Positions 1 through 64,000 of a stretch of 64,000 nucleotides of DNA are shown here, piece by piece. Positions within the stretch are counted from its first letter, which is position 1; each line of letters starts with the position of its first letter. A program made the position numbers and the translations under genes. The notes under the pieces are model-generated. The model did not search any database, had not been told where the DNA came from, and saw only the letters and a list, made by a program, of their open reading frames with translations. This stretch comes from Natronobacterium texcoconense (lineage in GTDB: Archaea; Halobacteriota; Halobacteria; Halobacteriales; Natrialbaceae), in the NCBI RefSeq assembly GCF_900104065.1, contig NZ_FNLC01000002.1:106995-170994 (forward strand), given 5' to 3'.

Positions 1-467
1 TCGTCACCGATCAGGTCATCGTCGTCGCCCCGCCGATCATCGCCACCGATCATCTCGTCATCGTCGTCACCGATCAGACTGTCGTCATCGTCCATCATCC
101 CTTCGTCGTCGCCCAGCATGTCGTCGTCTCGAGTCCCGGCTCCGCTGTCACGTCCGGTGTCGGTTCCGGCAGTACCGGTCGTGCCGGTATCAGTCATGCC
201 AGTATCAGTCGTTCCACCGGACCCGGAGAGATCACTCTCGAGGTGGACCGCATCGTCGGTTACTCGCGACACTGCACCCTCCTGGAGCGGGTACGCCTCT
301 TCGTCGGTCCCGCCCCAGCCGAGTTTCGCCTTGATCGTGTCCGCGATGCCGGGGTCGGGTTCGACGTGTGCTGTACCGTGTTCGACGTCCGCGACGATGC
401 CGACGTCGTCGCCGTTGGCGTTGATTACCGTCTTTCCGATGTCGTCGTCGGTAAACTGTGGGGACAT
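1..467 (-). CDS. Acidic PRC-barrel-like protein, C-terminus cut by window edge
   Basis: Reading left from an ATG at 465-467 gives an open frame to the window edge (155 codons, no stop). The first ~75 residues (MSPQFTDDDIGKTVINANG, DDVGIVADVEHGTAHVEPDPG) have the short beta-rich pattern of haloarchaeal PRC-barrel-like proteins. They are followed by a Thr/Gly linker (TDTGMTDTGTTGTAG) and a repetitive Asp-rich tail with LIGDDDDE- and MLGDDEG-like units. No signal peptide or membrane segment is seen. The N-terminal fold is inferred from similarity of pattern; the function is unknown. The tail is low complexity, which gives the DNA a repeated gtcgtcatcg look. Confidence 0.7.
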   Translation of the reverse strand, partial: MSPQFTDDDIGKTVINANGDDVGIVADVEHGTAHVEPDPGIADTIKAKLGWGGTDEEAYPLQEGAVSRVTDDAVHLESDLSGSGGTTDTGMTDTGTTGTAGTDTGRDSGAGTRDDDMLGDDEGMMDDDDSLIGDDDDEMIGGDDRRGDDDDLIGD

Positions 468-587
468 TGCGCTCGAACTAACTACGAAGTCGACCAAGAT
501 GGTGGTGCTTGCGGTGGCTTGCGGGTGCCGACTGCGAGTTCCGAAGTCGGCGACGCCGGTGAGTATTCCGGCATTACGTCCGCGTAG

Positions 588-1355
588 TCACTCGTTGAAC
601 TCCGGATCACGACCCTCGAGGAAGGCGGCGACGCCCTCCTCGTGAGACTCGCTCGAGCGGGCGTGGACCTGCAACAGGTTCTCGTAGTCGAGTGCGTCCG
701 ACCAGCGTCGGCCCATGTTCTCGTGCATCGCCTGTTTCATCGTGCCGATGACGTCCGTTGGCCGCCGACCGAGTCGTTCGACGGTCTCCGTGACGCGGTC
801 GTCGAGTTCGTCGTCCGGGACGGCTTCGTTGACCAGATCCAGTTCGGCCGCCCGCTCAGCGTCGAAGAACTCGCCGGTAAAGGCGAGTTTCTTCGCGGCT
901 CGCAGACCGACGATGTGGGGCAGCATGAAGGTACCACCCGTGTCGGGAATGAGGCCGACTCTGACGAACGCACAGGAGAACGTCGCCTCTTCGGTCGCGT
1001 AGGCGATATCCGAGAGTGCGACGATCGCCAGTCCCGCACCGACGGCGTCGCCGTTTACCTTCGCGACGATCGGCACCGGACACTCGAGCATCGCTTCGAC
1101 GACGCGACCGAACGTGGCGGTGACCTCGTCGTAGGATTCTTTCGGCGGGGCGGGCTCTTCGGCCATCGCCTCGATGTCGCCGCCGGCGCTGAACGCGTCG
1201 CCCTCGCCGGTAATGACGATCGCGTGGTACTCCTCGGGAGAGGCGTCCTCGATCGCGTCCGCCAGCTCCTCGGCCGTCTCGAGGGTGATCGCGTTGAGAA
1301 CTCCTGGTCGGTCGAACGTGATCTCGAGTACGCTGCCGTCGGTATCGACGTGCAT
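588..1355 (-). CDS. Enoyl-CoA hydratase/isomerase (crotonase) family protein
   Basis: A 255-residue protein of normal crotonase length. Both oxyanion-hole segments are visible: AFSAGGDI (residues 54-61) and NGDAVGAGL (101-109). The following segment VGLIPDTGG has Asp138 where many hydratases have Glu, as in PaaG-type isomerases, so isomerase or another acyl-CoA activity is as likely as simple hydration. It should act in the cytoplasm on acyl-CoA thioesters in fatty-acid or aromatic catabolism. It stands alone between a PRC-type protein and an HTH-10 regulator, so the substrate cannot be deduced from neighbours. Family is certain, substrate is not. Confidence 0.9.
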   Translation of the reverse strand: MHVDTDGSVLEITFDRPGVLNAITLETAEELADAIEDASPEEYHAIVITGEGDAFSAGGDIEAMAEEPAPPKESYDEVTATFGRVVEAMLECPVPIVAKVNGDAVGAGLAIVALSDIAYATEEATFSCAFVRVGLIPDTGGTFMLPHIVGLRAAKKLAFTGEFFDAERAAELDLVNEAVPDDELDDRVTETVERLGRRPTDVIGTMKQAMHENMGRRWSDALDYENLLQVHARSSESHEEGVAAFLEGRDPEFNE

Positions 1356-1518
1356 GACTCGAGAGTAACGGGGGTCGATATTAATCCTGGCCGTTTCACG
1401 AGAACAGCGAACGCGTTGGAAGTGGTCGGTGGACGGGACGTCGCGTCGTCAGACGGACTGCTGGAAACACCGACGGTGTAATCACGACCAACCGTACGAA
1501 TCGGTACGGCGGGCCGTC

Positions 1519-2187
1519 TCAGTCCGAGAGCATCGGCGGTGGGTTCGCCTCTTCCTCGGTGACGTCGAGTTCCGAGGTTACGAGCGCCCGGTACGCACGG
1601 CGGAGTCGTTCGGACAGGGCCTGGTGGGAGATGTCGAGTTCGTCGGAGAGTTCCTGCATCGATACTTCGCGCGGAATCTCGAAGTAGCCGTGATCGATCG
1701 CCGCGACCAGCGTCTCGTACTGGCGGGCGGTCAGACCACACTGGGAGTGGGTGTCTTCCTCCAGGTCGAAGAGGCGAACGATCGTCGGCGAAATGTCGTG
1801 GTCGACGAATCGGTCGTACAGCGCGCTGACGTTCTCACGCTCGACAACGCGAACGCTCAGCAGCCACGTCCCGTTCGACGCCGAGGCGCTGAGCACCGTC
1901 CCGTTCTCTGTGAGGACGGCCTCGAACGGATCGACCGTGTCGGGGTCGAACTCGATGTCGTACAGCCAGCGATTCTCATCGGTGTTGATCAGCGCATACC
2001 CACTGATCGCGGACGCGTCGTCGAGTGCATTCTCGACCTCGTCCTGGGACGGCCCCGACAGCCAGAGCCCGTGCCCGCTCGAGGCGATGACGCGTTCCAT
2101 CTCGCAGGTCAGCGATGGTACGGCCTCGAACAGCTCGCCCAGTCCGGTCCCGTCCGCCGGAAGTTCGATGTCTGCGATTGATGTCAT
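1519..2187 (-). CDS. HTH-10 (bacterio-opsin activator type) transcriptional regulator
   Basis: A 222-residue protein. The start is placed at the ATG giving MTSIADIELPADGTG; a longer upstream frame (MLISLETALWG) exists but looks like leader. The N-terminal ~140 residues are the mixed alpha/beta sensor common in haloarchaeal Bat-like regulators. The C-terminal HTH-10 domain starts at LTARQYETLVAAIDHGYF and continues through the recognition part SMQELSDELDISHQALSERLRRA. These regulators usually activate one or a few promoters; no target is evident here. A second, PAS-containing member of the same family lies at 36716-37864. Confidence 0.88.
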   Translation of the reverse strand: MTSIADIELPADGTGLGELFEAVPSLTCEMERVIASSGHGLWLSGPSQDEVENALDDASAISGYALINTDENRWLYDIEFDPDTVDPFEAVLTENGTVLSASASNGTWLLSVRVVERENVSALYDRFVDHDISPTIVRLFDLEEDTHSQCGLTARQYETLVAAIDHGYFEIPREVSMQELSDELDISHQALSERLRRAYRALVTSELDVTEEEANPPPMLSD

Positions 2188-2434
2188 AAGTCTCACTTCT
2201 GGATACGGCGACGATCCCCATAACGCCGTTTCCAAAGAGATTAGCAACGCCGATAGCGACTTTCCGGCTCGCTACACGTTCCATTCTGTGTGACTTCACG
2301 GGTAACCTACCCGGTCCGGAACGGCTGTTCGCACTGGCGTCCCGGATGGGTGGAACAACGGATATTCGGCGTATTTTCGCCGCTCGCCGAACAACCGACG
2401 GCGGACAGCGACTAGCGAGCGGGTCGTCGGAATC

Positions 2435-3124
2435 CTATTCCGCGTCGTGGGATGCATCCGACCCGCCTGGCGACCGGTGGTCACTGGTTCGGTACCCTCG
2501 GTACTCGAGCCAGCCGAGGCCGACGAGAAACGCAACCATTCCGATCGCGTCGAGAGGCGTTCCACCGTGGAAGACGAGTGCGAGCGGCAGGCCACCGAGG
2601 AGGAGGACGGGTCCCAGCGGTGCACCGGAGCGACGGCGGAGAACCCCGTACGCGACCACGGCGACGAGCGCTCCGACCGTTCCGACGATCGCGAGCGCTA
2701 CCGACGGTCCGACCAACGCGTCGATCGCTGCTGCGATCCCCTCCTGTTGCTCCGGTGGGAGTGTGTGTGCTTCGTGGGCCAGCACGCCCGTCACGATGCC
2801 GGCGATCGCCTCGAACGCGACGTAGAACGTCACGTAGATGGCGATCCCGACCCGTCCGACCGTGGCCACAGTGCCGGAGTAGTCGGCCAGCAACACGTAC
2901 AGCGACACGCCCAGCAACCCGAGCACCGGCAACATAGCGACGTGCAAGACCAGCCAACTCTCGCTTATCGGGAGCAGAGACTCGAAACCGCCGCTGCCGT
3001 CCGGGTGGATCAGAAACATCGCCCCGAGAAGTATCGGCGGTCCTGCGAGGACGAGCCACCGCAAGCGACCGTCCAGCGATGACCCTGTGTCTGGACGCGA
3101 CTCGACGTCCAGTGGCTCGCTCAT
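2435..3124 (-). CDS. Multi-pass membrane protein of unknown function
   Basis: A 229-residue hydrophobic protein with about six membrane segments (for example LRWLVLAGPPILLGAMF, VLHVAMLPVLGLLGVSLYVLL, SVALAIVGTVGALVAVVAYGV). It starts at the ATG 3122-3124, which overlaps the stop of the methyltransferase gene in an ATGA, so the two are translationally coupled. The C-terminal tail is short and polar (YRTSDHRSPGGSD). I do not recognise the family. The tight coupling suggests it works with or modifies the same membrane substrate as the methyltransferase, which is inference. Confidence 0.8.
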   Translation of the reverse strand: MSEPLDVESRPDTGSSLDGRLRWLVLAGPPILLGAMFLIHPDGSGGFESLLPISESWLVLHVAMLPVLGLLGVSLYVLLADYSGTVATVGRVGIAIYVTFYVAFEAIAGIVTGVLAHEAHTLPPEQQEGIAAAIDALVGPSVALAIVGTVGALVAVVAYGVLRRRSGAPLGPVLLLGGLPLALVFHGGTPLDAIGMVAFLVGLGWLEYRGYRTSDHRSPGGSDASHDAE

Positions 3125-3843
3125 CGGTTCACCTCCCGCCGATCCGTAGCGCCACCGTTGCAGACGATTCGCGTGAGTCGTCCGAACTGCGCCGTTTCGA
3201 CGTCGTCGACGGAGAGACCCGCTCGACGAACCACCTCGAGTGGCTCCTGGGTCAGCCGGCATCCGGACCGCTCGTAGTGGGAGTCGGCACGCCACTCCTG
3301 ATAGCGTGCGACGAGTGCGCTGTCGCTGCGCCCGTGCTCGAGCAGCAGAATCCGTCCGTCAGGCCGACAGACCCGTTGCATCTCCCGGAGCGCCGCCACT
3401 TGATCCGGGAACGTACAGGTCGAAAACGACGAGATAACCGTATCGAAGCTGTCGTCGTCGAACTCCAGATCCTGGGCGTCCATCTGTGCGACCGTGCCGC
3501 CACGCTCGAGAGCGTCTAGCTCCGCACGGGCCTGCTCGAGCAGGGGCTCACTCACGTCGATGCCCACGATCTCTGTCGCCTCGGACAGGTACCGGAAGTT
3601 CGACCCGGCACCACAGGCCACGTCGAGCACTCGACCGTCGGCCTGTGCGAACTGGCGTCGACGGTACGTGCCGGTAAACAGGTGGTCCAGCCAGCGCAAG
3701 CGACTGATCCACGTCGCGTAGTCGGCGTAGGCGTCCTGAATGTCCCGAACGGTCATCCCCTCGTCGCTGTCGCCGTTCGTTCCGTGCGTTTTCGGTCCGT
3801 CGGGACGGCTGTCAGCCGTTTCGTGTGTATTGTGCTGTGCCAT
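3121..3843 (-). CDS. Class I SAM-dependent methyltransferase
   Basis: A 240-residue protein with the class I Rossmann signature: motif I VLDVACGAGSN (72-82), motif II acidic residue in EIVGIDVSEP (91-100), and the later AQMDAQDLEFDDDSFDTVISSF block typical of UbiE/PmtA-like enzymes. The polar first 29 residues make the downstream Met30 (MTVRDIQDAYADYA) a possible alternative start. A TATA-like box (TATTTATACGG on this strand) lies about 45 bp upstream. It overlaps the downstream membrane-protein gene by four bases. Substrate unknown; a lipid or quinone head group fits the family and the membrane partner but is unproven. Confidence 0.88.
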   Translation of the reverse strand: MAQHNTHETADSRPDGPKTHGTNGDSDEGMTVRDIQDAYADYATWISRLRWLDHLFTGTYRRRQFAQADGRVLDVACGAGSNFRYLSEATEIVGIDVSEPLLEQARAELDALERGGTVAQMDAQDLEFDDDSFDTVISSFSTCTFPDQVAALREMQRVCRPDGRILLLEHGRSDSALVARYQEWRADSHYERSGCRLTQEPLEVVRRAGLSVDDVETAQFGRLTRIVCNGGATDRREVNR

Positions 3844-3883
3844 CGATCGATTACCTCTCTCATCTGGAGGGACGACGACCTGC

Positions 3884-3898
3884 CGTATAAATATTATC
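3884..3898 (-). promoter_or_regulatory. TATA-box candidate for the methyltransferase operon
   Basis: On the minus strand this reads GATAATATTTATACGG, the most AT-rich element in the 208-bp gap between the methyltransferase start (3843) and the next gene. It is placed about 43-55 bases upstream of the ATG, compatible with a short leader. Assigned from sequence only. Confidence 0.45.
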
Positions 3899-4051
3899 GA
3901 GAAGTTGATATATTACCAGAGCGATTTCAAAATCACGATTGAGCGGTTCGGTGCAAGCCAACGGTCGAGTACGGATGTATCGACTCGTCTCGAGCGAAGC
4001 GCGGTCGTATCGCTCAACCACAGTTTTGTAACCCTGGTGACCGGAGCACGG

Positions 4052-4969
4052 TCACTCGACGCTCCGACCGCGCACGCGTTCGGTCCGCACGATCCGGGCG
4101 TTCCCGTCGAGGAACACCCGAAGTTCGTCGTCCTCGTAGCGCAATACGACCCGGTACTCGGCCGGGTCGGTGGCAACCCGTTCGGCACTCCACCGTTCCT
4201 CTACGAGGTAGCAATGGAGTTCCCACCAACCACGTTCCATGACGTCCACACCGTGCTCCCAGTGAAACGCGACCGACGGGGTTCGATACGCCACACTGTA
4301 CGTCAGCGGCCCGCTATACTGGCGCAAACACGCCTCACACTGGTCGAGCGTGAAGTACGACACCGGTACCTCCTCGGGCACCGGTTGTTCGTCCACGTCG
4401 AGTACCTCGGTCCGAACCCGGCCGGCACACTCCGGACAGATCCCCTCCTGGACCATCCCGAACTCGACCGCTTGCTTGCGTTTGACCGACTCGAGCAACG
4501 CAGCTCCCGAATACGACCGCGCCTGTGCCGGCGTGACGATGTAGCCGGTCACCGGCCGATCGCAGGCCGAACACGTCACCACGAAGTACTGGTCGTCCAG
4601 TTCGGCGACGAGACTCGTCTCCTCGCAGTACAGACAGGCTCCCTCGGTCTCGATGGTACCGACGTCGACCGGCTGGCGAAAGTTCTCCGCGAGGATGAAC
4701 CGGACGATCTGTTCGCCGGCATGAGTAAACGAATAGCCGTCGTCGCTCTTCTCGAGGTAGATACCGTTCAGTTCACCGAGATGGTACGACAGCTTCGAGG
4801 TGTTGTCGATCGCGACGCGCTCGTAGATATCCGAGAAAGACAACGGCGTAAAACCCGAGTTAGATAACCGCTGTTCGTACTGCTCTCTGGCGATCGCCCG
4901 AAGGATATCCACCCGGCTCTCGTCCGAGAGAAGGGCGAACGTGTCCGCCGCCGTTTGCTCGGAAGCCAT
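4052..4969 (-). CDS. ArsR-type winged-helix regulator with cysteine-rich C-terminal domain
   Basis: A 305-residue protein starting at MASEQTAADTFALLSDESR (ATG 4967-4969). The first ~80 residues are a classical ArsR winged helix (FALLSDESRVDILRAIAREQ, SYHLGELNGIYLEKSDDGY). The middle contains two Cys pairs likely to bind zinc, CLYCEE with CSACDR, then CPEC and CEAC further on. The C-terminal part is a beta-rich haloarchaeal domain of unknown role. This architecture is common in haloarchaea as a sensor-regulator. The ligand and target are unknown. It is followed upstream by a 263-bp region holding tRNA-derived repeats. Confidence 0.85.
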   Translation of the reverse strand: MASEQTAADTFALLSDESRVDILRAIAREQYEQRLSNSGFTPLSFSDIYERVAIDNTSKLSYHLGELNGIYLEKSDDGYSFTHAGEQIVRFILAENFRQPVDVGTIETEGACLYCEETSLVAELDDQYFVVTCSACDRPVTGYIVTPAQARSYSGAALLESVKRKQAVEFGMVQEGICPECAGRVRTEVLDVDEQPVPEEVPVSYFTLDQCEACLRQYSGPLTYSVAYRTPSVAFHWEHGVDVMERGWWELHCYLVEERWSAERVATDPAEYRVVLRYEDDELRVFLDGNARIVRTERVRGRSVE

Positions 4970-5095
4970 ATGTGTCCGTTCGCGTGTATCGCGTGTAAAA
5001 CAGGGGCACCGTAGAACGAGGGCCGTGCTGAAGCAAGTGAACTGAGGCGGAATTGCTCGAGTAACGGAGTTCACGTAATCGTTCGCGGCAGAGTG

Positions 5096-5118
5096 GCGGG
5101 CCGGGCGCGATTATGAAC
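5096..5118. repeat. Duplicate of tRNA-Lys 3' end (att-like scar)
   Basis: Positions 5096-5112 repeat exactly the 17 bases at 5232-5248 that form the tRNA-Lys 3' end and flank, and with one inserted A the match extends through tgaac (5096-5118 versus 5232-5253). The two copies are in the same orientation, 136 bp apart. This is what a recombination or integration scar at a tRNA gene leaves. Between them lies a second tRNA-like T-arm fragment (gttcaaatcccgcc, 5167-5180). Confidence 0.6.
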
Positions 5119-5232
5119 TACGCCGAGACGTTCCTGCTCGTTCGCTTCGCTCACTGTGCGGGCTGCGACTCGTCTAGTTCAAATCCCGCCGGTTCCGTAC
5201 CCGTCGCTCGCGGATTTGCTCGCGACGAGAAG

Positions 5233-5306
5233 CGGGCCGGGCGCGATTTGAACACGCGACCGTCTGATTAAGAGTCAGACGCTCTGCCGGACTGAGCTAC
5301 CGGCCC
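5233..5306 (-). tRNA. tRNA-Lys (anticodon CTT)
   Basis: A 74-base cloverleaf read on the minus strand. Acceptor stem GGGCCGG pairs with CCGGCCC, with discriminator G. The D-arm is AGCTCAGTCCGGCAGAGC, the anticodon stem-loop is GTCTGACTCTTAATCAGAC with loop CTCTTAA (anticodon CTT), and the T-loop is TTCAAAT. No 3' CCA is encoded and no intron is seen. A TATA-like element (CGTATTTTAACG on this strand) lies about 25-30 bases upstream of the 5' end. Its 3' end is duplicated at 5096-5118. Confidence 0.95.
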
Positions 5307-5530
5307 TACACCTCCAAATTTCCGTCGGGCGTTAAAATACGTTTCCCTTGGAAGGCGTCGTGGCAGTGACAACCACGCGCTAGCCGGTCGACTCGAGACG
5401 GTCACACCCACTGTACGACGATTCGTCGGTCGACCCGGAACCGTTCTCATCGGTAATGAGACGGTCGATCGCTCGCAAAACGTACCAATCTTCGGGAGCG
5501 TTAAGTGCGGTCGGTCCGACCACACGTGCA

Positions 5531-6979
5531 ATGAGTACGGGGGTTACGATTTCGTCGATCTCTGACTACGCTATCTTGGGCTGTGGGAGCGTCGGCTACG
5601 CCGTCGCCGAGGAACTCGTCGAACAGGGGAAAAATGTCCTCATCATCGACCGCGACGAGAGCCGCGTCGAGTCGCTCCGCGACCAGGATCTGGACGCTCG
5701 AACGGCTGACATCCGCGAACCCGAAGCCGCGGATCTGGTCGCCGAACGCGACGTCATCCTCATTCTCGCGTCCGACGTCGAGTCAAACAAGCAGGCGGTC
5801 TCGCATATCCGCGACCAGAACGAGGGGCAGTTCGTCGTCGCCCGAGCCAGCGATCCCGTCTCGGGCGACGAACTCGAGGAACTGGGGGCCGACGTCGTCA
5901 TCAATCCGTCGTCGGTGATCGCCGAGTCCGCACTGCGGGCGCTCGAATCGGGCGAACTCGAGTACAACGCGGGCAAACTCGCTGACATCGTCGAGGAGAC
6001 GGCGAACAGGCTGGCGATCATCACCAAGGACAGCCCCGATCCGGACTCGATCGCCTCGGCAGCGGCGATGCAGGCCATCGCGGACCACCTGGGCATCGAA
6101 TCGGACATCATCTACCTGGGTGACGTCGGTCACCAGGAGAACCGCGCGTTCGTCAACCTGCTGGGGATCGACCTCGTCCAGTGGAACGAGATCGAGGACT
6201 ACTCCGTGTACGACACCGTCACCATGGTCGATCACGCGACCAGCGAGGAGATGGATCTCGAGGTCGACGCCTTGATCGACCACTCCGAACCCGAAGGGGA
6301 GTACGAACCCGGCTTCGTCGACATTCGGCCGAACATGTCCTCGACGTCGACGATCATGACGAAGTACATCCAGGAGTTCGACATGAACGTCTCCGAGGAG
6401 GTCGCGACGGCGCTCCTCTACGGCATCCGTGCCGAAACGCTGGATTTCAAACGCGACACTACCCCCGCGGACCTCACTGCCGCCGCCTACCTCTACCCGT
6501 TCGCGAACCACGACACGCTCGAGCAGGTGGAGTCGCCCTCCATGTCCCCCGAGACGCTGGACGTGCTCGCGGAGGCGATCGCCAACCGCGACGTCCAGGG
6601 GAGCCACCTCGTCTCGAACGCCGGGTTCGTCCGCGAGCGCGAGGCGCTGACCCAGGCCGCGAGCCACCTGCTGAACCTCGAGGGCGTCACCACCACCGCT
6701 GTCTTCGGCATCGCCGACGAGACCATCTTCCTCGCGGGTCGTTCGAAGGACATCCGCATCAACATCGGCAAAGTACTCGACGACGCCTACGGTGAGATCG
6801 GCGAGACGGCCGGCCACTCCACGCAGGCGAGCGCGGAGATTCCGCTGGGGATCTTCACGGGGATCGAGATCTCCGAGGATACGCGAGACACGCTGCTCCA
6901 GTTGACCGAGGAAGCGGTCAAGCGAACGCTGTTCGACGCGATGGGCGTCGACGGGACGGAAGGTTCGAACGGTTCCTGA
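5531..6979 (+). CDS. TrkA-N / DHH-DHHA1 phosphoesterase fusion protein
   Basis: A 482-residue protein from the ATG at 5531 (MSTGVTISSISDYAILGCG). Residues ~12-125 form an RCK/TrkA-N Rossmann domain (ILGCGSVGYAVAEELVEQG and an acidic IIDRDES). A DHH phosphoesterase domain follows (DSPDPDSIASAAAMQ, later TMVDHATSEE), then a C-terminal DHHA1 substrate-binding domain (SKDIRINIGKV, AGHSTQASAEIP). Family knowledge links DHH-DHHA1 proteins to hydrolysis of small nucleotides, including cyclic dinucleotides; the RCK domain may sense a nucleotide. The archaeal fusion is widespread but poorly characterised. Cytoplasmic; no partner gene is adjacent. Confidence 0.9.
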   Translation: MSTGVTISSISDYAILGCGSVGYAVAEELVEQGKNVLIIDRDESRVESLRDQDLDARTADIREPEAADLVAERDVILILASDVESNKQAVSHIRDQNEGQFVVARASDPVSGDELEELGADVVINPSSVIAESALRALESGELEYNAGKLADIVEETANRLAIITKDSPDPDSIASAAAMQAIADHLGIESDIIYLGDVGHQENRAFVNLLGIDLVQWNEIEDYSVYDTVTMVDHATSEEMDLEVDALIDHSEPEGEYEPGFVDIRPNMSSTSTIMTKYIQEFDMNVSEEVATALLYGIRAETLDFKRDTTPADLTAAAYLYPFANHDTLEQVESPSMSPETLDVLAEAIANRDVQGSHLVSNAGFVREREALTQAASHLLNLEGVTTTAVFGIADETIFLAGRSKDIRINIGKVLDDAYGEIGETAGHSTQASAEIPLGIFTGIEISEDTRDTLLQLTEEAVKRTLFDAMGVDGTEGSNGS

Positions 6980-7057
6980 TCGTCCGAACGACTATTTTCG
7001 AGACTCGAGTGAGTATCGGGGAGTTATCGTCGGTCCGAAGCCACTACGCGAAGCGAA

Positions 7058-7387
7058 TTGTCACACCACAAGACGTACGTACCGTATCTGTGTCTCTGGC
7101 TGTTCGCGGCGAGTATCGCCGCGATGCGACGACAGCGGTGGCTCGCGTTCGCGGGGTTTGCGTCGCCTCTCGTCGTCGCCGTCGGGTTTCTCCTCGCGTT
7201 GATCCTGGCTGGAGCGGGCTGGGTAATCCTGGCCGGAATCTTTCTCGTTCCGGTTGCGGCTCTCGAAATCCTGCTTTCCGTCATCTACGGAATTCCGTTG
7301 CTGATCGCAGGGAGGTGGCTCGCGAACGAAAACGAGAGGGAGGTATCGAACGAGGAGGGCGACTCGAGGGCGGAAGAGCGCGGTTGA
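7058..7387 (+). CDS. Small membrane protein, hypothetical
   Basis: A 109-residue frame opening with TTG at 7058, the only start candidate before an ATG at 7124. Three hydrophobic stretches are seen: YVPYLCLWLFAASIAAM, AFAGFASPLVVAVGFLLAL and VILAGIFLVPVAALEILL, followed by a charged tail (NEREVSNEEGDSRAEERG). The first helix lies upstream of the ATG and keeps haloarchaeal codon use, which favours the TTG start, but an 87-residue version from 7124 is possible. I do not recognise the family. Confidence 0.55.
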   Translation: MSHHKTYVPYLCLWLFAASIAAMRRQRWLAFAGFASPLVVAVGFLLALILAGAGWVILAGIFLVPVAALEILLSVIYGIPLLIAGRWLANENEREVSNEEGDSRAEERG

Positions 7388-7452
7388 ACGGCCTGAGTTC
7401 GCTCGCCAGTATTCGTTCTCTTTCGCGTGTCGAACTCGAGCAGCGGCCGGCG

Positions 7453-7767
7453 TCAGGCGAGTAGTTCCTCTTCTTCCTCGTCCGGATCGCGGACGCGCTC
7501 GACGACGTCGGTGACGAGGATGACGTCGCCGACGGCACGGACCCACCGGTAGGGGACGATGACGCCCTGTCCGGTTTCGGACTCCGTGGTGAACAGTTCG
7601 GAGTTCAGGTTCCCCAGCGCGAGGCCCGTGACGGCTTCGCCGTCGACGTTCAACTGCAGGTCCTCGACTTCGCCGACGAAGACGCCGCTGTTCGAGTACA
7701 CCTCTCGGCCGACGAGGGAGGTAATCTCCTGTGGAGTGTCGTCCTTGGCTACCATGTTTGGCTCCAT
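7453..7767 (-). CDS. PRC-barrel domain protein
   Basis: A 104-residue protein; PRC-barrel from about residue 13 (ITSLVGREVYSNSGVFVGEVED, LQLNVDGEAVTGLALGNL) to 92, ending with an acidic tail (RDPDEEEEELLA). Met5 (MVAKDDTPQ) is an alternative start. Stand-alone PRC-barrel proteins are numerous in haloarchaea and some have been linked to cell division. Conserved parts such as VIVPYRWVRAVGDVILV fit this group. The neighbours do not indicate a specific role. Confidence 0.85.
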   Translation of the reverse strand: MEPNMVAKDDTPQEITSLVGREVYSNSGVFVGEVEDLQLNVDGEAVTGLALGNLNSELFTTESETGQGVIVPYRWVRAVGDVILVTDVVERVRDPDEEEEELLA

Positions 7768-7881
7768 GGGTGGCTGACTCTTAATTCTTGGTCAGACGAT
7801 CGTTTTTCGATCACGACTTCTTTCCGAGAAACGAACTCTAGTTGTGATGGAAAGTGCGGTACCGACGGCAGGCTGGCGCTA

Positions 7882-8982
7882 CTATGCGCCGAGAATCGAG
7901 TCGACAGCCGCGTGATCGGTCAACAGTTCCTGCATCCGATCGACCGTCTCCTCGTCGCGGGTACGCCCCGTCCGGACCACGTCTTCGGCGCGCTCGACCG
8001 TCGTCAGCGTGTCCGTCTGGACCGACAGGATCGGGACTCCTTTGTCTGCGGCCTGGCCGAGGATTGCCCCCGACGGCCGGTGGCCGCCGGTCAAGATGAG
8101 ACACCGGACGCCGGGTGCCTCGAGCGCCGCCGTATGGATCTCGGCCCGGTCGCCGCCGGTAATCACGGCGGCATCTTTCGTCCGCCGGAAGTGCCGCAGT
8201 GCGCTGTCGGCACCCATCGCGCCGACCGCGAATCGCTCGAGGTAGGCGTCGGTACCCTCTTCGACGAGCGTGGTCGCGCCGAGTTCGTCGGCGAGTTCGG
8301 CGACGGTGACGCCCGACAGCGTCTGCTCGCTCGGTACCACGCCGTGGACTGGAAGCCCGCGTCCCTCGAGGAACGGGACGACGTCGGTCTCGAGTTGGTC
8401 GTAGGCGGCGTCGGGGACGTCGTTGAAGACGACGCCGGCGAGCCGGTCGCCGAACGTCCGGGCCGCAGCGAGCAGGTCGTCGACGTCGCCGGGGCGTTCG
8501 TAGGGGGCGACGACGACGACGCGGGCGTCGAGCAGGTCCGCGACGTCGGCGTCGGTGAGGTCGACGATGCCGCCGATATCGTATCGGCCGCCGCCTTCGA
8601 CGAACATGCGGTCGCGGTCTTCGGCGAGCGCGTCGAACGCTTCCCGGACTCGCTCGCCGAGGTCGTCGGGGTTCTCGCGGCCGCGAATCGCCTGCTCGAT
8701 AAAGGTCGGCGAGTAGACGACGGGTTCCAGGTCGTGCATCTCGTCCTCGAGGTCGAGCAGTTCGCGGGCCAGCATCGGGTCTTCGTCCAGGGTCTTCCCG
8801 ACGTTGCTCTGGAGTCTGGTTCCTTTGGGCTTCATGTAGCCGACGCTGTCGCCCTCCGCGGCGGCGATGCGGGCGAGTGCGAGTGTGATCGCCGTCTTGC
8901 CGGTGCTTTCCTCGAGCGAGGCGACGAGGATCGCGTCGGTGTCGGTGCCGGTCGTATCGTTCTGGGTGTCGGTGTCGGTCAT
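7882..8982 (-). CDS. Phosphotransacetylase-family protein: BioD-like P-loop plus DRTGG domain
   Basis: A 366-residue protein. Residues ~17-210 resemble a dethiobiotin-synthetase-like P-loop domain (ILVASLEESTGKTAITLALA), though the P-loop is degenerate compared with GxxxxGKT. The C-terminal half is a DRTGG domain (AVITGGDRAEIHTAALEAPG, LTGGHRPSGAILGQAADKG). The same two domains form the N-terminal part of long bacterial phosphate acetyltransferases; the catalytic acetyltransferase domain is absent here. The gene overlaps the ADP-forming acetyl-CoA synthetase by four bases (ATGA), suggesting a regulatory or accessory role in acetate/acetyl-CoA metabolism. Confidence 0.85.
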   Translation of the reverse strand: MTDTDTQNDTTGTDTDAILVASLEESTGKTAITLALARIAAAEGDSVGYMKPKGTRLQSNVGKTLDEDPMLARELLDLEDEMHDLEPVVYSPTFIEQAIRGRENPDDLGERVREAFDALAEDRDRMFVEGGGRYDIGGIVDLTDADVADLLDARVVVVAPYERPGDVDDLLAAARTFGDRLAGVVFNDVPDAAYDQLETDVVPFLEGRGLPVHGVVPSEQTLSGVTVAELADELGATTLVEEGTDAYLERFAVGAMGADSALRHFRRTKDAAVITGGDRAEIHTAALEAPGVRCLILTGGHRPSGAILGQAADKGVPILSVQTDTLTTVERAEDVVRTGRTRDEETVDRMQELLTDHAAVDSILGA

Positions 8983-11075
8983 AGTTCCTCCGTATCAACG
9001 GTGAGTCGCAGGTCGATCGCCTGTACGCCCTCGGGTCCGGCCACGAGCGGGTTCACGTCGAGTTCGAGGATCGACGGGAAGTCAGTAACGAGTTGTGAGA
9101 GTCGCTGGATCGTTTCGACGATCCCGTCGACGTCTGCCGGCTCGCGGCCGCGGGCCCCGCGCAACAGCGGCGCGGACTTGATCTCGTCGACCATCTCGCG
9201 GGCTTCCCCCTCACCGATCGGGGCCACGCGAACCGAGGTGTCCTCAAGGATCTCGACGAAGATGCCGCCCAGCCCGAACAGGAGCAGCGGTCCGAACTGG
9301 GGGTCGCGATTCATGCCGACGATCGTCTCGGTCGAGGACTCGAGGTCGACCATCTCCTGAACCTGAATTCCGACGATCGTCGCGTCGGGCTGGTAGTTGC
9401 GCGCCCGGGTGACGATCTCCTCGTAGGCGTCGTAGACGTCGTCGTCGGAAACGCCGACCTTGACGCCGCCGATGTCGGACTTGTGGCTGATGTCCGGGCT
9501 GACGATCTTCATCACGACGTCGCCCTCGATCGACTCGGCGACCTCCCGCACTCGGTCGGGGTCGTCGACGATCTCGCCGTCGGGCGTCGGGATGCCGTAG
9601 GCCTCGAGCAAGTCCATCGACTCGACGCCCAGCCGGTTGTCGTCGCGCTCTTTCGTCCGCTCCAGGATCTCGCGAGCGCGTTCTCGGTCGACGTCGAACG
9701 CGGTTGGGTCGTCGATCGTTCGCCGGCTGACGTCGCGGTAGCGAGCGAGCGCGTCGAGTCCCTGGACCGCCCGCGAGGGGTCGAAGTAGTTCGGAATGCC
9801 GAACTCCCGCAGGACTTCCTCGGCCGCCCGGGCGCGTTCCCCGCCCATCAGGCAGGTGACGACCGGTTTGTCGTACTGCTGGCGTTTCTCGATGACGACC
9901 TCCGACAGTTCGTCGTAGGGCAACACTGCCGTCGGCGCGCTGACGACGACCGCGCTGCCGACGTTCGGGTCGTCCAGTGCGATCTCGAGGGCCTCGGCGA
10001 AGCGGTCGACGTCGGCGTCGCCGATCGCGTCGATCGGGTTGTAGACGTTGGCCTCGTCGGGCATCGCCTCTGACAATCGCTCGATCGTCTCGTCGGTGAA
10101 GTCGGCCATCTCGAGCGTCGAGTCGCCGACCGCGTCGGTGGTCAGCACGCCCGGGCCGCCGGCGTTGGTGACGATCGCGACGCCGTCCGATTCGGGTTCC
10201 GGAAGCCCGGAGAGGGCTCGCGCGGAGTCGAACAGTTCCTGGACGGACTCGGCGCGGATCACGCCCGCTTGATCGAGCCCTGCTTCGTAGGCTCGCTCGC
10301 TGCCGGCGATTGCCCCAGTATGCGAGGAGGCGGCCTGTGCGCCGGCGTCCGTCCGTCCGGATTTCACGAGGACGATCGGCGTGTCGTCGGTCACCTCGCG
10401 GGCCGTCTCGACGAACCCCTGGCCGTCGTCGATGTCCTCGAGGTAGCCGATGACGACGTCGGTGTCGGGGTCATCGCCCCACTCGTCGACGAAGTCGGTC
10501 TCGTCGAGGACGGACTTGTTGCCGAGCGAGACGACGTCGCGGAAGCCGATCCCCTGTTCGTTGGCCCAGTCGAGTACGGCGGTGATGAAGGCCCCCGACT
10601 GGCTCATGAAGGAGATCGAGCCCTCGCGGGCGTTTTCGGGCCCGAACGTGGCGTTCATGCCGACCGTCGTCGACATGATCCCCAGGCTGTTGGGGCCGAC
10701 GACGTTGAGGTCGTACTCGTCGGCGATTTCGCGGAGCTTTCGCTCCCGTTCGGCTCCTTCGCCGCCGGTCTCGGAGAAGCCCGCAGTGATGACGACCACG
10801 TTCTTCGTTCCGGCTTCCCCGAGTTCCCGGACCGACTCGAGGACGACCGGTGGTGGAACGACGACGACCGCCAGATCGACCGACGGTGCACTCTCGACGT
10901 CAGCATAGCACTCGAGCCCGAGCACCTCGTCGCGTTTCGGGTTGACCGGCACGATCTCGCCTGCGAAGTCGTCCTGCAGGTTCTCGAGGATCGCCCGCCC
11001 GACCGCGCCCTCGCGGTCGGTCGCACCGATCACGGCGACAGAGTCGGGTCTGAATAGTTCGGCTAACCGTCCCAT
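8979..11075 (-). CDS. acd: Acetate--CoA ligase (ADP-forming), fused alpha-beta
   Basis: A 698-residue protein from the ATG at 11073-11075 (MGRLAELFRPDSVAVIGATD). Order of domains: CoA-binding Rossmann domain (VAVIGATDREGAVGRAI), succinyl-CoA-ligase-like flavodoxin domains containing the phosphohistidine region (KSGRTDAGAQAASSHTGAIAG), and a C-terminal ATP-grasp domain (VVMKIVSPDISHKSDIGGV). This single-chain arrangement is the haloarchaeal form that converts acetyl-CoA, ADP and Pi to acetate, ATP and CoA. It is coupled by ATGA overlap to the BioD/DRTGG gene downstream. Substrate preference among acyl-CoAs cannot be read from sequence. Confidence 0.92.
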   Translation of the reverse strand: MGRLAELFRPDSVAVIGATDREGAVGRAILENLQDDFAGEIVPVNPKRDEVLGLECYADVESAPSVDLAVVVVPPPVVLESVRELGEAGTKNVVVITAGFSETGGEGAERERKLREIADEYDLNVVGPNSLGIMSTTVGMNATFGPENAREGSISFMSQSGAFITAVLDWANEQGIGFRDVVSLGNKSVLDETDFVDEWGDDPDTDVVIGYLEDIDDGQGFVETAREVTDDTPIVLVKSGRTDAGAQAASSHTGAIAGSERAYEAGLDQAGVIRAESVQELFDSARALSGLPEPESDGVAIVTNAGGPGVLTTDAVGDSTLEMADFTDETIERLSEAMPDEANVYNPIDAIGDADVDRFAEALEIALDDPNVGSAVVVSAPTAVLPYDELSEVVIEKRQQYDKPVVTCLMGGERARAAEEVLREFGIPNYFDPSRAVQGLDALARYRDVSRRTIDDPTAFDVDRERAREILERTKERDDNRLGVESMDLLEAYGIPTPDGEIVDDPDRVREVAESIEGDVVMKIVSPDISHKSDIGGVKVGVSDDDVYDAYEEIVTRARNYQPDATIVGIQVQEMVDLESSTETIVGMNRDPQFGPLLLFGLGGIFVEILEDTSVRVAPIGEGEAREMVDEIKSAPLLRGARGREPADVDGIVETIQRLSQLVTDFPSILELDVNPLVAGPEGVQAIDLRLTVDTEEL

Positions 11076-11148
11076 CACTCGAGCGGTCGGTCCGGAACGG
11101 GTTAAAACCGGTACCCGGCTCCCACGGCGTGGGGTCGACGTTGCGGTC

Positions 11149-12333
11149 TCAGTGAACCGAAATCGCGCCCCCGGAGCGATCCGAGACGGCGACGGCGGCC
11201 AGGTAGATGAGAATCGCGACGACGATGATCGAGCCACCGGAGGGGAGACTCTGACTCAGCGCGAACGCGTAGCCGCCGAGAATCGACAGCTGTCCGAACA
11301 GGATCGAGAGGTACAGCGTCTCCCGGAAACTGCGCGCGATCTGCGAGGCGGCCGCGACTGGGATCACGAGCATGCCGGCGACGAGGATGACGCCAAGTAC
11401 CTGCATCGCGCCGACGACGACGACCGCGGTCATCACGATGAGCAGCGTGTTGTACGCCGAAACGTTGAGCTGGGCGACGCGGGCCGCCTGCTCGTCGAAG
11501 GTGATGAAAAGCAGCTGTTTGTACGTGGCGGCGACGACGGCGACGACGCCGACGGTCAGCATAGCCATCAGTCGCGATCCGCTCGCCGACACGACCGACA
11601 GGCTCCCGAAGAGAAACTCCTCGATGTCGACACCGATCGACATGAAGTCACGTCCCCAGCTTATCAGCAGCGTTCCGACGGCGAAACTCCCGGTGAGCAT
11701 GATCGCGATCGGTACGTCGCCGAAGGAGTTCGTCCGTTCGGTCAGCCACTGGACCGCGAGCGCCCCGATCACGCTGACGAGAAGGGCAATGTACAGCAAC
11801 GACCCCTGCCAGCCGGTCACGGCGATAAACAGCAGGCCGACCGCGACGCCCGCGAACGCGGTGTGGGCGAGCGTCTCACCGATCAGCGCCATCTGTCTGT
11901 GGACGAGGTAGGTTCCGACCAGCGGTGCGACGACGCCGATCAACACCCCGGTCGCGAGGTTTCGCCACATGAACGCGTACTGGAAGAGTTCGATCCCGAG
12001 GAAGTGATCGAGCCACATGCCGGCGATCAGGAACTGCTCCAGCAGGTAGCCGGCCGCTGGATCGATTCCGGTCGCCGTATACATCGTCTCGAGCGCCCCG
12101 AACGACTCCGACCCCGGGTACCGGCGGAGCCAGTCGAGGGCGATAAAGCCGATCATCGCAGCTGCGAGCAGACCGACGAGGACGACGCCGACGAGTTCGA
12201 TCCCTCGTCGGAGGTCTGTCGGCCTCGAGTAGCCACTCGAGTCGCCGTACGTGACGGTCCCACCGTCGACTGCTGGCGTCTCTCCGTGGTCGTGCTGGTG
12301 ATCGTCGCCGTCGTAGTTGTCCTTCCCGGTCAT
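11149..12333 (-). CDS. znuB: Zinc-type metal ABC transporter permease
   Basis: A 394-residue integral membrane protein of the ABC-3 (ZnuB/MntB) family starting at MTGKDNYDGDDHQHDHG (ATG 12331-12333). The His/Asp-rich N-terminal ~30 residues could bind metal. About nine hydrophobic segments follow, including the conserved RQMALIGETLAHTAFAGVAVG region. The last membrane segments (GGSIIVVAILIYLAAVAVS) complete the permease. It begins 3 bases after the ATPase stop and is the last gene of the importer operon. Zinc is preferred over manganese because of the His-rich neighbours; this is inference. Confidence 0.9.
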   Translation of the reverse strand: MTGKDNYDGDDHQHDHGETPAVDGGTVTYGDSSGYSRPTDLRRGIELVGVVLVGLLAAAMIGFIALDWLRRYPGSESFGALETMYTATGIDPAAGYLLEQFLIAGMWLDHFLGIELFQYAFMWRNLATGVLIGVVAPLVGTYLVHRQMALIGETLAHTAFAGVAVGLLFIAVTGWQGSLLYIALLVSVIGALAVQWLTERTNSFGDVPIAIMLTGSFAVGTLLISWGRDFMSIGVDIEEFLFGSLSVVSASGSRLMAMLTVGVVAVVAATYKQLLFITFDEQAARVAQLNVSAYNTLLIVMTAVVVVGAMQVLGVILVAGMLVIPVAAASQIARSFRETLYLSILFGQLSILGGYAFALSQSLPSGGSIIVVAILIYLAAVAVSDRSGGAISVH

Positions 12334-12335
12334 CG

Positions 12336-13076
12336 TCAGTGGTGATGGTGGACGATCTCGCCCGTCTTGCCGTAGGCCTCGCTCAGAGCGTCGCTCTCGA
12401 CGAACGACTCCGTGTCGCCGTGGTGGTACAGTTCCGTGTTGATACACGCGATCCGGTTTGCCCGGTCGGTGACGACGCCGATGTCGTGTTCGATCAGGAT
12501 GATCGTGATCCCCGATCGGTTCAGCGACTCGAGCAACCGGTAGAACTCGTCGCGGGATTCGGCGTCGACGCCGACGGTCGGTTCGTCGAGCGCGAGCAGG
12601 TCGGCCTCGGACGCGATCGCACGCGCGATGTAGGCTCGCTGGCGCTGGCCGCCCGAGAGCTGGTTCATCTGCTGGTCGGCGATATCCGCGATGTCGACCG
12701 TCTCGAGGGCGTCTTCTGCGATTTTTCGGTCTTCGTCGCTCAGTCGGCCGTGGCCGACGTGGGCGAACCGTCCCATGAGGACACACTCACGAACGGTGAC
12801 GGGCATCGTCCCGCCGCGGTCGGTCGCCTTCTGGGAGACGTAGCCGATCCGTTCGCCGGCCTCGAACTCCTCGATCGGCTGGTCGAACAGTCGGACGGAA
12901 CCCCTGTCGGGCGAGAGCAGTCCGAGCATGACGTGCAACAGCGTCGTCTTCCCGGAGCCGTTCGGTCCGATGAGACCGAGGAAATCGCCCTTTTCGACGG
13001 TAAGACTCACGTTCTCGAGTGCGAGCGAGTCCCCGTAGGCGAACGAGACGTTCCGAACGTCGACGACCGATTTCAC
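12336..13076 (-). CDS. znuC: Zinc-type metal ABC transporter ATP-binding protein
   Basis: A 246-residue ABC ATPase with Walker A GPNGSGKTTL (~37-46), Q-loop YVSQK, signature LSGGQRQRA, Walker B ADLLALDEPT and switch His in LIEHD. The C-terminus ends in HHHH (TGEIVHHHH), matching the His-rich theme of the whole operon. It lies between the receptor gene (54-bp gap) and the permease (2-bp gap) and supplies energy for metal uptake. Confidence 0.93.
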   Translation of the reverse strand: MKSVVDVRNVSFAYGDSLALENVSLTVEKGDFLGLIGPNGSGKTTLLHVMLGLLSPDRGSVRLFDQPIEEFEAGERIGYVSQKATDRGGTMPVTVRECVLMGRFAHVGHGRLSDEDRKIAEDALETVDIADIADQQMNQLSGGQRQRAYIARAIASEADLLALDEPTVGVDAESRDEFYRLLESLNRSGITIILIEHDIGVVTDRANRIACINTELYHHGDTESFVESDALSEAYGKTGEIVHHHH

Positions 13077-13130
13077 TGTTATCTTACTCTCCTTTCCGTC
13101 GCTGGTGCGTTTAGTTCTTCCATTTTCCTC

Positions 13131-14522
13131 TTACTCCGCGCCCAGGGCTTGCCGAAGCGAGGGGATGGTGACCTCTTCCATCTGTTCGACCCAGCCCCAC
13201 CCCTGCTCGCTCCACTCCGCCGTCGTCCCCTCGGCAGGCGTGACCGGCGCGTACTCTTCGGCGTCGGTGTTCTCGAGCAGCAACTCGACCATCCGTGGGA
13301 CGTCCTCGTCGGGGTCGGGCGTCTCGAAGGGATCGTAGAGGATCGTGTCGATGTCGTGCTTCTCGACGACCGAGATCGACTCGGAGATGTCGGATTCGGT
13401 TTCGGCGGCGTCCGGCGAGATGCCGACCGGCGTGTGTATCTCGAAGTCGTACCGCTCCTCGATGTACTGGAACGAGTCGTGACCCGCGAGGACCGCTACG
13501 TCGCGTTCTGCGTCCGCTGCGAGTTGCTCGAACTGCTCGTGGACCTCCGCGAGTCGGTCGGCGTAGGCGGCGGCGTTGTCCTCGTAGAGTTCGGCGTTGT
13601 CAGGATCCGCCTCGCCGAGTCCGTCGGCGATCGTTTCGACCATCCGCTGGGCCAGTACGGGGTCGGCCCAGACGTGTGGGTCGTAGAAGTCAGGTGCGGT
13701 GTCGTCCGGCAGTTCCTCGACGACCTCCGCAGTCATGTTGTCGGCGCTCGTATCCCAGAGGACCTCGCCGTCGGCGACGAGTTCGAAGACGATCCTGGTA
13801 CGACCGACGTCGTTGCCGTGGAAAACGACGCGGTCACCCTCGGATTCGATTTCGAGGACGTCCTCGTTTGCACCGTCGACGATCCGGGCGTCGAACTGGA
13901 ACTGTTCGGCTTCTCCCAGCGGCAGGACGCGTCCCTCGTCGTCCTCGAAGACACCCTCGACGGCAGCGGAGCCGCCGATCGGAACGAGCGGCAGGTCGCC
14001 GTGCCAGTGGTCGCCGTGCCAGTATGCAGTCTCGTCGCCGGTCTGTCCGTCGTAGACGTCGAAACCGCTGATCGTCACCGCGTCGGGATCGAAGTCGTCG
14101 CCGGACGGCTCGCGGTCGTCTTCGACGTCCCGGTCGAGCGGGAGCAACTGGTTCTCGAGGCCGTCCATCGCGTCGATCAGCATCGTATCGACGTCTTCGT
14201 CCGCAATTTCGCCCGCGACGTTCTGGGCCCAGGAGAACTCGGCCGTATCCAGATAGACGAAGACGTCCGAGCCGGCGACGTTGCGCTGGAGGTCGGCCGG
14301 CGGCTCCCAGCCGTGTCCCATCTCACCGACGTCGACCGGGTTCGTGACTTCCATCTCGTCGCCGACGATTTCGTCCGTCCAGTCCCAGAGGGCGAAGAAC
14401 GCGGCGTACCCCTCTTGCTCTCCCGAATCCCCATCGCCGCCGGGTTCGCTCAGACAGCCGGCGGCCCCGACCGCGAGCGCACCGGCACTCGAGCCGAGTA
14501 GCGAACGGCGTGATAGCTTCAT
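13131..14522 (-). CDS. znuA: Zinc ABC transporter substrate-binding lipoprotein with inserted HGDHWH module
   Basis: A 463-residue protein from the ATG 14520-14522. It has a Tat signal and lipobox (KLSRRSLLG ... VGAAGCLS, Cys23). The cluster A-I receptor fold has candidate zinc ligands His70 (GEMGHGWEP), His283 (YDPHVWADP) and His348 (LAGHDSF). Where bacterial ZnuA has a disordered His-rich loop, this protein has a ~120-residue domain (149-268) with the motif YWHGDHWHGDLP. That domain matches the two repeats of the upstream lipoprotein at 14700-15623. The protein should sit on the outer face of the membrane and feed the permease. Metal choice (zinc) is inference. Confidence 0.9.
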   Translation of the reverse strand: MKLSRRSLLGSSAGALAVGAAGCLSEPGGDGDSGEQEGYAAFFALWDWTDEIVGDEMEVTNPVDVGEMGHGWEPPADLQRNVAGSDVFVYLDTAEFSWAQNVAGEIADEDVDTMLIDAMDGLENQLLPLDRDVEDDREPSGDDFDPDAVTISGFDVYDGQTGDETAYWHGDHWHGDLPLVPIGGSAAVEGVFEDDEGRVLPLGEAEQFQFDARIVDGANEDVLEIESEGDRVVFHGNDVGRTRIVFELVADGEVLWDTSADNMTAEVVEELPDDTAPDFYDPHVWADPVLAQRMVETIADGLGEADPDNAELYEDNAAAYADRLAEVHEQFEQLAADAERDVAVLAGHDSFQYIEERYDFEIHTPVGISPDAAETESDISESISVVEKHDIDTILYDPFETPDPDEDVPRMVELLLENTDAEEYAPVTPAEGTTAEWSEQGWGWVEQMEEVTIPSLRQALGAE

Positions 14523-14565
14523 ATATGGCAATACGCGGTGGAGGTTAAAAGTATTATTATCTGTG

Positions 14566-14585
14566 CCAGTTTGGTTAATAACTGG
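14566..14585. promoter_or_regulatory. Inverted repeat upstream of znuA promoter
   Basis: CCAGTT-8 bases-AACTGG forms a perfect 6-bp dyad. It lies just upstream of an AT-rich TATA-like stretch (AATAATACTTTTAAC on the minus strand, 14545-14560) that precedes the znuA start at 14522. The position suits a metalloregulator operator. No known consensus is recognised. Confidence 0.4.
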
Positions 14586-14699
14586 TGTCACTCTCCCGGC
14601 TCGAGTTAGTAATCGACACGCGTGGCTGGAACACACGTTCGAAAACGAAACAGTCGGGTTACGTCGGTATACCGAGCGAAAACCGGACAGGCGTGCCGA

Positions 14700-15623
14700 T
14701 CAGTGGTCTTCGACTTCGATCTCGATCGGTGGACTCTCCCAGTCGGCGTGGTCGTCGTGCCAGAGCTTGAAGACGACTTCCGTCTCGCCCTCGGACTCGC
14801 CGTAGATGTGGACGTGGTCGCCGTGCCAGTGCTCGTCGGAATCGATCTCGACGATTTCGTCCGCTGCGTCGTCGGCGACCGAGACGGCGAGTTCGTACTC
14901 CTCGTCGCTGCCGATCGGGATTTCGTCGCCGTGATCGTCAGTAAACACCGCGCCCAGCGAAATGTTGTCGTCGACGTGGACGTGTGGTAGTTCGCCGTGC
15001 CAGTGATCGCCGTGGATGTCCGCGACGACTTCGTCGTCCGACCGATCGATGATCTCGAGATCCTCGACCTCAACGTGGCCGTGGCCGTCGTCGTCGTGAT
15101 CGTGATGGCCAACCTCCGTCTCGAGTTCTGGCGTCTCGTAGACGACGTCGCCGTCCTCGACGAGCTGGAAGACGACGTCCGTGAAGCCGTCCTCCTCACC
15201 GTGGACGTGGACGTGATCGCCGTGGGATTCGATCTCGACGACCTCGTTTGCGCCCTCAACGACCTCGCCGGTCAGTTCGAGACCGTCGCCGAGTTCGACC
15301 TCGTCGCCGTCCTCGTCCTCGATGTAGGCACCGAGCGAGAGGTTGTCGTCGTGTGGGACCTCGAGCGGATCGTCGTGCCAGTGGTCGCCGTGGACGTAGA
15401 CGAGAACCTCCTCGTCGTGGTCGCGGTCGAGGATCTCGAACTCTTCGACGCCGATCTCGTCGTGGCCGTCGTCGTGATCGTGATCGTCGTGGTCGTCGTG
15501 ATCGTCGCCCTCGTCATCGCCGCCGTTCTCGTCGCCGAGACAGCCAGCGAGACCGAGTGCTGTCGCCGATCCGGTCGCCGCGAGCAGTTTTCGGCGGGAC
15601 GTGGAACGTGGAACGTCAGTCAT
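14700..15623 (-). CDS. His/Asp-rich metal-binding lipoprotein with two HGDHWH repeats
   Basis: A 307-residue protein from the ATG 15621-15623. It has a Tat/lipoprotein signal (RRKLLAATGSA ... LGLAGCLG, Cys28). A His/Asp stretch (residues 40-56) is followed by two homologous repeats, ~58-170 and ~184-304. Each contains HGDHWH, a SLGA(Y/V) strand with acidic turns, a VVEIES- or IVEIDS-type segment followed by HGDHVH(V/I), and a VVF(Q/K)L strand. The same module is inserted in the ZnuA-like receptor 177 bp downstream. It likely captures zinc outside the cell and hands it to the importer, by analogy with bacterial ZinT/AdcA systems; I see no sequence relation to ZinT. Confidence 0.85.
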   Translation of the reverse strand: MTDVPRSTSRRKLLAATGSATALGLAGCLGDENGGDDEGDDHDDHDDHDHDDGHDEIGVEEFEILDRDHDEEVLVYVHGDHWHDDPLEVPHDDNLSLGAYIEDEDGDEVELGDGLELTGEVVEGANEVVEIESHGDHVHVHGEEDGFTDVVFQLVEDGDVVYETPELETEVGHHDHDDDGHGHVEVEDLEIIDRSDDEVVADIHGDHWHGELPHVHVDDNISLGAVFTDDHGDEIPIGSDEEYELAVSVADDAADEIVEIDSDEHWHGDHVHIYGESEGETEVVFKLWHDDHADWESPPIEIEVEDH

Positions 15624-15630
15624 CTGTAAT

Positions 15631-15645
15631 CCTCCGTTGCGGAGG
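15631..15645 (-). promoter_or_regulatory. Hairpin covering the ribosome binding site of the His-rich lipoprotein gene
   Basis: The sequence CCTCCGTTGCGGAGG is a perfect 6-bp stem with a 3-base loop. On the transcribed strand its 3' arm contains GGAGG, seven bases upstream of the ATG at 15623, so the stem would hide the Shine-Dalgarno sequence. An AT-rich promoter-like stretch (TTAATAATATCG on the minus strand) lies ~20 bp further upstream. Confidence 0.5.
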
Positions 15646-15898
15646 GTTACTAATGAACCTAACGATATTATTAACAAGGGTTAAGTCGTGGTTGTCCATT
15701 GCCAATAGCAGTCAGGGAGTCTGTTTTTCTTATTATCGATCGACGGACGAGCAATTCTGTCGAGCGACGGACCGAGAATTATCCCGCCTCGAACAAACCC
15801 AAGATCAAGTCGCCGCCATACGGATTACTGGAAGCCATTTTCGATGCAACCGCGACCCAGCCTGCGGTTGCACCGGTACATCGTTACAGCAATCCGTC

Positions 15899-16393
15899 TC
15901 AGTCGTCGACCGGCGATGCTGTCGTGACCGAGACCCGTTCCGCGTCCGCGTACTCGGCGAGTTCCCGGGGATCGATCGGAAACACCGCGGTCGGCGTTCC
16001 CGCTGCTGCCCAGACGGTGTCGTACTCGAGTAACGTCTCGTCGATTACGACGGGAACGTCGGATTCGTGGGGAAAGGGTGGAACGCCGCCGATCGACCAG
16101 CCGAGCGTCTCCTTGATGCGCTCGGGATCGGCCATCTCGACGTCAGCATCCGGGTTCCCGAAGTGATCCGCGAGTGCGGCCTCGTTTACCCGGTTCGCTC
16201 CGCTCGTCACCGACACGACCAGCGATCCCTCGAGATCGAACGCGAGCGAACTGGCGATCTGGGCGACGTCACAGCCGACCGCGTCGGCGGCGTCGGCCGC
16301 CGTCTTCGTCCCTTCGGGGAACTCCTCGACGTCGGGTTCGAACCCGTACTCGTCGCGCGCTCGTTCGACGAACTCCGATATGCGTGGATGCAT
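15899..16393 (-). CDS. YbaK/EbsC-family aminoacyl-tRNA deacylase-like protein
   Basis: A 164-residue protein; the ATG at 16391-16393 (MHPRISEFVERARD) is preferred to a GTG three codons upstream. The YbaK/ProX fold is recognised from TAADAADAVGCDVAQIASSLAF, LVVSVTSGANRVNEAALADHF and the SIGGVPPFPH segment that lines the active site in this family. Family members remove mischarged amino acids, for example Cys-tRNA(Pro). Substrate not determined. It stands alone. Confidence 0.88.
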   Translation of the reverse strand: MHPRISEFVERARDEYGFEPDVEEFPEGTKTAADAADAVGCDVAQIASSLAFDLEGSLVVSVTSGANRVNEAALADHFGNPDADVEMADPERIKETLGWSIGGVPPFPHESDVPVVIDETLLEYDTVWAAAGTPTAVFPIDPRELAEYADAERVSVTTASPVDD

Positions 16394-16436
16394 CACGCAC
16401 ACGTTCGCAGGGGATCGACAAAACGGTTCACTCGAA

Positions 16437-16856
16437 TTACTCGAGCGCGACCACGAGTTCCACTCCGTCTCGACGCCGATAGCTGGCCCCTCGACCTGCG
16501 TCCGTACGAACGACCTCGAAGGCGTCGAACCGGATCACGAGCCGGCCGGGATCGATCGTCGCCCGGAGCATCGGCCCGCGAGTCGTCACGACGACGTACG
16601 GCGGGCCGGCGACAGGTTCTGCCTGCAACTCACAGCCCATCGCGTCGACGGCGTCCTCGAGGACCGCCGGGAGACGCTCGAGGACGCCCGCAGTCTCGAG
16701 CGTCGACCGGAGGTCGGCGACGAGCGCGTCGCGGTTCGTGGTGCGAGCCGTATCCCAGGGTTCGGCCACAGCGTCCGCACAGCGGTCGACGTCGGCGACG
16801 ATCGAACCGTGATTCGTGAGGAGGCGACGGCGCGCCTCCCGTATCGGGTACGACAC
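16437..16856 (-). CDS. Conserved haloarchaeal hypothetical protein
   Basis: A 139-residue protein with a helical N-terminal half (EARRRLLTNHGSIVADVDRCADAVAE, RDALVADLRSTLETAGVLERLPAVLEDAVDAMG) and a beta-rich C-terminal half (PYVVVTTRGPMLRATIDPGRLVIRF). Codon use is typical of the region. The start at MSYPIREARRR is the only clear one. I recognise the pattern as a haloarchaeal protein of unknown function and cannot assign a role. Confidence 0.7.
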   Translation of the reverse strand: MSYPIREARRRLLTNHGSIVADVDRCADAVAEPWDTARTTNRDALVADLRSTLETAGVLERLPAVLEDAVDAMGCELQAEPVAGPPYVVVTTRGPMLRATIDPGRLVIRFDAFEVVRTDAGRGASYRRRDGVELVVALE

Positions 16857-16924
16857 GACCGTCGATGTGCGCGCGAGCTACTACAACTTCCCGGCTATCG
16901 ATCACGGCTGACAGCCGACGGCTA

Positions 16925-18061
16925 TCACTTGCGCTCGAGGACGCCGACCCGGACGTCACCGACGCGCGTCAACACGGTCTGTAGCGTCCGACGCCAGGCC
17001 GGTTCGCGCTGCTGTTCGAGTTCCCGACGCAACCGGTCGTTCTCCGCCTCGAGTTCGTGAGTCCGCCGCTTGAGGTCGTCGACCTGATCCTCGAGACGGT
17101 ACCGGCGGGTTCGCTGGGCCTCGAGGTCGTTTCGTAACTGATCGCGGTCGCGCTCGAGGGTTGCCGCGCGCTCGGCGAGTTGCTCGCGGTCGCGCCGGAC
17201 GTCGTCGACGAAAGGATCGCGGTCGGATTCGGGGATGGCGTCGGTGCCGTGATCGGACGGCTGGTCGTCGCTTCCTGGCTCGAGATAGCCCGTACCGATC
17301 GCGTTGACGACGGCCCCCGACAGCAGAATCAGTCCGCCGAAGTAGAGCCACGTCAGCAGCAGGATGATCCCGCCGAGCACGCCACCTCCCTCGTCGGCGG
17401 CGAAGCCGACGTAGACGCGAAACAGTGACTGGAGCGCCATCCAGCCGACGGCCGCGAGCACGACGCCCGGGATCACCTCGCGTCTGGAGGCACCGACGTC
17501 GGGGAAGTAGTAGTACATCGGGTAGAACGCGAGCGTGAGGACCACCACGAGCAACAGCGACTGGACGAGTCCGAGACCGGGGATATCCGGCAGGAACGCG
17601 AACGCGATCCCCATTCCCGCCGCGACTAGCAGTGCACCACCGATCGCGCCGAACACGATCAGCGCGTCCCGGACCGTGTCGACGAACGACCCCTCTTCTG
17701 CCGTGTCGTAGATCTCCGAGAACGCCTTGTCGAGACCGCGGAAGATCTTCAGCGATCCCCATACGAGGACGACGATCCCGATGACCGTCGATCCTGCGGT
17801 CGCGGGCGAGTCCTCGATCGACTCCTCGACGAACAACTGTCCGCTCTCGGGAAGGGCTCCTTCCGTCGTCTCCGTGACCTGCTGGGCGAACTGCTCGTCG
17901 CCGACGATCGTAACGAAAAAGAACACGAGCACCAGCAGCGGCAACAGCGAGATAAACGCCTGGTATGCGATGCTCGCGGCCATAAACGGCACGTTCTTCT
18001 CCTGAATCCCCTCGACGACGGTCTTTCCGAACGCGAGGCCGTCTCGAACGTCGGTCGACAT
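16925..18061 (-). CDS. YihY/virulence factor BrkB-type membrane protein with coiled-coil tail
   Basis: A 378-residue protein from the ATG 18059-18061. Six membrane helices fit the YihY ('RNase BN-like') family: conserved AASIAYQAFISLLPLLVLVF near the start, KAFSEIYDT in the middle, and LLLTWLYFGGLILLSGAVVNA at the end of the membrane part. From about residue 300 there is a long charged coiled coil (EQLAERAATLERDRDQL, RLEDQVDDLKRRTHELEAEN). The old RNase BN name does not imply nuclease activity. The haloarchaeal coiled-coil extension is its distinctive part. Function unknown. Confidence 0.88.
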   Translation of the reverse strand: MSTDVRDGLAFGKTVVEGIQEKNVPFMAASIAYQAFISLLPLLVLVFFFVTIVGDEQFAQQVTETTEGALPESGQLFVEESIEDSPATAGSTVIGIVVLVWGSLKIFRGLDKAFSEIYDTAEEGSFVDTVRDALIVFGAIGGALLVAAGMGIAFAFLPDIPGLGLVQSLLLVVVLTLAFYPMYYYFPDVGASRREVIPGVVLAAVGWMALQSLFRVYVGFAADEGGGVLGGIILLLTWLYFGGLILLSGAVVNAIGTGYLEPGSDDQPSDHGTDAIPESDRDPFVDDVRRDREQLAERAATLERDRDQLRNDLEAQRTRRYRLEDQVDDLKRRTHELEAENDRLRRELEQQREPAWRRTLQTVLTRVGDVRVGVLERK

Positions 18062-18183
18062 ACGACTAGAAGCGGACCGGACGACGTTATGCCGTCGGCT
18101 TGCAACCACCGTGTTTTGCAGTAGCGGTGGCTGTCACCGTCGGTTTACCATCTCAGGAGTGTCGGGAAACGAGTCGTGGCGGC

Positions 18184-19653
18184 CTAGAGGACAATACTCT
18201 TCTCGCGCATCATCTCGTGGATCGAGGCGTCGAGTCCCTCGCGGCCGATGCCCGAGTCCTTGTTGCCGCCAAAGGGGACGTCACCCAGTCCGTGGGACGG
18301 CGCGCCGTTGATGCGGACCGCGCCGGCGTCGACCAGATCGGCCACACGCATCGCGCGCTTGTAGTCGTTCGTGAAGACGGCGGCGTCGAGTGCCAGATCC
18401 GAGCCGTTGGCGATCTCGACGGCCTCTTCCTCGTCCGAGAAGGTGGTGACGGCGGCGACGGGACCGAACTGTTCTTCGTCGACGATGCGGGCGTCGTGGG
18501 GGACGTTGGCCAGCAGCGTCGGCTCGAAGAACTGGTCCGCGAGGTCGTCCGGAACGCCTTCGGGAGCGCGACGCTCCCCGCCGCGGACGAGTTCGGCGCC
18601 CTTTGCGACGGCGTCGTCGACGAGTTCCTGGACCCAGTCAGCCTGATCCGCGCTGATGAGGGGTCCGACGGTGGTGCCCTCCTCGAAGAGGTCGCCGGGT
18701 TGCCAGGCGTCCATCTCGTCCTCGAGCAGGTCGACGATCTCGTCGTGGACCGACTCGTGGGCGACGACGCGCGAGACGGCCGAACAGCGTTGGCCGGCGT
18801 ACTTGAACGACCCCTTTGCGCAGTTGCCCGCGACGTCCTCGAGGTCGGCGTCGTCGAAGACGATCGCAGGGGCGTTACCGCCCAGTTCCATGTGCAGGTT
18901 GACCATCCCGCTTTCGCGTGCGATGTGTTTCCCGGCGCCCGACGAACCGGTCATCGCGATGGCGTTGACGCGGTCGTCGCCCGCGAGGACGTCACCGATC
19001 TCGCTCGCCTCGCCGGGGACGAAGTTGAACGCGCCGTCCGGGATGCCGTCGACCTCGCTGATGACGTCTGCGAGGATCGCCGCGGAAATCGGCGTCTTGC
19101 TCGCGGGTTTGAGCAGGACGCTGTTGCCCGCTGCGAGTGCAGGCGCAACCTGTAGTGCTGTCGTGGCCAGCGGATAGTTGTACGGCGTGATACAGAGCAC
19201 GGCGCCGATCGGCTCGTGCTTGACGATGGCCTGCCAGCCCTCGTGACCGTCGGTCGAGCCCTCGCGGAACTCGCCTTTACTGACGATGTTGCGGGCTTCC
19301 TCCGCCGCGCGGTCGAACCGTTCGGCGGCCGATTCGACCTCACCACGGCCCGACGAGATCGGCTTGCCGGCTTCCCGGACGATCACTTCCGCGAGTTCCT
19401 CGCTGCGCTCGCGCAGCCCCTCGGCGATCGCTTCACACCACTTCGCGCGCTCGACGACGGTCGTCTGCCGGAGTTCGGGCTTTCGCGCGTGGGCCGCCTC
19501 GAGTGCCGTGCGCGCCTCGGCCGGTCCTGCAGCGTCGATCCGCGCGAACGAGCCACCGTCTGCGAGATCCGAGACCGTGATCGCGTCGTCGGTCTCGAGC
19601 CACTCGCCGTCTACGTATATCCGCTCTCGCCGCTGTGCAACTCTGGTTTCCAT
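18184..19653 (-). CDS. Aldehyde dehydrogenase (NAD(P)-dependent)
   Basis: A 489-residue ALDH-superfamily enzyme with all core residues: Asn159 in TPYNYP, Glu256 in HMELGGNAP and catalytic Cys290 in YAGQRCSAV. The NAD-binding TGSSGAGKHIA motif is present. The overall pattern is close to the GAPN/lactaldehyde dehydrogenase group rather than betaine-aldehyde enzymes, but the substrate is unknown. It is transcribed divergently from dpsA across a 201-bp AT-rich gap. Confidence 0.9.
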   Translation of the reverse strand: METRVAQRRERIYVDGEWLETDDAITVSDLADGGSFARIDAAGPAEARTALEAAHARKPELRQTTVVERAKWCEAIAEGLRERSEELAEVIVREAGKPISSGRGEVESAAERFDRAAEEARNIVSKGEFREGSTDGHEGWQAIVKHEPIGAVLCITPYNYPLATTALQVAPALAAGNSVLLKPASKTPISAAILADVISEVDGIPDGAFNFVPGEASEIGDVLAGDDRVNAIAMTGSSGAGKHIARESGMVNLHMELGGNAPAIVFDDADLEDVAGNCAKGSFKYAGQRCSAVSRVVAHESVHDEIVDLLEDEMDAWQPGDLFEEGTTVGPLISADQADWVQELVDDAVAKGAELVRGGERRAPEGVPDDLADQFFEPTLLANVPHDARIVDEEQFGPVAAVTTFSDEEEAVEIANGSDLALDAAVFTNDYKRAMRVADLVDAGAVRINGAPSHGLGDVPFGGNKDSGIGREGLDASIHEMMREKSIVL

Positions 19654-19854
19654 ATCTAGCTGTTGAACGTCTACACTGAAAATATTTACTCACGGTCGAA
19701 AAAACCCCCATGGCTCCTGAGTGTATCGATGGAGAAGCTGTTTGGAGAACAAAAACAAGATGCCTGGTATACAGACTAATTATTTACTAAGACAGAAAAA
19801 TTATTTCTCGACGGGAAATCTTTAAGAGTCTCGCGAGTGTACCGTTGAATTGCC

Positions 19855-20400
19855 ATGAGTACACAGAAGACCGTCCGTCAGTCGGCCGACGCCGTCGAGG
19901 AGAACGAGCTTCGCCTCGATCAGGAGAAAGCCGAGCAGATCGTCGACGCGCTGAACACGGAACTGGCGAACTCGTACGTCCTGTACCACCAGCTCAAGAA
20001 ACACCACTGGGTCGTCGAGGGTGCCGAGTTCCTCCCGCTGCACGAGTTCCTCGAGGAGGCCTACGAACACGTCGAGGAAGGCGCAGACATCATCGCCGAG
20101 CGCGCCCAGGCACTCGGCGGCGTCCCCGTCTCCGGCCCGACGAACCAGGAGCGACGCGCCACCGTCGAATTCGAGGGCGAGGACGTCTACGACGTCCGGA
20201 CGATGTTCCAGAACGACCTCGAAATGTACGGCGACATCATCGAGTCGATGCGCGGCAGCATCGAACTCGCCGACAACCTCGGCGACTATGCCACCGCCGA
20301 GATCCTGCGCGAGATTCTCGTCACGCTCGAGGAGGACGCCCACCACTTCGAACACTACCTCGAGGACGATACGCTGGTGCTCGAGGAAGCGACGAAGTGA
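19855..20400 (+). CDS. dpsA: DpsA ferritin-like DNA protection/iron storage protein
   Basis: A 181-residue Dps-family four-helix protein of the haloarchaeal DpsA type. Ferroxidase-centre residues are seen in LKKHHWVVEGAEFLPLHEFLEE (His and acidic ligands, ~48-68) and the EEGADIIAERAQALGG helix. It stores iron in a dodecameric cage and limits hydrogen-peroxide damage. The start at MSTQKTVRQSADAVEE is preceded by AT-rich promoter sequence (aaatctttaag about 25-35 bases upstream). It has its own promoter, divergent from the aldehyde dehydrogenase. Confidence 0.95.
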   Translation: MSTQKTVRQSADAVEENELRLDQEKAEQIVDALNTELANSYVLYHQLKKHHWVVEGAEFLPLHEFLEEAYEHVEEGADIIAERAQALGGVPVSGPTNQERRATVEFEGEDVYDVRTMFQNDLEMYGDIIESMRGSIELADNLGDYATAEILREILVTLEEDAHHFEHYLEDDTLVLEEATK

Positions 20401-20448
20401 GGAGTCGCGCGCGGTCGACGATCGGTAGGTCCCCCGAACGCCTTTTTG

Positions 20449-20838
20449 TTACCGACGGCTGTAGATCACGCCCGCGAAAAGTCCGATAGCGACGAGTCCG
20501 AACAGCGGCCGGAGCGGATCGACGTAGGTCGCCAGCCACGACGTGCTGAAAAGCGCCACCAGAACGGCGTTGCAGTGTGGACAGGCGACGGCGAGAAAAC
20601 CACTGGCCGTGGCACCGTAGGCACAGCCGTCGCCGTCGCAGTCGACACTCGCGCGCTGGACGACGTAGGCACCCGCCAGAGCACCCGTGAGCGCGAGAAA
20701 GAGGTAATCGAGCGTCGAGCGAGGAACCATCCGCTCGAAGATCGGTGTCGGAAGCAGGCCCGTCACGATCCCGGTAAACAGGACGAATCCGGCCGCGACG
20801 AGCCCGCCTTTCAGGAGCGCGTCTCGAGGCGGTTGCAT
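20449..20838 (-). CDS. Four-helix membrane protein with CPHC motif
   Basis: A 129-residue protein with about four hydrophobic segments (GGLVAAGFVLFTGIVTGLL, LFLALTGALAGAYVV, FLAVACPHCNAVLVALFS, LFGLVAIGLFAGVIYS). The third segment holds CPHC, a redox- or metal-type Cys pair, and a CDGDGC pair lies in the preceding loop. Conserved in haloarchaea as a hypothetical protein as far as I can tell. A thiol or metal function is a guess from the Cys pairs only. Confidence 0.75.
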   Translation of the reverse strand: MQPPRDALLKGGLVAAGFVLFTGIVTGLLPTPIFERMVPRSTLDYLFLALTGALAGAYVVQRASVDCDGDGCAYGATASGFLAVACPHCNAVLVALFSTSWLATYVDPLRPLFGLVAIGLFAGVIYSRR

Positions 20839-20905
20839 AGGAGACTGCTCAGTGCTCGGGAGACAAACCGGTCGCGGATCGGTCCCGTCGGCGGAGACGG
20901 CTGTC

Positions 20906-21070
20906 CTACCGTTCGACCTCGACGGTCAGATCGGTCGCGATCCAGCCGTCTTTGTTGTCGCGTTCGGTAAAGACGACGTTTCCGGGGCGGGTCTCGTGGC
21001 TGGTCACGACCGCCGAGGGCTCCTCGAGTTCGTCGGCATCGGAATCCTGCCTGCGGGCGGGTACGTCCAT
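20906..21070 (-). CDS. Small conserved protein (54 residues) behind a metal-regulator palindrome
   Basis: The ATG at 21068-21070 opens a 54-residue protein (MDVPARRQDSDADELEEPSA, then SHETRPGNVVFTERDN and KDGWIATDLTVEVER, stop at 20906-20908). The C-terminal GNVVFTE...DGWIATD pattern recurs in short haloarchaeal proteins of unknown function. A TTAGGC-GA-GCCTAA palindrome ends ten bases upstream of the start, and an AT-rich TATA-like stretch is just beyond it, so the gene is probably controlled by an iron/manganese regulator of the DtxR type. Confidence 0.7.
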   Translation of the reverse strand: MDVPARRQDSDADELEEPSAVVTSHETRPGNVVFTERDNKDGWIATDLTVEVER

Positions 21071-21079
21071 CACGATGAG

Positions 21080-21093
21080 TTAGGCGAGCCTAA
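21080..21093. promoter_or_regulatory. TTAGGC palindrome, candidate DtxR/Idr-type operator
   Basis: TTAGGCGAGCCTAA has perfect 6-bp arms (TTAGGC/GCCTAA) and a 2-bp spacer. It lies between a TATA-like stretch (CCTTTTAGATTTAGG on the minus strand) and the ATG at 21070, a typical position for repression at the transcription start. It resembles the palindromes bound by haloarchaeal DtxR-family metalloregulators (SirR/Idr). It is the only such site I saw in the window. Confidence 0.65.
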
Positions 21094-21232
21094 ATCTAAA
21101 AGGGTTTTGGTTGGCCTGAGACGCTGGGAGACGTAAACTGGAGTGAGACTCTGGGCCGCTGTCGTTTTCGAGACCGACATCGTGTGAACTGTGTGGTTCA
21201 CTTTCAAACTCCTCGAGACCGTATACGCGCGT

Positions 21233-21769
21233 ATGGAGTTCGACGTGATCCAGGGAGACATCGCCGAACAGCCCGCCGAGGCGCTCGTCAACGCCGCCGG
21301 AACGAGCCTCCGGATGGGATCGGGTGTCGCCGGCGCGCTCAGACGGGCCGCGGGCGAGGAGATCAACGAGGAAGCGATGGAAAACGGGCCAGTGGACCTG
21401 GGCGAGGTCGCCGTCACCGACGCCTACGACCTGGATGCCGACCACGTCATCCACGCGGCCGCGATGCCTCACTACGGCGACGGCGAGGCGACCGAAGAGA
21501 GCATCCGCGACGCAACCCGGAACGCGCTCGAGAAGGCCGACGAACTCGGCTGCGAGTCGCTCGTTCTGCCGGCGCTCGGCTGTGGCGTCGCCGGCTTCGA
21601 CCTCACGAAGGGCGCCGAGATCATCGGCGAGGAGATCGAGACGTACGAACCGGAGACGCTCGAGGAGGTTCGGTTCGTCGCCTACAGCGACGAGGAGTAC
21701 GACGCGGTGCGGTCGGCTACGGGGAAAACCGAGGAGACGGAGATGGACGAAACCGAGGCCGACCGCTGA
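21233..21769 (+). CDS. Macro domain protein (ADP-ribose binding)
   Basis: A 178-residue single macro domain from the ATG at 21233 (MEFDVIQGDIAEQPAEALVNAA). The ADP-ribose site is seen in VNAAGTSLRMGSGVAGALRRAAG and in the second phosphate loop LPALGCGVAGFDL. Macro domains bind or hydrolyse ADP-ribose derivatives such as O-acetyl-ADP-ribose or ADP-ribosyl-protein. The C-terminal tail is acidic (ETEMDETEADR). It converges on purM with no gap. No linked ADP-ribosyltransferase is seen. Confidence 0.92.
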   Translation: MEFDVIQGDIAEQPAEALVNAAGTSLRMGSGVAGALRRAAGEEINEEAMENGPVDLGEVAVTDAYDLDADHVIHAAAMPHYGDGEATEESIRDATRNALEKADELGCESLVLPALGCGVAGFDLTKGAEIIGEEIETYEPETLEEVRFVAYSDEEYDAVRSATGKTEETEMDETEADR

Positions 21770-22759
21770 TCAGGACAGCGAGAGGCCGCGAATCTCGACC
21801 GACGCCCCGTCTTCGACGCGACCGACGACCTTCCCGTCGGTCGCCGCGACGAGGTCCTCGGCCCGATCCTCGGGAACGGCGACGACGAACCCGGTTCCCA
21901 TGTTGAACGTCCGGTGCATCTCCTCGTCCGTCACGTTCCCTTCGTCCTGGACGAACTCGAAGATCGGCTGGGCCGGGAACGGATCGTCGACGACGTACTC
22001 GTACTCGCCCATCCGCAGGAGGTTCGTCCAGCCGCCGCCGGTGACGTGGGCCGCCGCCCGGACGTCGTGTTCGTGCATCGGCTCGAGCAGGTCCGTGTAG
22101 ATCCGGGTCGGTCGCAGCAGTTCCTCGCCGATCGTCCGCTCGTCGTCGTACGGGAACGGGTCGGTGTACTCGTGGTCGCGCGTGACGGCCTCGCGAGCCA
22201 GCGTCAGCCCGTTGGAGTGGATGCCGTTCGAGGCGAAGCCGACGAGAACGTCGCCGACCTCTGCCTCGCCCTCGAGTACGTCGTCTTTCTTCGCCAGTCC
22301 CGCACAGGTCCCCGCGAGGTCGAACCCTTTCACGACCTCGGGCATGACCGCAGTCTCGCCGCCGAGCATCGTCAGGTCGGCCTCCTCGAGTCCGACCGCG
22401 AGTCCCTCGCCGACCTGATTCGTGATCTCCTCGTCGGGTTCGTCGATCGCGAGGTAGTCGACGAAGGCGACGGGTTCGACGCCCGCGGCCACGAGGTCGT
22501 TGACGTTCATCGCGATGCAGTCGATGCCGATCGTCGAGAAGTCCTCGATTGCCTCGGCGACGAGCAGTTTCGTGCCGACGCCGTCGGTCGCAAGCGCCAG
22601 GTAGCGGTCGCCGATATCGATCAGACCGGCGTACTCGGTCGTGAGGTCGCTGCCGAAGGCCTCGAGCAGGGCCGCGGTCGCGTCCTCGCTGGCCTCGATG
22701 TCGACGCCCGTCTCGGCGTACGTGAGCCGTTCGTCGCCGTCGTCCGCTGAATCGGTCAT
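21770..22759 (-). CDS. purM: Phosphoribosylformylglycinamidine cyclo-ligase
   Basis: A 329-residue protein from ATG 22757-22759 (MTDSADDGDERLTYAETGVD). AIR synthetase: ATP-dependent ring closure of FGAM to aminoimidazole ribonucleotide, the fifth step of purine synthesis. Signature parts are visible: YAETGVDIEAS, LATDGVGTKLLVAE, GIDCIAMNVNDLVAAG, LTMLGGETAVMP, GFASNGIHSNGLTLAR and HVTGGGWTNLLRM. Stand-alone, with its stop directly abutting the macro-domain gene. Confidence 0.95.
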   Translation of the reverse strand: MTDSADDGDERLTYAETGVDIEASEDATAALLEAFGSDLTTEYAGLIDIGDRYLALATDGVGTKLLVAEAIEDFSTIGIDCIAMNVNDLVAAGVEPVAFVDYLAIDEPDEEITNQVGEGLAVGLEEADLTMLGGETAVMPEVVKGFDLAGTCAGLAKKDDVLEGEAEVGDVLVGFASNGIHSNGLTLAREAVTRDHEYTDPFPYDDERTIGEELLRPTRIYTDLLEPMHEHDVRAAAHVTGGGWTNLLRMGEYEYVVDDPFPAQPIFEFVQDEGNVTDEEMHRTFNMGTGFVVAVPEDRAEDLVAATDGKVVGRVEDGASVEIRGLSLS

Positions 22760-22826
22760 GTTCGAACGACCGCGTGGGTCGAGCAAAAGGCCACCGGTCC
22801 CGCTCAGCCGGGTCAACGGACCGGCG

Positions 22827-23483
22827 CTACCAGAATCCAAACCGGAAGAGGAAGCCGGCCAGTAGAACCAAACTCAGCCCAAACACAGCCGCAAAAACTG
22901 GCTTGCTCCACTCGAGGACGCTTTTACCGTCCAACGGTCCAAACGGGATCATGTTGAACGCTGCGAGGAAGAGGTTGATCAGGACGCCCATGTGTCCGAT
23001 CAGGCCGAGGTACCAGGCCAACTCTGTCTGACCGCGGAACAGGATCAAAAGCGGGAAGAAAAGCAACGCGAGCAGGAGATTCGTTACGGGACCTGCAAGC
23101 GCGATGTGACCGTTTTCCTCGAGCGTGATCCGTCCACGATGGTAGACGGCCCCCGGTGCAGCGAAAAGAAATCCGATCAGTGCGCTCATGATCGCCAGGA
23201 ACAGCATCTGGTAGTCTGCCCGGAATTCGGCGATCTGGCCGTACTCGATCGCGACGACCTTGTGTGCGAGTTCGTGCAGGAGGAACGCGACCCCGACAGT
23301 TACGAAACTCAGGACGACCCTCGTGAGGAAGTAACCGACGGTGACCCATTCGGCGCGGTGGATCGGTGCGAGCAACAGTGCAAAGGCGACGCTCAGAACA
23401 ATCCAGGCGATCGCGAGGTCGAACAGTTCCTTGTCGCTGAACGTGAGTTCGGGCTCGGAACGGCGACTGTTACGGACGCTCAC
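22827..23483 (-). CDS. Site-2 protease family (M50) membrane metalloprotease
   Basis: A 218-residue membrane protein. The first zinc motif HELAH is in AFLLHELAHKVVAIEYG, and the second metal site GPLDG is in MIPFGPLDGKSVLEW. About six membrane segments are seen. The start is the GTG at 23481-23483, which overlaps the stop of the TraB-family gene (GTGA), so the two are coupled. M50 enzymes cut within membrane helices, often to release regulators. The substrate is unknown; the coupled TraB-family protein is an obvious functional partner. Confidence 0.88.
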   Translation of the reverse strand: MSVRNSRRSEPELTFSDKELFDLAIAWIVLSVAFALLLAPIHRAEWVTVGYFLTRVVLSFVTVGVAFLLHELAHKVVAIEYGQIAEFRADYQMLFLAIMSALIGFLFAAPGAVYHRGRITLEENGHIALAGPVTNLLLALLFFPLLILFRGQTELAWYLGLIGHMGVLINLFLAAFNMIPFGPLDGKSVLEWSKPVFAAVFGLSLVLLAGFLFRFGFW

Positions 23484-25252
23484 GTGATCATCCCTCGGAT
23501 TAGCTCGAGGCTGTTCCGTGCGCCCTGGAGCAGTTCGTTCATCAGGGCGTCGACGCCGCCGATTTCGCCGCCGAACCACGGTAGGACGACGATCGGGAAC
23601 AGCAAGGTTGCAATCAGGCTCCCGATGTTGGTCAGGGCGACGATCATGATCAGTCGAAAGAGAGGGACGTTGAACATCTCTCCGAGGGCTTCGCCGATCG
23701 GACGACTGGTGTCGTCGACAATCTCGTTCAACGTCTGGATGTCACGGACGTTGACCGGCCGGTGTCTGAGTTCGACGTAGCCGGCGAACCAGCCTGGTGC
23801 GAGCATCGGGTTGATGCTCGTGAGCCAGGCGACCAGTCCACCGACGCCGGCGCTGGTCCAGCGAGCGCCCGCGAGCCGTGCGAGTGTAAACGCGAAGATT
23901 CCGTTGAACAGGAACCACGCCAGGAAGATCTGCAACAGGAACGTGTTCTGGACGCCAGCCATGAGCAACAGGAAGAAAAAGCCGAAGAAGCCGATCATGA
24001 CCAGGTACCCAAAGATCTTCATCGGCGAAAACCGGCGACTCGAGGCCGTCCCGGTCAGCGACTCCATCGGCGGCAGCTCCGAAGGATTCTCGAGATAGCG
24101 TTCGATGCCTGCCCGGTGGCCGGCGCCGACGACGGCGAGGACGTCGTACCCCTCCTGGCGGAGCACGTGGAGTTTGTGCGCGATGTAGGCGTCGCGTTCG
24201 TCGATCAGTGCGTTCGCTCCGCGCGGGCTGAACCGGCGGAACTCCTCCATCATTGCGGCGACGACGTCGCCGTCGGTCATCTCCTCGATGTCGATCTCGT
24301 CGACGTCTTCGACGTCGCCGCCGAGCGTCTCGAGGACGATGCCGAGGGCACCGCCGATCACGACACCGATACCGAGCCCTGCGAGGATACCGATCGTCCC
24401 ACGGATCGCGTAGATGCCGGCGCTCTCGAAGTTCGTCGCCGACAGCGGTCCGACGAAGGTCTCGGTCGTGACGAGCGCGAGACAGCCGACGATGCCGATG
24501 ACGGCGCCAGCGAGCAGTCGTATCTGGAAGCCGTCGATCGTGCTATCGTCGCCGGCGGATTCGAGAGAGGGGAGAAAGAGCAACCCGAGTAACACGCCGC
24601 CGATCGCACCGACGCCGAGAGCGCCGACGTACTGCAGCGTCGTCGGATCGGTGGTCCCGAACAGAAGCACTTCGCCGTAACCGAGCAGCGGTGCGACGAA
24701 CGCAGTGACGACGAGACCGACGAACATTCCGAGGACGGCACCGAACGTGAGGCCGATCGTCCGGGGATCGGTGATACCCAGCGCCAGTCCACCGACCATC
24801 TTCAGCTTCTCCGTGAAGGAGAGGCGGCTCCAGAATCGCTGGATCGTCACCTGAATGTCGCGGTCGACCAGCGCGACGCCGCTACCGTTTCGTTCGGCGG
24901 CCTCGAGCGCCGCCTGCATGTCGGCGCCGGGTTCGACGTCGAACTGGTCGCCGAGTCGCGACTGGACGTACGACAGCATCCAGTAGGCCAGAAACTGGAA
25001 CACGGTGTTGCCCGACAACAGGTCCTTGGCCTCGAGGTCGTCGGGCGTGCCGCCTTGCATCTGGCGGTATCGGCCTTCGTCGAGTTCTACTGCGACCACG
25101 TCGGGTCGTTTCTCGTCGACCGTCTCGTGGACTTCGTCGACGCTCGCTTGCGAGACGTGTGCGGTCCCGAGGACGTCGACGGAACCGGAGCCGTCGCCCG
25201 ACTCGGGGGGTTCGGGCGGCTCCGGCACGTCGGCGTCACCTCCATCGCTCAT
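23480..25252 (-). CDS. TraB/GumN-family membrane protein
   Basis: A 590-residue protein from ATG 25250-25252. The N-terminal TraB domain shows VDVLGTAHVSQASVDEV and DVVAVELDEGRYRQM, with LSGNTVFQFLAYWML and later VLAVVGAGHRAGIERYL (the HGxxH-like end of the family). A multi-helix membrane part with about ten segments follows to the end (IFGYLVMIGFFGFFFLLLM and others). The family relates to bacterial pheromone-shutdown protein TraB and is thought to be protease-like; archaeal function is unknown. It overlaps the M50 protease gene downstream by four bases. Confidence 0.87.
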   Translation of the reverse strand: MSDGGDADVPEPPEPPESGDGSGSVDVLGTAHVSQASVDEVHETVDEKRPDVVAVELDEGRYRQMQGGTPDDLEAKDLLSGNTVFQFLAYWMLSYVQSRLGDQFDVEPGADMQAALEAAERNGSGVALVDRDIQVTIQRFWSRLSFTEKLKMVGGLALGITDPRTIGLTFGAVLGMFVGLVVTAFVAPLLGYGEVLLFGTTDPTTLQYVGALGVGAIGGVLLGLLFLPSLESAGDDSTIDGFQIRLLAGAVIGIVGCLALVTTETFVGPLSATNFESAGIYAIRGTIGILAGLGIGVVIGGALGIVLETLGGDVEDVDEIDIEEMTDGDVVAAMMEEFRRFSPRGANALIDERDAYIAHKLHVLRQEGYDVLAVVGAGHRAGIERYLENPSELPPMESLTGTASSRRFSPMKIFGYLVMIGFFGFFFLLLMAGVQNTFLLQIFLAWFLFNGIFAFTLARLAGARWTSAGVGGLVAWLTSINPMLAPGWFAGYVELRHRPVNVRDIQTLNEIVDDTSRPIGEALGEMFNVPLFRLIMIVALTNIGSLIATLLFPIVVLPWFGGEIGGVDALMNELLQGARNSLELIRGMIT

Positions 25253-25343
25253 TAGTGGTTCAATAAGGCCGCGACTTTTACCAGTATCGAAGCGACCGAT
25301 CGATAGTGAAAGAGTCAATGTCGTCCTGGCTGAACGTCGAGCA

Positions 25344-25790
25344 ATGACGGATCTCATCGAGACGGTCGTCGAGAACCGGGAGATGGTCCAGCCACAGCAC
25401 AGCAACATGCTCGAGGTCGCCCACGGGGGCAACGTCATGAAGTGGATGGACGAGGTAGGTGCGATGTCGGCGATGCGATTCGCCGGCGAAACCTGCGTCA
25501 CCGCCAGAGTCAACCGGATGAACTTCGAGCGGCCGATTCCCGTGGGAGACACGGCCTACATCACGGCCTACGTCTACGAGGCAGGTACCTCGAGCGTCAA
25601 GGTGCGGCTGGTCACCGAACGCGAGGACTTGCGTACCCGGGAACGCGAGAAGACGACCGAGTCGTACTTCGTCTACGTCGCGATCGACGAGGACAACACG
25701 CCGACCACAGTTCCCGAGTTGACGGTCAGCACGGACGAGGAGAAGCGACTTCAGGAGGAGGCGATCGCGGGGGAGAACGGGGAGAGCTGA
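25344..25790 (+). CDS. Acyl-CoA thioesterase, hotdog fold
   Basis: A 148-residue hotdog-fold protein from ATG 25344 (MTDLIETVVENREMVQPQHSN). The YciA/BFIT-type pattern is clear: MLEVAHGGNVMKWMDEVGAMSAMRFAG with the catalytic-type Asp, then TARVNRMNFERPIPVGD. It hydrolyses acyl-CoA to free acid and CoA in the cytoplasm. Chain-length preference is not evident. It converges with the S66 peptidase gene without a gap. Confidence 0.9.
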   Translation: MTDLIETVVENREMVQPQHSNMLEVAHGGNVMKWMDEVGAMSAMRFAGETCVTARVNRMNFERPIPVGDTAYITAYVYEAGTSSVKVRLVTEREDLRTREREKTTESYFVYVAIDEDNTPTTVPELTVSTDEEKRLQEEAIAGENGES

Positions 25791-26843
25791 TTACTCGAAG
25801 CGAATCGTCTCGGTTCCGGGATCGATTTCGACGCGACTGCCGATCGGAATCGGCGTCGTCGGCCAGGTGTGTCCGAAGTCGATGTCGAACACGATCGGTG
25901 CGTCGGGGTTGTACTCATCGAAGACGCCCGTAATCGCATCACGTTGCTGTTCTCGGTACCGCTCGCGTCGTTCCGGCGGCCGATCCTCGAGGTGGGATCT
26001 GCTCGCGGGCCGACCGACGAGGACGCCGGCGAACCGCTCGAGCAGTCCCCGTTCGCCCAGTGCCTGGAGCACGCCTTCGACCCAGGTCGGTTCCGGCAGT
26101 TCTTCCGAGGTCTCGAGCGCGAGGATCGTTCCCTCGAGTTCCGTGTCGTCGGGTAGGTACCGGTCGGCGACGAACTGCTGGTCGAGAATCTCGAGCGAGC
26201 CACCCCAGAGCCGGCCCTCGACGGTCTCGTCGCCGCCGGCCCACTGCCATCCGGGGTTGGGTTCGGTCTCGCGTGGCTCCTCGAGGGAGTCCGGATCGAT
26301 CCAGTCGCCGGGTTCGTCGGTGAATCGCTCGGCAGGACGAATCTCGCCGAACGACTCGTCGAAGAACGCACGTTCGGTGTACTCGACGGTGTGATCGAAC
26401 ATGTGGCCGTCCATCCCGAGTTCGACCATCACCGTCGGCCCGTAGTAGGAGACGATTCCGAGATTCCAGAGGTACAGCGCGAGGTTCGTGTTGTCGCTGT
26501 AGCCGTAGAGCCGGGTCGGGTTCTCCTGGAGGATCTCGGGATCTAAGTGCTCGAGAACTTTGATCTGGTCGTTCCCACCGATGACGGTGATGACGCCGTC
26601 TATCTCGGGGTCTTCGAAGGCGTCCATCACGTCTTTCGCGCGCGCTTCCGGATCGTTCGCCAGCGTCTCCTGGTCCATCGAGACCGTCGGGTACTCGACG
26701 GGTTCGAGGTCGAACACGTCCCGGAGCCGCTCGAGGCCGAGTTCGTAGACGTGCGGGAACTCGTCCGTGGGGTTCGACGACGGTGCGACGACTGCGACCT
26801 GACTGCCGCGCTCGAGCGGCGGCGGGGTAACGAATTCGTTCAT
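25791..26843 (-). CDS. S66 family peptidase (LD-carboxypeptidase / MccF-like)
   Basis: A 350-residue S66 protein from ATG 26841-26843. The Ser nucleophile is in LYGYSDNTNLAL, after the VITVIGGNDQ turn; the catalytic Glu region is LWGGSLEIL and the His is in FGHTWPTTP. The family contains murein LD-carboxypeptidases and MccF, which cleaves microcin C7-like peptide-nucleotides. Archaea lack murein, so the MccF-like detoxifying role is more plausible, but this is inference. Stand-alone. Confidence 0.9.
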   Translation of the reverse strand: MNEFVTPPPLERGSQVAVVAPSSNPTDEFPHVYELGLERLRDVFDLEPVEYPTVSMDQETLANDPEARAKDVMDAFEDPEIDGVITVIGGNDQIKVLEHLDPEILQENPTRLYGYSDNTNLALYLWNLGIVSYYGPTVMVELGMDGHMFDHTVEYTERAFFDESFGEIRPAERFTDEPGDWIDPDSLEEPRETEPNPGWQWAGGDETVEGRLWGGSLEILDQQFVADRYLPDDTELEGTILALETSEELPEPTWVEGVLQALGERGLLERFAGVLVGRPASRSHLEDRPPERRERYREQQRDAITGVFDEYNPDAPIVFDIDFGHTWPTTPIPIGSRVEIDPGTETIRFE

Positions 26844-26888
26844 GTGACGACCGGCTACCGGAGGACGATACGGCGACCACCACTTCAA

Positions 26889-27101
26889 TTATTTCATTTT
26901 AACTTTCCGACTCTTCGCCTCCTCTACGTACTCGCTCGCGGTGCTGTGCGTGTCTGCGAGGGTCGCGCCGACGAGCGCGCCAATCGCGCCGCCGGTACTC
27001 GCCGCATTTCGATTGAACAGTCCGCCGATCGCAGCGCCGATCGCCGCACCGATCGCCGCGTACCGGGCGCGCCGAAGCACGTTCGTGAATCGCTCTCTCA
27101 T
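26889..27101 (-). CDS. Small glycine-zipper-like protein
   Basis: A 70-residue protein with a repeated small-residue pattern (ARYAAIGAAIGAAIGGLFN, STGGAIGALVGATLAD) that looks like two glycine-zipper membrane helices, then a charged tail (SEYVEEAKSRKVKMK). Codon use fits the region. Function unknown. It sits 45 bp downstream of the S66 peptidase start and 71 bp from the HAD gene. Confidence 0.65.
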   Translation of the reverse strand: MRERFTNVLRRARYAAIGAAIGAAIGGLFNRNAASTGGAIGALVGATLADTHSTASEYVEEAKSRKVKMK

Positions 27102-27172
27102 GGACTGGTCTATCCACGAATTCGAACAAATATGTTTTCCCGAGAACGACGCGATGGGTGGGTGGCAGTCGT

Positions 27173-27952
27173 TCAGAGGATCGTCTCGAGATCGCCGAGC
27201 GACTCGAGAACGTGATCGGGTTCGACGTCGGATGACTCGAGATCCGACCGATCGGTGATACCGGTGAGTACGACGGCCGTCGTCATCCCCGCGCGTTTCC
27301 CGAGAGCGATGTCCGTGTCGAGTCGATCGCCGACGACGAGGATCTCGCTCGGATCGGCTTCGAGGCGTTTCTGCGCTGCGTCGGCGGCGACCGCTGATGG
27401 CTTGCCGAGGATCGCGTCGACCTCGCGGTCGGCGACGGCCTCCATCGCGGCGATGATCGCCCCCGATCCCGGAATCGTGCCGTCGTCGACCGGGATCGTC
27501 GTGTCTGGATCCGTGCCGTAGAACGGGACCTCGCCCTCGAGCGCACGTAGTGACTCCCAGAGCGTACCGTAGGAGAAGTCGTCGTCGAACGAACCGAGGA
27601 CGACGTCGGCCTCGTCGGGATCAGTAGTCAGTTCGACCGCCGCGTCCTCGAGGATCGACTCGAGGCGCTCCGCGCCGACGAGATAGACCGAATCGTCCGC
27701 GTGGTTCCGTGAGAGGTACTCCGCGGAGACGGTCGCGGAGGTCAGCACCGACGTGGGGTCGACCTCGAACCCGTGTGGCTCGAGTTTCTCCCGGTAGTGG
27801 ACACCGCCACGGGTCGGATTGTTCGAGAAGAGCAGTTTCGAGCAGTCCGCGGCCTCGAGTGCGCGGAGTCCGGCGTCCACGCCAGGAATCAACTCGTCGC
27901 CCCGGACGATCGTGCCGTCGACGTCGAGGATTACCCCCTCGTAGTCGGTCAT
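27173..27952 (-). CDS. HAD-superfamily IIA phosphatase (NagD/AraL-like)
   Basis: A 259-residue protein from ATG 27950-27952. HAD motif I is GVILDVDGTIVRGDE, motif II SNNPTRGG, the cap-type IIA region follows, the motif III Lys is in AILGKPS and motif IV is ILVVGDRLDTDIALGKRAGM. Family members dephosphorylate small sugar or nucleotide phosphates such as p-nitrophenyl phosphate or UMP. Natural substrate unknown. Confidence 0.9.
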   Translation of the reverse strand: MTDYEGVILDVDGTIVRGDELIPGVDAGLRALEAADCSKLLFSNNPTRGGVHYREKLEPHGFEVDPTSVLTSATVSAEYLSRNHADDSVYLVGAERLESILEDAAVELTTDPDEADVVLGSFDDDFSYGTLWESLRALEGEVPFYGTDPDTTIPVDDGTIPGSGAIIAAMEAVADREVDAILGKPSAVAADAAQKRLEADPSEILVVGDRLDTDIALGKRAGMTTAVVLTGITDRSDLESSDVEPDHVLESLGDLETIL

Positions 27953-27996
27953 CGGTCGAACGTACGGCTGACTGCCGATTGAGTGTTTCCCTCCGG

Positions 27997-28386
27997 TCAC
28001 CGCTCGAACTCGAGTTCCAGTTCGTCCGTTTCGACGCCGGCTTCGTCCGCTCGCTCGTTGGCGTCGATCAGACGCTCGAGTTTCTCCTCGAACTCCGCAT
28101 CGGAGAGTTCGCCGGCGGCGTATCGGCTCTGGAGTGCCGTGACGGGGTCGGATACAGCGGTTTCATCCACTTTCGTTTCGGCGTCGGCGGTCGCTTCTTC
28201 GGAGGATTCGTCCGTTTGCATGAGATACCACACGAGTACGAAACTGAGGACGAACAGGGCCGTAATCGCGACTGCAACCCAGGGCCCGGCGAGCAACAGC
28301 GCCGCGATGATCACCACGTCCGCGAGGACGAACTTGATCGCGAAGATCTCCGCGAGGCTGTACTCCCGCCCACCACTCTCTGCCAT
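27997..28386 (-). CDS. SHOCT-domain membrane protein
   Basis: A 129-residue protein starting at ATG 28384-28386 (MAESGGREYSLAEIFAIK). Two membrane helices (IKFVLADVVIIAALLLAG, VAVAITALFVLSFVLVWYLM) are followed by a polar linker and a C-terminal SHOCT motif (TALQSRYAAGELSDAEFEEKLERLI). This layout is common in haloarchaea and has no assigned function. Confidence 0.82.
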   Translation of the reverse strand: MAESGGREYSLAEIFAIKFVLADVVIIAALLLAGPWVAVAITALFVLSFVLVWYLMQTDESSEEATADAETKVDETAVSDPVTALQSRYAAGELSDAEFEEKLERLIDANERADEAGVETDELELEFER

Positions 28387-28481
28387 ACGGTGGCGTACGC
28401 GCTTCGGTAGAATAATTGTGGGGATCGACTCCTCGGCCACGAGGAAGAATTCTTATCCCCGGACCCGCCGTACTGACGTCC

Positions 28482-28946
28482 ATGACACTCGAGGTCGAAC
28501 CCCCGGAACCGCCGGAACTGGAGTTCGTCGACCCGAACGAGTACGAGGACGCGACGATAAGCGCCGACGGCGAGGTCGACTACCGTCGCGAAGAACTCCA
28601 GGCGTTTCTCGAGGAGGGTGCCTGGGCAGAGGCCTTCGCGGAGTGGCGCGAGGATACCGACCTCGAGCAACGGGAGTACGAGATCGCTCGTGACCTCGAA
28701 CTCTTCGCGGAGTACGATTTCTTCTGGGATGATTTCGCCGATCGAGTGGGGTATCATGCACCGGGCATTCCGGAAGACTGGCAGACGCGGGAGTATCACC
28801 CCGAACTGGACACCTGGGGGACGGTCTCGTCGATCAACGCCGAACTGACCGAGTTCGGGCAGGTCGTCTCGGTGGTGCTCAAAGAGGAGTACATCGACTG
28901 GGAGGCCGAGTACGAACCGCCGGAGGATCTGCCGGACTTCGACTGA
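28482..28946 (+). CDS. Acidic conserved haloarchaeal protein, unknown function
   Basis: A 154-residue protein from the ATG at 28482 (MTLEVEPPEPPELEFVDPNE). Very acidic and rich in Trp/Tyr (WAEAFAEWREDTDLEQREYE, DFFWDDFADRVGYHAPG). No membrane segment, signal or known motif. A leaderless start is likely: a TATA-like ttcttatcc lies about 30 bases upstream. Soluble; function unknown. Confidence 0.75.
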   Translation: MTLEVEPPEPPELEFVDPNEYEDATISADGEVDYRREELQAFLEEGAWAEAFAEWREDTDLEQREYEIARDLELFAEYDFFWDDFADRVGYHAPGIPEDWQTREYHPELDTWGTVSSINAELTEFGQVVSVVLKEEYIDWEAEYEPPEDLPDFD

Positions 28947-29046
28947 TACTGTCCGAGAGGATAATACGAATTCGGACTCACTCGGTATCGACGACCACAG
29001 CGGAGCGACTGCTCTTCACGTCGTGCTGTCGGGCAGTACGACCGAG

Positions 29047-29229
29047 TCAGCCCGACCATTCGCCGGCGAGGTCGCCAGCGACGTTCTCCCGCCAGAGGTC
29101 GAAGTCGCGTTTACAGTCTCCGTTCTCGTCGACGTGATCGACGAATCCTGCGCCGGGCGATGCGAGTTCGTCCCCACAGAAGGGACACGTGATCGGGTCG
29201 CTCCAGTCTGCTGTCGTGCTCACTGCCAT
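29047..29229 (-). CDS. Small zinc-finger protein
   Basis: A 60-residue protein with a C2HC-type finger: CPFCGDELASPGAGFVDHVDENGDC (Cys15/Cys18 ... His ... Cys). It ends with the conserved-looking WRENVAGDLAGEW. Short proteins of this type are common in haloarchaea. A clear TATA box (CTTATATACG on this strand) is about 27 bases upstream of the ATG, supporting a short-leader or leaderless transcript. Confidence 0.8.
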   Translation of the reverse strand: MAVSTTADWSDPITCPFCGDELASPGAGFVDHVDENGDCKRDFDLWRENVAGDLAGEWSG

Positions 29230-29397
29230 ACTGGGCAGTCCAACGAACTCGTATATAAGTTCTGGCGGCTAGGTCGTAGTACACCATTATGGGATTAAAT
29301 GGCATATGTATACTGGTGGCGGTCGACGGCGCGTTCGCTCGAGCGGACAACCGGAGCTTTCTCGTCGGGGCGGCATCCTACGTTGGACAGGTACGTG

Positions 29398-30630
29398 ATG
29401 TCGGTTACCAGGGCGGTTCGACGGGCGACGGAGCTAGACGTTCTCGTTCTGACTGCCGGAATCTGGTTTCTCGCGAAATTCATCCGGTATGCGTTCCCAC
29501 CTCTCTTTGGCCCCCTTCAGGAGAGCTACGGCGTCTCGAACGCCGTCCTCGGAACGGCGTTTACCGGTTTCATGCTCGTCTACGCGGCCATGCAGTTTCC
29601 CTCCGGCGTGCTCGCGGATCGGCTCGGCTCCGTGACTGTCATTACCGCAGGCGTCCTCGTCGCGGCGCTCGCGTCGCTTTCGCTGGTCGTCGACTCCCCG
29701 TTCGTCGTCCTCGCTCTCGCGATGCTCGTCATGGGTGCGGGAACCGGCGCACACAAGACCGTCGCCGTTCGGTTACTCTCTCGAACGTACCCTTCCCGGA
29801 CGGGACGTGCGCTCGGCGTCTTCGATACGGTCGGGACGTTCGGCGGCGTGATCGCGCCTGCGGCAGTCGTCGCCGCCGCTGGAATCGCGTTCGCGTTCGG
29901 CGAAAGCTGGCGCGTCATCTTCTTGGCCGCCGGCACCGTCGGCGTCGGGTTCGCGGTCGCGTTCTGGCGACGCGTTCCGTCGCGAGTGCCCGACGGGGAA
30001 ACCAGTTCCGACGCGACGACTCTGGCCGTCGGATCCGACGAACTCCGCCGGTACGCGACGCTGTTTCTGGACTGGCGCTTTGCCGTCTTCGCGCTCCTGA
30101 CGGTACTCTTCTCGTTTACCTACAACGGGCTGGTCGCGTTCGCCCCGCTGTATCTGACCGACGAAGCACAGCTCACGGACGCCACTGCCGGACTGCTGTA
30201 CAGCGGACTCTTTCTCGCGAGTCTCGTCCAGCTGGTGACCGGCGAACTCAGTGATCGGCTCGGTCGGCTACCGATCATCGTCGCAACGCTTGGACTCGCG
30301 ACGACCTCGCTCGTCGCGTTCGTCTCGCTGACCGGAACGGCCGGCCCGGTCGTCCTCGGAACCGCGCTCGTCGCCGCCGGGATCGGCTCTCACGGGTTCC
30401 GCCCCGTTAGAGGCGCCTACCTCATGTCCGCGATTCCTGACGAGGTCGCCGCTGGCGGTCTGGGCGTCGTCCGAACCCTGTTGATGGCGGCCGGAGCTAT
30501 CGCGCCCGCAGTCGTCGGCACGATGTCGGAAACCGTCGGATTCCGGCCTGCGTTCTGGCTGCTCACAGCGTCGGTCGGCGGCGCCACCCTGCTGGCGGTC
30601 GTGCTCCTGATCGCACGGCCGAACCGATAG
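29398..30630 (+). CDS. Major facilitator superfamily transporter
   Basis: A 410-residue protein with 12 predicted membrane helices, starting at the ATG 29398 (MSVTRAVRRATELDVLVL). The MFS loop 2-3 motif appears as GVLADRLGSVTVI, and its repeat in the second half as GELSDRLGRLPII. The pattern fits drug/metabolite efflux or anion transport. No substrate gene is linked. Confidence 0.88.
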   Translation: MSVTRAVRRATELDVLVLTAGIWFLAKFIRYAFPPLFGPLQESYGVSNAVLGTAFTGFMLVYAAMQFPSGVLADRLGSVTVITAGVLVAALASLSLVVDSPFVVLALAMLVMGAGTGAHKTVAVRLLSRTYPSRTGRALGVFDTVGTFGGVIAPAAVVAAAGIAFAFGESWRVIFLAAGTVGVGFAVAFWRRVPSRVPDGETSSDATTLAVGSDELRRYATLFLDWRFAVFALLTVLFSFTYNGLVAFAPLYLTDEAQLTDATAGLLYSGLFLASLVQLVTGELSDRLGRLPIIVATLGLATTSLVAFVSLTGTAGPVVLGTALVAAGIGSHGFRPVRGAYLMSAIPDEVAAGGLGVVRTLLMAAGAIAPAVVGTMSETVGFRPAFWLLTASVGGATLLAVVLLIARPNR

Positions 30631-30725
30631 CAGGAACCAGTGCTTCCGTTCACAATCGGTAGTTACACTCGCTCGAGCCCAGGACTATGAAAACAGTTAA
30701 CATACGCCGTCCCGAGTGCGTGCGT

Positions 30726-30857
30726 ATGTCACTCGCCGAACCGCTCGAGTACGAGTGCGTCCAATGTAACCGCCGAGAACTGGTCGACGACGCGCTCGTG
30801 AGCACCTGCCGACGATGTGGGGGCGAGATGCGAAACGTCGAGTTGATCCGCGACTGA
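30726..30857 (+). CDS. 43-residue zinc-ribbon protein
   Basis: The ATG at 30726 opens MSLAEPLEYECVQCNRREL followed by VSTCRRCGGEMRNVELIRD and a stop at 30855-30857. Two CxxC pairs (CVQC, CRRC) form a rubredoxin-like zinc ribbon. Tiny zinc-ribbon proteins of this kind are common in haloarchaea. A TATA-like stretch (gaaaacagttaaca) is ~25-35 bases upstream. Confidence 0.75.
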   Translation: MSLAEPLEYECVQCNRRELVDDALVSTCRRCGGEMRNVELIRD

Positions 30858-30910
30858 GACGAGCATACGAGCGCCGCGGTTTTTTGCCGCCGATCGTCGA
30901 AGCCTGCCGT

Positions 30911-31301
30911 ATGTACTCGATGGTCGACCTAGAGAAGATGCGGCCGAGCGTCTGGGAGTTCGAACGTGGCGAGGAGAACACCTATAGTAGCCACTGAAAG
31001 TCAGTGCGCACCCGATCGCACGACAGCGGTGCGATCGGTGTGCAAACAGTTTCAGTTGTTACTATACCATCGACAGGACCAGCAGGAGGAACTGTACGTC
31101 GTCCTCGAGGGCACCGTCGACGTGACGATCGAACGCGCCGATCAGCGCGACCGCATCGAACTCACGAGCGGGGATTTCCTCGTCGTCCCACCCGAATCGT
31201 GGCGACAACTCGAGGCGATCGAGGAGAGTCGCGTGCTGGTCGTCGGCGCACCGAACGTCGCCGACGACGCGGTAGTCGAAGAGCGAGGAAAACTGGGATA
31301 G
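30911..31301 (+). pseudogene. Cupin-domain gene interrupted by an 80-bp MITE
   Basis: Codons 1-24 (MYSMVDLEKMRPSVWEFERG...ENT) run from 30911 to 30982. They are followed by TA, the inserted element (30985-31064), a second TA, and then the rest of the cupin (HRQDQQEELYVVLEGTVDV ... LVVGAPNVADD ... to 31301). Removing the element and one TA restores ENTYHRQDQQEELY in one continuous frame of 102 codons. The net insertion is 82 bp, so the gene is frameshifted and a stop follows at once. A truncated cupin could still be made from an internal start, but the first strand is lost. Confidence 0.85.
30985..31064 (+). mobile_element. MITE copy 1 (80 bp), inserted in the cupin gene with TA duplication
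   Basis: Terminal inverted repeats TAGTAGCCACTGAAA and (reverse complement of the right end) TAGTAACAACTGAAA match at 13 of 15 positions. The element is flanked by TA on both sides (30983-30984 and 31065-31066). The interior forms a second long hairpin (CACCCGATCGCAC with GTGCGATCGGTG). A second 80-bp copy, about 85% identical (68 of 80 by hand alignment), lies inverted at 34947-35026. TA target duplication is typical of IS630/Tc1-mariner type transposition. No transposase is present in the window. Confidence 0.88.
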
Positions 31302-31306
31302 GCCCG

Positions 31307-32464
31307 TCAGAACGCCCGCTTGATCTTCTCGAAGAAGCCGTCTTTTACCTCGATCTCGTCGCCGCCAGCCTCGGCGAACGCCTCGAGTGCCTCGCGTTGT
31401 TCCTCGTTCAAGCTCTCGGGCGTGACGATCTGGACCTGCACGTAGAGGTCGCCCGTACCGCGACCGCGCAGGCGTGGCATTCCTTTCCCCTCGAGGCGGA
31501 ACGTCTCGCCGCTCTGGGTACCGGCAGGAATGTCGAACTCCGCCATGCCGTCTAGGGTCGGCACTTCGGCGGTATCGCCGAAGGTCGCCTGCGGGAACGA
31601 GATCGGAAGCCGATAGCGGAGGTCGTCACCCTCGCGTTCGAACTCCTCGTGCTCGCGAATCGAGATGTCGATCAGCAGGTCGCCGTTGGGTCCGCCGTCG
31701 GGACTGGGTGCTCCTTCACGTTCCATTCGCAGGGTCTGGTCGTCCTGGATGCCGGCCGGGACTTCGACCGTCAGCGTCGCCTCGTTGCGGACGTATCCTT
31801 CGCCGCGACACTCGCTGCAGGTCTCCGAGTAGAGCGTCCCCTCTCCTTCACAGCGTCGACACGTCGTCGTCTGTTGTACGCGTCCGAGCGGCGTCTGCTG
31901 GACCTGTCGCTTCTGACCACGACCCCGACACTCGGGACAGGTCTGGGCGTCCGCGTCGGGCGGATGACCCTCGCCGTGACACGCCTCGCAACTCTCGGGC
32001 CGTTCGATCGTGAACTGCTTTTCGACGCCGGTGAAGGCCTCTTCTAAGTCGATCTCGAGTTCGGTCCGGAGGTCACGGCCCGACCGCTGACGACGGCCGC
32101 GGCCGCCACCGCCGCCGAACACCTGTTCGAAGATGTCGCCGAGACCGCCGCCCATCCCGCCGCCGCCCATCCCGCCGAACGGGTCGCCGCCCATCCCGCC
32201 GGCGCCGGTGCGGTCGCCCGCGTCGAAGCCGTGTTTCTCGGCCTGCTCGTAGCGGTTGTGGCCCATCCGGTCGTAGGCCTGCCGTTTCTCCTCGTCGGTC
32301 AGGACCTGCTTTGCCTTCTGGATCTTCTTGAACTTCTCCTCGGCGTTCGGGTCGTCGCTGACGTCCGGGTGATACTCCGTGGCCTTCTCCCGGTAGGCCT
32401 GTTTGATCTCCTCGGTGGAGGCGTCGGAACTCACACCGAGCACGTCGTAGAAATCCTCGCTCAT
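31307..32464 (-). CDS. dnaJ: Chaperone protein DnaJ
   Basis: A 385-residue full-length type I DnaJ. J-domain with the HPD motif (EYHPDVSDD), Gly-rich linker (GGMGGDPFGGMGGGGMGGG), four CxxCxGxG-type zinc repeats (CEACHGEG, CPECRGRG, CRRCEGEG, CSECRGEG) and C-terminal substrate-binding domains. It delivers substrates to DnaK and stimulates its ATPase. Third gene of the grpE-dnaK-dnaJ series, 108 bp after dnaK, with its own possible promoter. Confidence 0.96.
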   Translation of the reverse strand: MSEDFYDVLGVSSDASTEEIKQAYREKATEYHPDVSDDPNAEEKFKKIQKAKQVLTDEEKRQAYDRMGHNRYEQAEKHGFDAGDRTGAGGMGGDPFGGMGGGGMGGGLGDIFEQVFGGGGGRGRRQRSGRDLRTELEIDLEEAFTGVEKQFTIERPESCEACHGEGHPPDADAQTCPECRGRGQKRQVQQTPLGRVQQTTTCRRCEGEGTLYSETCSECRGEGYVRNEATLTVEVPAGIQDDQTLRMEREGAPSPDGGPNGDLLIDISIREHEEFEREGDDLRYRLPISFPQATFGDTAEVPTLDGMAEFDIPAGTQSGETFRLEGKGMPRLRGRGTGDLYVQVQIVTPESLNEEQREALEAFAEAGGDEIEVKDGFFEKIKRAF

Positions 32465-32572
32465 TCGTTGTCACCCGATAATCCGTTGAGCCACTTGAAA
32501 CGAACGAACCTGCGAACCACCTGTCCGGCGAAAAACAGCTACGACACTGGTTGCGGCCAAAACGATCGGCCG

Positions 32573-34507
32573 TTATTTGTCGTCGTCTTCCTCGAAGTCG
32601 ACGTCCTCGAAGTCGGCGTCGACGTACTCCTCGTCGTCGTCGGCACCTGCGCCCGCTGGACCGGCACCGGGGTTCGGACCGCCGCCCATGCCGCCCATAC
32701 CACCGGGGCCTGCGCCGGCCGCACCAGCGCCACCGGCACCGCCAGCCGCGCCAGCATCAGCCTGTTGCTGGTACATCTGTTTGCCGATCTCCTGCAGTTC
32801 CTGACTCAGGTCTTCGGTCGCCGCCTCGATGTCCTCGGCGTCGGCGTCGGCGTCGTCGATCGTCTCCTCGAGATCCTCGACGGCTGCTTCGATGGTTTCA
32901 CGCAGGTCGTCGTCGACCTGCTCGTCGTTTTCCTCCAGGAGTTTCTCGGCGCGCTGGATCGTCGCCTCGGCGGTGTTGCGTGCTTCGATGCGCTGGCGCT
33001 TCTTCTCGTCTTCTTCGGCGTGTTTCTCGGCCTCCTCCTGCATCTTCTCGATCTCGCTGTCGGAGAGACCGGCACCACCCTCGATGGTGATCTCTTCGCT
33101 CTCGCCGCTGCCTTTGTCCTCGGCGGTGACGTTGACGATCCCGTTCTCGTCGATCGAGAACATGACCTCGATCTGTGGGGTGCCCGCAGGCGCCGGCGGG
33201 ATACCGGTCAGGTGGAACTCGCCGAGCAGTTCGTTCTCCTCGGCGATCTCGCGTTCACCCTGGAAGACTCGTACCTGGACGGTGGTCTGGTTGTCCGCCG
33301 CAGTCGTGAAGATCTTCGACTCCTCCGTCGGGATAGTCGTGTTCTTCTCGATCAGGCGCTCGAAGAGGCCACCCTTGACCTCGATACCGAGCGACAGTGG
33401 CGTCACGTCCAGCAGGACGATGTCGTCGACCTCGCCGCCGAGGACGCCACCCTGAATCGCCGCACCCAGTGCGACGGCCTCGTCGGGGTTGACGTTCTTC
33501 TGGGGCTCCTGACCCGTGAGTTCCTCGACTTTCTCCGCGACCTGTGGCATCCGCGTCGAGCCACCGACCAGCAGTACCTCGTCGATCTCGTCTTTCGAGT
33601 AGCCCGCGTCCGCTAGGGCCTGCTCGGTCGGGTCGACGGTACGCTCGATGAGGTCCTCGCTCAGCGACTCGAACTTCGCGCGGGTGAGCGACTCTTCCAG
33701 GTGGATCGGGCCGTCGTCGGTCGCCGTAATGAAGGGCAGGTTGATCTCGGTCTCCTTGCGCGAGGAGAGTTCGATCTTGGCTTCCTCGGCGGCGTCTTTC
33801 AGCCGCTGGAGGGCCTGGCGATCCTCGCGGAGGTCGATCCCGTGTTCGGCCTCGAAGTTCTCGGCGAGCCAGTCGATGATCGCCTGGTCCCAGTCGTCGC
33901 CACCGAGGTCGTTGTCACCGTTGGTGGCGACGACCTCGTAGACGCCGCCGCCGAGATCGAGAATAGAGACGTCGAAGGTACCGCCTCCGAGGTCGTAGAC
34001 GAGAACGGTCTGGTCGGATTCGTCGTCGAGGCCGTAGGCCATCGACGCGGCGGTCGGCTCGTTGACGATGCGCTCGACCTCGAAGCCGGCGATCTCGCCG
34101 GCGTCTTTGGTCGCCTGGCGCTGTCGATCCGAGAAGTACGCAGGGACCGTGATGACGGCCTTCTCGACCTCGTCGCCGAGGTACTCTTCGGCGTCGTGTT
34201 TGATCTTCTGGAGGATCATCGCCGAAATCTCTTCGGGCGTGTACTCCTCGCCCTCGATCTCGACGGTGTAGTCCTCCTCCCCCATGTGACGCTTGATGGA
34301 CTGGATCGTCTTCTCGGGGTTCTGGACGGCCTGGTTCTTCGCGGGTTTGCCGACGAGTCGCTCGTCGTCGTCGGTGAACGCGACCATCGAGGGCGTCGTC
34401 CGTTCGCCCTCGGCGTTGGCGATGATCTCCGGATCGCCGCCTTCCATCACTGCGAAGGCACTGTTCGTCGTTCCGAGGTCGATTCCGAGAATCTTGTTAC
34501 TCGCCAT
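32573..34507 (-). CDS. dnaK: Chaperone protein DnaK (Hsp70)
   Basis: A 644-residue Hsp70 from ATG 34505-34507 ([20 protein letters not shown]). Nucleotide-binding signatures [27 protein letters not shown] and [17 protein letters not shown] are all present, then the substrate-binding domain ([20 protein letters not shown]), helical lid, and a Gly/Ala/Pro-rich tail ending [20 protein letters not shown]-driven protein folding in the cytoplasm, with DnaJ and GrpE. A TATA-like CTTAAAAC about 28-35 bases upstream fits a short leader. Confidence 0.97.
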
Positions 34508-34629
34508 TATGGGAGGTATTGTGCGCACTTTGTTTTAAGCGTTACTAGCCCGAACGACGAGCCGAATAAAACTCCACAGAATCGGGCATACGGGCCGCTA
34601 GCGCGCTTCTGGTGGCTGAAATCCGACTG

Positions 34630-34866
34630 GAGATCAGGAAACCGTTTTACACGCCGATCGCACAGTTCACGGGTCGTTTCTCCCCGCTCTGCTCACGGGC
34701 ACTCGTGCCCGTTCGCACGGTTCGCGGGAACTCTGATCCCGCGTTATTCGCTTCTCGCAGTTCTTAGCCCTGTCAGTCCTTCTCGCGGTTCTCGGTTCCG
34801 TCGGTCACTCGAGTCGCGCTTCCCTCGTTCGATCGGTTGTGCAGTGACAGCAGTGGCGACTAGTGG
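34630..34866 (-). mobile_element. Degenerate MITE-like remnant (split halves)
   Basis: The left part (gaaaccgttttacac, then cgatcgcac, 34638-34663) aligns with the MITE interior aaactgtttgcacaccgatc. The right part (34826-34866: cgttcgatcggttgtgcagt, then gacagcagtggcgactag) aligns with the copy-2 end cgtgcgatcaggtgtgcagt, gacttacagtggctactatag. About 160 bp of unrelated sequence separates the halves. It could be an old copy with an insertion or a longer parental element without a gene. Confidence 0.4.
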
Positions 34867-34946
34867 CGGTCCAAGCCTGAACTGAGGGGTCGAATTCAGC
34901 GGTGTGGGTCGGTTCGACCCATCAGTCGACGTCTGGAACGGTACTG

Positions 34947-35026
34947 TCGTAACAACTGCAACTAGTTACACACTGATCGCATAGCTGTCGTGCGATCAGG
35001 TGTGCAGTGACTTACAGTGGCTACTA
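34947..35026 (-). mobile_element. MITE copy 2 (80 bp), inverted relative to copy 1
   Basis: The reverse complement begins TAGTAGCCACTGTAAGTCAC and ends GCAGTTGTTACGA. It is exactly 80 bp, with 12 substitutions and no gaps relative to copy 1. TA follows the right end (35027-35028), but TG instead of TA precedes the left end, so this copy is older. The internal palindrome (CACCTGATCGCA / TGCGATCAGTG) is kept despite substitutions. Confidence 0.85.
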
Positions 35027-35113
35027 TAGTTCGTCGGCCACGCTCTCGAGTCGCTCGTCGTCGAAACCGAAATGCGTCGAAAATATCGGGTAACTGGTCG
35101 TCGAAACCGTCGG

Positions 35114-36166
35114 TTAGCTCTCGTCGCCGGCGTCTTCCTCGACTTCGCCGCCGAGTTCGATCGCTTCCTCGTCGTCGCTGTTCTCGCCGTCGCTCGCTTC
35201 GTCGTCGGTTCCGTCGGCGTCCGTCGGGTCGTCCCCCTCCTGCTCCGCGTCGCCTGCGAGTTCGCCGTTCGAGACGGTTACCTGTGCGTTCTGGATGACC
35301 TTGTCGCCCATCTCGTAGCCGGCCGTGTAGACGTCCGCGATCGTTCCCTCCGGTTGATCGCTGTCGACGTTCATCATAACCTCGTGGCGCTGGGGATCGA
35401 TCTCCTCACCGGGTTCGGGGTCGATTTCCGTGACGTTTTCGTCCTCCAGGATGCGATCGAACTCCCGTAGCGTCATCTCGACGCCGTCCCGGAGGCTGTC
35501 GGCGTCGCCGCTTTCCTCCTCGAGGGCACGCTTCAGGTTGTCCCGGACGTCGACGAGTCGTTCGACGAGGTCTTCGGTCGCCCGATCCTTGATCTGCTCC
35601 TGGCGTTTCTTCGCTCGCTTCTTGTAGTTCTGGAAGTCGGCCTGCTTGCGCTTGAGCCGGCTTTTCAGATCCTCGATCTCTTCTTCGTACTCCTCGAGTT
35701 GCGCGTCCCGTTCGTCGACCGCCTGCCGGTGGGCCTCGAGTTCCGACTGCAGATCTTCGATCGTCTGGGCCTGGGCTTCGACGCGTTCGCTCAGGTCGTG
35801 GAGTTCCTCGCGCTGGTGCTGCACGGTCCCGGAGAGGTCCCGGGCCTGGTCGACGATCGAGTTGACCTTGTGTGCGAGTCTGTCGTCGTACTCGTTGACC
35901 CGCTCGAGAATGCTCTGGACGTCCGAACTCGTTTCGGGACTTCCTTCGTCCTCGGTCGACGACTCGTCCGACTCGCTCGAACTCGGGGCGTCGTCCTCGG
36001 TGGTCGACTCGTCAGCGGTTGCCGACGCGTCGGCGTCTTCCTGACCGACGTCGTCCTCGTCCGCTGGAACGTCCGCTTGATCGGCAGACGTCGTCTCGCC
36101 GTCGTCGGATTTCTCCTCGGACGGGACACCCTGGGCCGACGGATTCGTGCCCTCGTCTTCGCTCAT
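35114..36166 (-). CDS. grpE: Nucleotide exchange factor GrpE
   Basis: A 350-residue GrpE from ATG 36164-36166, much longer than bacterial GrpE (~200). There is a very acidic Ser/Asp/Glu N-terminal extension (~90 residues), a long coiled coil (QHQREELHDLSERVEAQAQ, RLKRKQADFQNYKKRAKKRQ) and the C-terminal beta domain with EIDPQRHEVMMNVDSD and GTIADVYTAGYEMGDKVIQNA. A second acidic tail follows. It releases ADP from DnaK. The acidic extensions are a halophilic feature. Confidence 0.95.
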   Translation of the reverse strand: MSEDEGTNPSAQGVPSEEKSDDGETTSADQADVPADEDDVGQEDADASATADESTTEDDAPSSSESDESSTEDEGSPETSSDVQSILERVNEYDDRLAHKVNSIVDQARDLSGTVQHQREELHDLSERVEAQAQTIEDLQSELEAHRQAVDERDAQLEEYEEEIEDLKSRLKRKQADFQNYKKRAKKRQEQIKDRATEDLVERLVDVRDNLKRALEEESGDADSLRDGVEMTLREFDRILEDENVTEIDPEPGEEIDPQRHEVMMNVDSDQPEGTIADVYTAGYEMGDKVIQNAQVTVSNGELAGDAEQEGDDPTDADGTDDEASDGENSDDEEAIELGGEVEEDAGDES

Positions 36167-36320
36167 GTTCGAACCAAGGAACAGCGGTAATAAAAGGGTT
36201 GAGGTCACCGGCTACGCGGGCACTACCAGTCAGAATTCCAACGGAAAGTGACGTCGACGTCCCGGTTCCCTGGTGGGACGGCGCGTGAGTGATCTGCTCG
36301 ACGTGGCGGCCAGCAGGCAG

Positions 36321-36668
36321 TCAGGAGGGAGTGTCGGTGGTTCGGCGTTCGACGACGACGTCGCCGCGACTCGAGACGGTCACCAGACAGTCCTGATAGG
36401 TGAAACTCACTTTGACCGGTTTCCCCCGGGCTTCAGAGGCAGCGACGAGTTCGTCCAGTGCTTCGGTGTCGATACTCTCGAACAGCGGCGGCATCTCGAG
36501 GGGTTCCTGACCCGTCACGGACGCGACGGTTTCGACGACGGTGATGACGGCTGCGTCGGGTTCCGTTTCGAACCGGGCGTGGACGACTTCGGTCACGACG
36601 TCGTCGTCGCTGCTGCTATCGAAAATCCAGGAAACAGTCGAATCGAGTTGCGTCAGATTATCACTCAT
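36321..36668 (-). CDS. HalOD1 output-domain protein
   Basis: A 115-residue protein consisting of a single HalOD1 (halobacterial output domain 1): VVTEVVHARFETEPDAAVITV, then LEMPPLFESIDTEALDELV and VSFTYQDCLVTVSSRGDVVV. These domains occur alone or at the C-terminus of haloarchaeal response regulators and are assumed to give a signalling output. It lies 47 bp from the PAS/HTH-10 regulator in the same direction, suggesting the two are linked. Confidence 0.85.
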   Translation of the reverse strand: MSDNLTQLDSTVSWIFDSSSDDDVVTEVVHARFETEPDAAVITVVETVASVTGQEPLEMPPLFESIDTEALDELVAASEARGKPVKVSFTYQDCLVTVSSRGDVVVERRTTDTPS

Positions 36669-36715
36669 TAACGACAGGTACGGTCGGTGCCGAAGTAAGA
36701 GGGGACGCTGACCAG

Positions 36716-37864
36716 TCAGCGTGCTTTCGCACCCGACTTCTCGTACAGTTGCTGGAGAACGATCCGCTGGGCCTTGCGGAGGTGCTGGTTGAACGTCTGG
36801 CGAGTGACGTCGAACCGGTCGGCGAGTTCGCCGCCGGTACTGGTCCGGGGCGTGTCGAAGTAGCCGCTAAAATAGGCGGCCTCGAGTGCGGCGAACTGTC
36901 GGTCGGTGAGTTCGTCGACGACGACGTCGTACAGCAGGTGTGGCGAGTAGACGAGTTCCTGGGAGACGAGTTCGACCTCGGGGTGAAACTCCCGGATGCC
37001 GTCGGCGGCCAACCGCGGATCGACGTCGCCCGGCAGTTCGCCGAGGAACCGAACTTCGTCGTGAGCGATGACGATCGAACGAGGGCGACCTCCGAGCGAC
37101 TGGAACACCTCCGAGACCGTGGCCAGTTCCGCCCGTGCTTCGACCCGGCTGTATCCCTCGGCCGTACTGAGCAGGCGGACGTCGACGTAGTGGGGGACCT
37201 CTTCGACGGCGGTGACGAACTCGCTCGCCGAGAGGTCCGACGTTCCCATGTACTGGACGGTCGCGCCGTCGGGCAGGGAGACGACGGATTCGACCTCGAT
37301 CCGCCACTCACCGGTGTCGACCCGGAGGGAGGGTGGCACCGCCGACTCGTCGGTTCGAAACTCGACGAATCGCATGTGCTCGCTGGTCAGTTGCTCCTCC
37401 CGTCGTTTCAGTTCCGTCACGTCCTCGAACGCGACGACGACGTACTCGACCTCGCCGGTCTCGTTCGTGAGGGGTGCGGAGTTGAGCGTCAACCACCGTT
37501 CCGAGCCGTCAGATCGCTCGAACCAGTGTTCGAACCCGAAGACGGGCTCGCCGGTCTCGAGCACCTCCGATACCGGATATTCCTCCATGGAAATCGGCGC
37601 TCCAGTGTCGTCGTAGACCTCCCAGCCGTCCGGCCCGTACCGTCGACTCGTAATCTCCTCGCGTGAAAACCCGAGTGTCTCGGTCGCTCGCTCGTTCGCG
37701 AATTCGATCGCGCCGCCCGAATCGATGACGACTGTACTGACAGGGGCGACGTCGAACACGCGACGTGCGAGGCCCTCTGGCGGGAGGTCGTCGGACTCCG
37801 TCTCGAGTCCCTTCGATGGTGGCTCTTCCTCCGGAGGATCGGTGTTCGGCTCATCCATCGGCAT
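36716..37864 (-). CDS. PAS-containing HTH-10 (bacterio-opsin activator type) regulator
   Basis: A 382-residue regulator. A PAS domain (~30-155: VFDVAPVSTVVIDSGGAIEF, WLTLNSAPLTNETGEVEYVV) is followed by the Bat-type sensor region (MRFVEFRTDESAVPPSLRV) and a C-terminal HTH-10 domain (LTDRQFAALEAAYFSGYFD, GELADRFDVTRQTFNQHLRKA). Met3 is an alternative start. It presumably senses redox, light or a ligand through PAS and activates target promoters. The downstream HalOD1 gene is the probable operon partner. Confidence 0.9.
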   Translation of the reverse strand: MPMDEPNTDPPEEEPPSKGLETESDDLPPEGLARRVFDVAPVSTVVIDSGGAIEFANERATETLGFSREEITSRRYGPDGWEVYDDTGAPISMEEYPVSEVLETGEPVFGFEHWFERSDGSERWLTLNSAPLTNETGEVEYVVVAFEDVTELKRREEQLTSEHMRFVEFRTDESAVPPSLRVDTGEWRIEVESVVSLPDGATVQYMGTSDLSASEFVTAVEEVPHYVDVRLLSTAEGYSRVEARAELATVSEVFQSLGGRPRSIVIAHDEVRFLGELPGDVDPRLAADGIREFHPEVELVSQELVYSPHLLYDVVVDELTDRQFAALEAAYFSGYFDTPRTSTGGELADRFDVTRQTFNQHLRKAQRIVLQQLYEKSGAKAR

Positions 37865-38037
37865 CCCCTCTCCGGTCCGGACGCTCCCCGGTTCGATCCT
37901 GTCTCTCGCCGCCCTCGAGTGGGTCGAGCCGGCGGTTACTGTTCGACGTCGCGTCGATCACAGGTACCGTAGGTGGCCGACGAATAAGTGCCTACCACCG
38001 GTGGGAAATCGCGACGGTCCGTTCGGTTAACGGGTCG

Positions 38038-39054
38038 TCATCGATCGTGGGACCGACGCCGCTCTTCGGGGAAGATGCTCTCGGGGAGATACGCCGAGAC
38101 GGTCCAGTTCGGCGCGTTGACGATCTGGTTGATCTTCAGATCGACCGCCGCCGAACACAGGATGTAGGCCTGCTCGCGTGCGAGTCCACGTTCGTCGTGG
38201 AGGTGGTCGACCATCCCGCGGACGGCGTCTCTGGCCGCCTCGTGCAGGTCGTCGCCGACTCCAGTCGTCCCGAACGCGGGTTCGTCGCGTCCGGTCGGCG
38301 TGAACGGGCCGCCGGTCTCGAACTGCGGGCGCTCGAGGTCCATCTCCGACCGGACCGAGAGCCGACACGTGACTGACATCGGGGCTTCGATCGCCGAGAT
38401 GCAGACTTCCCCGTCGCCCTGGGCGGCGTGACAGTCGCCGATGCTGAACAGCGCGTCTTCGACCGCTACCGGGAGATACAGTGTCGATCCTGCGGTGAGC
38501 TGTTTGATGTCGAGATTGCCGCCGACCGACCGTGGCGGCTGGGTGTCGTGATCTCCCTCTTCGGCGGGCGCGACGCCGACGGTTCCCGGGAACGGATGTA
38601 TCGGGACCTCGATCCCGTCTTCTCGTTGCATCTCCGACGCACCGCCGTCGACGAACTGAGCGGCACCGTCCTCGAACTCCCAGACGTGTATCGCCGGCTC
38701 CGGGAATTCCTCGGGAAGGAGACCCAGTCCCGCCTCGCCGGGCAAGACGAGGGTGTAGCCCCACCCCTGGTGTTCGAGTTCGAGGACGTCCACCTGGAGC
38801 ACGTCCCCAGGCTGGGCACCTTCGACCGCGAGCGGTCCCGTCAGCGTGTGAACCTGCTCGACGTCCAAGTCGGCCAGATCAGCGACAGTCGAGTCCGGTT
38901 CGATCTGGCCGTTCGTGGCGTCCCGGCACTCGAACTCGACGACGTCCCCGGACTCGATCGTTCGTATCGGCTCGAGAGCGTTGTTCCACCTGTTGTGAAC
39001 GGTGTCGTCGGTCGCACTCACCCGGTGGTCGACTGTGTTGTGCTCGATCGACAT
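38038..39054 (-). CDS. Acetamidase/formamidase family protein
   Basis: A 338-residue protein from ATG 39052-39054 (MSIEHNTVDHRVSATDDTVH). FmdA/AmdA family features are GDVVEFECRDATNGQI, GPLAVEGAQPGDVLQVDVLEL, FSIGDCHAAQGDGEVCISAIE and the C-terminal SAAVDLKINQIVN. It hydrolyses short amides such as formamide or acetamide to ammonia and the acid. No permease or regulator is adjacent. Confidence 0.92.
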   Translation of the reverse strand: MSIEHNTVDHRVSATDDTVHNRWNNALEPIRTIESGDVVEFECRDATNGQIEPDSTVADLADLDVEQVHTLTGPLAVEGAQPGDVLQVDVLELEHQGWGYTLVLPGEAGLGLLPEEFPEPAIHVWEFEDGAAQFVDGGASEMQREDGIEVPIHPFPGTVGVAPAEEGDHDTQPPRSVGGNLDIKQLTAGSTLYLPVAVEDALFSIGDCHAAQGDGEVCISAIEAPMSVTCRLSVRSEMDLERPQFETGGPFTPTGRDEPAFGTTGVGDDLHEAARDAVRGMVDHLHDERGLAREQAYILCSAAVDLKINQIVNAPNWTVSAYLPESIFPEERRRSHDR

Positions 39055-39150
39055 TCGGAGCAATACACGAGACGAGACGACATAAAGGAGTCCCGAGGCG
39101 AGACGCCGTGATCCCGACAGTATTTGTCCGTCGACTCCCCACTCACGACC

Positions 39151-40635
39151 GTGACGCGGCCCGATTCCACAGGATCGACTCCGGTCGAACTCCGGTACGA
39201 GGACGGGACGATCCGGATCGACGGCCTCGAGGAAGCGACCGTCCGCCGAATCCGAGAGCGGGTGCCGACGCTTGCACTCGAGGACGACAACCGAACCGAC
39301 AGCCACCGTATTCCGGCATTTCGGTACGCAGAACTTCGCCGGACGCTCCTCGAACACGTCGTCCCGGACGAACTCGAGGATCGGGCCCTCTCGCTCCCGT
39401 CGGTTCCGAACCTCGAGTCGACGTACGAACTCCGGGAGTACCAGCACGAGGCGCTCGAAGCGTGGCTCGAGACCGATCGCTGGAGTCGGGGGTCGTCGCT
39501 GTCGGCCCTCGAGCAGGCACCCGCCGGCGTCCTCGAGATGCCCACCGGGAGCGGCAAGACCGTCGTCGCCCTGGAAGCGATCGAACGTCTGGACACCCCG
39601 ACGCTCGTCGTCGTTCCAACGATCGACCTGTTAGAGCAGTGGGAGCGGGAACTCGAGGAAGAGTTCGGCTCCACCGGGCCGACCGGATCGGCCGACGGCG
39701 TCTCGATCGGCCGACTCGGTGGCGGCGAACAACGGCTCGAGCCGATCACCGTCTCGACGTACGACTCGGCGTACCTCAAGGCAGACGCCATCGGCGACCG
39801 GTTCGGATTCGTCGTCTTCGACGAGGTCCACCACCTCGGCGGCGAGGGGTATCGCGAGATCGGGCGACTGCTCGCCGCGCCCGCGCGACTCGGCCTGACG
39901 GCGACGTTCGAACGCCCCGACGGTGCCCACGAGGTCGTCGAACGCATCGTCGGCCCGCTGGTCCACCGGATCGCCGCGGACGAACTCGCCGGCGACCACC
40001 TCGCATCCTACGACGTCAAACGACTCGCAGTGTCGCTCACCCCCGAGGAACGCGAGGAGTACGAACGCAACCAGGAGACGTTCACCGACTATCTCGCGCG
40101 ATCGAACATCCGAATGCACAGCGGCTCGGACTATCAGGAACTCGTCAAACGCTCCGGGTCGGATCCCGCCGCTCGCGAAGCACTGCTCGCCCGCCAGCGC
40201 GCACGCGAGATAGCTCGAGGCAGCGAGGCCAAACTCGAGGCGCTCGAGGGAATCCTCGAGCGTCACCGCGACGCCCGGACCATCGTCTTTACCGCGCACA
40301 ACGACCTCGCCTACGAGGTCAGCGAACGGTTCCTGATCCCGACGATCACCCACCGGACTGCCACCGCCGAGCGGCGGGAGGTCCTCGAGCGGTTCCGCGA
40401 GGGAACCTATAGTCGGATCGCGACCTCGAACGTCCTCGACGAAGGGGTCGACGTCCCCGACGCGTCGATCGCGGTCGTCCTCTCGGGCAGCGGCAGCGAG
40501 CGGGAGTTCACCCAGCGGCTGGGACGGATTCTCCGTCCGAAAGCCGACGGAACGCGAGCGTTGCTGTACGAAGTGATCACCGAGGACACGTCCGAAGAAC
40601 GGGTCGCACGGCGCCGGCGCAGCGATTCGACGTAG
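39151..40635 (+). CDS. XPB/Rad25-type superfamily 2 DNA helicase
   Basis: A 494-residue helicase. The GTG at 39151 (VTRPDSTGSTPVELRYEDG) is preferred; a TTG 27 bases upstream is the alternative. An N-terminal damage-recognition-like domain is followed by motif I EMPTGSGKTVVA, motif II VVFDEVHH, motif III LGLTATFERPDG, motif IV-type RTIVFTAHNDL and motif VI FTQRLGRILRP. Archaeal XPB homologues are linked to repair and transcription; haloarchaea usually carry several paralogues. Stand-alone. Confidence 0.9.
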   Translation: MTRPDSTGSTPVELRYEDGTIRIDGLEEATVRRIRERVPTLALEDDNRTDSHRIPAFRYAELRRTLLEHVVPDELEDRALSLPSVPNLESTYELREYQHEALEAWLETDRWSRGSSLSALEQAPAGVLEMPTGSGKTVVALEAIERLDTPTLVVVPTIDLLEQWERELEEEFGSTGPTGSADGVSIGRLGGGEQRLEPITVSTYDSAYLKADAIGDRFGFVVFDEVHHLGGEGYREIGRLLAAPARLGLTATFERPDGAHEVVERIVGPLVHRIAADELAGDHLASYDVKRLAVSLTPEEREEYERNQETFTDYLARSNIRMHSGSDYQELVKRSGSDPAAREALLARQRAREIARGSEAKLEALEGILERHRDARTIVFTAHNDLAYEVSERFLIPTITHRTATAERREVLERFREGTYSRIATSNVLDEGVDVPDASIAVVLSGSGSEREFTQRLGRILRPKADGTRALLYEVITEDTSEERVARRRRSDST

Positions 40636-40686
40636 GGGAGGAGGGTCGATTTCGCCCTCCATATCCAGTACGCCAGTGAGAAATTC

Positions 40687-41916
40687 TCAATCGTCGGCAG
40701 TCGACGCTGGAGCGGTCTCTCCACCACCGAACAGCACCTGCGTCTCCGACTCGTCGGTGTTCCAGATGTATCCCTCGAAGGCCTCGAGTTCGCCCTGGTC
40801 GTCGTAGATCGGACGACCGCGCTCCCTGACGGTTTTGACCTCTCCACGGCGCGTGACCATGCGATACGTGATGTCGTAAGCCGTCCCGTTGCGGTCGACG
40901 AGGTCCTGAATCGCCTCCCAGACGGCTTCCTGGTCGTCCTCGTGGATGACGTCCTCGCCGAGCACGATCTCTCCCTCGACCAGCTGTTCGGCGGTGTATC
41001 CGGCCAGTTCCTCGATGCCGTTCGTCGCGAACACCACCGGCCAGCCGTCCTCGTTGAGCGTGCGGTAAGCCAGGCCGGGAAAACCGTGCAGGAAGCCACT
41101 CGCGTGTTCGACCACCGAACTGTGCTGGTCCACGAGGGTCGCCGCGTCGGACATGTTCTCGCGGATCTCGTCGGACTCCTCGCCGAGATCCTCGATCCGC
41201 GCGGCGAACTCCTCGATCGACCCCGCCTGCACGTCGTTCGCGTCGGCGATCTCGGTCGCCCCGTCCATCACTTCCTCGACCTTCGAGACGGCCTCGTCGA
41301 TCGCCTCGAGCGCGGTGTCGATGTCGTCGGCCGTCTCGAGGACGGAGCTGTGAGTCCGTTCGGCGGCTTCCATTCCCGCCTCGGTCTCGGACTCGAGTGA
41401 CTCGATCAGCGACCGGATCTCGTCGGCGTTCTCGCCGGTTTCCTCCGCGAGCGTCTTCACCTCGTTGGCGACGACCGTAAACCCAGCACCCTCGTCGCCC
41501 GCGTGGGCGGCCTCGATGTTCGCGTTGAGCGCGAGCAGGTTCGTCTGATCGGCGATGTCGGCGATCAGTTCGGTCACCGTCCCAATCTCTTCCATCTGTT
41601 CGCTTACTCGCTCCATCGCCGCGACGAGGTCGGCGACGTCGTCGACGGTCTCCTGGGTCTGTTCGCTGGCCCTGCGTCCTGCCTCCAGCCCTGACTCTGC
41701 CGTCTCGGAGGCCTCTTCCACCATATCGACGATTTCGGTCGCACTCGAGGCGATCTCCTCCATGGTTGCGCTGACGTCGTTGACGTCTTTGGCCAGACCC
41801 GAGATGTAGTCCGCCTGCGTGCGACTCGCGTCCGTGGTCTCCTCGATCCGTTCTCGAAACCGTTCGGTGTGTTCGACCAGCTGGTTCAGTTCGTTCGCGG
41901 CGTCGCCCGATGACAT
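40687..41916 (-). CDS. Soluble Htr-type transducer with C-terminal PAS domain
   Basis: A 409-residue protein from ATG 41914-41916 with no membrane helix. Residues ~1-275 are a methyl-accepting signalling coiled coil, with the hairpin tip [20 protein letters not shown] and flanking Gln/Glu-rich methylation-type helices. A PAS domain follows at ~285-400 ([41 protein letters not shown]). Sensor after signalling domain is the reverse of the usual order. It should contact CheA/CheW in the cytoplasm and report an internal signal. A TATA box (GGATTATATTGG on this strand) is ~25-35 bases upstream. Confidence 0.9.
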
Positions 41917-42260
41917 GGCCAATCGATTCCGCCAAACCAATATAATCCTTTGGACAGTTCCACAATTCTTACATCACCGCGAGAGAGCTAGAAACCATCA
42001 GATATTGGTTATGATTTCTACTCACCGGTGCTTTCGTTGACGAGATTGTATCGGCTATTTTCTACCGCCTTACTTGCGGCCGACTATCTCGAGGCCCAAA
42101 TAATTAGAAATATGATATATTGGAAAACCCGTCCAACAAGTACAACTGCCAAAATAATACTCTATCTGACAGTTCCGCGACGTTCTGACAGCGACGGACG
42201 AGGCGACGAAAGTCCAAGTCTCCGGGTCGCGTGAGTGGCACCGATGACGGTTTTCACCGG
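41917..42260. other. 344-bp AT-rich gap
   Basis: Holds the promoter of the transducer gene at the left (TATA at ~41940-41950) and several AT-rich stretches (aaataattagaaatatgata). The short string gacagttcc occurs at ~41954 and ~42170. A 68-codon frame at 42028-42234 has no family signal or haloarchaeal codon bias. I see no supported gene. Confidence 0.5.
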
Positions 42261-42527
42261 CTACAACTGTTCCATCTCCGCTTTCAGTGCGTCCGCTTCC
42301 CGGTCGCGCTGTGTCTGTCGCTCCTCGCGATCCGATTCACGATCGTGTGGATAGGCGTCGCTACCTGCAGGGTCCCGGTTTCGACGCATCGCCCACGCGA
42401 GGACGATCGTTGTGACGCCGAAACAGAGGGCGGCGTATCCGGTTCGACCGAGAAGCAGGGCGGAAGCACCGAGCAGCGTGGCGGCCGTGACTGCGTAGCC
42501 GAACAGGTTGAGCTTCCGGAATACCAT
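42261..42527 (-). CDS. Small membrane protein, hypothetical
   Basis: An 88-residue protein from ATG 42525-42527 (MVFRKLNLFGYAVTAATLLG). Two membrane helices (FGYAVTAATLLGASALLLG, GYAALCFGVTTIVLAWAM) are followed by a charged, probably helical tail (DRESDREERQTQRDREADALKAEMEQ). The family is common in haloarchaea and has no known function. Confidence 0.72.
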   Translation of the reverse strand: MVFRKLNLFGYAVTAATLLGASALLLGRTGYAALCFGVTTIVLAWAMRRNRDPAGSDAYPHDRESDREERQTQRDREADALKAEMEQL

Positions 42528-42586
42528 GCGAATACTACAGGTTGGATACAGAAATGTTTTCCTGCAGTAGGGGGTCGTGGGCCCGC

Positions 42587-42796
42587 TCACTCGCCGTATA
42601 CGATCGTCGAAAGCCCCGCGTTCTCGGTCTGACGGGTGTCCTGACGACTCCACTGGACGACGATCGGAACGTTCGACTCGAGAACGATCGACCCGACCTC
42701 TTCCTCGCTTTCGGGTTCGACGATTCGGTCGGGTTCGAACGAGATGCTCCCCGACCAGTTCGTCCACTCCTCGTCCGGTTTTTCGTCCCGTTCCAC
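42587..42796 (-). CDS. Half-length sensory rhodopsin transducer (ASRT) paralogue
   Basis: A 69-residue protein starting two bases after the stop of the full-length ASRT gene. Its last ~45 residues (GSIVLESNVPIVVQWSRQD, TRQTENAGLSTIVYGE) align with the C-terminal half of its neighbour (ASVLESDVPVVCQHTRLD, SRQAENALLSTIAHPGE). The first half of the fold is replaced by an acidic segment (MERDEKPDEEWTNWSGSISF). It may be a degraded tandem duplicate or a functional partner that completes a mixed oligomer. The intact frame and kept motif favour expression. Confidence 0.7.
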   Translation of the reverse strand: MERDEKPDEEWTNWSGSISFEPDRIVEPESEEEVGSIVLESNVPIVVQWSRQDTRQTENAGLSTIVYGE

Positions 42797-42798
42797 GA

Positions 42799-43167
42799 CT
42801 ACTCACCCGGGTGTGCGATCGTCGAGAGCAACGCGTTCTCCGCCTGTCTCGAGTCCAGCCGTGTGTGTTGACAGACGACGGGAACGTCTGACTCGAGCAC
42901 GCTCGCGAACGGTTCGCCTTTCGGAATCTCCTCCGGATCCTCGAACTCGTTGAACCGGAAGTGTTCGGTTCGCTCGGCGGGGACCGTCTTCTCGTAGGGG
43001 CCGACCGGCTCTCGGTCGGTGAAGTAGACCGTGATCTCGAGGGTTGCGTCCTCGTCGGCCGTGTTGAGAACGCAGAGGGACTCGTGGCTGATCATCTCCG
43101 GTTCGGGGCCGGTGCTCTCCTCGGGGATGTAGCCCTCGGGAATCGCCCACGTCTGCTTGCCAGTCAT
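42799..43167 (-). CDS. Sensory rhodopsin transducer family protein (ASRT-like)
   Basis: A 122-residue protein with the complete ASRT pattern: WAIPEGYIPEESTGPEPEM, SHESLCVLNTADEDATLEIT, YFTDREPVGPYEKTVPAERT, then VLESDVPVVCQHTRLDSRQA and ALLSTIA. The family is named after the soluble transducer of Anabaena sensory rhodopsin, though many members occur without one and may bind sugars or DNA. No rhodopsin gene is in the window, but the retinal-forming genes are at 56-58 kb. Followed at once by a half-length paralogue; divergent from the XRE-CBS regulator. Confidence 0.88.
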   Translation of the reverse strand: MTGKQTWAIPEGYIPEESTGPEPEMISHESLCVLNTADEDATLEITVYFTDREPVGPYEKTVPAERTEHFRFNEFEDPEEIPKGEPFASVLESDVPVVCQHTRLDSRQAENALLSTIAHPGE

Positions 43168-43296
43168 AGAGTGGGCGTACAGTCCACGACCGCGTGGATA
43201 ATCTGCTGGCTTGTACCCTCAGGTGACGCCGTTCTGTCGGTTCGCAATACTGGGACTGACCCAAACTATTTCTATAACCCGTGGTTATTGGATCGT

Positions 43297-43836
43297 ATGG
43301 AGCTTCCGACGCCAGCGGACCTTCGCCAGCGCCGCACCGAACTCGGGCTGACCCAGAGCGAACTCGCCGAGAAAGCCGAGGTCTCCCAGCCGCTAATCGC
43401 CCGGATCGAAGGCGGCGACGTCGACCCGCGCCTCTCGACGCTCCGGCGGATCGTCAACGCCCTCGAGAAGGCCGAAAGCGACGTCATCCGCGCGGCGGAC
43501 CTGATGAACGAGGCCGTCGTCAGCGTCGCACCAAGCGATCCCGTCAGCGAGGCCGCCCAGAAGATGGGGGAAGAGGCCTACTCCCAGCTTGCAGTCATCC
43601 AGGACGGCATTCCGGTTGGCTCGATCAGCCAGAGCGACCTCGTCCACCTCGATTCCGAGGCGCGCGACGAAGCCGTCGAGGAGCACATGGGCGAGAGCTT
43701 CCCGACGGTCTCGAAGGACGCGACGCTCGACGAGATCAGTAACTTGCTCGAGCACTACAAGGCCGTGATGATCACGGAAGCCGGCGAGACGGTCGGCATC
43801 ATCACGGAAGCCGACGTCGCCGCGCGACTGTCCTAG
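43297..43836 (+). CDS. XRE-type HTH regulator with paired CBS domains
   Basis: A 179-residue protein from ATG 43297 (MELPTPADLRQRRTELGLTQ). Xre/Cro HTH (LTQSELAEKAEVSQPLIARIEGG) is followed by two CBS motifs (VSVAPSDPVSEAAQKMGEE, VSKDATLDEISNLLEHYKA, ITEADVAARLS). CBS pairs usually bind adenosyl nucleotides, so it may couple energy state to transcription. A TATA-like tttctataac lies about 27-35 bases upstream. It converges with the aminotransferase by a 4-base overlap. Confidence 0.92.
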   Translation: MELPTPADLRQRRTELGLTQSELAEKAEVSQPLIARIEGGDVDPRLSTLRRIVNALEKAESDVIRAADLMNEAVVSVAPSDPVSEAAQKMGEEAYSQLAVIQDGIPVGSISQSDLVHLDSEARDEAVEEHMGESFPTVSKDATLDEISNLLEHYKAVMITEAGETVGIITEADVAARLS

Positions 43837-44999
43837 CGTTCGTCGACGTGTTCGCCGACGAACGCTTCGATTCGGCTCAGTGCCTCCCGTAGATCCGGGA
43901 GCCCGGTCGCGTAGGAGATCCGGAGATGGCCCTCGCCACCCTCGCCGAAGACGTCGCCCGGGACGACGGCGACGCCTTGTTCCCGGAGCAGGTCCTCGGC
44001 GAACTCCTCTGCAGTCCAGCCGTCGGGCACCTCGGGGAAACAGTAGAACGCTCCCTTCGCCTCGAAGACATCCATTCCGATCTCGCGGAATCGCGAGAGG
44101 ACGAACCGCCGTCGACGATCGTACTGCTCGACCATGTTCTCGACGTCCTCGGCACAGGAGTCCAGCGCCTCGAGCGCGGCGTACTGGGCGGTCGTCGGTG
44201 CCGACAGCATCGTGTACTGGTGAATCTTGTTCATCGCGCCGATGGCGTCAGCCGGCCCGAGCGCGTATCCGAGTCGAAGCCCCGTCATCGCGTGGGCTTT
44301 CGAGAACCCGTTGAAGACGATCGTCCGCTCGCGCATCCCCTCGAAGGTCGCGATCGACGTGTGCTCTCCGTCGTACGTCAACTCCGCGTAGATCTCGTCG
44401 GACAGCACCGTCAGATCGTGCTCGCGGGCGAACTCGGCGATCGGCTCGAGGTCGTCCTCGCGCATGATCGCGCCCGTCGGGTTGTTCGGGTAACAGAGCA
44501 CGAGCATCTCCGCGTCGGCTGCGCCGGCGTCCTCGAGTGCCTCGACGGTGAGTCGGAACTCGTCTTCTTCTTTCGTGGGAACCGGGAGAACCTCGCCGCC
44601 GGCGAAGATCACGCCCGGTTCGTAGGAGATGTACGACGGCTGGGCGATCGCGACGGTGTCGCCGGGGTCGACGAACGCCCGGAACGCGAGGTCGACGGCT
44701 TCGCTTGCGCCTGCGGTGACGATGATCTCCTCGTCGGGATCGTATCCGAAGTCGAACCGGTCGGCGACGTAGTCGGCGATCGCCACACGGAGGTCGCGTC
44801 TGCCGCGGTTCGCCGTGTACGAGGTCTTTCCTTGCTCCAGGGACGTGATCGCGGCGTCGCGAGCGGCCCACGGCGTCGAGAAGTCGGGTTCACCGACGCC
44901 AAGCGAGATGACCTCGTCGCGTTCCTCTGCGATCTCGAAGAACCGCCGGATGCCCGACGGCGGCACCTCGCGAACGCGCTCTGACGGTTCGAACGTCAT
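43833..44999 (-). CDS. Class I/II aminotransferase (PLP-dependent)
   Basis: A 388-residue fold-type I aminotransferase. PLP contacts are visible: VTAGASEAVDLAFRAF, LCYPNNPTGAIM (Asn), LSDEIYAELTYDG (Asp/Tyr), the Schiff-base Lys in FNGFSKAHAMTGLRLGY (~234) and the C-terminal LRISYATG Arg. It probably transaminates aspartate or aromatic amino acids. It is coupled by an ATGA overlap to the Lrp-type regulator, which likely controls it in response to an amino acid. Confidence 0.92.
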   Translation of the reverse strand: MTFEPSERVREVPPSGIRRFFEIAEERDEVISLGVGEPDFSTPWAARDAAITSLEQGKTSYTANRGRRDLRVAIADYVADRFDFGYDPDEEIIVTAGASEAVDLAFRAFVDPGDTVAIAQPSYISYEPGVIFAGGEVLPVPTKEEDEFRLTVEALEDAGAADAEMLVLCYPNNPTGAIMREDDLEPIAEFAREHDLTVLSDEIYAELTYDGEHTSIATFEGMRERTIVFNGFSKAHAMTGLRLGYALGPADAIGAMNKIHQYTMLSAPTTAQYAALEALDSCAEDVENMVEQYDRRRRFVLSRFREIGMDVFEAKGAFYCFPEVPDGWTAEEFAEDLLREQGVAVVPGDVFGEGGEGHLRISYATGLPDLREALSRIEAFVGEHVDER

Positions 45000-45481
45000 G
45001 GTGAGAACGAGAGCCTGTCGTCCTCGTCGCCGTCGCCGAGTTCGATCCCGTTCTCCTTGTAGGAGGTCATCACGTAGTGGGTGACCGTCTGGGTGATCTC
45101 GGGAACCGGCGCGACCTTCTCGCTGATGAACTTCGAAACCTCGCGGATCGAGTCACCCTCGACCTCCATGTCGAAGTCGTAGTCGCCGCTGACCAGCCGC
45201 AAGGCCGTAACCTGCGGGAACCGTGCGAGGCGCTCCGCGATGTCGCCGTAGCCCGTCTCGCGGTCGAGTTCGACGTTGAGTTCGACCTCGGCGCGGACGC
45301 GTTCGTCCTCGAGTTTGTCCCAGTCGACGACCGCCTGGTACCCACGGACGACGCCTGCTGCCTCGAGCTCCTCGATTACTGCTTCGACCTCGCTCTCCTC
45401 GAGGTCGGTCATTCGCGCGATATCCGCCGTGTCGTATCGCGCGTTCTCACGAAGCAACTCGAGCACCTCGCGTTCGCTCAT
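44996..45481 (-). CDS. Lrp/AsnC-family transcriptional regulator
   Basis: A 161-residue Lrp-type protein. N-terminal HTH (LELLRENARYDTADIARMTDLEESEVEAVIEELEAAG) and C-terminal RAM/AsnC effector domain (VVDWDKLEDERVRAEVELNV, RFPQVTALRLVSGDYDFDMEVE). It overlaps the aminotransferase start by four bases, so the two form an operon with likely local regulation by an amino acid. Confidence 0.93.
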   Translation of the reverse strand: MSEREVLELLRENARYDTADIARMTDLEESEVEAVIEELEAAGVVRGYQAVVDWDKLEDERVRAEVELNVELDRETGYGDIAERLARFPQVTALRLVSGDYDFDMEVEGDSIREVSKFISEKVAPVPEITQTVTHYVMTSYKENGIELGDGDEDDRLSFSP

Positions 45482-45578
45482 ACAACTCCGAAGCGTGACC
45501 GCGAGTAAAAACGTTGTTCTTCCCGTGGTATCTGCTCTCGCGTCTCGTTGTTACCACGCGGCGGCCGTACCGAACCGG

Positions 45579-46034
45579 TCACCGGTAGTTCTTGAACAGC
45601 AGCGCCCGGACGTCGTCTTTCGTCTGGACCTCCTCGGTCGAGCCGTCGGGGAGTTCGACTTCGTATCTCGCCTCTTCGGAGGAGGCCTCACCCCACTTGT
45701 CGTCGTGGGTCTCGAGCAGGCTCATCATCTCGTCTAACATGTCGTCGTCGTCTGCTTCGCCACCCTCGCTTTCCTCGGTGTCGTCCGCGTCGTCGCCGGC
45801 TTCTTCCTCGTCGGTATCCGAGTCGTAGGTAAACTCGCTCGTGTCGGCTTCACCCGCGATGGCGTCGTCCAACGACACCTCGCCGTTGCCGTCGGTGTCG
45901 ACGTTGTCGATCAGGAACTGGACCGCGTCCTGGTCGCGGACGTGACCGTACCTGCCGACGACCTCCTCGGACAGTTCCTCGCGGACGTGCTGGATGAACG
46001 CGTGTTGTTCCTCGGTAACCTCGAGCGTTTTCAT
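45579..46034 (-). CDS. Acidic hypothetical protein with EF-hand-like loop
   Basis: A 151-residue protein from ATG 46032-46034. The N-terminal ~60 residues are helical (MKTLEVTEEQHAFIQHVREE, YGHVRDQDAVQFLIDNV) and lead into DTDGNGEVSLDD, a 12-residue calcium-loop pattern with Asp/Asp/Asn at positions 1, 3, 5, Gly6, Val8 and Asp12. An acidic linker and a conserved-looking C-terminus follow (KWGEASSEEARYEVELPDG, KDDVRALLFKNY). Calcium binding is inference from the single loop. Confidence 0.75.
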   Translation of the reverse strand: MKTLEVTEEQHAFIQHVREELSEEVVGRYGHVRDQDAVQFLIDNVDTDGNGEVSLDDAIAGEADTSEFTYDSDTDEEEAGDDADDTEESEGGEADDDDMLDEMMSLLETHDDKWGEASSEEARYEVELPDGSTEEVQTKDDVRALLFKNYR

Positions 46035-46160
46035 ACTCCATGAATATCGCGGGGGATACAAATATGTAAGTCGTCGCTCGCCGCTTCCAGAATATCTCCG
46101 ATACAAGCTTTCTCGCCGCTTCCAGCGTCGTTTTAAGACTCGAGCGACGAACGTCACTGT

Positions 46161-46727
46161 ATGGTCCTGAAAGAGTCCGACTCCGAACTCTCGGCCGGCG
46201 ACGAACCGCCGGCGTTCGAACTCGAGGGTACCGACGGCGAGACGTACACGCTCGAGTCGTTTGCCGACCACGAGGCGTTGCTGATCGTCTTCACCTGCAA
46301 CCACTGTCCGTACGCCGAGGCGAAGTTCGACCTGTTGAACGACCTCGCAAGCGAGTACGACGACGTGGCGGTCGTCGGAATCAACCCCAACGACGCCGAG
46401 GAGTATCCCGACGACTCCATGGAGGCGATGCGCGAGTACGTCTCCGAGGGTCGCATCCAGTACGACGCCTACCTCCGCGACGCGAGCCAGGACGTCGCCG
46501 ACGCCTACGGCGCGGTGTGTACGCCGGATCCGTTCCTGTTCGCTCGAGAGGACGGGAGCTTCGGTCTGGTCTATCACGGCCGCCTCGACGATGCCCTGAA
46601 CCCCGACGACGAACCGAGCCGATTCCACGTCCGGGAGGCCGTCGACGCCGTTCTCGCCGGCGAGGAGGTCGACCTCGAGTGGCAGCCCTCGCAGGGCTGT
46701 TCGATCAAGTGGATCGACGAGGAGTAG
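46161..46727 (+). CDS. Thioredoxin-fold peroxiredoxin-like (AhpC/TSA, TlpA-type) protein
   Basis: A 188-residue redoxin: PPAFELEGTDGETYTLESF, then LLIVFTCNHCPYAEAKFDLL with a CxxC pair (CNHC) at the active-site position, and VVGINPNDAEEYPDDSMEAM. The second conserved region is YGAVCTPDPFLFARED. This is the widespread thioredoxin-family protein type with unknown natural partner. Cytoplasmic, no signal peptide. Confidence 0.88.
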   Translation: MVLKESDSELSAGDEPPAFELEGTDGETYTLESFADHEALLIVFTCNHCPYAEAKFDLLNDLASEYDDVAVVGINPNDAEEYPDDSMEAMREYVSEGRIQYDAYLRDASQDVADAYGAVCTPDPFLFAREDGSFGLVYHGRLDDALNPDDEPSRFHVREAVDAVLAGEEVDLEWQPSQGCSIKWIDEE

Positions 46728-46879
46728 AAAGACCAGTTCGCGCCACTGAATCGGTGCGTGAACGGACGGTTGCTATTCCGAGCGTAGCCACTGGCCGAGT
46801 AGACGAAGGTGCCGGTCGCCGAAGCGACCGGCGACGAGATAATCCGATTTCGCGAGTTCTTCCGTCTGTTCTCGTTCAA

Positions 46880-47362
46880 TTATTCGACGACAATATCACC
46901 GATCATCGTCGTCTCGTGGGGCTCACAGACGTACGACGCCATTTCGCCGCTGGCTTCGAACTCGAGCCACTGGTCGTCGCCGGGTTCGAAGACCTGCTCG
47001 GTCTGGAGGTCGTCGACGACGTTGCCACCGTCGTCCCAGATTGCGATGTTGTGTTGGGAGCCATCGCCCTCGCTCCAGCCGATTTCGTAGGTCTCGCCCT
47101 CCTGCAGGACGAGGGTCGGATTCGTTTCGCCGTCGATCTCGCCCGGTGCGATTCCTTCCCAGCCGGGGGTCTGGCCGTCGAGATCGATCGTCGTTCCGGG
47201 ATCGATCGCGATCCCGTCCGTTCCACCGTTTTCATCGCCCGTATCGTCGTCTCCGCCGTTTTCGTCGTCACCGAGACAGCCCGCTGCGATCGCTGCGACG
47301 CTCGTTGCACCTGCGGCTTTCAGGAACGTTCGACGACTGCTATCGTTACTGGTCATGGTCAC
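46880..47362 (-). CDS. Halocyanin-type blue copper protein
   Basis: A 160-residue secreted protein. Tat/lipobox signal (SSRRTFLKAAGATS ... AAIAAGCLG), an acidic linker and a plastocyanin/halocyanin domain with copper ligands in SQHNIAIWDD (His) and YVCEPHETTMIGDI (Cys, His, Met). Met3 is an alternative start. It carries electrons on the outer face of the membrane. Confidence 0.9.
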   Translation of the reverse strand: MTMTSNDSSRRTFLKAAGATSVAAIAAGCLGDDENGGDDDTGDENGGTDGIAIDPGTTIDLDGQTPGWEGIAPGEIDGETNPTLVLQEGETYEIGWSEGDGSQHNIAIWDDGGNVVDDLQTEQVFEPGDDQWLEFEASGEMASYVCEPHETTMIGDIVVE

Positions 47363-47500
47363 CTGAACGGTAACACCAAGACACCATTTAACAGGTCCAA
47401 CGCTCCCAAAATATGGGATATCGAGGGAAGATGTTCGCCGTCACACTTTAGTGAGAGAGGGACAGCGCCCGACGAGTGACGACGGTCGGAACTCGTCGTG

Positions 47501-48607
47501 TTACTCTGCTGACCGTCGGTACTGGACCGGCCACTCCGCGGGAGCGTCGTCTGTGAGTTCGCCGGCCGCTCGAAGCCCGAAGTACGGGTCACGGAGGAAC
47601 TCTCGACCGACCAGTACGAGGTCGGCCCGCCCGTTTCCGACGAGCGCCTCGGCCTGCTCCGGTTCGGTGATGCCACCGACGGCACCGACCGCGACGTCCG
47701 CTCCCTCGCGGATCGCTTCCGCCAGCGGGACCTGGAAGTTCGGTCCACCCGCCGCCTCCTGGTCGGGGTGGATTCCGCCGGAGCTGACGTCTACCAGATC
47801 GACGCCGAGGTCGGCGAGGTCGCCGGCCAGTCGAACGGACTGGTCGATATCCCACGACTCGCGGTCCTCGAGCCAGTCCGTCCCCGAAATCCGGACGAAG
47901 ACGGGTTTCTCGTCGGGCCAGACCTCGCGGACGGCCGCAGTGACCTCCCGAAGGAGTCGCGTTCGGTTCTCGAAGCTCCCGCCGTAGTCGTCCTCCCGGC
48001 GGTTCGTCACGGGCGAGAGGAACTCGTGGAGCAGGTAGCCGTGTGCGGCGTGGACCTCTGCGATCTCGAAGCCGGCCTCGAGCGACCGTTCGGCCGCGTC
48101 GCGGTAGGCGTCGATCACGCCCTCGATGTCGTCCTGGGTCGCCTTCTGCATGGCAGGTCGATCGCCGGAGAAGGGCGGATAGGCGTCGGGCGAGGGTGAG
48201 AGGACTTCCCAGCCCGACGCTCCGTCGGGGTCGGTCTCGTCCGGCGCGATGGGAACGTTGCCGTCCCAGGGCCTGGTCTTGCTGGCCTTGTGACCCGCGT
48301 GGGCGAGCTGGATCGCCGGCACCCCACCCTGGTCGCGGATGAACTCGGTGATCGGCTGCAGGGCCTCGGCGTGTTCGTCACTCCAGATTCCCAAGTCGTG
48401 GGGCGTGATCCGGCCGCGGGGTTCGACGGCGGTCGCCTCGGACATCACGATACCCGCACCGCCGACGGCGCGGCTGCCGAGGTGGACGCGGTGCCACTCG
48501 GTCGGCAGCCCGTCGGGATCACAGGAGTACTGACACATCGGCGACACCGCGAGTCGATTCGGTAGTTCACAGTCACGCAAGGATAGTTCGGAGAAGAGTC
48601 CTGGCAT
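47501..48607 (-). CDS. NADH:flavin oxidoreductase / old yellow enzyme (YqjM type)
   Basis: A 368-residue OYE-family protein from ATG 48605-48607 (MPGLFSELSLRDCELPNRLA). Diagnostic segments: SPMCQYSCDPDGLPTEWH with the YqjM-type Cys, QLAHAGHKAS, VHAAHGYLLHEFLSPVTNRR (substrate His pair) and VAVGAVGGITEPEQAE. FMN-dependent reduction of activated alkenes. It is the last intact core gene before the AT-rich island. An AT-rich promoter (TTAATTGATACC on this strand) is ~115 bp upstream of the ATG, so the leader is long or the true start lies further upstream. Confidence 0.92.
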   Translation of the reverse strand: MPGLFSELSLRDCELPNRLAVSPMCQYSCDPDGLPTEWHRVHLGSRAVGGAGIVMSEATAVEPRGRITPHDLGIWSDEHAEALQPITEFIRDQGGVPAIQLAHAGHKASKTRPWDGNVPIAPDETDPDGASGWEVLSPSPDAYPPFSGDRPAMQKATQDDIEGVIDAYRDAAERSLEAGFEIAEVHAAHGYLLHEFLSPVTNRREDDYGGSFENRTRLLREVTAAVREVWPDEKPVFVRISGTDWLEDRESWDIDQSVRLAGDLADLGVDLVDVSSGGIHPDQEAAGGPNFQVPLAEAIREGADVAVGAVGGITEPEQAEALVGNGRADLVLVGREFLRDPYFGLRAAGELTDDAPAEWPVQYRRSAE

Positions 48608-49571
48608 GTACTCACCTCGAGGTAGCGGCCCTGTCGGAAAAACGACCTCGAACGGGGAGGACTTTGCCGCCTCGAGCGTGTCGAACGCGATGCTATCCCG
48701 CCAATCGACGGTATCAATTAACATTGTTTCACCCGACGGCTCAACCAGGAGAGTTGAATTTGCTTAACCTACATCGATGTGGTGGATCTCGGAAGAGTCG
48801 TTCGATCCGTTTTAGATGTCGCTCTCAAGGTCTTCACCAGGTTCGGTTTCGATATCCGACTCGAGAACCCGCCGCCCTTGAGTCCGGCACATTCAGCGAG
48901 AACAACGAGTGAGACAACGAAAATAGTCTGATAGCTGGTTGTCTTCCCGTTCATACTTGATCTGGATAGACGCTCGTCCAGATGTTTCTGGGGTTCTAGA
49001 TCAAGAAGGCAAGCGGCTGAACTTGCGGTGTGAACAAACCGACTTTCATGCTAAACGATTGTTCCACGCTCTACCCTCCCCCTCTTTCTACAGCTTCGGG
49101 AATACGGAAACGCGAAAAACCGCGTTCTACGGCGTAATTCTTGAGCTCCTCCATCGGAATCCCTTCGCAGAAATAAATTTGCCCGACGATTGTCTCGTAC
49201 AAGTCCTTTGTCTTTGAACAATACTATTCCACATTTTTCAACATACCGTTTCGAGGGCATTTCCTTATTTAACATCGGGTGAAGAGAGTGTGAACTACCT
49301 CCGCCTACTCGCCGTTGTCGACGACTCCTTGAGAACGGGGGCTTACTGCCTGCAATTAGCTAAAGATGGCACAGGGAAAGCCCATGGCTTTACAAGTCGT
49401 GGGAGTAAGTCAACTTCCCACCTTTGATCTTCCGTAGGTCAGTGTCTGAGTCTTTTATGCGACTTCGACTTCCTCGTCAACGAAGTGGGACCCTTGCTGT
49501 TCAAGCTAAACCCTTAACTAATAACAGTGGTGTGGAATGGATTTTTATGGGAGTGGTATTAATGAAACTAT
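48608..49571. other. 964-bp gene-poor left part of the accessory island
   Basis: Contains the promoter of the OYE gene (to ~48725), then sequence of clearly lower GC. A 50-codon GTG frame at 48779-48931 on the plus strand (VVDLGRVVRSVLDVALKVFT) and a minus-strand frame at 49087-49238 ending VGQIYFCEGIPMEELKNYAV / ERGFSRFRIPEAVERGGG look protein-like but have no starts or family matches I know. They are probably gene debris. An inverted repeat lies at 48957-49003 and IS200/IS605-type ends at ~49290-49413. Confidence 0.5.
49290..49413. mobile_element. IS200/IS605-type end remnants
   Basis: The sequence gtgaactacctccgcctact ... gagaacgggggctt (49289-49344) and the hairpin aaagcccatggctttacaag / tcgtgggagtaagtcaac (49377-49413) have the look of haloarchaeal IS200/IS605 (TnpB-type) element ends, whose right end is a GCCCA...TGGGAG hairpin. 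No tnpA or tnpB coding sequence remains between them. Assigned by pattern only. Confidence 0.4.
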
Positions 49572-50387
49572 ATGTTCGCCACCTCCTCCAATAGCGAACT
49601 TCGAGAGATTATATCCAACCGAGACGATATTCTCAAGTCGCTTTCTGGCAGTCCAAAGACGAAACCAGAACTCATTTCCTCAGTCGAAAAGTCCCGATCT
49701 ACTATTGACAGAGCTATCGAGTCATTAGGGGCATATCACTGTGTCAAGAAGGACGAAAACGGAACGTATTGCCTGACCAAAACAGGTAGAATCGCACTCC
49801 AGACCTACCAGGATTTCAATAACACGATAGAATCCCTCTCAAATTCCCACAACATTATAAACGAGGTGCCTCCTGAGTTCGAACTAGGTTACGAGTTCCT
49901 AAAAAATGTTGAAATATTTGAAGCGAAAGAGGGCGTCCCTGAGCTGGTTTTATCAAAGAGAAACAAGATCATCAACAACTCGGACGAATTCCGTGGGCTC
50001 GCAGCAGTTGCTTTTTCATCGTACCCAGAGACTCTACTGGCTGCGGTCAAAGAGAACGACGTAGACCTTGAGATTGTCAGCAATCCCAGTCTCATTGAGG
50101 CACTCTATCAAATTAACAAGGAAACTATCGCAACACTCGTTTCGCACGAGAACACTACCATTTTAGTAACCGATCGAGATATTCCTGAGTCGCTCTGGCT
50201 AACTAATGGTTCAGATGGTCCACACTCCGGTATCACAGTTCATTCAAACGGCGGGATCGTCGGAGTCCTAATCAACAACCAGCAAGCCGGCGTTGAAAGG
50301 GCCGAAGAAATCTATAGCCAGTACAGAGAAGCAGCGGCACGAGAGCTTACAGCTGCCAACCTTGAAGAGCTTGAGGCGTCTCCTTGA
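49572..50387 (+). CDS. Winged-helix transcriptional regulator with FilR1-like C-terminal domain
   Basis: A 271-residue protein. N-terminal wHTH (ILKSLSGSPKTKPELISSVEKS, STIDRAIESLGAYHCVKKDE) and a C-terminal FilR1/DUF1724-type domain (VELRGLAAVAFSS-like GLAAVAFSSYPETLL, then PESLWLTNGSDGPHSGITVH, GGIVGVLINNQQAGVERAEE). Codon use is AT-richer than in the flanking genes (many codons ending in A/T), a sign of transfer. A TATA-like ttatgggagtg and AT-rich stretch precede it. Ligand and target unknown. Confidence 0.82.
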   Translation: MFATSSNSELREIISNRDDILKSLSGSPKTKPELISSVEKSRSTIDRAIESLGAYHCVKKDENGTYCLTKTGRIALQTYQDFNNTIESLSNSHNIINEVPPEFELGYEFLKNVEIFEAKEGVPELVLSKRNKIINNSDEFRGLAAVAFSSYPETLLAAVKENDVDLEIVSNPSLIEALYQINKETIATLVSHENTTILVTDRDIPESLWLTNGSDGPHSGITVHSNGGIVGVLINNQQAGVERAEEIYSQYREAAARELTAANLEELEASP

Positions 50388-50741
50388 GAAGGAATCCTGA
50401 TCAAAATATATCCGTGACCAATACGCTCCCTCCTAGTTCAACCGGTCTGCTAGTCCTCAGAAACACGCACCAATTCCTCCGACTTGTGGGGTGGTTCTCA
50501 GAATTTTCGACAGAACACGAAGACGTTGTCGAACTCAACGTGGCAGGGAAAGCCCTCATTCCAGTCACCGACCCGGAAGTTACAGAAAGGTCCTAGTCCA
50601 TAAGAACAGTAAATTCGAAAAGAGCGGCTCCCAGAAGAGAATAGTATCGCACTGCTCATGGAACGGCTGGACTATTGGAGGGAAAAGCTTAGCGTCAACC
50701 TCGGCACGTATTGGTCTTTAGAGCGTGTCATAGGATCCAAC
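50388..50741. other. Gap with protein-like debris
   Basis: No intact gene. A plus-strand frame following a stop at 50610-50612 reads RKERLPEENSIALLMERLDY and WREKLSVNLGTYWSLERVIG to a stop at 50766-50768. It looks like the tail of a lost gene and overlaps the opposite-strand transposase remnant. A 70-codon frame at 50384-50596 shares no recognisable feature with a known family. Confidence 0.4.
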
Positions 50742-51035
50742 TCATGGCTTGATCTTCTCACGTCCTGAATCGTGTCCTCGCTCATAGTTGGTAACTGCAA
50801 TCACGATCCGGAGACACAGCGAAACAAATACTTCTGTTCGTGTGTGAACCCGGCCTCGGACTCGAAGGTGCCTGAAGCGGCAGTCCTTGCAGGCATTATT
50901 GGTTGTTCGACTCCTGCACGCCGGCCGTATGTCTCGTCTTTAACATCGATCTGAACGCCGCTATCCAACTCAGTGTGGTGTATCGTAACCGGATTGAACC
51001 TTGACGTTGAATAAAATATCCGAATTAATAACATC
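50742..51035 (-). pseudogene. Transposase C-terminal remnant (haloarchaeal IS4-like DDE type)
   Basis: On the minus strand the reading TELDSGVQIDVKDETYGRRA / GVEQ continues, after a frameshift, as NNACKDCRFRHLRVRGRVHT / RTEVFVSLCLRIVIAVTNYE / RGHDSGREKIKP, with a stop at 50742-50744. The YGRRAGVE ... RVRGRVHTRTEVFxxLCLR ... NYERG pattern is that of the C-terminus of haloarchaeal DDE transposases. The N-terminal two thirds are missing. This supports past IS activity in the island. Confidence 0.6.
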
Positions 51036-51055
51036 TATCGACCGCAGTTCGTCAC

Positions 51056-51496
51056 TCAGATCTCGTTTATGACCGTTCTCCCAGTGCCAGTCCTCGTATC
51101 GAGCATCACACTCGTATTCGTATCTCCTCCGGTTAGGCCAGTGACTTTGAATCCAAGTCGCTCTGTGGATCCGATGACGGGGGCTATCCCCTCGAACTTC
51201 GCCTCAGAGTAAGCCTCATACTTGTTGCTGTCTTGTTCAGTATCTCGTTCAGTCCACTCCTCGAATGACCAATCGATCGAGGTGGCGGTGTCATCAGACA
51301 CGGATCCGTCCGTGACTTCGCCACCCGTTACACTCCATTCGAGTTCGATTTCCACCGCGTACTGGCGGCCAAAATTCCGGTGGACCGCTTCGTATGCAGC
51401 TTCGTAATCGCCTGATGAAGCTGCTGCTGGGATACTGGCAACTGATAGTCCTGCTACTGTACCTCCGATCGTCTTTATTGCTTGTCGTCGTTCCAT
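51056..51496 (-). CDS. Secreted protein of unknown function (RR signal)
   Basis: A 146-residue protein with an RR-type signal (MERRQAIKTIGGTVAGLSVA, cleavage near SIPAAASSG). The mature part is acidic and beta-rich (YAVEIELEWSVTGGEVTDGS, RLGFKVTGLTGGDTNTSVML) without Cys. Its start overlaps the end of the membrane-protein gene by 22 bases, so the genes are coupled. I do not recognise the family. Codon use is AT-richer than in the core genes. Confidence 0.7.
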   Translation of the reverse strand: MERRQAIKTIGGTVAGLSVASIPAAASSGDYEAAYEAVHRNFGRQYAVEIELEWSVTGGEVTDGSVSDDTATSIDWSFEEWTERDTEQDSNKYEAYSEAKFEGIAPVIGSTERLGFKVTGLTGGDTNTSVMLDTRTGTGRTVINEI

Positions 51497-51804
51497 TGGA
51501 ATCGAGTGAAGTAGTAGTACGCTGCCAGTGCTGCGATTCCCGGAAGGATGGTTAACAGCAGAATGGCAACGGTCAATGCGACTATTGAGGGGTATTTGAA
51601 ACCCTGTTCTCGGGAGTCAAACAGAATCCAGACTGTGGCCACCCCGATGAACGGTACCCAGAGGATAGCCGCTAGCGGACCTATGAAGGTAAATCCGAGC
51701 CTCACATACAGGAAGACCGCTGCGAGTGCAGCTATAACCAGTGCGGCAATTCGTCTATATGTGAGGTTTTTGATTTTGGGGGAAGCCAACAGGGCTGAAT
51801 TCAT
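51475..51804 (-). CDS. Three-helix membrane protein, hypothetical
   Basis: A 109-residue protein with three hydrophobic segments (RIAALVIAALAAVFLYVRLGF, PLAAILWVPFIGVATVWILF, SIVALTVAILLLTILPGIAALAAYYYF). It lies between two genes for RR-signal proteins, seven bases after one and overlapping the other by 22 bases. No family recognised. A role in anchoring, exporting or giving immunity to its secreted neighbours is conceivable; this is speculation. Confidence 0.7.
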   Translation of the reverse strand: MNSALLASPKIKNLTYRRIAALVIAALAAVFLYVRLGFTFIGPLAAILWVPFIGVATVWILFDSREQGFKYPSIVALTVAILLLTILPGIAALAAYYYFTRFQWNDDKQ

Positions 51805-51811
51805 ACTTAAG

Positions 51812-52477
51812 TTAAAGTGGTGTATCTTCGTTTATCAATTCAGCGTTTCCGTTAGCCTCACAACGGTGGGTGATGGTGGCAGTCACCGTTCGCCAAGTCG
51901 TCCCGACGTTCAATGAGAATTCCCCGCGCTCACGCGCGTCAAACCGCTCATCAGTTTGGTTCCTGATCTGTGAACTCACTTCCCCATCGTAGTCGGTAAA
52001 TGAGTCACCATTCCCGTCTTGATCTGTGCTTGCGTTTCGCCAAGTGTCACCATTGTACTCCCAGATGAGAGTTTGCTCGAAGCGATATCTTACATTGCCA
52101 GCAATGGTGGCACGAGCAGTATGGGATTCAGGTTGTTCACTCCATTCTGAGTTCGGTTCCACTTCCGAAACCCCTATAACCTCTGTTTGGTAGTCCCATT
52201 CCGGATTGAGAAGGACATCGATAACTCCTTCTTCCTGACTTTTCGTCAAGTCATCCTCCAACTCTTCTGGATGATCGGAACTGTCGTGCGCTTTGATGAA
52301 CTTGATCACTCCTTTCCGGTCATCTGGATCGAAATTGGTTGGATCATCTTTCCGGTTTGCTAATACGGTTCCAGGGATTGTAGTGAGGCCCACAGCTGCG
52401 GCAGCAGAACTAGCGGCGAACCGCCGTCGAGATATAGGCTCACTTGTTGGTTTCTCTTGAATCTGATCTTCCTGCAT
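51812..52477 (-). CDS. Tat-exported protein of unknown function
   Basis: A 221-residue protein with a Tat signal (EPISRRRFAASSAAAAVGLT, cleavage near VLANRKDD). The mature part begins with an acidic helix-rich stretch (DRKGVIKFIKAHDSSDHPEE), continues with a predicted beta region (ATIAGNVRYRFEQTLIWEYN) and ends TTWRTVTATITHRCEANGNA with one Cys. No lipobox. First gene of the three-gene cluster; an AT-rich promoter region (ttattatatttagttta) is just upstream. Family not recognised. Confidence 0.72.
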   Translation of the reverse strand: MQEDQIQEKPTSEPISRRRFAASSAAAAVGLTTIPGTVLANRKDDPTNFDPDDRKGVIKFIKAHDSSDHPEELEDDLTKSQEEGVIDVLLNPEWDYQTEVIGVSEVEPNSEWSEQPESHTARATIAGNVRYRFEQTLIWEYNGDTWRNASTDQDGNGDSFTDYDGEVSSQIRNQTDERFDARERGEFSLNVGTTWRTVTATITHRCEANGNAELINEDTPL

Positions 52478-52788
52478 TGCATATGGAAATTAGTGGTTTA
52501 TTATATTTAGTTTAATGGTCGTTAGATAAGCTAAAAATGGGTGATTGCGTCACTTGCAGGGAGGAGAACCAGTTGATTGGGAAATGTTCAAAGACTTGGT
52601 GAAAAATCAGGTTCTGAACAACTCAAACGAGACGAACACTACCGGACTGCAAATCTGAAGAGGGTGAATCAACTGCCGTTTTTGTGAATTCCTTAGTGTA
52701 GTGGATATGTGAATTATATACAAATGCTACCGAAGTCCAAATCCACTGGCCGTGGTGAATCACCACTGTTGGTCTGGTCCACATCTGC
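52478..52788. other. 311-bp right edge of the island
   Basis: AT-rich sequence containing the promoter of the three-gene cluster (52490-52520) and no credible gene. GC content rises abruptly at about 52740-52790 where the truncated btpA-family sequence begins, marking the island boundary. Confidence 0.55.
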
Positions 52789-53358
52789 CTGATCGCCTCG
52801 GCCGTCCGGCGCGAGGTCGACTGTCCGCTCGGGATCAACGTCCTCAGGAACGACGCGGAGGCCGCGCTGTCGATCGCAACCGCCGTCGGCGCTGATTTCG
52901 TCCGGGTTAACGTTCACGTCGGGACCGCCGCGACCGACCAGGGCGTCCTCGAGGGCGAGGCCCACGAAACGATGCGATTACGTGAGCGACTCGAGGCCGA
53001 CGTCGCCGTGCTCGCGGACGTGCACGTCAAACACGCGACGCCGATCGGCGAAACCGAAATCGAACGGGCCGCACGGGAGACGGTCGAGCGCGGCCGGGCC
53101 GACGGCGTACTCGTCTCGGGATCGGGAACCGGTCGCGAAACGTCGCTCGAAGACCTCGAGCGCGTCGTCGACGCCGTTCCGGAGACGCCGGTGCTGGTCG
53201 GCAGCGGCGTGACGCCCGAGACGGTCGGCGATTGCCTCGAGGCGGGTGCCGACGGCGTCATTGTCGGAACGGCGCTCAAGGAAGGCGAGGAGACGACGAA
53301 CCCGGTCTCCCGAGCACGCGTCGAGACGCTCGTCTCGGCAGTCGACGACCGGGATTAA
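52789..53358 (+). pseudogene. BtpA-family gene truncated at its 5' end
   Basis: From about 52789 the frame reads IASAVRREVDCPLGINVLRND, then AALSIATAVGADFVRVNVHVG, AHETMRLRERLEADVAVLAD, VKHATPIGETEIERAA and DGVIVGTALKEGEETTNPVS to the stop at 53356-53358. This is the C-terminal two thirds of a TIM-barrel BtpA/photosystem-I-biogenesis-like protein, normally ~260-270 residues. The first ~80-100 residues and the start are missing; a stop (TGA at 52757) blocks the frame upstream. An internal ATG at 52972 could give a 128-residue product, but half the barrel would be absent. It converges with the alcohol dehydrogenase by 4 bases. Confidence 0.78.
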
Positions 53359-54680
53359 GGCTCCCAGTTGTACAGCGCGTCCCGGAAGATGTCGGCGGCA
53401 TCTTCCTCGGTGACGGGACGGGGGTTACACCGCAGGAGTCGCTGCTGGGTTTCGACGGTCTGGGACGCGAGCCAGTCGACGTCCTCCTCGGTGACCCCGG
53501 CGAGTTCGTTGAGGCCGCTGGGGATGACGTTCAGGTCCTGCTGGAGGCGGATATACTCCTCCTTGGCCCGATCGGCGGCCTCGCGCGTGCTCAGTCCGTC
53601 GGTATCGGCTCCAAGCATCTCGGCTACCTCGGCGAACCGTTCGGGATCGCTGGCGGCGTTGTACCCGAGCGTGCTCGCCGGCGTGAGGACGGCGATCGTC
53701 TCGCCGTGGTACGTGTGATAGCGGTTCCCGACCGGGTAGGCCATCGCGTGACAGAGACTCGCGCCGGCGGTAAGGCCGGCGATCGCGCCGAACAGCGCGC
53801 CCTTGAGCATGGCTGCACGGGCCTCGATGTCGTCGCCGTTGTGGACTGCCGTCCGGATGTTGCTCGAGAGTAACGAGATGGCCTTCTCGGAGAACATCTC
53901 GGTCAACTCCGTTCGGCCGGCATAAACTGGCCGCTCCTGTGGGTTCGACGCCCGAAGCAGGCCGTCGAACGAGTGGGTCGTGTACCCCTCGATGGCGTGC
54001 CCGAGGGCGTCCATCGCGACCTTTCCAGTGAGGTCCGCCGGAAGCGTCGTCGTGAACGTCGGATCGAGTACCGCCGCGTCGGCACGAACGTGGTTGCTCG
54101 AGATGCCTTCCTTGATGTTTTTCTCCTCGACAGAGAAGATCGCGACCGGCGAAATCTCGGAGCCGGTGCCCGCGGTCGTCGGCATGAGCACCAGCGGCGG
54201 GCCCGACTCCGTCAGCGGTTCGCCCTCACCCGTCGGCTCGGCGATGTAATCCAGCACCTCGCCGCCGTTGGCGATCACCGCTCGCGTCGCCTTCGCCACA
54301 TCGAGACAGCTTCCGCCGCCGAAGCCGACGTAGAAGTCGTAGCCGTCCGCGCCTTCGTTCGCGCGGACGAACTCGATACAACTGTCGACGTTCTCGATCG
54401 AGGGTTCGCGTTCGACGCCGTCCCAGACGGTGACGTCGTATCCCGCGTCCTCGAGGTGGTCGGTGACGCGGTCGACGTGGCCGACGTCGACCAGCGTCTC
54501 GTCGGTGACCACGAGCCCGTGCGGGTCCTCGTCCGCGTCGACACCCAGATCCGAAAGCTGGAAGCCCAGTTCCGCGACGGCGTTGCGCCCGAACCGGAGC
54601 TGTGGCATCTGGAGGTGCCAGACCGTCTCGGGACCGAGTTCGTGATCGGCTGCCGAGACGGACCGATCGTATCCCATCAT
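53355..54680 (-). CDS. Iron-containing alcohol dehydrogenase
   Basis: A 441-residue protein (ATG 54678-54680; the next codon is also ATG). Group III Fe-ADH features: FYVGFGGGSCLDVAKATRAV, PLVLMPTTAGTGSEISPVAI, metal ligands in MDALGHAIEGYTTHSF and in GASLCHAMAYPVGNRYHTYHG. The length and pattern also fit the hydroxyacid-oxoacid transhydrogenase branch, so the substrate is open. Confidence 0.9.
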   Translation of the reverse strand: MMGYDRSVSAADHELGPETVWHLQMPQLRFGRNAVAELGFQLSDLGVDADEDPHGLVVTDETLVDVGHVDRVTDHLEDAGYDVTVWDGVEREPSIENVDSCIEFVRANEGADGYDFYVGFGGGSCLDVAKATRAVIANGGEVLDYIAEPTGEGEPLTESGPPLVLMPTTAGTGSEISPVAIFSVEEKNIKEGISSNHVRADAAVLDPTFTTTLPADLTGKVAMDALGHAIEGYTTHSFDGLLRASNPQERPVYAGRTELTEMFSEKAISLLSSNIRTAVHNGDDIEARAAMLKGALFGAIAGLTAGASLCHAMAYPVGNRYHTYHGETIAVLTPASTLGYNAASDPERFAEVAEMLGADTDGLSTREAADRAKEEYIRLQQDLNVIPSGLNELAGVTEEDVDWLASQTVETQQRLLRCNPRPVTEEDAADIFRDALYNWEP

Positions 54681-54818
54681 AGCGATTCCACCGTGAAGGT
54701 CCGTTCGTTTCGACGAGTGCCGACACGCCCCAGTGTTACCATCGATAGCATAAACGCCCGGTACGCCGAACAAAATTATAAATATTGATACTCGAGTTAC
54801 GGCTGAAAACGGAACACG

Positions 54819-56060
54819 TTAGACACCGAGGATCAGCGGTCCGATCAGGACGCCCATCAGGTGGACGCGCCGAGCGCGCAGGCGGACGGGAACCATCCCG
54901 ATCGCCGCCGCAACGACGAAGATCGCGATTCCGAGAACGCCCGTGAACAGAAAGGAGAGGGCCAGCAGGAGCGCGAGGACGGCCGCCGATATCTTCCAGT
55001 AGGTCGTTCGCCCGACGAACTCGAGGTAGGCGTCTCCGAGGACGATCACGAGAACGAACCCGATCAGGCCGGCGACGACGACGCCCGCGACCAGGATCGG
55101 TAACTCGAGTGGTGCATCTGTGCTCTCGAAGGCGACCATCACGCCGGTCCGAGGCTGGCCGATCGCGACGAGTGCAAACAGCGCGAAGATGGTATTCGCC
55201 GTGTCGACGCCGCTGGTCGCGACGATGTACCCCCGGTCGCCGGCACCGCCGGGAACGAGCACCAGCACTGCGACGGCGGCGATCGCGGCCGAGATGCCCG
55301 GAATATAGCCGACGACGGCACCCGCGAGCGCGCCCGCCACTGCCGTCGCCCCGAGTAGCGGACGCGACAGTGCGATCGCGTCGTCGTCCTGTGGCGGAAT
55401 TCCGCTCCCGAAGATCGCGTCGATCAACACCGGCGCACCGAACAGTCCGGCGAAAAGCGGTGCGAGAGTGCCGCCGGCCTCGAGGGGCGCGTCCGGGGAG
55501 AGATCGAGCGTCAGCGCGCCGAGTCCGGCGGCGAGCGCGAACGAGAGCAACCCAGCGCCGCGGCCGCGCCACGTGCGTTCGGAGGCGACGAGCGCGACGA
55601 CGACCATCGCGAGCACGAGTGGGAGGTTCGCCATGAGAGTCGGATAGATGGCTGTGACGGCCTGCGTGACGGGAACGGCGAGTGGTACTGCGGCGAGTAC
55701 CGCGAGAACGCTCCCCAGCGCGGAGAGTCGGATGGCCTCGTACCCCCTGCCCTCGAGGACCATCCGGTGGCCCGGCAGCGAGGTGACGGCCATCTCTGCG
55801 TCGGGAACGCCGAGGGCCATCGCGGGGACGGCGTTGAGGAAGGTGTGAACGACGCCGGCCGAAAGCATCGCACAGCCGACGAAAAGCGGCGGTCCGGGAA
55901 CCGACGGTGCGAAGCCAGCGAGCAGGAGGGCGAAGTTGTTCGCGTGCAGTCCGGGAACGAGACCGCTGAGCGTGCCGAGAGCGGCCCCGGCGAGCAGCCA
56001 CGCGAGCAACTGGATCGTCAGGGCGGGATCGACGACGACCTCGACCGGACCAACAACCAT
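54819..56060 (-). CDS. TctA-family (tripartite tricarboxylate transporter type) permease
   Basis: A 413-residue membrane protein with 10-12 hydrophobic segments. The TctA-type glycine motifs appear twice: LGTLSGLVPGLHANNFALLL and AVVGYIPGISAAIAAVAV. VDTANTIFALFALVAIG is also typical. No periplasmic-type TctC receptor or TctB gene is adjacent, as in the archaeal stand-alone form. Substrate unknown. Confidence 0.88.
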   Translation of the reverse strand: MVVGPVEVVVDPALTIQLLAWLLAGAALGTLSGLVPGLHANNFALLLAGFAPSVPGPPLFVGCAMLSAGVVHTFLNAVPAMALGVPDAEMAVTSLPGHRMVLEGRGYEAIRLSALGSVLAVLAAVPLAVPVTQAVTAIYPTLMANLPLVLAMVVVALVASERTWRGRGAGLLSFALAAGLGALTLDLSPDAPLEAGGTLAPLFAGLFGAPVLIDAIFGSGIPPQDDDAIALSRPLLGATAVAGALAGAVVGYIPGISAAIAAVAVLVLVPGGAGDRGYIVATSGVDTANTIFALFALVAIGQPRTGVMVAFESTDAPLELPILVAGVVVAGLIGFVLVIVLGDAYLEFVGRTTYWKISAAVLALLLALSFLFTGVLGIAIFVVAAAIGMVPVRLRARRVHLMGVLIGPLILGV

Positions 56061-56108
56061 CGCCGCACCTGGCCGCTCGTTCGTACTTAAACCCGCGTCG
56101 AGCAGCGA

Positions 56109-57155
56109 TTACGGCTGCGACCAGACGCCCTGCTCGAGGTCGAGCAGCGTGACCACGACGACGTGTGGAACAGTCAGTACGGCGATACAGACGAGATACA
56201 GCGCCACGGCGTCGGGGACGGTCGCGGGCGTCTGGGGAACGAGAAGCGCCAGTCCGCCCAGAATCACGAGCGCGCCGGCCGTCAGGGGTGTGGCGTCGCG
56301 AGCGAACCGCGCCGTCGCGGTTCCGTAGGCTCCGTCAGCGAGCGCCTCGAGTGCGCCGTCGTCGACGAGTAGCGTCCGGAGAATGTGCCGGACCGAGTGC
56401 CACAGTGCGAAGTAGAGCCCGATCGCGAGTATCGGCGGGACGAGCGCGAAGAAGGCGACGAGTCCGAGCGTTTCGCCCGCATCGATCAGCCACGGCTCGA
56501 GCGCGTCCGCCCTGTGGTAGCCGAATGCGAGCGACAGAGCGATCAGCGCACCGAAGCCGGTGCCGACAGTCATCCGGACCGCCGGTTCGAACGCTGGCTC
56601 GAGCGCGGCCGCCGCGTTCGGATCGAACAGTCCCACCAGTGACTCCGCGACGAACGCGTACTGGTCGGGAAAGGCGACCAGCGGGACGAGCATCGGGAGT
56701 CCGCCACGAACGACGAGAGCGAGTATGCGAGCGGTTCGCGTCTCGAGGTGCGACGCGTCCACGAACTCGAGCAGGGCGTAGACGTCGCCCTGTCCCCAGT
56801 GCAGTAGCGTCACGAGGATGAAGAGAGCGAACGCGGTCGCGGGAGTGACGAACCAGACGACGGCGTAGCTCGCACCGACGACGAGGTAGAGCAGTCCGAC
56901 GAACGCCATCGACCGAGGCGTAACAGGATCGCGCCGTGCACGCGGAAGCACGAGGTGGTCGACGGCACCGTGTGGAAGTCCGAAGAGGAGGACGGTCGCC
57001 ACGAGCGGGAGGTACTGGTAGACGAGTGGCAGGGAGTCGACGGCGGCGACGGTTGCGAGCCCGGAGACGACTGTGAGGACGCCGAACCCGAGACTGAGAC
57101 GTCTCGCTCGCCGCTTCGGGTCGGTCATCGACTCGAACGCGGCGTCAGCTCCCAC
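56109..57155 (-). CDS. blh: Brp/Blh-type beta-carotene 15,15'-dioxygenase
   Basis: A 348-residue membrane protein with about eight helices and the conserved His residues of the Brp/Blh family: LFGLPHGAVDHLVLPR, LVTLLHWGQGDVYAL, LYFALWHSVRHILR and VLTVPHVVVVTLL. It cleaves beta-carotene to two retinals. The GTG at 57153-57155 is preferred because GGAGGTGA, which overlaps the crtY stop, stands six bases upstream; ATG at 57128 is the alternative. It is coupled to the lycopene cyclase, giving two successive steps of retinal synthesis. Confidence 0.92.
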   Translation of the reverse strand: MGADAAFESMTDPKRRARRLSLGFGVLTVVSGLATVAAVDSLPLVYQYLPLVATVLLFGLPHGAVDHLVLPRARRDPVTPRSMAFVGLLYLVVGASYAVVWFVTPATAFALFILVTLLHWGQGDVYALLEFVDASHLETRTARILALVVRGGLPMLVPLVAFPDQYAFVAESLVGLFDPNAAAALEPAFEPAVRMTVGTGFGALIALSLAFGYHRADALEPWLIDAGETLGLVAFFALVPPILAIGLYFALWHSVRHILRTLLVDDGALEALADGAYGTATARFARDATPLTAGALVILGGLALLVPQTPATVPDAVALYLVCIAVLTVPHVVVVTLLDLEQGVWSQP

Positions 57156-57161
57156 GGTCAG

Positions 57162-57923
57162 TCACCTCCGAACCTGGTGGAGTCGCTCGAGTGACGGCAG
57201 TTCGTGGGCGCGGTCGATCAGCCAGACGTAGAGCACGATCCCCTGGACGACGAAGACGTTCGTCAGGAGGAAAAAGAGCGCCTCCTCGATCGGAAGCCCC
57301 GCGAGCGCGTAGCCGGTGGTGTGGGTCTCGGAGATAACCCAAATCCCCCACTCGATGGCGATTCGGTCGGCGAGCCACAGGTACAGCGTCGGGAGGGAAA
57401 CGGCGAGCGCGACGGGGCGGCGAACGTGCCACAGGTACGTGAGTCCGAACGCCCACTGGATCGCGAGGATCGGTCCTGCCCAGAACAGCAGCGATCCGAG
57501 GTAGTACGTCGTCCCCTCGAGCAGCGTCCAGCCGGCGGCACAGATAACGAACCCTCCGAGGGCGCCGACGAGTCGATGGCTCGCGGGAATCCGGAGCGAG
57601 AGATCAGTCTTCGTGGGAAACTGAAAGAGGACGAGCGCAGTCAGGATCGGCTGCAGGACGAAAAAGAGGTACTCCTCGATAGGTGTATGCCAGAGTCGAC
57701 CCAGCACTACGTCCTCGCCGTACCACCAGACACCGACTGGGATCATGTGGTTAGTCCAGGGCGTCGTGTACGTCACTGCGAGAACGAGAATGATCGCGAG
57801 CCCCGTAACACCCTCGCGGGTCAGCCACGCATCGGATCGCCGGGCGGCGAGCCACCCGAGGACGAGAATCGGCGGGAGAACGAACACGGCGTGAAAGCCG
57901 AGATACGAGAGCGGTGGCGTCAT
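57162..57923 (-). CDS. crtY: Lycopene beta-cyclase (CrtYcd type)
   Basis: A 253-residue membrane protein made of two homologous halves, as in fused CrtYc-CrtYd: first half TTPWTNHMIPVGVWWYGEDV with TPIEEYLFFVLQPILT, second half ADRIAIEWGIWVISETHTTG with LPIEEALFFLLTNVFVV. It cyclises lycopene to beta-carotene, the substrate of the next gene (Blh). Its stop codon is part of the ribosome binding site of blh. Confidence 0.93.
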   Translation of the reverse strand: MTPPLSYLGFHAVFVLPPILVLGWLAARRSDAWLTREGVTGLAIILVLAVTYTTPWTNHMIPVGVWWYGEDVVLGRLWHTPIEEYLFFVLQPILTALVLFQFPTKTDLSLRIPASHRLVGALGGFVICAAGWTLLEGTTYYLGSLLFWAGPILAIQWAFGLTYLWHVRRPVALAVSLPTLYLWLADRIAIEWGIWVISETHTTGYALAGLPIEEALFFLLTNVFVVQGIVLYVWLIDRAHELPSLERLHQVRR

Positions 57924-58156
57924 CGGCTCGTCACTCGAGTGGACGTCTCGGTCGACCGGAAAGCGACGGCCGGAGCAGGCTCGATTCTCATTCGTCTACC
58001 GAACGGTCCCGTCCGAGCCCACGTAAAGAAACGGGCCACACTGTTCGGTTCGTCGGGTAGTCTCGGGGAGAAGGCACGAACTCACGAGAGCGTTACCACT
58101 GGTCGGCGAAGCGTCGCGCAAAAAATATCGATCGTTTCCAGGTCGTCGAAAACGAC

Positions 58157-58501
58157 TTAGCCGAAGAGTTCGCCGAGACCTTCGCCGTCGGCCTCCTCGT
58201 CTTCGTCGTCGTCCTCGTCCGTCGTGTCCGGAACGTCGGATTCCTCTTCTTCTCCACCTTCGTCGCCACCGTCGTCGGCGGCAGCGCCACCAGCAGCGGC
58301 ACCACCGGCGGCTGCGGCGGGTGCAGCGGCGGCTTCCTCGACGGCCTCGTCGATGTCGACGTCCTCGAGCGCGGCGACGAGCGCCTTGACGCGGGACTCT
58401 TCGACGTCGACGCCAGCGGCGTCGAGCACGTCGGTGAGGTTGTCTTCGTTGATCTCTTCGCCCGATTCGTTCAGGATGAGTGCAGCGTAAACGTATTCCA
58501 T
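58157..58501 (-). CDS. rpl12: Ribosomal protein L12 (archaeal P1)
   Basis: A 114-residue archaeal P1: dimerisation helices [41 protein letters not shown], Ala-rich hinge ([16 protein letters not shown]), acidic tail ending EGLGELFG, the factor-binding end. Last gene of the L1-L10-L12 operon, 18 bases after L10. Multiple copies bind L10 to form the ribosomal stalk. Confidence 0.97.
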
Positions 58502-58519
58502 TGTTAGATCCTCCGTTGA

Positions 58520-59560
58520 TTATCCGAACATCTCGCCGAGACCTTCTGCACCGTCACCGTCGTCTTCGTCGTCATCGTCGGTGTCGGCGTCGTCGGCCTC
58601 GGTCTCGTCTTGGTCGTCTGCCGATTCGTCTTCCTCGCCCTCGTCAGCGGCCGCCGGCGCTGCAGGCGCTTCGACGTCCTGCAGTTCGTCCGGCAGCGCT
58701 TCCTCGTCGTCGATCTGGGCAGCCAGCGCACGCAGCTGTGCGTCGGCCTTGGAGACGAGGTCGGGCATGAGTTCTTCGTCCTCGATGGCGGCCTGCAGGC
58801 CGAGGCTCTTGGCCTCGCCCGTGGCCTTGGCGACGAGCGTCGGGACCGTCGACGCGGTCGGGTACTCCGCATTGACTGCGAGGTTCCGTGCGCGAGCGGC
58901 GGCCGTTGCCACGTCGCTCTCGTAGGCCTCGACGTCGATGTCGAGGTCTTCGGGGTCGAAGAGCACGCCTTCGGCGACCACGGCACGCAGGTCGAGCCCG
59001 ACTTCCTTGGGCTCGATGCCGAGTTCGTTGAGGACGTTCGCCAGGTCCGCAGAGACTTCCCCGCCGGCCTCGAGGACCGTCGAGTCCTCCATGACCTGAA
59101 TCGAACCGTCCTCGATGCGTGCGTTCGCGCCGATGCCCTGGAGTTCGCCGACGAACGGCCCCGGGTCGACGCCCGTGTCCCCTTCGGGGATCACGATGTC
59201 GTTCGGGGCGACCTCGCCCTCGTTGATCGGAGCGGGCGTCTTCGACGCCTCGAGCTCCTTGTAGAGGGTGAAGGGGTTGTCGTTGGTCGCGACGAGACCA
59301 ACGTGGCCCTCGACGTGTTCGACGAGATCTTCGTAACCTGCATCCTCGAGCGCGCGGACCTGCAGAGTGTTACGGCTAACCCGCACTTCCGCGGTGCCGT
59401 ACAGGTCGCGGCGCATGTCCTGAAGCTGCTTCGAGGGGATGCCGGTGAGACCGACGATTCCGACGCTCTCGTAGTCCTCGAGGAGATCCGCGAGCTCCTC
59501 GACTTCTTCTTTCTTCCACTGGGGAAGGTTCTCGGTTTTGCGTTCAGCTTCAGCGCTCAT
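58520..59560 (-). CDS. rpl10: Ribosomal protein L10 (archaeal P0)
   Basis: A 346-residue P0: rRNA-binding N-terminal domain ([40 protein letters not shown]), insertion domain ([20 protein letters not shown]), L12-binding helices ([20 protein letters not shown]), acidic tail ending [10 protein letters not shown], nearly the same as the end of L12. One base separates it from L1. Base of the stalk that recruits elongation factors. Confidence 0.97.
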
Positions 59561-59561
59561 G

Positions 59562-60194
59562 TTAGGCCACCTCCACGGATGGGCCCATGGTCGTCTTCAC
59601 GTAGACGCCATCGATGTTCTGGGGGCCCTTCTCGAGGTCGGCGTGCAGACGTCGCAGGACGACGTCGATGTTGTCGGCGACGTCTTCGGCGTCCATATCT
59701 TCGGACCCGACGAGCGTGTGGAACGTTCGTCGGTCGCCGGAGCGAAGCTGCACGGTGTTCTTGAGCCGGTTGACGGTCTCGACGACGTCGTCGTCGGGCG
59801 CGAGCGGATCCGGCATCTTCCCCCGGGGACCGAGAATGGTACCCAGGTGCCGGGCGATGTCTTGCATCATCGCTTCTTCGGCGATGAAGAAGTCCGTCTC
59901 GTCGGCCATATCCTTGGCTTCGTCGTCGTCAAGGTCGGCCACGTCGTCCTCCGAGAGGACCTCGTCCGCGACCTCTTCGGCGCGGACTGCGGTCTCGCCC
60001 TCGGCAATGACGGCGATTCGTGTCTCCTGTCCGGTTCCGGACGGGAGCACGATGGACTCGTCAACACGGTTCGACGGTTCGTTCAGGTCAAGGTCGCGCA
60101 AATTGATCGCGAGGTCTACCGTCTCGGTGAAGTTCCGATCGGGCGACTCCTCGAGTGCGCGAGCCACTGCGGTTTCAATATCCGAATCTGCCAT
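59562..60194 (-). CDS. rpl1: Ribosomal protein L1
   Basis: A 210-residue L1 with the typical [20 protein letters not shown] segment, [20 protein letters not shown] near the start and [15 protein letters not shown] at the end. ATG at 60192-60194 with a strong Shine-Dalgarno (GGAGGTG, 60200-60206). It binds 23S rRNA at the L1 stalk and, in haloarchaea, is known to control its own operon by binding a similar structure in the leader. First gene of the operon. Confidence 0.97.
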
Positions 60195-60268
60195 CGTTCA
60201 CCTCCGTAGTACGCAGGGTGTGCTCCTACGGGTCAGTGAAACAGGCAATGCCTGTCTCTGTTGAAGGG
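60195..60268 (-). promoter_or_regulatory. Structured leader of the L1-L10-L12 operon, candidate L1 autoregulation site
   Basis: Between a TATA box (GGGTTTAAGTTTTCC on this strand, 60277-60291) and the L1 start there is a leader of about 70-75 bases. It contains the palindrome ACAGGCAATGCCTGT (60241-60255) and a pyrimidine/GTAGGAG stretch before the Shine-Dalgarno. A ~74-base leader resembling the 23S L1-binding site is known for this operon in Halobacterium; size and position agree. Confidence 0.6.
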
Positions 60269-60276
60269 AGTGTCAT

Positions 60277-60291
60277 GGAAAACTTAAACCC
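60277..60291 (-). promoter_or_regulatory. TATA/BRE promoter of the ribosomal stalk operon
   Basis: GGGTTTAAGTTTTCC on the minus strand. The TTTAAG core is ~83 bases upstream of the L1 start and ~25 upstream of the inferred transcription start. Clear AT-rich island in a GC-rich background. Confidence 0.6.
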
Positions 60292-60465
60292 GTCGAACTG
60301 GAGCGGGGAATCGACCGCTTGGGCAGGGGCACGGCCCGCGTGAACGGAACTCACGGACGATCGTCCCCGAGCCGTCTTCCGATCGGCTATCTTCCCGCTC
60401 TCGTCGCTCGTACCCGTGATTTCGGACCAAAAGGGTTATCTGGAGAGACCATCTATCATTCGGTT

Positions 60466-61071
60466 ATGTGGCCAGTAAATTTATATTCTGTTGGTGGTGC
60501 GTCCGAAACCACTACAGCCGGGGAGGTTGCCGTCGGCGGGATACTCGAGGTGTTCACGGCAGCCGACCCGCTCGTCCGTGCGGGCGCGGGGGTCCTCGGC
60601 ACGGTGGTCGTCGCGATGATCGTTCTCGGACTTCTGCAGGGGTACGGTCCCCGATCCGTAGCGAAGGCACGCCGGAGTCCGGTTATTTCGGGCTGTATCG
60701 GTCTGCCCGGCGCGCTCGTGATCGGCGGCCTCGCGTCGACCGGGCTGTTGATCGCCGATACGAGCCTCGGTATCTTCTTCGGCATCCCGCTCGTCGCGTT
60801 CGGCGCACTGGTCCTCCCGGTCCTGACGACGCTCGGATTCGTCGCGATCGGAACGTCGATCGCGGCACGGTTCGGACAGGACCGACTCGGTCCTGGCGTC
60901 CTCGTGGGGGGTCTCGTCGCTGGCCTCGCCTCCCTCTCGGTCGTCTCCGCCATCCTGCTGGTCGGTCTCGCCGCCTCTCTCGGCGTCGGAGCCGGATTCC
61001 GCGTCCTGATCGACGCTCGAGGCACGACACGGCCCGACGAGCGCACCGTTCCACCCGCGAACAAGATCTGA
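60466..61071 (+). CDS. Multi-pass membrane protein, hypothetical
   Basis: A 201-residue protein from ATG 60466 (MWPVNLYSVGGASETTTAGE). About five membrane segments (VLGTVVVAMIVLGLLQGYG, LPGALVIGGLASTGLLI, GIFFGIPLVAFGALVLPVLT, GLVAGLASLSVVSAILLVGLA). The pattern resembles bactofilin-neighbour membrane proteins in haloarchaea, but I cannot assign a family. A leaderless start is likely: the AT-rich ctatcattcggtt is just upstream. Confidence 0.75.
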   Translation: MWPVNLYSVGGASETTTAGEVAVGGILEVFTAADPLVRAGAGVLGTVVVAMIVLGLLQGYGPRSVAKARRSPVISGCIGLPGALVIGGLASTGLLIADTSLGIFFGIPLVAFGALVLPVLTTLGFVAIGTSIAARFGQDRLGPGVLVGGLVAGLASLSVVSAILLVGLAASLGVGAGFRVLIDARGTTRPDERTVPPANKI

Positions 61072-61135
61072 TTCAGCCACCTCGAATCCTGTCGGCGCCA
61101 CAAGTAGTTTTTTGCTCGCCGTCGACTCCGTATGC

Positions 61136-61522
61136 ATGGCCGGAGACGTCCAGGTCGATCCGTCGCTATCGTCACTTCACTGGCTCGGGATCGGCCTGGC
61201 CGTCGTCACCGCAGTCGTCCACCTGGTGCTCGGACTCGGCTTTCTCCCACACTGGATGGGGATCGCCTTCCTCGTCGCGACCGCCGGGTTCCTCTTCGGG
61301 ATCACCCTGGTGGTGGTCGGCTACCGTCGTCGACTGGTCTATCTCGTCGGCATCCCGTTTACCGCCGGACAGGTCGTGCTCTGGTACGTCGTCAACGAGC
61401 CGACGGCCCTCGGCGACATCTCGAGCGTGGAGGCCGTCGACAAGGTTGCACAGCTACTGTTGATCGCCGTGCTCGTCGTCCTCTATCTCCGTGACGCCGA
61501 TATCACTGCGGCCACGAGGTGA
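61136..61522 (+). CDS. Four-helix membrane protein of a haloarchaeal family
   Basis: A 128-residue protein from ATG 61136 (MAGDVQVDPSLSSLHWLGIG). Four membrane helices (GLAVVTAVVHLVLGLGFLPH, IAFLVATAGFLFGITLVVVGY, LVYLVGIPFTAGQVVLWYVV, AQLLLIAVLVVLYL). The HLVLGLGFLPHWMGIAF and IPFTAGQVVLWYVVN segments look conserved. Function unknown. It is followed 3 bases later by the CDP-alcohol phosphotransferase gene, so the two are probably cotranscribed. Confidence 0.8.
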   Translation: MAGDVQVDPSLSSLHWLGIGLAVVTAVVHLVLGLGFLPHWMGIAFLVATAGFLFGITLVVVGYRRRLVYLVGIPFTAGQVVLWYVVNEPTALGDISSVEAVDKVAQLLLIAVLVVLYLRDADITAATR

Positions 61523-61525
61523 CGG

Positions 61526-62299
61526 ATGAGCGACGGCCTCCGCTACCGACCCGACGTCGCGACGCTCTCCCAGTGGGGTCGTGGAACGGCCGGACTCGTC
61601 TTCCTCGTCGCAGCCACGCTGTTCGTCCTCGAGTTCCTGTGGATCGACGGTCCACCCGTCGCCTTCCTTTTCGCGGTCGGTGTCGCCGTCGGTTTCGAGG
61701 GCGTCGTCTTTCTCCAGACCGTCGCTCGAGCCAGACGTACTGCCGGAAAACAACCGTTTACACTCGCGACGTGGGTGACCGTAACACGGGGCGTTCCGGT
61801 CGCGATACTCGCCGGATTCGTTCTCGTACCGCCGCCGTCGACTGGTGGAGCGATCGCCTGGCTGCCAGTGGCGCTGTTCGCTCTCGCGGCGGGGCTAGAC
61901 GCGGTCGACGGACTGGTCGCACGCGCAACGGGCGCGGTGACGGAACTTGGGTCTCGACTCGACGTCGAGATGGACGGTCTGGTCGTTCTCGTCGGGACGC
62001 TGGTCGGACTCAGTAGCGGGTCGCTGCCGCTTGCCTTCCTCGCCGTCGCTCTCGCACGCTACCTGTTCGTCGCCGGAATCTGGTGGCGAAAGCGACGAGG
62101 GCGGCGCGTGCTCGAACTCCCGCCGAATCGGTTTCGACGTCCGCTCGGCGCACTGGCCATGCTCACGGTCGCGATTGCACTGCTTCCGGTCGTCGATCCG
62201 TGGCTCTCCCGGATCGTCGCGCTCGTCGTTGTCCTGCCGTTCGTACTCAACTTCTGGTGGGACTGGCTCGCCGTAACCGGCCGCGTGAGTTCGCAGTAA
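61526..62299 (+). CDS. CDP-alcohol phosphatidyltransferase family protein
   Basis: A 257-residue membrane enzyme. The complete CDP-alcohol phosphotransferase signature DG(x2)AR(x8)G(x3)D(x3)D is visible as DAVDGLVARATGAVTELGSR then LDVEMD. Six or more membrane helices. It transfers a phospho-alcohol from CDP-activated lipid or alcohol, so it belongs to lipid head-group synthesis. The acceptor is unknown. Immediately preceded by the four-helix protein and followed by an MDR dehydrogenase. Confidence 0.9.
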   Translation: MSDGLRYRPDVATLSQWGRGTAGLVFLVAATLFVLEFLWIDGPPVAFLFAVGVAVGFEGVVFLQTVARARRTAGKQPFTLATWVTVTRGVPVAILAGFVLVPPPSTGGAIAWLPVALFALAAGLDAVDGLVARATGAVTELGSRLDVEMDGLVVLVGTLVGLSSGSLPLAFLAVALARYLFVAGIWWRKRRGRRVLELPPNRFRRPLGALAMLTVAIALLPVVDPWLSRIVALVVVLPFVLNFWWDWLAVTGRVSSQ

Positions 62300-62384
62300 C
62301 CGGCCGGTATCAGAATCGGTAGTTCGGACAAACGACCAAGTGTTCGCTCGCCGAACGTACTCACATCGTGACCGCTCTCCTGCT

Positions 62385-63395
62385 ATGACCGCACGGACGC
62401 TATACTTCACCGCGCCGCGAACTGTCGAGGTTCGGGAACGCGAGAGCCCCGACCCCGATTCCGACGAACTGCGCGTCCGAACGATCACGTCCGCGATCAG
62501 CGCCGGTACCGAGTGTCTGATCTACCGCGGCGACGCGCCGACGGACCTCCCAGCGGACGAGGAACTCGAGGCGCTCGACGGCGACCTCTCCTTTCCGCTC
62601 TCCTACGGCTACGCGGCCGTCGGCGAGGTGACAGCCGTCGGCTCGAGCGTCGATGACGACTGGCTCGGCCGGCAGGTGTTCGCGTACAACCAGCACGAGA
62701 GTCAGTTCCTCGCCCGACCCGACGACGTTCTGCCGGTACCCAACGACGTCTCTCCCCGCGAGGCCGCGCTGTTCGCGAACCTCGAGACGGCCGTCACCTT
62801 CCTGCTCGACGGCGAACCGTTGCTCGGCGAGCGAGTCGCCGTCCTCGGTCAGGGTGTCGTCGGGTTACTGACGACCGCGTTGCTCGCACAGACGCCGCTC
62901 GAGTCCCTGATCACGTTCGATTCCTACGAACGACGCCGCGAGCGATCGGAAGCGTTCGGTGCCGATCGATCGCTCGATCCGAGCCGGGCGGTTCCGGACG
63001 CGTTCCGAGACGTCGCTGGTGACCGTGCCGACCTCACGTACGAACTCTCCGGCGACCCCGACGCGCTCGACGACGCGATCGCGACCACCGGGTTCGACGG
63101 CCGCGTGATCGTCGGCTCGTGGTACGGCACTCGACCCGCCACCGTCGAACTCGGCGGGCGATTCCACCGCGACCGACTCGAGATACGAAGCAGTCAGGTG
63201 AGCACGATCGATCCCCGCCTCTCCGGACGCTGGTCGCGAGAGCGTCGCCACGACCTCACCTGGAAATGGCTACAGCGACTCGACGTCGCGTCGCTTCTCA
63301 CCCACGAGTTCCCGCTCACAGAAGCCGACGACGCGTACGAACTACTCGAGGATCGCCCGTCGGAAGCGATCCAGGTACTGTTTACCTATGAGTGA
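62385..63395 (+). CDS. MDR-family (zinc-binding type) dehydrogenase
   Basis: A 336-residue protein from ATG 62385 (MTARTLYFTAPRTVEVRERE). N-terminal GroES-like domain (SAISAGTECLIYRGDAP, YGYAAVGEVTAVGSSVD) and Rossmann domain (VAVLGQGVVGLLTTALLAQ). The catalytic zinc ligands of classical alcohol dehydrogenases are not evident: the GHE motif is absent, and the usual first Cys region is replaced by SAGTECLIY. It resembles the BchC/threonine-dehydrogenase-like branch. Its place next to the CDP-alcohol phosphotransferase suggests a linked pathway; unproven. Confidence 0.85.
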   Translation: MTARTLYFTAPRTVEVRERESPDPDSDELRVRTITSAISAGTECLIYRGDAPTDLPADEELEALDGDLSFPLSYGYAAVGEVTAVGSSVDDDWLGRQVFAYNQHESQFLARPDDVLPVPNDVSPREAALFANLETAVTFLLDGEPLLGERVAVLGQGVVGLLTTALLAQTPLESLITFDSYERRRERSEAFGADRSLDPSRAVPDAFRDVAGDRADLTYELSGDPDALDDAIATTGFDGRVIVGSWYGTRPATVELGGRFHRDRLEIRSSQVSTIDPRLSGRWSRERRHDLTWKWLQRLDVASLLTHEFPLTEADDAYELLEDRPSEAIQVLFTYE

Positions 63396-63474
63396 CTGGC
63401 GGCTCGAGTGCCGTCGCTGGCAACGACTGGTTGTTCCCCTGACTATTTTCTCACTGGAGCGCAATGCTGTCCGT

Positions 63475-63651
63475 ATGCTCCGCTCTGTTATCAGTCGCCT
63501 CCGGCAGTGGTGGTCCGTCGAGGACCCAGAAGAGCGCATCGAGGGCTCCGGCGAACCGATCGTCTCCCCGAAACATCGACGCGGACCCGAAGCACGGCAA
63601 GCGCTCGATCCCGAATCCCACCAGCGAAACGAGGACGATCCGGAGCCGTAA
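63475..63651 (+). CDS. Small hypothetical protein
   Basis: A 58-residue protein from ATG 63475 (MLRSVISRLRQWWSVEDPEE, then SPKHRRGPEARQALDPESHQ). Basic amphipathic start, polar and acidic end. A TATA-like gactattttc is ~30 bases upstream, consistent with a leaderless transcript. An in-frame ATG at 63388 overlapping the dehydrogenase stop is a less likely start. Function unknown. Confidence 0.5.
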   Translation: MLRSVISRLRQWWSVEDPEERIEGSGEPIVSPKHRRGPEARQALDPESHQRNEDDPEP

Positions 63652-63737
63652 CTCGCGGGCGAACGACAGCGTTCTGCAAACCGGTTCGGCCGACGACAAA
63701 CGCGAACAATTTTGTAAATTAAACAACATCATCGGGT

Positions 63738-64000
63738 ATGCGTCGCTCGCTTCGGTACGCACTCGCAACGATCGTCGCCGGTAGCATCACGTTCGGCGTC
63801 AGTCTCGTCCACGACTCGCCTCTCCTCCTCGTCGGAACGTTCGTTACCTACGCGATGACCGCCACACTCTGGCTCCGGTATCCAGCCCTCCTGCAACTGC
63901 GACCGGACCGACGTGACGGGTTCGACGCTGTCGGGGCAGTCATTGCAGGTGGAACGACGTTCGGGATCATGTCGTTCGCACAGAGCCTCGCCGACCCCAT
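63738..64000 (+). CDS. Membrane protein, C-terminus cut by window edge
   Basis: ATG at 63738 opens MRRSLRYALATIVAGSITFG and VSLVHDSPLLLVGTFVTYAM, continuing without a stop to the window end (87 codons). Three hydrophobic segments are seen, the last AVGAVIAGGTTFGIMSFAQS. An AT-rich promoter (aattttgtaaattaaac) is ~20-35 bases upstream. Family not recognised from the fragment. Confidence 0.65.
   Translation, partial: MRRSLRYALATIVAGSITFGVSLVHDSPLLLVGTFVTYAMTATLWLRYPALLQLRPDRRDGFDAVGAVIAGGTTFGIMSFAQSLADP

Follow-up and report, generated by a model that had tools for sequence, protein, structure and literature searches.

The window (the whole stretch of 64,000 nucleotides that was analysed) is haloarchaeal. 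On its minus strand lie, in this order, genes for a lipoprotein, a ZnuA-family receptor, an ABC ATPase and an ABC-3 permease. The features of this region are as follows.

14700..15623, minus strand: free tandem-module lipoprotein, 307 residues, with a Tat-like SRRK sequence and a lipobox AGC at residue 26-28, both read from the translation
15462..15506, minus strand: Asp/His-rich linker from the lipid anchor to module 1 (DDHDDHDDHDHDDGH)
15111..15455, minus strand: module copy 1, residues ~57-171, with HGDHWH at 15375-15392 and HGDHVH at 15207-15224 (AlphaFold2, pLDDT ~92)
14709..15074, minus strand: module copy 2, residues ~184-305, with HGDHWH at 14997-15014, HGDHVH at 14808-14825 and WHDDH at 14748-14762 (AlphaFold2)
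14547..14582, minus strand: conserved promoter-side element GTTATTAAC-N13-ATAATAA-TA-CTTTT before the receptor gene, with close variants in many haloarchaeal relatives
13131..14522, minus strand: ZnuA-family receptor lipoprotein, 463 residues
14301..14318, minus strand: His70 (GHGWEP), predicted core metal ligand by alignment to YcdH and AdcA
13719..14078, minus strand: module insert in the ZnuA loop, residues 149-268, with HGDHWH at 14001-14018 and a decayed second motif, EGDRVV, at 13824-13841
13668..13682, minus strand: His283 (DPHVW), predicted core metal ligand by alignment, in the first conserved core element past the insert
13470..13484, minus strand: His348 (GHDSF), predicted core metal ligand by alignment to YcdH and AdcA
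12336..13076, minus strand: AztA-like ABC ATPase, with a conserved HHHH tail at 12339-12350
11149..12333, minus strand: AztB-like ABC-3 permease

A preliminary description had reported two repeats of about 115 residues in the lipoprotein, and BLASTP bears this out: the two copies are 48% identical (E=4e-27), copy 2 having the third element WHDDH and copy 1 lacking it. The lipoprotein has four occurrences of the motif HGDHxH, and 5000 shuffles gave none; the more general HxxHxH is found five times there and once in the receptor. The genome contains no further copy of the module beyond these two and the one in the receptor.

Residues 40-408 of the receptor match the Pfam ZnuA family (PF01297; E=4.1e-43, 148 bits against a cut-off of 29). 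Solved ZnuA relatives cover residues 33-114 and resume at about 280, and the insert, which is 39% and 32% identical to the two free copies (E=9e-20 and 4e-19, BLASTP), falls between the two halves of the match. It therefore does occupy the loop position assigned to it in the preliminary description. One of the motifs that it was said to share, HGDHWH, is present; another, HGDHVH, is not, and reads EGDRVV. The AlphaFold2 model of the receptor (pLDDT 87.5, pTM 0.83) has AdcA as its top Foldseek match (7e-16, target TM 0.85), with YcdH and AztC also found. His70, His283 and His348 align to YcdH and AdcA and correspond to a three-histidine core of the zinc type, their role as ligands being taken from the family; His283 and His348 are invariant in the alignment of receptors. 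The same core pattern apparently occurs in a second, module-free receptor of this genome, as read by eye. This belongs to a second ZnuABC system (G000:C4, 194646-195365), which is free of the module, stands beside a metalloregulator-like gene, and likely serves another metal.

The best metal-transporter models for the ATPase, permease and receptor are AztA, AztB and AztC respectively, all scoring below the cut-offs of the NCBIfam equivalogs (183 against 220, 140 against 280 and 85 against 350 bits). No operon protein matches AztD, which is a β-propeller, in Pfam or NCBIfam. The HHHH noted earlier at the end of the ATPase is a conserved tail, which ends 13 of 21 strong ATPase matches and is kept in most module-bearing haloarchaeal operons; this suggests a cytoplasmic metal-sensing or inhibitory tail. 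The His-rich start noted for the permease is present here, but is otherwise seen at only one other locus (L065) and is thus not a conserved feature.

The element GTTATTAAC-N13-ATAATAA-TA-CTTTT has one occurrence in the whole genome. Since it is found only before the receptor gene it names no wider regulon, and it is a candidate for an operator plus promoter. The AT-rich elements at 14547-14582 and 15640-15675 share a TTANTAAC-like half-site, and stand before the receptor and free-lipoprotein genes across relatives.

Fold and histidine sites of the module

A profile search of the module copies and structure prediction, both proposed in the preliminary description, were run. AlphaFold2, with alignments built from the window and the fetched loci only, predicts the tandem protein as a confident 11-strand β-sandwich (pLDDT 92). 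The free and inserted modules have identical sets of 11 strands, with order and lengths alike in both models, in agreement with the earlier suggestion of one coherent folded β module used both free and within the receptor. Foldseek gave 107 PDB matches to the tandem protein at E<=0.001, and among those listed Ig-like S-layer, filamin and adhesin domains lead; the TM of the whole model is low because it contains two domains. The best match in a profile search of PDB sequences is the S-layer protein SbsC (4uid), which is weak (E=0.025) and agrees with the Ig-like result from Foldseek. The models thus point to an Ig-like β-sandwich domain, nearest to S-layer and filamin domains among the matches listed and unlike ZinT, Pht or AztD.

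No Pfam or NCBIfam family matched the module. For ZinT in particular there was no match in either library and none among the fold matches listed, and HGDHWH appears in none of the papers searched. A PB1 domain was considered (E=0.016 with the whole protein, 0.0016 with one module) and rejected, being below the cut-off and in conflict with the fold. The module is undescribed and in none of the libraries used, whereas the kind of system, an extracellular capture protein feeding an ABC receptor, is already known.

The histidines form two sites: site I is HxxHWH, and site II is HGDHVH, often with a later HDDH. H-x-x-H-W is invariant in all 67 distinct loop copies, and 61 of them retain the third histidine as well. 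Site II (HxxHxH) is intact in only 16 of these 67, compared to 77 of 103 free or C-terminal copies (Fisher p=9e-11, the rows not being independent). The receptor loop thus specifically retains site I. Several free copies from bacteria show the opposite pattern, site II being kept and site I lost. The two triads are therefore separable.

Architectures and distribution

In the class to which the window belongs, the module profile has matches in 71 of 391 genomes (E<=1e-4), and in a wider sample of the phylum in 15 of 295 (1e-6). A scan of 84,980 species genomes yielded 54 loci. Their archaeal sources are Halobacteria, Thermoplasmata and Methanocalculus, and their bacterial sources, which represent at least six phyla, are Bacillota (Syntrophomonadaceae, Tindallia), Izimaplasma/Mollicutes, Nitriliruptoria, Myxococcota, Gemmatimonadota and Ignavibacteriota. 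The original observation is real and consistent, and wider than could be seen from one stretch of DNA.

The number and position of modules is not identical in all these proteins. Free module proteins have one to four copies. In ZnuA receptors one or two modules stand in the loop, at the C-terminus, or in both places; Thermoplasmata relatives have C-terminal modules. A Nitriliruptoria locus (L088) encodes a fusion of the module with AztD, the zinc metallochaperone (NF038015, E=5.7e-28; PDB 6cmk, 2.4e-25). The genes next to it are those of an ATPase and a permease, of a receptor resembling AztC (2.4e-87) and of a further protein, which has tandem modules. All six Bacillota loci have the gene for a module lipoprotein between those for the CbiO ATPase and CbiM of a cobalt ECF transporter, and CbiQ was confirmed in each of the five of these that were scanned. 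The AztD fusion, the cobalt ECF operons and the ZnuA receptors together tie the module to metal uptake, in line with the metal theme first noted for the operon. As relatives are built into the metal-uptake systems of unrelated archaea and bacteria, the module looks like a portable metal-capture part. Some module genes, in Myxococcota, have no transporter visible nearby.

A tree of the modules, made by a quick method from a short alignment with the motif columns left out, implies that the module entered the ZnuA loop on at least three separate occasions (Halobacteria, Thermoplasmata and Izimaplasma), on strongly supported branches.

Among the named loci, single-insert receptors have a free-module neighbour in 17 of 17 cases and multi-module receptors in 0 of 8. 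This apparent complementarity is an ascertainment bias, and is undone by the loci from the class search, which were chosen regardless of any free gene: many of their single-insert receptors have no free-module gene within about 4 kb. The free protein, and with it a two-protein relay, is therefore not obligatory everywhere.

Several unusual architectures were also seen. In two soda-lake Thermoplasmata loci (L074:3020-4735 and L075:2687-4360) the ZnuA reads as circularly permuted, the order being membrane anchor, C-terminal half, N-terminal half and two modules, while L077, L089 and L093 have the normal order. Four haloarchaeal surface proteins of 935-1055 residues (L143:2407-5307, L152:3799-6603, L153:3223-6138 and L082:3134-6298) have two or three modules each; in L143 a gene for a module-bearing receptor lies some 1.8 kb downstream. 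Module receptors of a second and more divergent class (L130, L133, L142, L157 and L161) have a permease gene before or after them and no ATPase detected alongside, with site II intact in most. Two Bacillota module proteins (L083:2255-3163 and L098:3830-4777) are extended at the C-terminus by a His-rich stretch to which no NCBIfam name applies.

The species distribution is strongly linked to soda lakes. Kulunda soda-lake metagenomes supply 37 of the 54 named loci, compared to at most 2.2% of the collection, a figure based on the 871 and 1032 genomes deposited by two Kulunda studies. The haloarchaeal isolates matched (Natrialba, Natronorubrum, Natrarchaeobius, Natronolimnohabitans, Natronobiforma, Salinadaptatus halalkaliphilus, Halorubrum vacuolatum and Halobiforma nitratireducens) are ones that we take to be haloalkaliphiles. 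One matched genome, Ods04, appears from its label to come from Odiel saltmarsh soils (cf. PMC12942990), so that the link, though strong, is not an exclusive one; these data do not separate salinity from alkalinity. It is quite conceivable, and is suggested here tentatively, that the module is a new, laterally spread soda-lake domain, an Ig-like fold with a double histidine triad, which unrelated lineages recruited independently (into the ZnuA loop, the ZnuA C-terminus, AztD and cobalt ECF operons) against metal starvation at high pH and carbonate.

Proposed role and alternatives

Transfer of zinc from a capture protein to a receptor has been described in other systems. AztC needs its loop, and the histidines of that loop, for zinc transfer from AztD, and ZinT has been modelled docking with the ZnuA loop (PMC6689063). 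In vitro, AdcAII receives zinc from PhtD, which bears HxxHxH triads (PMC3842936).

We propose that the Ig-like histidine-triad module probably captures divalent transition metal extracellularly and offers it to the importer; metal binding, zinc as the metal and direct transfer are what we infer. The lipid-anchored tandem protein would be an external metal collector. The loop copy, with site I only, may replace the flexible loop as a docking or relay element beside the core metal site, and by analogy its triad would take over the role of the loop histidines next to His70, His283 and His348. Import would follow through the ABC ATPase and permease. The three-histidine core and the resemblance to Azt proteins make zinc the most probable metal for this operon, but the cobalt ECF contexts imply that the module family as such is not specific for zinc.

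A different specificity has to be considered, in which the operon imports Mn, Co, Ni or Fe and the module is a general catcher of divalent metals. The position of the Bacillota lipoproteins would fit this, as would the response of Halobacterium ABC-3 systems to Mn via SirR (PMC3600143). It is nevertheless rather unlikely for this operon: the core of the receptor has three histidines as in zinc-type receptors, the best transporter models are AztA, AztB and AztC, AztD itself is fused to a module elsewhere, and it is the other paralogue of this genome that adjoins a metalloregulator-like gene.

The module could also be a metal buffer or a sensor-like gate rather than part of a relay, the loop copy sensing or buffering excess metal and regulating the opening of the receptor or transporter, and the free lipoprotein being a sponge that protects the surface. 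We regard this as unlikely, given that the genes adjoin importers (ZnuABC-type, CbiMQO, AztD) and are concentrated in soda-lake genomes, a setting in which free metal should be scarce and not in excess, even though the His/Asp-rich linkers of the lipoprotein and the conserved cytoplasmic HHHH tail of the ATPase fit buffering or inhibition.

It is improbable that the module is a structural or halophile-adaptation domain, an acidic spacer or S-layer contact in which the histidines are secondary. The nearest folds among those listed are indeed S-layer Ig-like domains, and the members are acidic and come from halophiles, but the invariance of H-x-x-H-W in the 67 loop copies, despite divergence elsewhere, speaks against such a role, and so does the recurrence of the association with metal importers across unrelated lineages. 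That the module belongs in divergent form to the streptococcal histidine triad (Pht) family, which has the same HxxHxH motif in a multi-triad surface protein paired with a ZnuA-type receptor (PMC3842936), is very improbable, in that PF04270 is touched by only 2 of 51 modules with no significant score (best E=0.057), Pht is absent from the profile search of PDB sequences and from the 50 fold matches listed, and an 11-strand Ig-like sandwich is predicted in place of the short three-stranded Pht units.

The proposed capture and relay can be compared with known systems. In PhtD/AdcAII a multi-copy surface protein with HxxHxH is also encoded beside a ZnuA-type receptor (PMC3842936), but there is no significant sequence match, the predicted fold is different, and here the module is also inside the receptor. 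AdcA (ZnuA with a C-terminal ZinT) similarly has a capture domain fused to a ZnuA-type receptor, and the module of Thermoplasmata relatives is also C-terminal; however, the module has no sequence match to ZinT and ZinT is not among the fold matches listed, and the copy in the window is in the loop. The preliminary description had likened the logic to ZinT and AdcA with a different sequence. The difference in sequence holds, but the closest analogue by motif is the streptococcal triad of PhtD/AdcAII. The resemblance to PhtD/AdcAII and to AdcA is functional, and homology is not supported. The AztABCD system of Paracoccus denitrificans is like the operon in AztA, AztB and AztC, in the donation of zinc by AztD via the AztC loop (PMC6689063), and in the Nitriliruptoria fusion of the module to AztD; it differs in that AztD is absent here and the scores fall below the curated cut-offs. 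In ZnuABC of the E. coli type, the loop that runs from the first core histidine to the second is the counterpart of the insertion site; there it is a flexible His-rich stretch and here a folded Ig-like domain. CbiM(N)QO cobalt ECF transporters have extracytoplasmic accessory proteins, and in Bacillota relatives of the module sit between CbiO and CbiM, but no such gene is in the window operon.

To our knowledge, extracellular capture proteins that feed ABC receptors take three unrelated forms (ZinT, Pht and AztD), all bacterial, and we know of no earlier capture domain folded into the receptor loop itself. If the proposal is true, the module is a fourth form, found in archaea and bacteria. Because zinc-type ABC importers and cobalt ECF importers are both connected to this one part, the relay from capture domain to transporter could be tested with it in a modular way. 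It may also explain how soda-lake life obtains zinc and cobalt in water whose carbonate content and pH should leave very little metal free.

It is worth adding that in an Ignavibacteria locus (L115:1495-3864) the gene for a module lipoprotein follows that for a TonB-dependent receptor, a possible partner in the outer membrane.
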